Below, in pieces: positions 1 to 31,564 of a stretch of 31,564 bases of DNA (within the stretch, counting starts at the first letter, position 1; every line of letters starts with the position of its first letter). The notes beneath the pieces are model-generated. The model was not told where the DNA came from, did not search any database, and saw nothing but the letters and a program-made list of their open reading frames with translations. The stretch comes from Larix sibirica (lineage: Eukaryota; Streptophyta; Pinopsida; Pinales; Pinaceae), in assembly GCA_004151065.3 (NCBI GenBank), contig NWUY0303605173.1, positions 1,739-33,302 of the forward strand, read 5' to 3'. The position numbers and the translations under genes are program-made.

Positions 1-1660
1 CAACTAGAATTGGAACTGTAAGAGATGCTGCTACTAGTGCTGCTTGCTCTGTTGCTACTTCAACTGCACCTGCACCTGCCTTATAACATGATCCCTTTCT
101 TTGTTCCAGCTGATGCTTTCACTCGATCAATTACTTCTTAAACGGGCTCATCACCGGATGAAACTACAATTGAATCTATTAAAACTGTGTGTCAGTGGAT
201 ATTAAAGATCTCCACGATGACCTTTGCATAGTTGCTTTTATTATTTGCTAAACGAAACGCTGTTAAGTGGAAGTAAATATTCACTTTCATGCTAAATGCC
301 CCCATAGCTCATGGGAAGGCGATAAACGAGCAGAGTCGTTAGGTGCTAGAGAGTACTACCTTTATTTGATCTAGGGTACTTATAATTCCCCCAGCAAAAG
401 AGCTACCGGAGGCTAGAGTCACTGATCAATCCGCTAAATCTTCAAGGAACCCTGAAGCTGGCTATTAAATAGTCTATTGACTTGGAAGGGATGTCGCCCC
501 GAAAACAGGGGAGGGATGGCGCTGCTACCTCTATGCATCAATCAATGTGCTACCATCAAATCTCACTACAAGACCAAAAGGGAGTAAATCTTTCACTACT
601 TGACATCCTGTATCACCTATAGCCCATTACCACGGCTACAGAGCACTTTCTGTATCAATGGTAACCCAGACATGTAGGCCTCAGTAGCAGATTCAATAAC
701 GCCTTCACTAGTTGCTTCAGCAGATTCAGACATAAAAAGAAATAAGTGGGTTCATTATGTTCATAACGAGTATTATATATTGGTATTATGCGCATATAAA
801 TACAGAGGAAAGGTTCACGCGCGATTGGATATGAATCCGCGGTTTTGGAAGTAGAGCACGGGTAGTGCGTATGAATCATTCTAAAAAAAGACGGATGGAA
901 TGAAAAACCAAGGGCATATGAGCGGGATGATGGTTTAAACGCTGGATCAATTTCTTTTGCAAAAAAAAGCCTGGGACACCCAGTTACTATGTTGAATGTT
1001 ATGGCCCCTATGAGTATAAATAGGTATTTGGGGAGAACTTTTGTGCTTTACAGTGTTTAATAAAGGGTAATGTAATTTTAGGTGGTTATTTCGACTTCAC
1101 ACTTAGTAGAAGGGAGGTGTGGGGTTCTACAGCTCGGTTGGATCGTCTGGCTGACTCTCTTTATTTTCAATTGAGTATGTTGGGTTTGGTTGATGTAAAA
1201 CCCATATCCATGGGGCCTACCTGGCTAGAGAAACAAAAGAGCTGGAAGCCATTCACAGAAACTTTACTTTAGCCGTGGTGGAGCAGCATCGAAGGTAAAC
1301 GTAAAGATGCCATATATTTCTTATTTCTTTCTTTTCTTGTTACAATGGGCAAGGTAAACATATAGATGCGATATAGTATATCGATCAATCCCAGCCTAAC
1401 CCCGGCTTCTTCACTAGCGAGGTGCAAGTAAATAAACATTGCCTTGTCCTTCTTGGAATCCACTAGAGCAGAATTACCTTCCTTCTAGCAGCGATGGCTC
1501 TTTACAGTGCGGGCTATATAGGAGCAGAGTCCCAGGTAAAATAGGCAGACCCCATAGCAAGTTTAAATAGGCTTTCCATTTGCTTTCATTATATTATAGT
1601 TCCGATGAGATAAACTAGAGAGAGATATTTCTTCTTAGGCTTAACCTAGCGAAGGAAGAA
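1..1660. other. Intergenic mitochondrial DNA, no gene recognised
   Basis: I see no known gene, tRNA or repeat family here. The first 87 bases read on the plus strand as an Ala/Thr-rich open stretch ending in TAA, built largely from GCT and ACT triplets, which could equally be low-complexity DNA. Short open frames on the minus strand at 655-879 and 1269-1463 show no recognisable protein motif. Two related pieces, around 1297-1320 and 1350-1375, share the words GGTAAAC and AGATGC, suggesting a small local duplication. Confidence 0.5.
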
Positions 1661-1672
1661 CTCTATTGACCT

Positions 1673-2664
1673 ATGTACCTAACCAGCACTACTCAAAAGA
1701 TAAATCATGTTCTGAAAAGAGGATTAGGCGGAATAATGTCGAATACAGGGATGCAGGGTTCGACGACAGAGGCGACGCAGGCTTCGCCTTCTACTGCAAG
1801 AAGATCAGCTCGGACCCATACCAAGCCTCCCAAGAGTCCCAAGGATACACTAGTTGAGCCGAGCGAGGTCAAAGAAACAACAAGATCGACAGAGGAAAGA
1901 GACAACAGAAACAACCGAGGAAGCTTAATTTACTATCCCGTCGGTGTTACCAGAGTACGTTCCGCCAAGAAAGCCAGATGCGAAGAAAGTGTCGGTACCG
2001 CGGGATGCAAAGTATCCGTTCATGTTGCCGAAGATCCCATCAGGTGTTAGGGTGGAAGGATATATGGTCGGGAGGATTCTAACACTAAAATACGCAGATC
2101 ACGACTTGGCAGATCGCAAAAAAGTTCCCTCAATACGCACCAGGCAAGTACCTGCGACAGATTCAGACTGTTGGCAGCTCCGCAGTATTGCTGGAGCCAA
2201 AAACCTGGGCGTTAGGGCTATAGAGATCGGGCATTCTTAACTTATTGAAGATCCCTCACTTTGGTAGAAGTGCGGAGATGAACAATTGCGTGAAGATGTT
2301 GCTGTCCTGTGTTCATGGAGGATTCATGTGGATAGGGAAGATAATTGAAATTGATACAGACCTCATCTGGAGGATAACAAGGTTTAGTACGCATGGCCCA
2401 GACCCTGCTAAAGCATTTGTGGAAAAGGACAAAGAAAATAAGCTAGCCAAGGAAATGAAAGAGAAATAAGGGTTAATAAAAGGCAACAGGGCTTATGACA
2501 CAACTTCTATTACTGATCAGGCCGTGAAGTTCGCAGCGCAGTTACTAGCGGGTAAACTACTGCGAAAAGTGCGACCTAACCAAGTTACCGCACCAGTGGT
2601 TTCACTGGCTGCGCAGTGCGTGGAGTTCGTATGCATGCGTAAAAAGCAGTATTTTGTCTCTTGA
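1673..2664 (+). pseudogene. Gag-like retroelement fragment, frameshifted and interrupted (nuclear type)
   Basis: Protein-like sequence continues through three reading frames. The frame from 1673 encodes a Ser/Thr/Lys/Glu-rich, probably disordered segment (for example KPPKSPKDTLVEPSEVKE). Near 1944 the sense passes to another frame with VPPRKPDAKK and SGVRVEGYMVGRI. Near 2240 it passes to a third frame containing IPHFGRSAEMNNCVKMLL and the block RITRFSTHGPDPAKAF. A TAA at 2467-2469 interrupts that frame, but it reads on in register through NRAYDTTSI, LLAGKLLRKVRPNQ and VTAPVVSLAAQCVEF to a TGA at 2662-2664. The style resembles gag-like proteins of plant nuclear retroelements, especially the 'GPDP ... 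K-G-RAYD' block; this is recognition by eye, not a search. Two frameshifts and an in-frame stop make it non-functional. No LTRs, zinc knuckle, protease or reverse transcriptase were seen next to it. Confidence 0.6.
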
Positions 2665-3134
2665 CGTGCTATCTTTTTTTAATAAACTTGTTCAAACATT
2701 TAAATGCATAATTACATATATAAATAATTCCTAGAATAAATGCATTTTCAAGCATTCAAAGCATTAGTTTAACGCTTTCGGATCGCATCAAATCACCTAG
2801 TGTTATTACATATATAAATAATTACTGGAATACGACGAACACCGAATCTAGTTTTATTCCAGTTTTATTCCATACCGAATCTAGCATAATTACATATATA
2901 AATAAATAATGACCAGCAGCTTTTCACTTATTTCCTATACCTTGGGTCGAGCATTAAGGCGCATCCTCTCCCCTTGGCCAAGGAATCGTGGCTCCGCCCC
3001 TCGGCGATAGCCTTTTTTTGACTCAATCCCACCCATTATAGACAAAGATAGATAGAACATGCCGATGCCTTAAATCCAAAACCCATTCTGATCGGAACAG
3101 AAGATCTAGTAATTATAGAAGGTATGGGTTCTCG
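2665..3134. repeat. AT-rich spacer with a thrice-repeated word
   Basis: The word ATTACATATATAAATA occurs at 2711, 2805 and 2889, each time in AT-rich DNA. The word CGAATCTAG also occurs twice, near 2844 and 2877, around a repeated TTTTATTCCA. This looks like a decayed local duplication downstream of the retroelement remnant. A GC-richer segment around 2950-3010 shows no gene. Confidence 0.55.
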
Positions 3135-3206
3135 GTCCCTTTCGTCTAGTGGTTAGGACATCGTCTCCTCATGTCGAAGACACGGGTTCGATTCCCGTAG
3201 GGGATA
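3135..3206 (+). tRNA. trnE: tRNA-Glu gene, mitochondrial type, encoded anticodon CTC
   Basis: A complete 72-nt cloverleaf can be drawn. The acceptor stem GTCCCTT pairs with AGGGGAT through one G-T wobble at each of the first and sixth pairs. The D arm is GTCT/GGAC with an 8-nt loop. The anticodon stem is 3161-3165 with 3173-3177 and has a single T-T mismatch. The T arm ACGGG-TTCGATT-CCCGT is perfect. The sequence matches the native plant mitochondrial trnE as I know it, except that the anticodon loop reads TCCTCAT where TTTTCAT is expected. The gene therefore encodes C33 instead of the almost invariant U33, and anticodon CTC instead of TTC. Both differences are T-to-C, which C-to-U tRNA editing would reverse. 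CCA is not encoded, as usual. It lies about 980 bp upstream of nad2 exon 1 on the same strand. Confidence 0.93.
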
Positions 3207-3249
3207 GGTGGTCATTCCGGGTATCATTGCTGAGTTACAGGCTGAGAAG

Positions 3250-3420
3250 CACACGCACCTATATGCATATCCATATATCATATCGATACATCCATAGATG
3301 GGTAGAAGATATATATTTAGATCCATATATGATATATATACATATATCCACACTCATATCCATATATCGATATGGAGACAGATATAATCCATACATAGAT
3401 ACGGATATGGATCTCCATCT
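3250..3420. repeat. AT-rich palindromic low-complexity tract after trnE
   Basis: Immediately downstream of trnE the DNA is made of overlapping variants of CATATATC, CCATATAT, GATATAT and ATACATA. Several are self-complementary, for example CCATATATCGATATGG around 3360-3376. The open frames crossing it are artefacts of this composition. A folded RNA here could mark the 3' end of an upstream transcript, but that is inference. Confidence 0.6.
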
Positions 3421-3606
3421 TACTTACGCGACTTAATACTGGCTGGCCTGGTGGGGGGTTGAAAATGCCCACGGGAAAATGAACAACGAGATCATTGATA
3501 GGTATAAATGGCTCGTGGCCTGTTGAACGACTACAGATAGCTGTAGCGATAACCTGAGATCGCTGATTAAGGGGCGATCTCTTAATGGGCTGCTATTTAC
3601 ACTTGG

Positions 3607-3969
3607 GTGGGCCATAAGAGCCCCCATTGTAAAGATGTATGTATGTATGGAAAGGACCTGAGCGCTCATCCTGACTCCGGTCGGTACCTATCTATATATA
3701 GGGGAGATAACGAGATGGATCGGATTCCTCAGGGATCATTGACCATGGGACCAGCCGAATCGACGTCCCTGCCTCCCAGAGAACAGCTGTTGTCAACGAA
3801 GCGACCTGTACATTCCGTGATAATTAGAAAGTATTATGGGGGACCTGGTCCTGCAGGCAGAAGGAAGGCCTCGAGAGGAAGGAGTGATGCTAGGAAACAT
3901 ATCCCATTATTTAAGGGGACAAAGGTTTCCATCCGTGCAAAACCAGCAAATAACGTATATCTGATCTAA
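3607..3969 (+). CDS. Uncharacterised ORF of 120 codons upstream of nad2
   Basis: This open frame runs from an ATG at 3607 to TAA at 3967-3969. I do not recognise the product. It lacks a signal peptide or clear membrane segment. The C-terminal half is basic and Gly/Pro-rich (RKYYGGPGPAGRRKASRGRSD, positions about 75-95), and the tail includes KGTKVSIRAK. It lies on the same strand as nad2, ending 216 bp before nad2 exon 1. It could be a small lineage-specific ORF, a decayed ribosomal-protein-like sequence, or chance in GC-richer DNA; the last is quite likely. Confidence 0.2.
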   Translation: MGHKSPHCKDVCMYGKDLSAHPDSGRYLSIYRGDNEMDRIPQGSLTMGPAESTSLPPREQLLSTKRPVHSVIIRKYYGGPGPAGRRKASRGRSDARKHIPLFKGTKVSIRAKPANNVYLI

Positions 3970-4027
3970 GAGTCTAGTAGTTTCCCCAACCGATAGGGAT
4001 AACGGGATAAGGAAGAAGGAGGGAGAA

Positions 4028-4075
4028 CCGCAAGGTTATACCTTCCCCTACTCCTCGACTAGTATAACCTTGCGG
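4028..4075 (+). promoter_or_regulatory. Perfect 14-bp stem-loop in the nad2 5' region
   Basis: The arm CCGCAAGGTTATAC at 4028-4041 is the exact reverse complement of GTATAACCTTGCGG at 4062-4075, leaving a 20-nt pyrimidine-rich loop. It ends 110 bp before the nad2 start codon and so probably lies in the nad2 leader or just upstream of it. In plant mitochondria such structures often mark processed or stabilised RNA ends. Any role here is inferred. Confidence 0.65.
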
Positions 4076-4185
4076 AATCACCCGAACCTAAGCCTTCCTA
4101 CAATAACTTAGTGCTGCGCCGCGCTAATTTAGCCCAAGCCGGAAATGAAAAATATCTCCGAATCCCTTCCTATTTATTATTCCAC

Positions 4186-4338
4186 ATGTTCAATCTTTTT
4201 CCAGCGGTTTTCCCAGAGATCTTTCCCATTAACGCCACTCTAATTCTGCTCATTCATGGAGTTGTATTTAGTACCTCTAAGAAATATGATTATCCACCGT
4301 CAGCAAGTAATGTGGGTTGGCTTGGATTACTCAGTGTT
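4186..4338 (+). CDS. nad2: nad2 exon 1, NADH dehydrogenase (complex I) subunit 2
   Basis: Exon 1 encodes residues 1-51 of NAD2, a proton-pumping membrane subunit of respiratory complex I. The start MFNLF and the following PEIF.INAT, LLIHGVVFSTSKK, DYPP and SNVGWLGLLSV match plant NAD2. The ATG at 4186 gives exactly 153 nt, which is the exon 1 length I know from angiosperms. The frame is open upstream to 4111, but the extra N-terminus is not conserved. The exon ends at GTT, directly before an intron beginning GTGCGCC. Several residues differ from the family in the way expected before C-to-U editing: P6 (Leu expected), S39 (TCA to TTA, Leu) and A40 (GCA to GTA, Val). P14 is also unusual. The first transmembrane helix covers about residues 12-30. 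Confidence 0.95.
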
Positions 4339-5434
4339 GTGCGCCTAGGAGGGCAGCGCGCTTCGGAATGCGAAGGTTTCAAGTCTTTATCGCCCGGAAT
4401 AGCTCCCTCACCTAATGCATGCGCGGGTTCGGACCGCAGGGAACCGTAGCATGGGGGTACTATCATCGTTTTGCCGCCGCAAGGCTGGCTAATCGCAACT
4501 GGGGCGAGGTAGCTCCCCTCAGGATGTTCCGGAAGGCGCATGAGTCCGAACGCTATTATTAATGTGCGACCGACCCGGGGCCGGATTAGTACCTGTGATT
4601 AACAGGTTCGGCGTGGGCTGGAAAGAAACGGCGGCAGCGGCGAGTAAACGACCGAACGTGCTGCAACCTAGGGATCACCGGGCTGCTCTTTCGCTCTATA
4701 GGGATCGGGGCGAGAAGTGGGGCATAGCACAATTTGGGAGGGAGGAGGGTTTGGTTCGCCCGCCAGCCAGGGTGACTGATCCTGCCGTAGTGTACTCCTA
4801 TTGCACCGGCAACCGATGCTTGTCGAGCATACGACGATGCGTGAATAGCCTTATTCTTTTATTTATTCATCGAATATTGAATCGAGGGAGGAAAGGGCGG
4901 TAGATGGTAATGCGATGTCCTACGCCGCGCGTCCCCGCCGAACCCGTGCTGCGCCGCGGAAAGGGCATCGGAAGATGGGCGAATCAGGAGAATGCCATAC
5001 CAACCAATATGGGTTTCAATACTGGGTAATATCTATGATACAACTAAATGGAACCAAGCAGCCGAGGAACTAACTGGATAGGACCTTATTGATCGAGCAC
5101 AGGATAGGCAAGAGATCCTGTGAGTTATGGGGAATATATGCTCCGGGATCTGCCGAACAGCTTACCCCCTGCCCCGACCCGTACAATGGTTTTGGGTCTC
5201 GTGGGCTTTTGCGCTATTCTCCTGGGTGGGCATACATAATAGCGCATATTAGTATTAGGCTCAATCTGCATGCGCAACGAGGCGAGGAAGGAATAGGCAG
5301 GCACCACTCTGGATCCAAGTGGATGCTACGCTACGCCTTACCCGCTGAGTGAGCGATCTATGGCGATTCTGGACGCACGCACCGGAGCCTCACCTAATGG
5401 GATATCCCAAAGGCCTCCACGGGATAAATAGTAG

Positions 5435-5565
5435 TTGGAGCAAAGCGAAGCGGAGCCGCTCGACTAGAAGGAGAGGAGCAAAGCCGCTTGTCCGCAGAGG
5501 GTAAGGCGCGAAGCCGCTTGCTCGACAAAAGGAGAGCAAGGAACGAAGTCGCTCATCCGAAGAAA
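5435..5565 (+). repeat. Degenerate tandem repeat inside nad2 intron 1
   Basis: Four imperfect units of about 29-36 nt follow one another, at roughly 5435-5469, 5470-5500, 5501-5529 and 5530-5565. Each contains a G/A-rich start (GGAGAGGAGC, GGTAAGGCGC, GGAGAGCAAGGA) followed by a GAAGCCGCTTG-like core and a CTCGA/TCCG ending. The GAAGCCGCTT core is itself nearly self-complementary. It lies between the 5' domains and domain V, where length variation is tolerated. Confidence 0.7.
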
Positions 5566-5891
5566 GAGGGTGAGGTGGTTTTTCCGGAGTTTAGATCTGA
5601 TTGATTCCTTCACCTGGCTGCTTTCTATCGTAAAGCCAAAGACGCCCCCCCCCTGAATTGAGGACAAGGTACAACTGTTGGTAATTCCTACCTATAGGTA
5701 GGTAGGGGCGAACTCGAAGGCGTCTGGACATGATCAATATAACCTAGATCCGGGCTGGAATAGTAGCATATGCCATATACTCCTGCTGGGGGGCATCGAA
5801 TGCCCATCAGTTCCGAAAAGGTTCGCTCATGCGCATCCCACCTACCTACGGTTCCGCTAGTTCGCGCAAATCTGAATGAGTCATCACGGAC

Positions 5892-5925
5892 GAGCCACAT
5901 GCAGGGAAACTCGCATGTGTGGTTC
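5892..5925 (+). ncRNA. Group II intron domain V of nad2 intron 1
   Basis: This 34-nt hairpin is the catalytic core element. The lower stem is GAGCC with GGTTC, the upper stem is ACATGC with GCATGT, with a two-nucleotide GT bulge on the 3' side and a GAAA-containing terminal loop. It fixes the identity of the intron and the position of the 3' splice site downstream. Confidence 0.88.
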
Positions 5926-5941
5926 TGGCCGCCTTCGGTAT

Positions 5942-6333
5942 CTAATAACCATGCTTTTGCTCGCCGCTGGCGCACCTCTCCTAACTATCGCCCATTTTTT
6001 TCGGAATCATTTTTTGAGGAAAGACGATTCTACATATTTTTGCCAAATCTTTCCATTATTAAGTACGGCTGGTACCATCCTGATGTGTTTCGATTATTTC
6101 AAACAAGAGAGGTTTAATGCTTCTGAATCCATCGTATTAATTCTACCTCCTACTCGCAGTATGCTCTTTATGATCTCGGCTCATGATTCAATTGCCATGT
6201 ATTTAGCTATTGAGCCTCAAAGTTCATGTTTTTACGTGATCGCAGCATCAAAAAGGAACTCTGAATTTCCCACGGAAGCCGGCTCGAAATATTTGATTTT
6301 AGGTGCATTTTCCCCTGGAATATCATTGTTCGG
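5942..6333 (+). CDS. nad2: nad2 exon 2, NADH dehydrogenase (complex I) subunit 2
   Basis: Exon 2 is exactly 392 nt, the length I know for angiosperm nad2 exon 2. It encodes residues 52-181 plus the first two bases (GG) of codon 182. Conserved blocks are LLLAAGAPLLTIAH, TYFCQIF, STAGTI.MCFD.FKQERF, SMLFMISA.D.IAMYLAIE, CFYVIAASKR and TEAG.KYLILGAFS.GI.LFG, spanning several membrane helices of the antiporter-like core. It is open throughout. At least 16 codons look like unedited C-to-U sites, including R72 (CGG to TGG, Trp), S81, P89, S112, S114, P120, P121, R123 (to Cys), H132 (to Tyr), S134, P143, S146, P161, S166, P176 and S179. Exons 3-5 are absent, so the message must be completed by trans-splicing. 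Reading past 6333 yields only intron translation. Confidence 0.95.
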
Positions 6334-7260
6334 GTACGACCGGACAACTACCGATATATTTTATTCCCGTAAAACATTACGACTTATATTATGGGTATAT
6401 TTTATTCCTGTAAACATTACGACTTATATCATATTATGGGTGATATTGTATAAAATTATCATTTCCATCCGTTATGGCAATATTAGCCAATATACAAATG
6501 GGGGGGACAAATCTATTTGATTCTATATAGATACATATTTATTGGTATATACAGGTACGTATAGGTATATATGGGTGGTATATCTACCCAAATATTTCTT
6601 CTCCGCGCCCTCCTTTGTCGGGCGAGCCCCCCTCCTCGCCAAACGTCCTTCAGCGATGGCGACGGGCGGCTATGTCTTGATCTACATCCCTCCTACGTGC
6701 ACAAACAATATGAGGGACTCAATAGAGATTCCCCTTGGTCTAATCCCACGACGGAGAGTATCCTCGGCGTCAAGTTCGGATTGGGGGGAGTAGAGCGAAA
6801 TGGATCTCCTTGGAGGGGTATTCCGAAGGTGTAACCAGGGCAAGGCAACGGCGGGTGCAAAAACAAAGTGAGTTCCCGATACTGAAACCAGAGGAGCGAC
6901 CAGTTGGTTCACCAAACCCCAACCCAGCGTCACACAATATCCCTCCTGGTCCGACGAAGGGATCCAGTGCCCTTATCCCGACTCCTCCCGGAATAGCGTT
7001 ATCGGAGCCGAGCCAGGAATGGCCGAAGTGATGAGTGGACACCCACCACTCTCGCGGTTAGAGAGGCCCTCTTCAAGACATTCAGGAAAGATGCTCACAG
7101 GGGCTAGAGACACTCATAGGGACTTATACCACGCACGCGCTGGTAAAAACCACCCACCTCGACCGGATCTACCGAACGGATCAGGCCCGGTCACGTAAAC
7201 CACCAGCTTCACCAACCAAATGGTCTTGGACAGAGACCTGCTGCTTACTGCCCACGGAAA
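6334..7260 (+). other. 5' half of trans-spliced nad2 intron 2
   Basis: Directly after exon 2 the sequence GTACGACC begins a group II-like 5' end, at the junction where seed-plant nad2 is split. This half should contain domains I-III and part of domain IV and pair with a 3' half transcribed upstream of exon 3 elsewhere. The 5' end reads GTACG, not the usual GTGCG. The later part (about 6590-7260) is GC-rich and looks structured, but I cannot locate the true end; 7260 is where GC-rich structured-looking sequence fades. Several overlapping open frames here on both strands are shadows. Confidence 0.7.
6356..6441 (+). repeat. Tandem duplication of about 42 nt near the start of nad2 intron 2
   Basis: The segment at 6356-6396 is followed by a near copy at 6398-6441. 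Both run ATATTTTATTCC, GTAAA, ACATTACGACTTATAT and end ATTATGGGT. The second copy has lost one A and gained four bases (CATA). It starts 22 nt inside the trans-spliced intron, so it lies in domain I. Confidence 0.85.
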
Positions 7261-8794
7261 CATCCGATCCCCGATTCGATAAACCTCACTACTTATGCGG
7301 CGTTTTCAGCATAATATCTTGCTTGCCCTTGCTTGCCGGATGGGGGGGATTCATTCGCCCGTCGGCATCGGCAGCAAGCGCGGAACTGAACTATATAAAT
7401 GCGACCGAGATTCCGCGTGCACTCGATTTATGTTTCATTGAAGGTTCCACCCACTCCCCCGATATCAATACGTTTTGCCAGGGAAATAAAACACCCACTA
7501 GTGATATGGTAGAAGCTGGATCTCCCACCGCCCTTGCACCTCATGTTTTTTCTGCATCTCGTTCCGAAACTCTACCTCTTCCCCTTAATACTCGAATAAA
7601 GCTCTCCAATATGGCTAACTGAGATATAATCGAGATATAGTAATGGATCAAGCTCGTGAGGATCTGAGTACCACCCTGTAGATATCCTTCCCGCTTCCAG
7701 CTTGTTACGATTCGGTGTTACGCACTTATGTCGTTACGAGTTAGTTCGAGGGGTACCGCGATTCCAGTGTTTTTGATCAAGCCCTCAACTCCCAACCAAC
7801 TTTGAGACTTTGAAAGGGGCAGCAACCCCACTTCGTGCCGTTGGGTCAGCTGCTAGTTAACCTATTGGCTAGGTAAAGGAAGTAGTATTTTTTATTGATA
7901 GATCAAGGTGGGCCACACCACCCCATCCCTTCACACCTCGCCCTGGTAACCTGTGAATGGCAGAGCACCAACAAAAAAAAGGTATTAATTCACACCGACC
8001 AGGGAGGGCACGGAATAACAATAGCGGAAGTAGCACCCCTACCCGTTGGATCAGTGGCTTCACACCTATTGGTCAGGTCTAAATAAGTAGTGAGTATTTC
8101 CTGTTTATGATTAGATTCAGTTTCTTTTCGCACCTCAACTGCAGGAAAACATGCAAATCTATCTACTTATTATGCATCGTTTGAAGGTCACCAGGTCACC
8201 ACTTCCTCCCCCAAAACATGATCGTTGGAACATCTTTGGACAAACAGTAACATCGAAAGCATACACATTGGGGATTCTTTCTTCATGATGGCCAAGGAAA
8301 GGCACAGTACCTCGTCCCCTCAACCTTCCCCGTTGTGGTGCTGTGTTGCGCCCATTCCCCAGCATCCATTTCTGGAAGATACCCGCAGGGAAGAGAGGAG
8401 CGGATGAAGACGAGGTATATTCAGACGGGGTAAGAGTAGCAACAATGGGCGGCATACTCTTCAAAAATCCTAACTGTTTTCCATTGTTGAAAAGCTTAGT
8501 AACTACTATATGGATATACCTAGTGAATAAAGTAAATGAAGTAGTTCAAACAACACACAAGCAAGCCATTGGATCACCTGTGTGTTCGGATAGTCATGCC
8601 CCATAAGGAGATAGATTTAGATATTTGTTCATAAAGAGGGATAGATATACCTCCCACATCTCGCATCTCCAAGCCAATAGGAGGATACCTGCGAACGAAG
8701 GGAGTACACACAAGAAGAGATACTTATTCATTGATAGCCAAGGAAAGACGTGGGAATCAATATGGGACAACAACCCGTGCCATTGACTAAGCCG
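7261..8794. other. Spacer with one uncharacterised plus-strand ORF
   Basis: No known gene was recognised. An open frame at 7323-7622 (+, 99 codons, ending SNMAN) contains NATEIPRALDL and SETLPLPLNTRIKL and has no domain I know; it might be a coding remnant or part of the transcribed nad2 intron spacer. Short direct words such as CTTGCTTGCC occur twice around 7318-7338. The remaining open frames on either strand between 7869 and 8606 have no recognisable motif. Confidence 0.4.
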
Positions 8795-9103
8795 CTAAAC
8801 ACTATTGTGTTGACCGGTACAACAAGTAAGTATAGTTAGAGTGGCTTGATCAAGACAGGAGCCATCCCTCCCCACAACCACTAATTTATCCTCCAAAACA
8901 ACATTATTCTCTGCCTCCAGTTTTCTCTTTACTGCTTCTTCTGCTACTTGCTGCTGCTTCAGGAGATAAGCCTCCTGATGTCTCTTCTTTTCCTCTTCCT
9001 CCCTTTTCTTTTCAAATTATTCCTCTTGTTGCTCCTGTTCAGCAGTAGGGGAAGGGTAAATGTTTACTGTAAATCTTTCCTGATTGCAGTCGGGAGAGCG
9101 CTC
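8795..9103 (-). pseudogene. Charged coiled-coil-like coding remnant, one internal stop
   Basis: The minus-strand frame is open for 103 codons from just after a TAA at 9104-9106 to TAG at 8795-8797, broken only by a TAA at 9017-9019. It carries RFTVNIYPSPTAEQEQQEE, then after the stop FEKKREEEEKKRHQEAYLL and KQQQVAEEAVKRKLEAENN, a typical Glu/Lys/Gln-rich coiled coil, then VVLEDKLVVVGRDG and a Cys-containing tail. Such a composition is unlike mitochondrial core genes and suggests a nuclear gene or a retroelement gag fragment. No ATG starts the frame. I do not recognise the family. Low-complexity CTT/CTC-rich DNA could mimic it, but the non-repetitive flanks argue for real coding ancestry. Confidence 0.4.
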
Positions 9104-9106
9104 TTA

Positions 9107-11600
9107 GTAAAATAGAGAGTTATCTCAAGAGCGAGCGCTTAGAATACAAATAGGGAGAGCGGGAGAGCAGACGGAAAAGGAACACCAACCGCCTTAGGAA
9201 AAGCGCTTTATCACAAATAGCCCCTTTTCAATGGTTCGGAAGGAATCTCTTATACGTTACAAAAAAACCAATTTGGGGAGGGATCGGAGCTAGCTTCCAA
9301 AGATTAGCTGGATTCGGGCATTTCCCTTATTTAGAAGTTTTATAGGGCTGGCATGCCAGTATAAGAGCAGTGAGTAGCCGGTGGGATTGTTTGCGGCCCA
9401 ACCCCTGCAATAAACAAGTAGTAAACCGAGCATAGATGAAGAAAAGCGAAAAAGCCAAGCTAAGGAATGGAACCCGCTCCTCTGTAGTTATATATGAGTT
9501 TATGGAACCCGCCGAGAGTGACAATCCCGGAGGGACATCCGAACCTCTTAGGAAGGACATCCTGACGCTCCGCTAAGGAACCCCGTTGCTTATCCCGTTG
9601 CTTATACTGACGCTCCGCTATGGAGGGACATACTGCTCAGGCTTACCTTCTCGATCAGGGAGTAACGCCTCATTAACCCTCCTCCATCAAGTATTCGTTG
9701 TGGGGCAAGAGAAGCATAGTCTTACAAAAGAGGAGATTTATTAAGGAAGTATTTGCCTTAATAGATTGATTTAGGAGGCAGTCACACCCACTCGTTCGTA
9801 CAGATAAGGAAAGGGCCTGTCTCTGCCGGGGAAGGACAGTCTTACTCGTTAAAAGGCCTGGCTTTACCTTACCCACTCTGTGGACTGAATCGGGCAAGGA
9901 CGGTAGCGAAGGTATCATAAATATTGAATCACCGCAACGTATATAACGAGCATGCTTGATAATACGGGTCGAGCTGGAAACAGTGAAATAGGGCCCGGCA
10001 GACAGAGGATCCCGTTTTATATAGTAGTTCAAGGCGAAGCCATTGAATTGGTTATAATGGATAACTACTCTTTAATTTATTTATTGACTCGTGGATTTCG
10101 GCCTTCTCACGACTCCTTCCTGTATTTTCAAGTCTTAAGTCAACAGGCTTTAAGCCGCAGGGTACTCAATTGATTTTTTCTAATGAGTCTACTAAGACTC
10201 ACAGTTAACAGCCTTTCAGGATGGATAAGGCAGGTTCACAGAAACCCAGCAAGCCTGAAGGCCATTGTCTCCAAAGAAGAAATCACTCCTGGAGGGAGAT
10301 CCCACCCATTGATGCTTCTATGGACTTCGTTCTTAAAAGAGTTCCTTGGACATCCTTCATCAACCTAGCGGACCTCTGTAAGATAAGGATGCCACAAGCC
10401 TATAATGGCTCAGTATTATCTTTATTAACTTTTCTTTTTTAATGGACATAGCTTGATATCCAGAAAGACTGGCAAGACAGTAGATGTAAGTCTGTGTTGT
10501 TTTGAATAATTTGGACAATCTGATAAACACTTGCTAAATAGGTATGATGGATACTAGATATATTTCATGGGGCTTTCAAGGCAAAGCCTCCTTTCCTGAT
10601 TGTCCGAAGTATTCACCGTTAAAGTCAAGGCCAACTCTTTGTTTTCGGGTTAATCAAGACAAGTTGGAAGGAAAGCCCCCTACCAGATGAGTTACTTAAT
10701 CCTTCTTATTAACCTTTTCTCATTTTCACCCGAGGATCCTGAACCCCTACAAGCAAGGGTTGATCGGGCCTTGACTGGTTGGCACCTTTCCTGTAGCGAA
10801 AGGGAGGTTTTTTGGCCCAACAAAGATTTAAGCATATATGGGTCTTGGCTTTATTTCTTCCCCTCAAAGAGATAGGCTAATAGTAGTTGGTAAAGATCAA
10901 TCACCATAATATCCCGTCTATCCCTGGTGTAACCTATTTTAACACTATAGACCAGGATTCCGAGCGCCATAAACAAGGCTGGCTGGATATGGCTACTACA
11001 CCTACCCTATCCACCCCCGGTCCGATAACTCATAACACCAGGATGCTTCATAGCTTTACCAACCAGCAACGCCCCCTCCCAACTCATTCCGGTAATTCCA
11101 CGTTAACTCCGGTTCAATCAATAAATTCCGCTTCTCTATACCCTAAACTAGAATATTTCCGGTCTGAACCCATGATCCAAGGCCATATGGCTACTCAAGC
11201 CATACCTGATTAAAGCTAGGCCGGTTATTCTGATCAAAACCAATTGGTATCACACTTGAAGCTATAATTTAGACTTTGCAAGTTGCCGGATCACTCTGAA
11301 AGGGAGAAAGGTAGTATGGCCGCTATTTCTTTTTGGTTGGCCCGCAAGTTATCACATCCATCCCGATTCGTCTCAGTTTCACTAAAACCTAAGAGCCATA
11401 AGATTCTAAGTTGGGAAAAACCAATGGGCTATTCCTTTAAAGGGAATAAAATAGGGATTTGAAATTCCACGGTAAGGGTGACTATGCACGTAAGATATAT
11501 GCTGCGCTGAGCTTTGCATGAATGGAAGATTCAATATTACTTCTCTATGGTAGCAATTATGACAATGGATCGTCGCGCTTTGGCCGGCAGTTTCTCTGAA
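9107..11600. other. Spacer with short repeats and unrecognised ORFs
   Basis: No known gene was identified. The words GACGCTCCGCTA and CCCGTTGCTTAT are each repeated around 9562-9621. Open frames at 9673-10032 (minus) and 9952-10173, 10183-10442, 10687-10875 and 10887-11213 (plus) have no family I recognise. The last, 108 codons, is Thr/Pro/His/Asn-rich (LSTPGPITHNTRMLHSFTN) without a membrane segment. These may be decayed imported DNA or chance. Confidence 0.4.
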
Positions 11601-11604
11601 ACAA

Positions 11605-11942
11605 TTAGCCCAAAAGTAATATAATATTTCTCCCAGTAACAGTATCCACGTTGTCTATATTCACCCTACCCACTGGAATACCAACACTTAGTATCACTCC
11701 CCAGACACGCTCCAAATCATCAATCGAAAGATTCTCTATCCCAAGTATTTTTTCACGCTTACAAAAAGTCTATCTACCCTTGCCCTAGTATGATCTTTAC
11801 CTAAAGGAATTAGGCCCGTATAGCTAATACATGGAACGAGAAGGAAGAAGGCCTCCATAAAGAAGCGCTTCCATTTCGACATTTCAGATGTTTCTACCTC
11901 ACCCGCTAAGCACCTTGCCTTGCACACCGCTGGATCTTTCTT
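11605..11942 (-). pseudogene. Unidentified coding remnant with a frameshift
   Basis: Two adjacent minus-strand frames read as one protein broken by a single frameshift near 11740. The first part (down to a TAG at 11736-11738) carries CLAGEVETSEMSKWKRFF, a hydrophobic FFLLVPCISYTGLIPLG stretch and KDHTRARVDRLFVSVKKYLG. The second frame continues from about 11742 to a TAA at 11605-11607 with LSIDDLERVWGVILSVGIPV and a run ending NIILLLG. The amino-acid mix and the smooth continuation across the shift point to genuine coding ancestry. I cannot name the family. No start codon is convincing: the 11927 start would be GTG, and an ATG lies at about 11882. Confidence 0.45.
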
Positions 11943-11945
11943 TCA

Positions 11946-13500
11946 CAAGGCCGCGCGCGCCCCTCCGCATAAGCAGCAAGCTAATAGATAGTAGGTACAC
12001 CAACAGCTGCTAAGATGGTGGGGTCGGGTGGTGCGCTTGCGACACCTACCTATTTTATTTATCGCTCGATTAAAGGGTTACTCGAGCTACGTTAGTTCTA
12101 AGGTTTTCCTGGATTTAGTTTCGCCCACATATATATTTTGCTAGAACCATCAATTGAAAATAAGGCAATAATCTATCTTCTCCTTTACCAATCGATGCAT
12201 CCATCGGTTGATGAGCTTTTCTGTCCCCCGATCATAGAGGCTGGTGGAGGTGGGAACCATGGTGTTTCCGGGGGCTTTCCGGGGGAATACCTTCCTTCCT
12301 AATGCTTGCTGCCCTCTGCCCAGCATGTTTGTTGTTTGTTGCCCTCCCACCCGGTCGTCGGTCTGAACCACAGTTGTTATCGGGTGGTGATCCGGCCTGC
12401 CTCCTCTATTATCCATCCGTCCTCTAATGGTGTAATGGGAGGTAGGAACACCGGTCGAATCTATCAATAGACGTTATTTGTTCTGGGGTGGGGGAAGATT
12501 CCATTCAATTATTGAACCGTTGAACTAAATCAATATGCTCGTAAGGTAACAAAAAAGTGAACACCCTCCCTTTCCTCATCTGTTGGCAATTAGGCTCCTC
12601 AACCTCTTTATGGTGAACCTGCCTTTCGTTTGTCTGGCGTCAACAGGTCTAACTCGAAATGAAGGCACGTGTCAGCGATCACCCACTTATCCGATCTATA
12701 TAACTATTAATCGCTCCAAGTAGCGACTGTCTCCTTTGGGCTGTCCTTCCATGGGTATTGTCTGCCTGCTCTGCTCTTCATTCGTTCTGGATCATCATTC
12801 ATGGCCTTTGCTCGATGCTATCCCTCTATCCTTTACATACGAGGGGAGCGGAGGTAGCTGTTTTTATACAAGTTATTTCAATATTTCTTTAAAAGCCTGC
12901 GAGGTTGGGGGCAGGCACTAAGTTTGCTTGGATAAGAATTAGATAACCTTCTCATTTGCTTACCGGAGAGATACATACATAGAATTCCGAGCACTCCGAA
13001 AACTTGAAAAAGCCCACCAAGTAGGCACTAAACAAATAGATACCCAATTTATTGCTTCTCAATTGATTAACGGAGAGATTATAGATCGGCTGGGACTGAT
13101 CAAAGCTGAACGGACGGAACAAGTTCCTACTTGAGTGAAGCTTATCAATCTCTATCGCCGACTGAATGCCTTTGACCTTAGAGAGGAAAGATCTTGCTTC
13201 CAGTGAAGGAATAACTTGATAGCTGGATGGATAGATCGCGGGCTGGCGGGCAGTGGAGAAGGAAGAGAGCGGGATCGGTCTCATTTTCACAAGGCTCCTT
13301 AGTAAGTATCGGCTCTTCTTCTCCGGAATCTTCTTGGAAGCAAGGTCAATTTCACCTCCAATTTGACAGGGCTTTTATTTCTTGGGTTTCTTTCAATCAA
13401 TATATAGCGCTCCTCACCCTTCTTAGGTCGGGTGATTGGCTTCTCGCTCCTCTTTTGCTGCTGTTCTAAGCGAAGCTTTTTCTACAAGTTTATATGCTTT
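11946..13500. other. Spacer, no gene recognised
   Basis: Open frames at 12150-12467 and 12952-13290 (minus), and 12736-12921 and 13227-13469 (plus), show no known motif. The word TTTCCGGGGG occurs twice in a row around 12267-12285. I see no tRNA, intron core or repeat family in this stretch. Confidence 0.4.
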
Positions 13501-13502
13501 TT

Positions 13503-15280
13503 ATCCTCCAGGTATTAGTCCAGTTGAAGCGTGATCACAAGGGGGAACAAGTAGCGGGCTCGGTAGGAAAGGCAAGCGTACATCGTACTTAAAGCGTACA
13601 ATCTATCCAAGAAAAGTAAGTATCCTCAAAGGGTAAAGGGAAACGAATAAGAGCTCACCCCCCATCTTCGACCACTTTTTGAGTCCCTCCGGGTCCTTGG
13701 TCGGCTAATAACCAGGAGTTAAGCGTAGTACTTTAGTATTCCTGTCTCGTGGTAATTTCCAATGTATCCATCCGTTCGATTATTTATATATAGTTCGAGG
13801 GTATAGGCTCGGCATGTTAAAAAGTAAAGTATCCTGTTACTGGTCCCGGATATAGGGGTGGAAGTGTTTTTCTCCGTTAATTGCTGCTATTGATTGTGGC
13901 TGGCATAAAGCGAACTGGCTCCCAACGTCGAACTAAAAAAAGCGTACACGAAAGCGTAAACATGCTGCTTTAAGGCTTAATGCATATTGAAAGCGTAAGG
14001 CAAGGTTCCTTCCTAAGGCAAGCTTGTTCATAGTTCCTAGGGCTGTGAGGCATTATGTAAGAGTGAAATTAAGGTGCAAGGCAGAGTACTAATTTTTCTA
14101 AAGTATATTCCAATAAAAGAGCAGGTATGAGTATATTACTAAGTAAGGCTGAGTTTCAGGAAGTTCCAAATAGGTCATATGCATAGGTTGTTAAAAAAGT
14201 CCCCCACCAAAGGTATTATTGTCAAAGGCGTTTAAAAGCGTCGTCAGATGCATAGGTTTTCGAAGTGTGAAAAGGAGTGTAAGGTCCCAAGGAAGGTTTA
14301 TTTAAATAACCAAAGTAAGAGTGTAAGGTGCGGAGGCAGAGTGCATGGGCTGTAGGGTGTAGATATGAGGTTTTTTCTCAAAGAATAGTGAAAATGATTG
14401 CATTATATTCGTAACTACGCAAATAAAAAAAAGGCTAGGCACCCACCTAGCTCCCACCACTCATTTCCTTCGGCAACCGCGCAACACTTTCGGTAAAGCT
14501 TAAAGCCTGGATGTGTAATGCTTAGCACCCTGTTACTAGTTAGTCCACCAGGATAGAGGGGGTGGTAGGGCCCCGAGCAAAGGCTTCATCTCTGTGTAGG
14601 GTGGACCTAAGCCGATAGGGTAGGATGGAAGCGTCAGGATAAGGGGGGGTTATAAAGCAAGCAAGCTCAAGGATCGAAGCATCTGTCCAGTTGAAGTGGG
14701 CTAATTGCCAGGGGAACAATTGAGGTATAACAGGTTCAAGGGGCAAGCGATAGCGATCAGGGGAAGTTTCAATATATCCTTCCAACCTCAAGGTTCGAAG
14801 CATCAGTCAAGTTGAAGTGGGGTAATCACAAGGGGAACTATTCTGTATCGGTAACCATGCAAGCAAGCTGTTGTAGCTATACATAAAACCTCATCAAGCT
14901 GTGGCGATCCTTCAACATGTGGGCGTATGAAAGAATGGGGATGGGAAAATGCGTTAATGGGAAAATGTGAGGCGAAAATTGAAGGGACCGTGCTCTGTTC
15001 CTCTATCGTGTGTAAAGACTACAATAGTGTCCAGCCAGGCCTCCTCTTTATAGTGTCCAGGCCTATCTTCCAGGTCTATAGTAAAGACCTATATTGTAAA
15101 GGCCTCTCTATCGTGAAGGCCTCTATTGGTTCCAGAAAGCATAATAGGTAATGGCGGGGGGGGGGAATGCGTCGTCCATAACGTAATGTTACTGGGCAGG
15201 TTCAAATGTGTATCTGCCGTTGCCAACACCATTTCAATTGTTATTCCTCGCCATCGCTATTCAATTGCCAACGCCAATTG
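13503..15280. repeat. Cluster of degenerate short repeats, copy 1
   Basis: This gene-free stretch is built of recurring short words. GTCCAGTTGAAG with flanking GTTCGAAGC and a following AGGGGGAAC/AGGGGAAC appears around 13518-13555, 14671-14722 and 14791-14838. CCTGTTACT followed by a CC(A)GGAT word occurs near 13831 and 14530. AAAGCGTA recurs at least five times between 13590 and 13995. At 15000-15130 variants of AGTGTCCAG, TAAAGAC and AAGGCCTCT alternate. At 15217-15277 TTGCCAAC is followed by CAATTG variants twice. The same words recur at 28.1-29.3 kb. No coding function is visible. Confidence 0.6.
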
Positions 15281-17700
15281 GCACATCTACCTTGACCAGA
15301 ATAGTTATCTAGCTTAGAGGTGGTCAAGCCATTTTTCTAGGATTGGATCGTTCTCCAGGTGCGAAGTTTGGTTGGACCAATATGACACAACTTCCTTATA
15401 ATTTGATGACCCGGAGGGCCTCGACAAAAGGAAGAGGTTTTTGAGCAATGAAACCTCTTTTTGTAGGGTTGGATGAATTAAATCCTTTCCAATCGGGGAA
15501 ATAAAAGTTATAGATGTTCTTATTCCATTACCTATGTTCACAAAGAAAATAGATATAGAAAGAATATATATTAGATATGATATTTTTTCATTCCATATTT
15601 ATGTATCATAATACATAATCTATAAATCTCTTTTTCTCTACTGGTGAGAATAGGCGCTTAGCTGAGCGAAAGCGGAGAAGGTATAAGTTGTCTGTTTAGA
15701 GAAGGTTTTCTAAATTCTGATTCAACCCAAACTGAGTGTATGCGCCAAAGCTGAATCACTAAATAAATCTTTTTTATGGCGGCATAGCTAAATAAATATA
15801 GTACTATCGGACCAGGGTGAAAAATTGGTCAGTGAAAGGGTAGCGTATGAAGGGCAAGGAACGGAGTACTCATAGAGGTAGGAGGAGTACCGAGAGAAAT
15901 CAATTTTTTTCCATTTTAGCCCGCCGGACACACACTTTTTTACCTGATAATTAGACCAAACTTAACGTAAAAAGTAGCGTTTGATCTAATTAAAATGGCA
16001 TTTACTAACATTTAACATGGACAGCTGGGAGGAGGGCCAAGCTAGGATTCTGGGATTGCTGCTTGCTGACTGGTCCAATAACCGGGCTGGTCGAACCCCG
16101 GCTGGCTATATTTATGTGTCGGGGCGTGAAAAGAACGTTCAGGTCATCCCCAGACAGTAATACAAGGTGGAGTCTACAGGAAGACAGTGGAACGTACAGG
16201 CGCCCATATGCGGTCCTACCAGCCTGGATACAGAGTGGTCCTACCAGCCTGGATACTGATTTTATTCGTTATTATTACACATAAATACCCTGAAAAAGTT
16301 ATCCTCCATCCAACAAACAAAAGAAGAACTCTAGTCTCCATTCCGAAAAGAATAAGAATAAATATAGTTAGTTTCCTTAGTAGTTTCCATTCTTTAATAA
16401 ATAATAACAATACAGTATTTTCCTTCTAAATAAATAAGATATAAAGTCCCTATCAGTAAGTTTACTTATATGTGCAATATTCAGTTCTAAAATTAGAAGC
16501 TATTGCTTAGGAAAGGGGAAAGTAGATATGCAGATATCATTGTACTAAAAATAAAGCTTATGGAAACAACTATTAGTTATTACATTACAGCTTAAGACAA
16601 TAGCTTTACTCTCTCTTTATCTTTATTATCAGCATTTATTCAACTTGCCTCTTTCTCTATTGACTCGCAGCAGAGTACCTGCATATGAGAGTATATGGTG
16701 AATAAACATGTGGCAATGGAATTAGTTCTTTCTCTACCAGCTTAATAAAATTGAACTCTATCTTTATTCACTGACCAGAGCTTCATCACTGACTAGAGTT
16801 CATGGACTAGCTCTAGCAAGAAGACAAAAAGCTAGGCAACTAACGCTAGCACCAGGAGGTGTAACATTCTATTGTATGTGGCCATGGTGTAAATTTACTT
16901 TTATTTCTTTTGGCCATGGAGTTTATAAAGAAAAGGTACTCCTATCACATGGACTGTTTGGACGAGCTAGGCTGTGCCACTTCCATTAATTAATTGTGTA
17001 AGCATCTAAAGGTCCTAGACAGTCTTAATTCATCACAAGTATCTTTGGGTTCAACCCGGCCCGAAAAGATCATAGTGGAATCCCTCCCTAAGTATTAATG
17101 AAGCAAGTGGTACCCAGGAGATTAATTCAGTAAGTGTAATGTAAGGCTGATGATGCTGTATGAACGCCCGTACAAGATGCTCTTCTATGTTGAAGCCCGT
17201 ACAATGGTTGGTGATTTGGGGGATGGTTGGGTAAGTGAGTAATTGAAAGGTAATTAAAGGCAGGTGGGTAGTAAAAGTAAATAGAAAGGCAAGGTAGTTG
17301 CTAGTAAAGGGTAAAATAGAAATAATTACTACAGCGGTACCCAAATATTTCAGGAAGTGTAGTCGAACGCCCGTGAATGCTGTATCGGCCCGTGCACCAC
17401 TGCTCTTAAGCTGGTGGAATATTTTTCGACCCTTCATCCCAGCCATATTTCATAAGTTCTGGCTGAATCCATAAGGTAGTTTCTATCCGATGATCCCACA
17501 CACAACTGAGCGGTCTAACATAAAGGTAAAGCAAAGTATAGGCAGAGTACTCACTATAAAATATAAGTGCCGTAACAAGCCAAGTACGAACAGGAAGTGG
17601 ATGCACTGTGTTTATTACCCCTATCACCCTTGTTCCTTTTAGAGTCAAAAGTTTCTCGGCGATGAGGCCTTTGTTCAATCTTGCATACTTGAAATGCTTA
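15281..17700. other. AT-rich spacer, no gene recognised
   Basis: The region is AT-rich, especially 15540-15640 and 16250-16560. A minus-strand frame at 15314-15541 (75 codons, KEVSLLKNLFLLSRPSGSS) is somewhat protein-like but unrecognised. Two GGCCATGG palindromes flank an AT-rich segment at about 16879-16919. Minus-strand frames at 17051-17446 and 17406-17678 have hydrophobic stretches but no known motif; they overlap in different frames, which suggests chance or decayed sequence. Confidence 0.4.
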
Positions 17701-20700
17701 GTTATATTGACCTTGCTTTCTTACCTTCCACCAACTATAAATAAGAGGGGGCAGGCAGACTTGTTTATGTGTAGCTAGCCGCTGCGTATGGAAGCACTTT
17801 AGTGGAGTTTATTTCAACTTGAAAAAGTTGTGCTAGCTTGAGGAGTTCAGTCGCATAAGTCCTGGGTAACGCCCCTTGATCTAAGTGGATCATGATTGGC
17901 CTGTCTCAATCATGGCTCCTCAATCTCGCGCGAACCAACCAAACGATCAACCAAATCCCCTACCTTATAACCCAGCATCAATAAATTATTCTCAATGTTT
18001 ATGGAAGCAGAGAGAGAGGAAAATAGCAGGAGCGCATTAGCAGCAATATACACTACTGGTTTATATATCCTTCCTAGCTGTTCTTTCCTTACTTTATTAT
18101 GGGCGGGCCGCCTTTGGCTCTCCATATTTTTATCCTGGCCTTGCCTCTTGTATCCATTTTGTTTCTTGGCTTACAGGAGTGTCGCTTCTTTGGCTTCTAT
18201 ACTAGCTTTCCTGGGCTTTGTCTTTCGCTGGCCTCTCTGGCCTTGATAGCCTCTATGAAGAGGGCTTGGATGGCTTGTCCGGCTTGTAGGATTTATCCGG
18301 TTTATCCAGCGGCTTACATCACTTTATTGCTTTTCATTCTTCCTATTGTTTTTGTTTTTGTTCTGAAGATCAAATTTCCCATTTTTCTTTCATTACTTAG
18401 TAGTTACTTTACAAGCGAACGCAAGAATAGCAGCTGGAGCAGCGAGAGAGACCCAATACGAACGAAGATTGAAACCACACGCATCCCACCCTGTATTCTT
18501 CGTCTCTACTACTTGCCAAATCTCAGAGCCAAGGTACCTCGTTTACTCACCGCCGTATGAAAGGAAGGATAAATAATAAACGTCATCGGGAAAGGGAAGA
18601 TAGAGTAAAAATACAAATATGGTAGTAACGAATAGGCAAGCTCGGGTTGGTAGTCACGATAGGTAGGCATTGTCAAATGGGTGTTTAAATAGGAAGTAGG
18701 CCCAGCAATAGCTTCTGCAACGGATTCGCCACCCACGGAGAAGGGTAATAAGGCTGGTGGTCCGGCCCAGGCTTACCGCTGAGCAAACTGTGCCCCCGAA
18801 TGGGAGCCGTAAATATCTGCCCGCTATCTGTTGGCTTTCAATTGTCCATCCCCAATTTTCACGTCCAATTGCTTCTCAGAGAAGGAAGATAAAATAGAGC
18901 GACACGACTCAACACCTTACCAGGGGTAAGAGGGCCTTTTATAGAGGGTAGGGGCCTATGAAGTTCAGCAGCTCGTCGGTCCAGCTCAGAAGGATTGTTC
19001 GGAAGGAAGGTCGATGATACTAAGAGCAAGCCAAGCACTGAGGTGAAGTAGGTTTACTAGTTTATTTACATAAAAAATAGAAAACACTAGCTAGTAATGG
19101 AACGATGCTAACGCCCAGGCTTCTCCGTTTTCATCTGTATGAAACTTTTCAGGGTGAAAAGTGGAGCCTAGTCGAACCATAAGTGAGGATTCACGAGTAA
19201 CTAGTTTCACCAGTCAAGGGCTGTTCCATAAATTCAATGATAAAGTTCCTTGTCCTCCTTCTTAGGTCGTCGGGCAAGCGGCTTCGCACCTGAAATTGCC
19301 AATCTTCTAAAATAGAGAATTCATAGTCCCTCTATCTACTTAACAGCTTACTTTCATTTTAGCATTGTACGCACTCGCTTCCCAACCACCGAAGGCTTCG
19401 TGGGTATGGCACTTGAAACAGAACATTTACCGCTATGCTCCAGCTGTCTCACGAAACTTTGTTATTAAACCACCGGCTGCTAGACACTTTGATTGGTCGT
19501 ATTGACTTTTTTTAACCCTTCCCAAGGTTCCAGGTCTGAAGAAGAGCATCTCCATATACCCTCCTCTCCCCTTCTATTTATTCTAATAGCGGAAAGCTTA
19601 GGAAGAAGCCTCTGTTATGCTATTGTGGATGGATGGGCAGCTTAGATAACTCTGCCTCCACCATGGTAATGATAAACCTCTATCATCTTCAATTTGTCGA
19701 TGACACGATGCTGCTAGGGGTGCAGCCAAGGAATAAGCTAGAGCCCTGAAGGCCGATACAGTATTAATTTTTATTGAATCACACTTGCTCAAAGGACGGA
19801 CAGATGCGTTGGTACCACCATGACCTATTGGTTCAGGCCGAACCTCGCTGATACAATTCAGTAATTATACCAACTCCATTGTCAGGAATAAGGCCCCTCG
19901 CCCTCCACCATTGAATCAATATCTCTCATGAATCAGATCTTTCCGGGCGAGAGAGAACCCCCTCTTCCCCTTACTTAGAGATGTCCAGTTCATATAATAT
20001 AATTACCTTTTCTATACTCACCAATGCGGAACAGGAACTCAATAGAGGGAAGGAAGATGATGCATTACATATGTGTTAATTAACAATGCTCAGTGTAAAG
20101 CCCATCTCTTCATACCTGTAGTGTAACCGCGTCCTACTAGCAGCTGTATTATGCACCTCCTTCTTTCTGTCATCAATATTTACTTTATATTCTTATACAC
20201 CAACCTGGTCTTTGTCCCTGGTCTCATGGAGTAAGGCCTTTAAGGTTCTCTATTTATTACTCTCTATGCAACTAATGAGATATATACTGGAATTATATAG
20301 ATTCTAGAAGCATACTAGGAGTAGTACATATATGGTGGCTATGCAACTCCAAGTGTCAACGTAGAGATGGCAACATCGTATGTTTATATTAGTGGGTTCA
20401 GTAGCAAACCATCCTCATGCCACCACTATAGGGCCAGTATTTTATTATTTCTAAACAGGTCCTTTATTCATTGTTGGTAGCGCTCACTCATTCACCAGGC
20501 CCCTTTGTTTTTCTTTATTTGTTGCGATCATTAATAAGTCCCCCTTTGGCCACTCCTTACCGGCCAGTCAACTTAGAGAACTAATCAGTAAAATCAAGTC
20601 TATAAATTAATCATTGTCCGAGCTCACTCGCAACAATGGTGTTGTCTGTCTGATGTCCTGCCTCACCTCACACTAGTTCATTGGGTGTTTTCCCGCCTGT

Positions 20701-21200
20701 TGTCCCGCCTTTACTCCAACTATGATGTGTTCTATCAATACAATCAATCAGTGTCCGGGGCCAATTGCAACAGGTGTATTTCGTCCGTTGACCCGCCTAA
20801 TAAAAAATAATGGGCCTTGTTTTAAGTGTAATGGCAAATGGATTATATTAAAAGATCTGCTGGTCCACCCAAACAATGTGCCTTCCCCCAACGTTGTTGC
20901 TGAAGATGCCCTAAGCGGATCAACTTGAATAAGGCTGCTTAAGGTATATTATAAGTCGCATTATATATTAGATTATGCATAGAGTTTTATCTCATTTTTG
21001 TTTTTCTTAATCGCCCATTATGATCTTCCCTCTAGTGAATTAACGTATGTAATGCATTGTCTCATTCCCTTTCATATAGTGGCCTCATAAATTCCCACGG
21101 TTCCATGATATAGTTTATATATACGATTATTCCGTATAGCTTAAGGTTCGAGGAATAGTTCGAGGGTTGAGGTGTCGGTGTAGGGCAATGGTTCAGTGAA
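17701..21200. other. Spacer with low-complexity GGCTT-rich tract
   Basis: The plus-strand frame 18099-18560 (153 codons) predicts several hydrophobic segments, but it lies on DNA composed of recurring TTGGCTT, GGCCTTG and GGCTTG words (18120-18310). Leu-rich translation is expected from such pyrimidine-rich DNA, so I do not call it a gene. A frame at 20722-20928 (68 codons) contains GPCFKCNGKWIILK, which faintly recalls a zinc knuckle but lacks the full CCHC spacing. No tRNA or intron core was found. Confidence 0.4.
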
Positions 21201-21220
21201 AACCTCCTGTTAATAAGACT

Positions 21221-21490
21221 GGCTATCGACAATGAACGACTACCGACTATGTATGCAGCGCTGACTGACCCTCAATAAAGTAGAGACTATGTGTTATTGG
21301 CGGCTATGACCGACTGCCGACTACGTGGTGCTGACCAGAGTTTATAGCTGGGACCATATTTTTCTTCCTAGAGCTTCCACGTGACTAGAGTTTCATGCTG
21401 ACCCTTATAGTAATACTGCCTGCCAACTGTAAACTACGACTAGCAACTATGAAACCTGGCATCAAAAAGCAGCATCGACTGCATTGACTC
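21221..21490. repeat. Degenerate array of GACTA-type words
   Basis: The words CGACTAC, CGACTATG, GAGACTATG, CGACTGC, CGACTACG, TGACTAGAG, ACGACTAG and CAACTATG follow one another with irregular spacing, together with GCTGACC three times. This density of one pentamer exceeds chance and looks like an old short tandem repeat broken by substitutions. Confidence 0.5.
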
Positions 21491-23560
21491 ATGGGTTGAA
21501 CCTTACATGGAGCCCTGGGTATAAGCGGCACATGGCAATCCTAGATAAACGTTATTATTAAGGGCATGTTTTATAAAGAAGAGAATCCATCTTTACTTTT
21601 TCTCTCTTCGTTGCGCACCTACTATACTCTTTCGGGCGGGCTTTAGAGAATATAACTTTTTTTGTTAGGATTTAGGAATCACCGTTATTACAAATAGAAT
21701 CTTATAACTTCTGAACCAGCCATATTTACCGTCGTCTTTGTTGCACGACCCAACCGAGCAAGGATAAGTGCTTCAGAATCAACGAAAATAACCGCTTCGC
21801 GCCTAATTGCATGGAGGGAGGACCTGGTTCAGCCAGCCTACTAGATTAATATGTCAGTTGAGTGGGTTGCACAGGAACAACCCGTAGGAGTTGGATCATC
21901 GGAACTGTCCTCTTTATTAACTATTGCCATAATTTTTTATTGGGGTAGGCACTTAGAGCTTTACTATTTACCTTTAGTTATGGCCCATAACTTAGCTTTC
22001 AAACTGTTCATTAAATTGCCAAATTAAAACAACGCCAATAGGAAAGGCTTGCTTGACCAAAGGGAGGGCAAGGTAAATCGGGGCAATATTAATGCTTAAC
22101 AAAATGCTTTTTATGATTTATTAGGCAACTATTATTCAGTACTACACTTGCCTTCTTACTTGCCTTCAGGAAGATCTCCCATTCATTACTGGCCCTGCGG
22201 GGAAATGGTCACCAGGAAATATCGCCAATACATCTCCCTATATACCAGGTTGATGAGCCATCGACCAATTGTAAAGACATGATGAAATTCAATTTGGAAG
22301 AACTCAAGTTGTAATTTGTTTAATTGCAATTGGTTCAATTTCCGGTAGGTTCATTTCCCTTAAGTTTACAGCGGTGGCACACCAGGATGGCTTTTTGTAA
22401 TTAATTAGGTTCATAAGGCAATGGTAAAGTATATCCATTAGCTGCTCAGTCAAGGCTTTAACAGCAGGTGGAGATCGAGGCTTTTGAGTTAATATTTAGT
22501 GATAACAGTGAAATCCCCAGGATTATTACCACCTTATAAAGGCACGGAAAAACCCTTATATTGGATGGTATTTCACTTCCTCGGTGGAATGACTGCCCGT
22601 ATACTTTTTTTTTGCTTCAGATTTTATAAAAACTCCTTTGAGGACAGTAAATAATATCCTTCAGACAGGTACCAAATGTAGGAAGGAAGGTCACGTTTGC
22701 ACTCTCAAAATTACCAGGTCCAATACCAGGTTCACAGAATAGAATTTACCATCTTAAAGGCCAGGTTCACGTGGGAAAAATCCAGATGCTACCTTTATGT
22801 AATAAATTTACTCACCTTCCCACTCTTTAATTTCCCCCATTTTGACAACTTCGTTTCTCACTACAAAATTTCCATATTTCTAAGCCAACTCTATTTTTTG
22901 GAGCCCCTTCCTTGGTTGTTAAATAAATGGATTGAAGTTATCCTGAAAAAAAAGCAAGCGGGACGAATAAATCCTTCCATCCATCCAAGTTTATACAGCG
23001 CGGTTGCATCATTGCAAGTCCCCTTTTTTATAGTTACCAAGCGCTTTTAATAGGCTTTGCTTAGAGGGTTATCCCTCCCTCGTTACTGCCCCTCGTTCTT
23101 ATGTAGCAGTGTGAAAAGGCTTGCCTAATTATTAGTTATCGTAAAGCTCCCTTCTCGCTGACCTCGGAGCACGACTCCCGGTATAGTGCCTCCGGCCAGG
23201 TGAACAAGAACTCATAATGAGTTGTCTATCTTCTCGATCAAACATTGGTAACCCTTTTTCTTACCGTAAAGCAACCTGCCTGCCTTCCTTTCCCGTGATG
23301 TGTAAGGGAACAGCGGGGTTCTTCCCCTATCCAACCCATTTTGACCCTTCCCCCAAACGATGATTCCCACTGGAAGGAATATGTATAACTCAGTATAAAG
23401 CCGGAGCTTCAAGCTCAGCTTTCAAACACGACTAGGCCCCTAAGCCCAGACACAAATAGAAAACGCCTGCTCTCTAAGAACAGGATCTCTCTATGTATGA
23501 TCTGGTAATGCGGCTCAGCTCTTAACATATTTGTGGGACTGACTAAGGATATTGAGCGAT
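21491..23560. other. Spacer, no gene recognised
   Basis: AT-rich gene-free DNA. An open frame at 22697-23050 (+, 117 codons, Phe/Tyr-rich) and one at 23212-23412 (minus) have no recognisable motif. The words AATTGCAATTGG and related inverted sequences occur at 22300-22340. I see no tRNA or intron core. Confidence 0.4.
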
Positions 23561-23572
23561 CGGGGTGGTATC

Positions 23573-23701
23573 AATTAAGAAACGACGAATCCCAACTACG
23601 GATACATAAGGGCCGAAACTGCTAAGGGCATTCCATCCAGCGTAAGCATCTGGATAATTTGGAATGCCAAGTGGACCCGCCCAATAAATCATGGGAAAGT
23701 A
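23573..23701 (-). pseudogene. cox1: cox1 fragment (cytochrome c oxidase subunit 1, C-terminal part)
   Basis: The minus strand encodes YFPM, then [16 protein letters not shown] and SVVGI followed by two CGT codons and TTC. This matches the conserved C-terminal part of plant COX1 (FFPM ... [17 protein letters not shown] ... SVVGICCFF, roughly residues 440-490). The two CGT codons would become TGT (Cys-Cys) after C-to-U editing, and the Pro codon after SSFG would become Ser, so the copy derives from unedited mitochondrial DNA. One codon is missing before the conserved IPxYPD block and several residues there differ. Both flanks lose similarity at once. Only about 43 of some 525 codons remain, so it is a non-functional duplicate; the real cox1 must lie elsewhere. 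Confidence 0.8.
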
Positions 23702-26700
23702 GATAGAATGGACTTGGATCTACCAAGTTAACTGCGCCACACCTTGGATAAACCCTCCCTTGTGGTTTATGGGAGCCATCTTAAACAAAACCTTCCAACT
23801 GACAGAGCCTTTCAGAACTTACCATCAACTATAGCCCCACAGAGCTAAGCCGTCCAACAGGGCCTTACATAGAGAGTAGAACAGCAAGAAGCCTTTCTAC
23901 CTCAACACAGATATCCATGAAAGGAAAACTGATCCAACCAAATACCCAATTAAAGTGCTTGATCACTTCACCCAAAAGTCACATGAGGTTTCGCTACCAC
24001 CATGGGTCCCTTCCGAGAGCCCAATCATTATCTTTATCATAGCTTAGCTGATAGCCTTTTTATACTTACCAACAGCTTACGGGACAGGATAGTCAAGCTT
24101 GAGAAGCTTGCCGGGGCGGGGTAGTTAGCGCTTTAACCAAGCCAGAGAAAGCAGCAGCCTTCCTAAACTCTTTATAAGAGTGGAGCGTCAGAGTGATGGA
24201 TGCCTTGGTGGGAGGATTTGAGTGAGCCTGGTCTTGACCGCCGGGCTTAGTAGCACTGGGCTTAGTAGGCTTTGTACCACGAGTTTCTCTCTACGAGCAC
24301 AAAGAATAGGGAACCAACTTAGATAAAAAGTTATGTAATTGGCTCTTAATGTAATGTGCTACTGCGTAGGCGCTGTATTCTGGGATGCTACTAGCTCTGA
24401 CAAAAAAAGAAACTTCAATATATGCTGGAAGGTGCGAAATGAATAGATGCTGGTGACCCAGGTTGTTGTTTAGGAGCGTTCATCAATTAAACCCAATACA
24501 AACAAAGCAAAGAAGTTACGCCACACATTATATAGGAAACCCCTCATATCGCAGCTGTCATCGAACCATTTCAAAGCCAAGAGACAAGTCCTGTTCACCA
24601 CCGCCAAGCAAAAAGCCACTGTATAATAATAAGGGGAAAGCCCCGGTAAATAGGGAAATTAACTAATAAAAGGGTCGTATGCAGGATGGTAATTTATAGA
24701 GTGAATAACTATAATAAAGTACATATGTTTCACACTTTTGCTGCAACCATGCTTGCTTTATTATAATTACTTTGGAAACTAGACCTAATTAGCCTCAGTA
24801 GCTTACCTCGCTTTTGATTGAGGAAGTTTTAGCTAGGCAGGTTTCCACCATAGCCAGGGACCAGTCAGTCCTGGGATGGAGCTATTTCTTTTGCGATGAA
24901 CTTCAATAAAAGAAGCAGCTAAGGAAAATGGAGCAAGGCAGATATAAGAGCCCCCACCCCAAAAATAGATTCACCCAACCTTTGTGAATGGAGTGATACC
25001 TTATTAACAACCACTTGCTTTAGCTAGGAATGCTAAACTGTTGTTTTTGGTGCTCTTGTGTTGGAAAGCAGCCTCCTATTCTTCCTGCTCTTGCTCCTGG
25101 TCTTGGTCCTCATCCTACTGCTTTTTCCTACTACTCCTACTAATCAAATAAAATAATTAATTAATAAATATCTCAATCAAGCTCTTGTAAATCTTAGCAT
25201 TCTGTGAATAAGCACTCAGGCTAATTACAAGCTCGCCACCTAGGGCGAAAATATTATATAGGGGAAACGGAGGAACCCTTATTAACACTATAAAATTGAG
25301 CATTCAAGGACCGAACCACAGCAGCACGAACTCCACCCTCAGTCTCAGTCGGATTTGAAGGAATATAATAAGGGTAATTTTGCACATCTTTCTCCCAGAT
25401 TGGCTTTCCACGTTTGGAGCTTGGAACTTCAATTTTCAAGGGTTTATATTAATCCACACTTTAATTCCTGCATCTTGCCTTTTATAGGAGCCGTTTTAGC
25501 GCTACCACAGTGTATTGACATCATAGTAAGTCGTCTCATTGACAGTCATATTGTCAGAGGGTCATTGCTAGAAGCTCTAGTTATTGCAGTAGCTAGTCAT
25601 AACCTAGAGCAGACATACCAGGATAAAAAGTCCCCATCGTGATACAGTTAATTCATCATTACACGCCCCCGGCTCCCCCCAACCTAACCAACTAAGCTTA
25701 TATTCCTTCTCATTTCCTCTCTGCTCCTATCTGTTTAAGTATGGTTTCCAACGTCTCGTCCCCCGTCTCCCTTTAATGTTTATCTATGCTTGCTTGCCTT
25801 ATGACTTGAAACGTGGATCTAACTGTGCGAAGAGTTGGCTTTTCTGGTCAAGTAAATCCTTCGACAATGCTGCTATTATATAAGTAATTACGCTTTAGCA
25901 TCTCTCAACCCACCCTTTAGATACTTTAACACCGCCTAATGAAACTTTTGCTTGCACGGGGGGACGCTTGATAGTACTGGGGCACCTAAGCCCAACCCAG
26001 CACAGACAGAAACAGACTACCGCCTGGCATCAACCTCCTCATGAAACGTTACCTTCCTTTCAACACTCCCGGGACACATGCACTCACTGTCTTCCTAGGT
26101 ATATATTTATTAGTCTTTATACCCGGTACACATAAGGGGATTATACATTCCCAAGCTTATACATCCACAAGTAAAACGCCTCCATTTTAGCTGTGCAACG
26201 ATTACTTCATGAAAGGTAAAGCTTAGACATCTTATTAGACAAAGGTACGGCTTAGTCATCCTAGTATATATACTCAATCCGGTATCTAGTTTTCTACACT
26301 CGTTTCTATATGCGGTCCACATCCACTCCGTGCTGCTGGTCACTGTGCTCGCCGTGCACATCCACAAAGCACATCCACAAGCAAAGGTAAGGTGCTTACC
26401 TTTGCTATTGGTGCTTATACTCGTACTGAACCAACTCACTCCACTTGATCTACTGGTGAAAGGAATAACCCCTCCTATAACTCTGATGGGCGAGGGAGGT
26501 GGTAGTGCCGCGGCTCCTCCTATCCTCTCATCATGATCTCGTATCCCTATTATGACTTATTTCTTATACTTAGCCGTTTTCTTCTACCTCTTTATTCCTC
26601 TTATTCCTGCCATTACTAGTATCATTGATTGCATTCCTGTTATTCCTTATCCTTCCTCTACTTTTCATATTTCTCTTATTCCTTTGTCAAGGTACTCTAA

Positions 26701-27900
26701 CTGGTTCTATTAAAATGTTGTATATGGCAAAGTGAAATCTAAAAGGGTTAGTTTAACAAGAATACCCATTGAGATACCAGATGGGATGATAATAATAATG
26801 TTCATCGGACCTATCAAAAATAAGTTTTGACAATAGCAGCAAAATGTGCAATTAGGAGGTTGTTTTTTTAATATGTCCCCGTCCATCCATACCCTATACC
26901 CTATAAATTAAAGAAAATCTCCATTTGATTTTATATTCCCAATAGTATATTGTTTTATCGGACCCATAAAATGAGGTTTTTTTTACTAAATCAAAATATG
27001 AAATGAAAAAGTTTTGAATATATGTCCAACAAACCCACTTAGTGTTGCCTGGGCAAAACCAGAGCTATCTATTATATTATAATATGGTATTATTTTGTGT
27101 AATTTATTCTCGCCATTATAGCAGCATTTACATAGGGGATGTAGTATACCCCCCATCCTAATATAGTTAATAATATATATAATATCCTATAGACTCATAT
27201 AATAGTTCATCATGATTCATATCGTTCATATAAACATATCCATACATTCCTTTTTTTATTATACATTATTAACAGAGTTAGTTCCGTCGGGCTCTGTAGG
27301 AACTGTGTTACGCAAGTGTAAGGCTTAATCAAATTAGGAACAATGTTCCGATCGTGGGCTCATGGAAGGTTTGGTTCGACCCATTTCCCTTCCCACTTAA
27401 ACATGACTGTTGAACAATCTGTAATCACTTCGGCCTCCGGAGGAGATCATGGGAAGGTGACAAGGCCATCGCCCTTTATTTCGATTCCTATCCTGACTCA
27501 CCTAAACGGACCCTACTTGTGGATCCTGCCCTCCCTTAACACCCATGCAGCGTATATGAAGCTAAGCGTGATTAACTCACTTGTGTCTTTTTTCGCTAAA
27601 CAAGGTTCTCGTGATCAAAGTTTTTCCACTGATTCATAACTCAAATACTGGGGGAGTTTATTCTCCTCTTCAACCCACGGAAGGGATTCATGGGAAGGTT
27701 CTAATTAAAACCAAGACGCTCTAACGAAGCTCTGGTTTATTGGGGACTATGATTTAGTAGCGGGTAGTAACAATCGGGGGGAGGTTTGCGTATGATCTAA
27801 GCCGCTTTCCTTCCTCATGGGGCAAGCCATAGAGCGATAAAACCCTAAAGGTAAGGTAACCAAAGCAAGCAATGTCCTGATCCCGGTCTGTTCTTTACTC
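23702..27900. other. Spacer with coding-like scraps and pyrimidine-rich repeats
   Basis: No known gene was recognised. A plus-strand frame at 24463-24666 (HQLNPIQTKQRSYATHYIGN) and a minus-strand frame at 25254-25439 (KRGKPIWEKDVQNYPYYIPS) look protein-like but unassigned. Around 25070-25125 the minus strand reads DEDQDQEQEQEE before a stop, another acidic low-complexity scrap. CACATCCACAA repeats occur near 26347-26372. At 26565-26695 the word TTATTCCT and variants recur about eight times. A frame at 27343-27639 (+, 98 codons) has no motif I know. 26880-27260 is very AT-rich. Confidence 0.4.
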
Positions 27901-27930
27901 TCTTGGTGTTTATTAACGTATAAACTCCCA

Positions 27931-27956
<26 letters not shown>
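27931..27956. repeat. (AT)13 microsatellite
   Basis: Thirteen uninterrupted AT dinucleotides are followed by a short GT run to 27961. It lies in gene-free DNA and would be a length-variable marker. Confidence 0.97.
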
Positions 27957-27962
<6 letters not shown>

Positions 27963-28139
27963 TAAGTGACCCCCTTATCTATGAGCATATGGCATTTTAT
28001 TTCTTTGTTCTGCACGTCCCTTCCCTTATGGGTAGCAGCAGCTAAGTATCTGTATCCGTATCTGTATCGGGCTGAAGGGTTGGTTCAAGGCGTTAGCGCT
28101 CATTCTTCGTCCAGTGGTAAGGAAGGGTATTTGCTCATT

Positions 28140-29310
28140 ATTCATCAACCCGCGGTAGCGCTCCAAGCGAAAGTAAGGTTCGAAGTGGTCTGTCCAGTTT
28201 CACAAGTTTAATAAGGTAGAGCCCCCGGTAAAGTTCGAAGCGTCTGTTCTGTTAAAAGGTGTTAATGGTATAGAGCCTAAAGGGTGTTCCAAATAAAGGA
28301 GGCAGGTAGGTCATTTATAACGAATGATGCGCTAATGAGTATGCATTAATAAACCGAAAATGGTAATGCGCATGTAATCTTCCTGGGCTTTGAAAAGGGA
28401 AAGTGTAATGAGTATCTTCCCTTGCCAACGCAATTTCCATTGCTATTTCCGAGGTCAATCAGCATAAAAATCGACCTCGACATAGTGTAACAAACCTAAT
28501 AATGGTATGTCCTTCCTTCCAGGGGGGGTATGATAAAAAGGTAATGAAAAAGTGGGTTTTCCTTATTGTAAAGGCTATATCTCTAGACAAGCCTCAAAGG
28601 CCCCTCCCTCCTGGGATCTATTCTGGACTCAATAAAAGTGTGAAAATCCTTTATTTATTGAGTGATCGAGTAGCTGGGTCGACAGGATCGTTTTAAGTAA
28701 CACCTGTTTATTATAGGTAAACAATTTGAATAGTTTAGTAAATAGAAAATCCATTTCAATGTTCCGATTAGGTAAACCCTTGGCCTCCCCAAAAGTGCCT
28801 TTTTATTAATCAAAACTAGCGAATGAGTATGTTTTTGATACCCGGTAGCTGTTACAAGTAGCCAAGCTTGAGTATCCAATCCAATTTTATCAGCCGACCT
28901 CTTCTCCAAGCCAAGCTATGACTAGATCAACCCTGGACTATTGCCATCCATGTATTGAGTAACCACATTAAGTGTAACCAAGCTCTTTCTCCAGCAGCTT
29001 TTTTTATCAGGTTCTACATGGTTTATATTATGTGTAGCATCCTGTTACTATTCCAGGATCTCAGGTTTGTTGCGGCCCCCTAATAGTGGAAGTAGCGTTA
29101 TTCCTGAATAGGGCAAGCAATAGTGATAATTCCAAAAACTAGGGGGTGTTATTTATAATTCCTCCCGCGGTAGCGTTCCTCCTTCCCAATCCAGGATGAA
29201 AGCGTTAATGCGGATCTGAATGCGGTAAAGTGAATGCGGAGGGAAGAACATAAAGCGTAATGGTATGGGTATTGAAAGCATAAATAACGTTATGAAATAG
29301 TTAACTGAAA
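28140..29310. repeat. Cluster of degenerate short repeats, copy 2
   Basis: The vocabulary of the 13.5-15.3 kb cluster recurs here. GGTTCGAAGTGG with CTGTCCAGTT lies at 28178-28200, and GTTCGAAGCGTCTGTTCTGTT at about 28233-28253. TTGCCAACGCAATTTCCATTG lies near 28422. CATCCTGTTACTATTCC lies near 29038. AAAGCG(T)TAA words and ATGCGG occur repeatedly at 29200-29280. Order is partly conserved: GTTCGAAG, then AATGCG, then TTGCCAAC in both clusters. The open frames at 27966-28211, 28502-28696 and 28655-28909 are without recognisable motif. Confidence 0.55.
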
Positions 29311-30155
29311 GACGTAGGTGTAAAGGCCTCGTGCTCTGGTACCTAATTATTTATAAACGCTCTGCTTAGTATATCACGTATATAATTAACTCTGCTGGTG
29401 TGTTTATCCAGCCAGCTCAACTAAGTAGGTCAAATAATACTACGTAAAGCCTCATTGTGTCACTTCATGCATTGCTCGAAGCTAATTGATGGTGTATCTA
29501 TCTATCTTTCTGGGTATCCCCACCCCGGTTAGTATATCTATAGGATCAACCGGGGGTTGTTCCATCTCGATAAGGTCAAGAGAGAAAAGCTAGGCCCCTC
29601 CCTGTTGCGTACGTTGATTGAAAAACAAAAAGGGGGGTTAGATTGTGACTGCTCCTTGCATGAAAAAACGGTACGGTACACGCTACGGGGTCGACACTGT
29701 TAGGAACACAATGCTGCCTTCTGATCGAACTTGCTCCTTGCCAAAGGTACTCAATAAGGTGCTCGATATCTAATAATGTTTTACTTTTCTTTTTAAGTAA
29801 TAACTTGACACAATTTGCTTACTTTCACATTTCCCCATAGATATATGGCACCAAACCTATGGTTGCCCCAAAAAAGGCGATAGAACACGTGTATTATTTG
29901 AAAGTTAGGGATTAAGGGGGTTGGCAAACAACCTAAAATATCGATCCAGGTGTCGATGCCTGAATAAGGTCAGCCAAGAGACCCTCATTGCCAGCCGGTC
30001 ATAGTTGGACTGGGATCCTGGGCTTTTAGCTTTATAGCCTTGATGCTTACTTTTGGCGAGAGTATAGTAGAATAAGGGATAGGGGCAAGCTTGCCTAGAA
30101 AGATCTTTATTTATAGCCAACATGGGATGGTCCCACGGGCTAAAGCTCACATTCT
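29311..30155. other. Spacer, no gene recognised
   Basis: I see no tRNA, intron core, repeat family or known protein. A minus-strand frame at 29905-30150 (81 codons) is unrecognised and is probably chance. Confidence 0.4.
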
Positions 30156-30307
30156 ATAGAGGGAGGGGTGGTTTCCATTTGTGATTGCTGATCAGAGGGA
30201 CTTTCTTTTGTGCGATTTGAATTTGGTACATTATAAAGTCCTACTTGGTGGTATGCTCTTTCAACAGGTTACTATCCAAGACGACATTATATCAAATTAG
30301 CTCCTAA

Positions 30308-30985
30308 TCCTATCTTGTGTCAGTTGATGTGGGAATTATTATAGCCCTCCTTCCAACAGATCTCTTCCATTTGAATCTGGCTCATTCTCCTCTAGGAATG
30401 ATATTTAGAGACCCTTATAATACCTTGGGGCTTGCAGTTATTAGTGGCGTGTTCCCTCGCACTAAACAGTGGGCTGTCATCAATGGCCCTTGATCAATTG
30501 ATTCTAACAAGTGTTTTCCACTAGTATTTCTGTTCAAATTTGTTATAATGTTAAGCTACCAATTAGTCATGAGAATAAGCAGCTACATATTTTTAAGTAC
30601 CTAAAAATCAAAAAGAGGGTTCACGTACTTCAAAAGCAATATATCTCATAAATAATTTCTAAGGTGCCCGGGAATATAATGCCTGTTTGATGCTTCCCCT
30701 GCTAGAGTGATTGATCAAAAGCTTATTGACCCACCTACAGATAGATATACTCTCGACCCTGTAACTGCTAGTATTCCAGGTATATTCATTTTGTATCGGC
30801 CCACAGAGGTGATGGGGATTCAGGAACCATTGCTGGTAATCCATAATTTGTGGATGCAGCATATTCACGGTCACCACACACACAGCGATTTAGGAACGGA
30901 TCGATTCGAGTTACTGCAGCTTCCCAGAAAGCACCCAACCTTGGAGAATCGTACAGTCAAAGAGCCAACAGCGCTGGTAGACTAA
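30308..30985 (+). pseudogene. Mostly open plus-strand frame, unidentified coding remnant
   Basis: One reading frame stays open for long runs over about 225 codons and is broken by only four stops (30491, 30602, and two around 30650-30672). The first run holds LLPTDLFHLNLAHSPLGMIF and LGLAVISGVFPRTKQW. The last run, with an ATG at 30707, holds LIDPPTDRYTLDPVTASIPG, IFILYRPTEVMGIQEPLL and a His-rich IHGHHTH, ending at TAG near 30985. A neighbouring frame at 30160-30297 (VIADQRDFLLCDLNLVHYK) may belong to the same sequence. AT-rich random DNA should show more stops. I cannot name the protein; it could be imported nuclear or plasmid-like DNA. Confidence 0.35.
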
Positions 30986-31137
30986 AAATATGTGGGTAGG
31001 GATCGAGAAAAGGAGGTAATCCTCCCACATGGGAAACTCCGCTTTCGATCAGGGTCATACGGATCATGATGTTCAGGTTTGACCACCGAGTTGGTGGTTC
31101 GATTACCAATCCAGGGGTGTGGTAAATATTTGATCAT

Positions 31138-31563
31138 CTATTTTATTGTAGGTGTCTCCATCCCCCCCGGTACAGTATTATAGGGAAACCTAACTGAAAC
31201 GTTTACTATTTGATTCTGTCCCCAAGGTTCTGGGTCGAGGATGGTTTGAAAGCCAATGGTTTCCTCTTCAGAAGGAGGGCCGTGGCTTAGGGGAAATGGA
31301 TACATAATTTCGCTGTCTATGGTATCAATATAGAGAGATCCCCGAAACAGATGAGGACACAATAGAATGCCAATAAAACAAAACAAAAAAAGTAGATGGC
31401 GAGGCTGCCTTTATTCGTTGTCTGCCGGTTTAGCCCCTCCTGCCCCTGGGGATAGAGGTTCACTTCGCTTAGAAAGAATGGACGTATCTTGGGGATAGGG
31501 GCGTATTCGAATGGATGCGGTCTTTCCCCTCTCCGTGCCTGTGCGTGCCGATCTATAGTAGTG
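31138..31563 (-). pseudogene. Unidentified minus-strand coding sequence running off the window end, one stop
   Basis: The frame enters from the window edge and stays open for 50 codons (RIRPYPQDTSILSKRSEPLS, GAGGAKPADNE) to a TAA at 31411-31413, then continues in the same frame for about 90 more codons to TAG at 31138-31140. The second part has a hydrophobic LLFLFCFIGILLC segment followed by SLYIDTIDSEIMYPFPLSHG, SEEETIGF and DPEPWGQNQIVNVSVRFPY. One stop in 142 codons and balanced composition suggest coding ancestry: either one gene with a nonsense mutation, or the end of one gene plus a small membrane protein starting at TTG 31386. I do not recognise the family. Confidence 0.35.
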
Positions 31564-31564
31564 C

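Follow-up and report, generated by a model that had tools for sequence, protein, structure and literature searches.

Predicted C-to-U editing of two adjacent anticodon-loop positions in a mitochondrial-type trnE of Larix sibirica

The window analyzed here is the whole stretch of 31,564 nucleotides that corresponds to bases 1739-33302 of contig C15453 (33,302 bases) of the Larix sibirica assembly. Its single tRNA gene, according to both ARAGORN and Rfam at its cut-off, is a trnE, and no tRNA was found in the rest of the contig, i.e., the first 1,738 bases, before the window. Exons 1 and 2 of nad2 follow approximately 1 kb and 2.7 kb downstream of trnE on the same strand, with the 3' end of a group II intron between them (Table 1). 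This setting places trnE in mitochondrial DNA; alternatively, the whole stretch may be a recent nuclear copy. Rfam matches to miRNA families (3314-3412 and 27922-27967) and to U7 (1211-1254) scored far under the family cut-offs and were dismissed.

Table 1. Features of the trnE-nad2 region, in window coordinates
Feature	Coordinates	Strand	Remarks
trnE, native mitochondrial type	3135..3206	+	72 nt, full cloverleaf, CCA not encoded; ARAGORN, Rfam RF00005, stem check
Anticodon loop, positions 32-38, TCCTCAT	3166..3172	+	Direct reading of the sequence
C33	3167..3167	+	Position occupied by U in nearly all tRNAs; predicted C-to-U editing site
C34	3168..3168	+	Wobble base of CUC; predicted C-to-U site giving UUC
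nad2 exon 1	4186..4338	+	153 nt, open frame; match to plant Nad2 in complex I structures; end placed by eye at GTGCG intron start
Group II intron, 3' region	5890..5941	+	Directly before nad2 exon 2; Rfam Intron_gpII 39.4 bits (gathering score 40)
nad2 exon 2	5942..6333	+	392 nt, open frame, many C-to-U-correctable codons; Pfam PF00361; PDB plant Nad2, E 1.1e-58; both ends set by eye

The trnE gene has the complete cloverleaf of a functional native plant mitochondrial tRNA-Glu gene. The Rfam tRNA model RF00005 covers it end to end (54.2 bits, E 3.5e-9), and all stem pairs but one, 20 of 21, are standard. The pair that deviates, U30.U40, is presumably found in angiosperm trnE as well, and apart from it the gene has none of the broken stems or indels of a pseudogene. 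It also carries U11-A24, U13.G22, and A46 and lacks base 47, features that matter for charging by a bacterial-type GluRS. With three mismatches tolerated, the 28-nt core surrounding the loop matched at a single place in the window and was absent from 100 shuffled versions. A plastid origin was rejected because the plastid-type trnE-UUC of the assembly (L134) differs in sequence.

The loop reads TCCTCAT, where we take the normal plant mitochondrial sequence to be TTTTCAT. ARAGORN assigned the anticodon ctc, in agreement with the earlier note, which had read C33 and a CTC anticodon from the letters. Neither U33 nor a UUC anticodon is thus encoded, and both would be present only in an edited transcript. 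Predicted RNA folds gave -22.4 kcal/mol for a TT version of the loop and -20.5 kcal/mol for the CC version; nothing was drawn from these energies because neither best structure contained a classical anticodon arm.

How far the two cytidines depart from the usual state was gauged with a bacterial control, restricted to one tRNA-Glu stem sequence. In this fixed stem context, a pattern with C33 matched nowhere among the genome contigs searched, whereas the pattern with T33 gave at least 165 matches in at least 120 stretches. Among the 165 T33 matches listed, 150 have T34 and 15 have C34; C34 by itself is therefore an ordinary isoacceptor state. U33 is among the most constant bases of tRNAs, and the control counts agree with this. 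The genomic C at a site of conserved U, matchless in the control, thus suggests that C33, rather than the CUC anticodon, is the unusual part of the loop. Plant-type trnE patterns scanned in viral contigs returned nothing. Among ten mitochondrial-type tRNA copies picked by eye from those read, including a plastid-like trnW, C33 was present in two, trnE and one trnH, and T33 in the other eight.

A second intact trnE-UUC, which according to the earlier note would, together with a lack of expression of the window copy, have spoken against an editing requirement, was sought throughout the assembly (618 Mb, 19,862 contigs). The trnE core pattern, run with any base accepted at 33 and 34 and a tolerance of three mismatches, matched only at its place in the window. 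Neither pattern nor DNA search uncovered a second intact mitochondrial-type trnE in these 618 Mb, an absence of limited weight because short contigs may be missing (the shortest encountered has 11,372 bases) and the assembly is probably incomplete. Conifer genomes are far larger than 618 Mb. A shorter pattern from the 5' part of trnE matched the window gene and, with two mismatches, one other place that by eye is a tRNA-Gln. The tRNA-family search of the assembly scored 63 of 19,009 candidates and left the window trnE itself unlisted, and it is therefore uninformative on other trnE copies; the assembly tRNAs discussed here are a partial set.

The DNA search revealed one other trnE-like place, a relic on contig C18217 (L183, 4073-4125, +) that is 84% alike over trnE bases 17-72. 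It contains the stretch TTTTCAA and shows pseudogene signs (broken stems or indels), with an altered 5' part and an anticodon arm 3 nt short; neither ARAGORN nor Rfam called it. Aligned with one 3-nt gap, the relic has four mismatches to a T33T34 version of trnE versus six to the actual gene, making T to C the likelier direction of change at both sites. A free alignment to the actual gene introduces two gaps, one of which deletes exactly columns 33-34, and the support of the relic for TT is therefore only a likelihood, since the identity of its bases 33 and 34 depends on gap placement. By the simpler alignment, the decayed copy probably preserves TT as the older state, from which the intact copy differs in having CC. 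A relic derived from reverse-transcribed edited RNA would look identical to one that had inherited an ancestral TT.

The nad2 exons were compared codon by codon with plant Nad2, using a single chain for exon 1 and three chains for exon 2. Differences were found at 31 of 183 codons, or 29 of 181 once two codons past the exon end were dropped. C-to-T changes alone reverse 16 of these 29 mismatches; the next best direction, A to G, reverses three (four before the drop), and 13 of the 29 lie beyond C to T. Such a pattern marks an organelle with extensive C-to-U editing, here by the codon signature of a single gene, nad2. The compared codons include three GAA and three GAG, and because GAA is used in nad2, a GAA-reading tRNA is needed. 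One of the 13 mismatches beyond C to T is the codon at 4225-4227, which reads CCC against I in plant Nad2, a difference out of reach for C-to-U editing alone. Elsewhere in the assembly, broken nad2-like fragments with stops (L155 on C17905 and L156 on C19419) are perhaps nuclear copies, and an AT-rich contig (L146, C18103) with fungal-looking mitochondrial nad6 and nad4 frames, identified by eye, probably comes from an associated fungus.

Three trnH copies were read in the assembly. Two of them, L170 (C18082) and L171 (C18504), have exactly three C.A mismatches, one in each of three stems: acceptor (6-67), D (12-23), and anticodon (29-41); as their surroundings are identical over 1,738 bases, they may be one locus. 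The third, L169 (C18081:2000-2072, -), was not called by ARAGORN. It has 96 of 100 bases in common with L170 and L171 but carries T6 and C33 where they have C6 and T33, and because of T6 it is left with two C.A mismatches, in the D and anticodon stems. It shares only about 100 bp with the other two, so that trnH occurs in two different contexts. In larch tRNA-His, editing is reported to repair the acceptor, D, and anticodon stems, the available part of the source giving no positions (PMC5295000). The C.A mismatches of L170 and L171 fall in the same three stems, and the loop of L169 represents a possible, candidate recurrence of C33 in trnH. A mitochondrial-type trnY (L138, 4870-4952) has an A5.C68 mismatch in its acceptor stem, another candidate C-to-U site.

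The plastid-type contigs of the assembly contain chlL, over its curated cut-off, partial chlN and ClpP family matches under theirs, and trnR-CCG. A stretch matching PF00361 (nad/ndh family) beside rps7, the latter identified by eye, has one TAG and two TAA internally and was taken for a broken ndhB. A larch plastid genome is described, in the portion of the study available, as having trnR-CCG and mostly ndh pseudogenes (PMC6619608). The plastid features make the assembly gymnosperm-like and suggest Pinaceae as the probable family.

We consider it probable that both C33 and C34 of the trnE transcript are edited to U, yielding the loop UUUUCAU and restoring both the UUC anticodon and U33. The window gene would then be a working mitochondrial tRNA-Glu gene whose transcript has both cytidines converted to U, either ahead of tRNA maturation or in its course. 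Editing at 34 would restore UUC and make both GAA and GAG readable, and editing at 33 would give back the uridine of the U-turn. The editor might consist of one or two nuclear-encoded PPR-type factors working on the precursor, and we infer that the edited tRNA-Glu is charged and used. Editing is favored because the gene is intact, no second intact copy was found in the assembly, nad2 has a C-to-U signature, and two trnH copies have mismatches in the three stems that are edited in larch tRNA-His. The earlier note had left a choice between editing of two adjacent loop positions and a decaying gene with glutamate tRNA supplied from elsewhere; these observations support its first option and fit the second less well. 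Taxus has one tRNA site among 974 editing sites detected, according to the part of the report available (PMC6971862). Such rarity of tRNA editing where it has been measured counts against editing of trnE, although ordinary RNA-seq may under-sample tRNAs. Speculatively, and we regard this as rather doubtful, position 33 could be edited recurrently among the mitochondrial tRNAs of conifers, and tRNA-Glu could stay inert until both cytidines are edited, which would gate glutamate decoding.

The main rival to editing is a newly decaying trnE whose decoding role falls to a nuclear-encoded tRNA-Glu(UUC) imported into the organelle. The assembly does contain nuclear-looking tRNA-Glu genes, with TTC in L124 and CTC in L127, and in Silene the mitochondrial fraction contains cytosolic tRNA-Glu after loss of the mitochondrial gene, as reported in the accessible part of that study (PMC8662596). 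The mitochondria of Silene are reported to be enriched in cytosolic tRNA-Glu(UUC), and this holds for S. vulgaris despite its retained gene, so that a mitochondrial trnE need not be the sole source of tRNA-Glu (PMC8662596, same portion). We nevertheless consider decay unlikely: the window gene has kept 20 of its 21 stem pairs, decay does not favor two adjacent changes that are both of the editable kind, and true decay looks like the relic, with its gap in the anticodon arm, altered 5' part, and lack of a tRNA call.

Editing might also act at a single site, for example restoring U33 and keeping C34, in which case the tRNA would read GAG and GAA would be left to a tRNA encoded elsewhere or imported. 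Bacterial CUC tRNA-Glu with T33 is common (15 of the 165 matches listed), and the annotation of two Oxyria mitogenomes lists trnE-CUC as well as trnE-UUC in the part of the article available (PMC11594269). This arrangement seems to us a slim prospect, given that it calls for a split supply for one amino acid, that the assembly yielded no mitochondrial-type trnE-UUC, and that anticodon editing has been inferred for Pinus trnE (PMC6971862). An assembly or base-call error at both positions, conceivable in one contig of a large draft assembly, is barely credible, as a pair of neighboring T-to-C errors is improbable and, being local, would leave the edited anticodon already inferred for Pinus unexplained (PMC6971862).

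Editing at both positions, the reading that we prefer, has a partial precedent in print. The mitogenome paper on Taxus cuspidata flags the Pinus trnE-UUC in its Table 2 with the remark “Anticodon is inferred to be edited” and does likewise for three tRNAs of Cycas and two of Ginkgo (PMC6971862). All five gymnosperms tabulated there possess trnE; that of Cycas, Ginkgo, Welwitschia, and Taxus is unmarked, which counts against the preferred reading (PMC6971862). Like the window gene, Pinus trnE-UUC (MF991879.1) is a gymnosperm mitogenome gene present in one copy with an anticodon inferred to be edited to UUC, a likeness of description rather than of letters, the table giving neither position 33 nor the sequence. 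The available parts of an Abies alba report (PMC9703787) and of a study on two larches, Larix gmelinii and L. cajanderi (PMC6619608), list trnE-UUC without an editing note, which likewise counts against it; either C34 is not common to all Pinaceae or the names were normalized. Platycladus has two trnE-UUC copies, according to the excerpt available (PMC9174605). The C34 half of the prediction is thus already in print as an inference for Pinus (PMC6971862). In the open-licence literature searched, no statement on C33 of trnE or on measured trnE editing was found; the parts that are new relative to this literature are C33, the adjacent C33/C34 pair, and the possible recurrence in trnH. A C33 beside an altered wobble base offers a clean test of whether editing acts on a folded anticodon loop or on the precursor only, and this trnE also offers a test of whether an organelle can depend on editing for its glutamate supply.

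Among known systems, larch tRNA-His is likewise a conifer mitochondrial tRNA whose precursor undergoes C-to-U editing, as described in the available part of the source (PMC5295000). Its sites repair stem pairs, in contrast with those of trnE, which sit in the anticodon loop and repair none. In the plastid tRNA-Leu of Takakia, the same partial source reports C-to-U editing at the first anticodon base, from CAA to UAA (PMC5295000). The earlier note had called editing of trnE unusual on the grounds that one of the positions defines the anticodon, which was overstated in view of the anticodon editing reported in Takakia and inferred in Pinus, Cycas, and Ginkgo. The Takakia case, as far as that source could be followed, differs from trnE in that it concerns a plastid, a moss, one site, and an intron-containing tRNA. 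Marsupials and Leishmania also edit anticodons, with machinery and in lineages unrelated to plant editing. A marsupial mitochondrial tRNA and the Leishmania tRNA-Trp resemble the predicted case in that anticodon editing alters codon reading (cited in PMC4284800, available in part). Finally, Oxyria is a seed plant with a mitochondrial trnE annotated as CUC. In the portion of the article available, its likeness to the larch gene is one of annotation name, without sequence or base 33, and it differs from that gene in being listed beside a trnE-UUC (PMC11594269).
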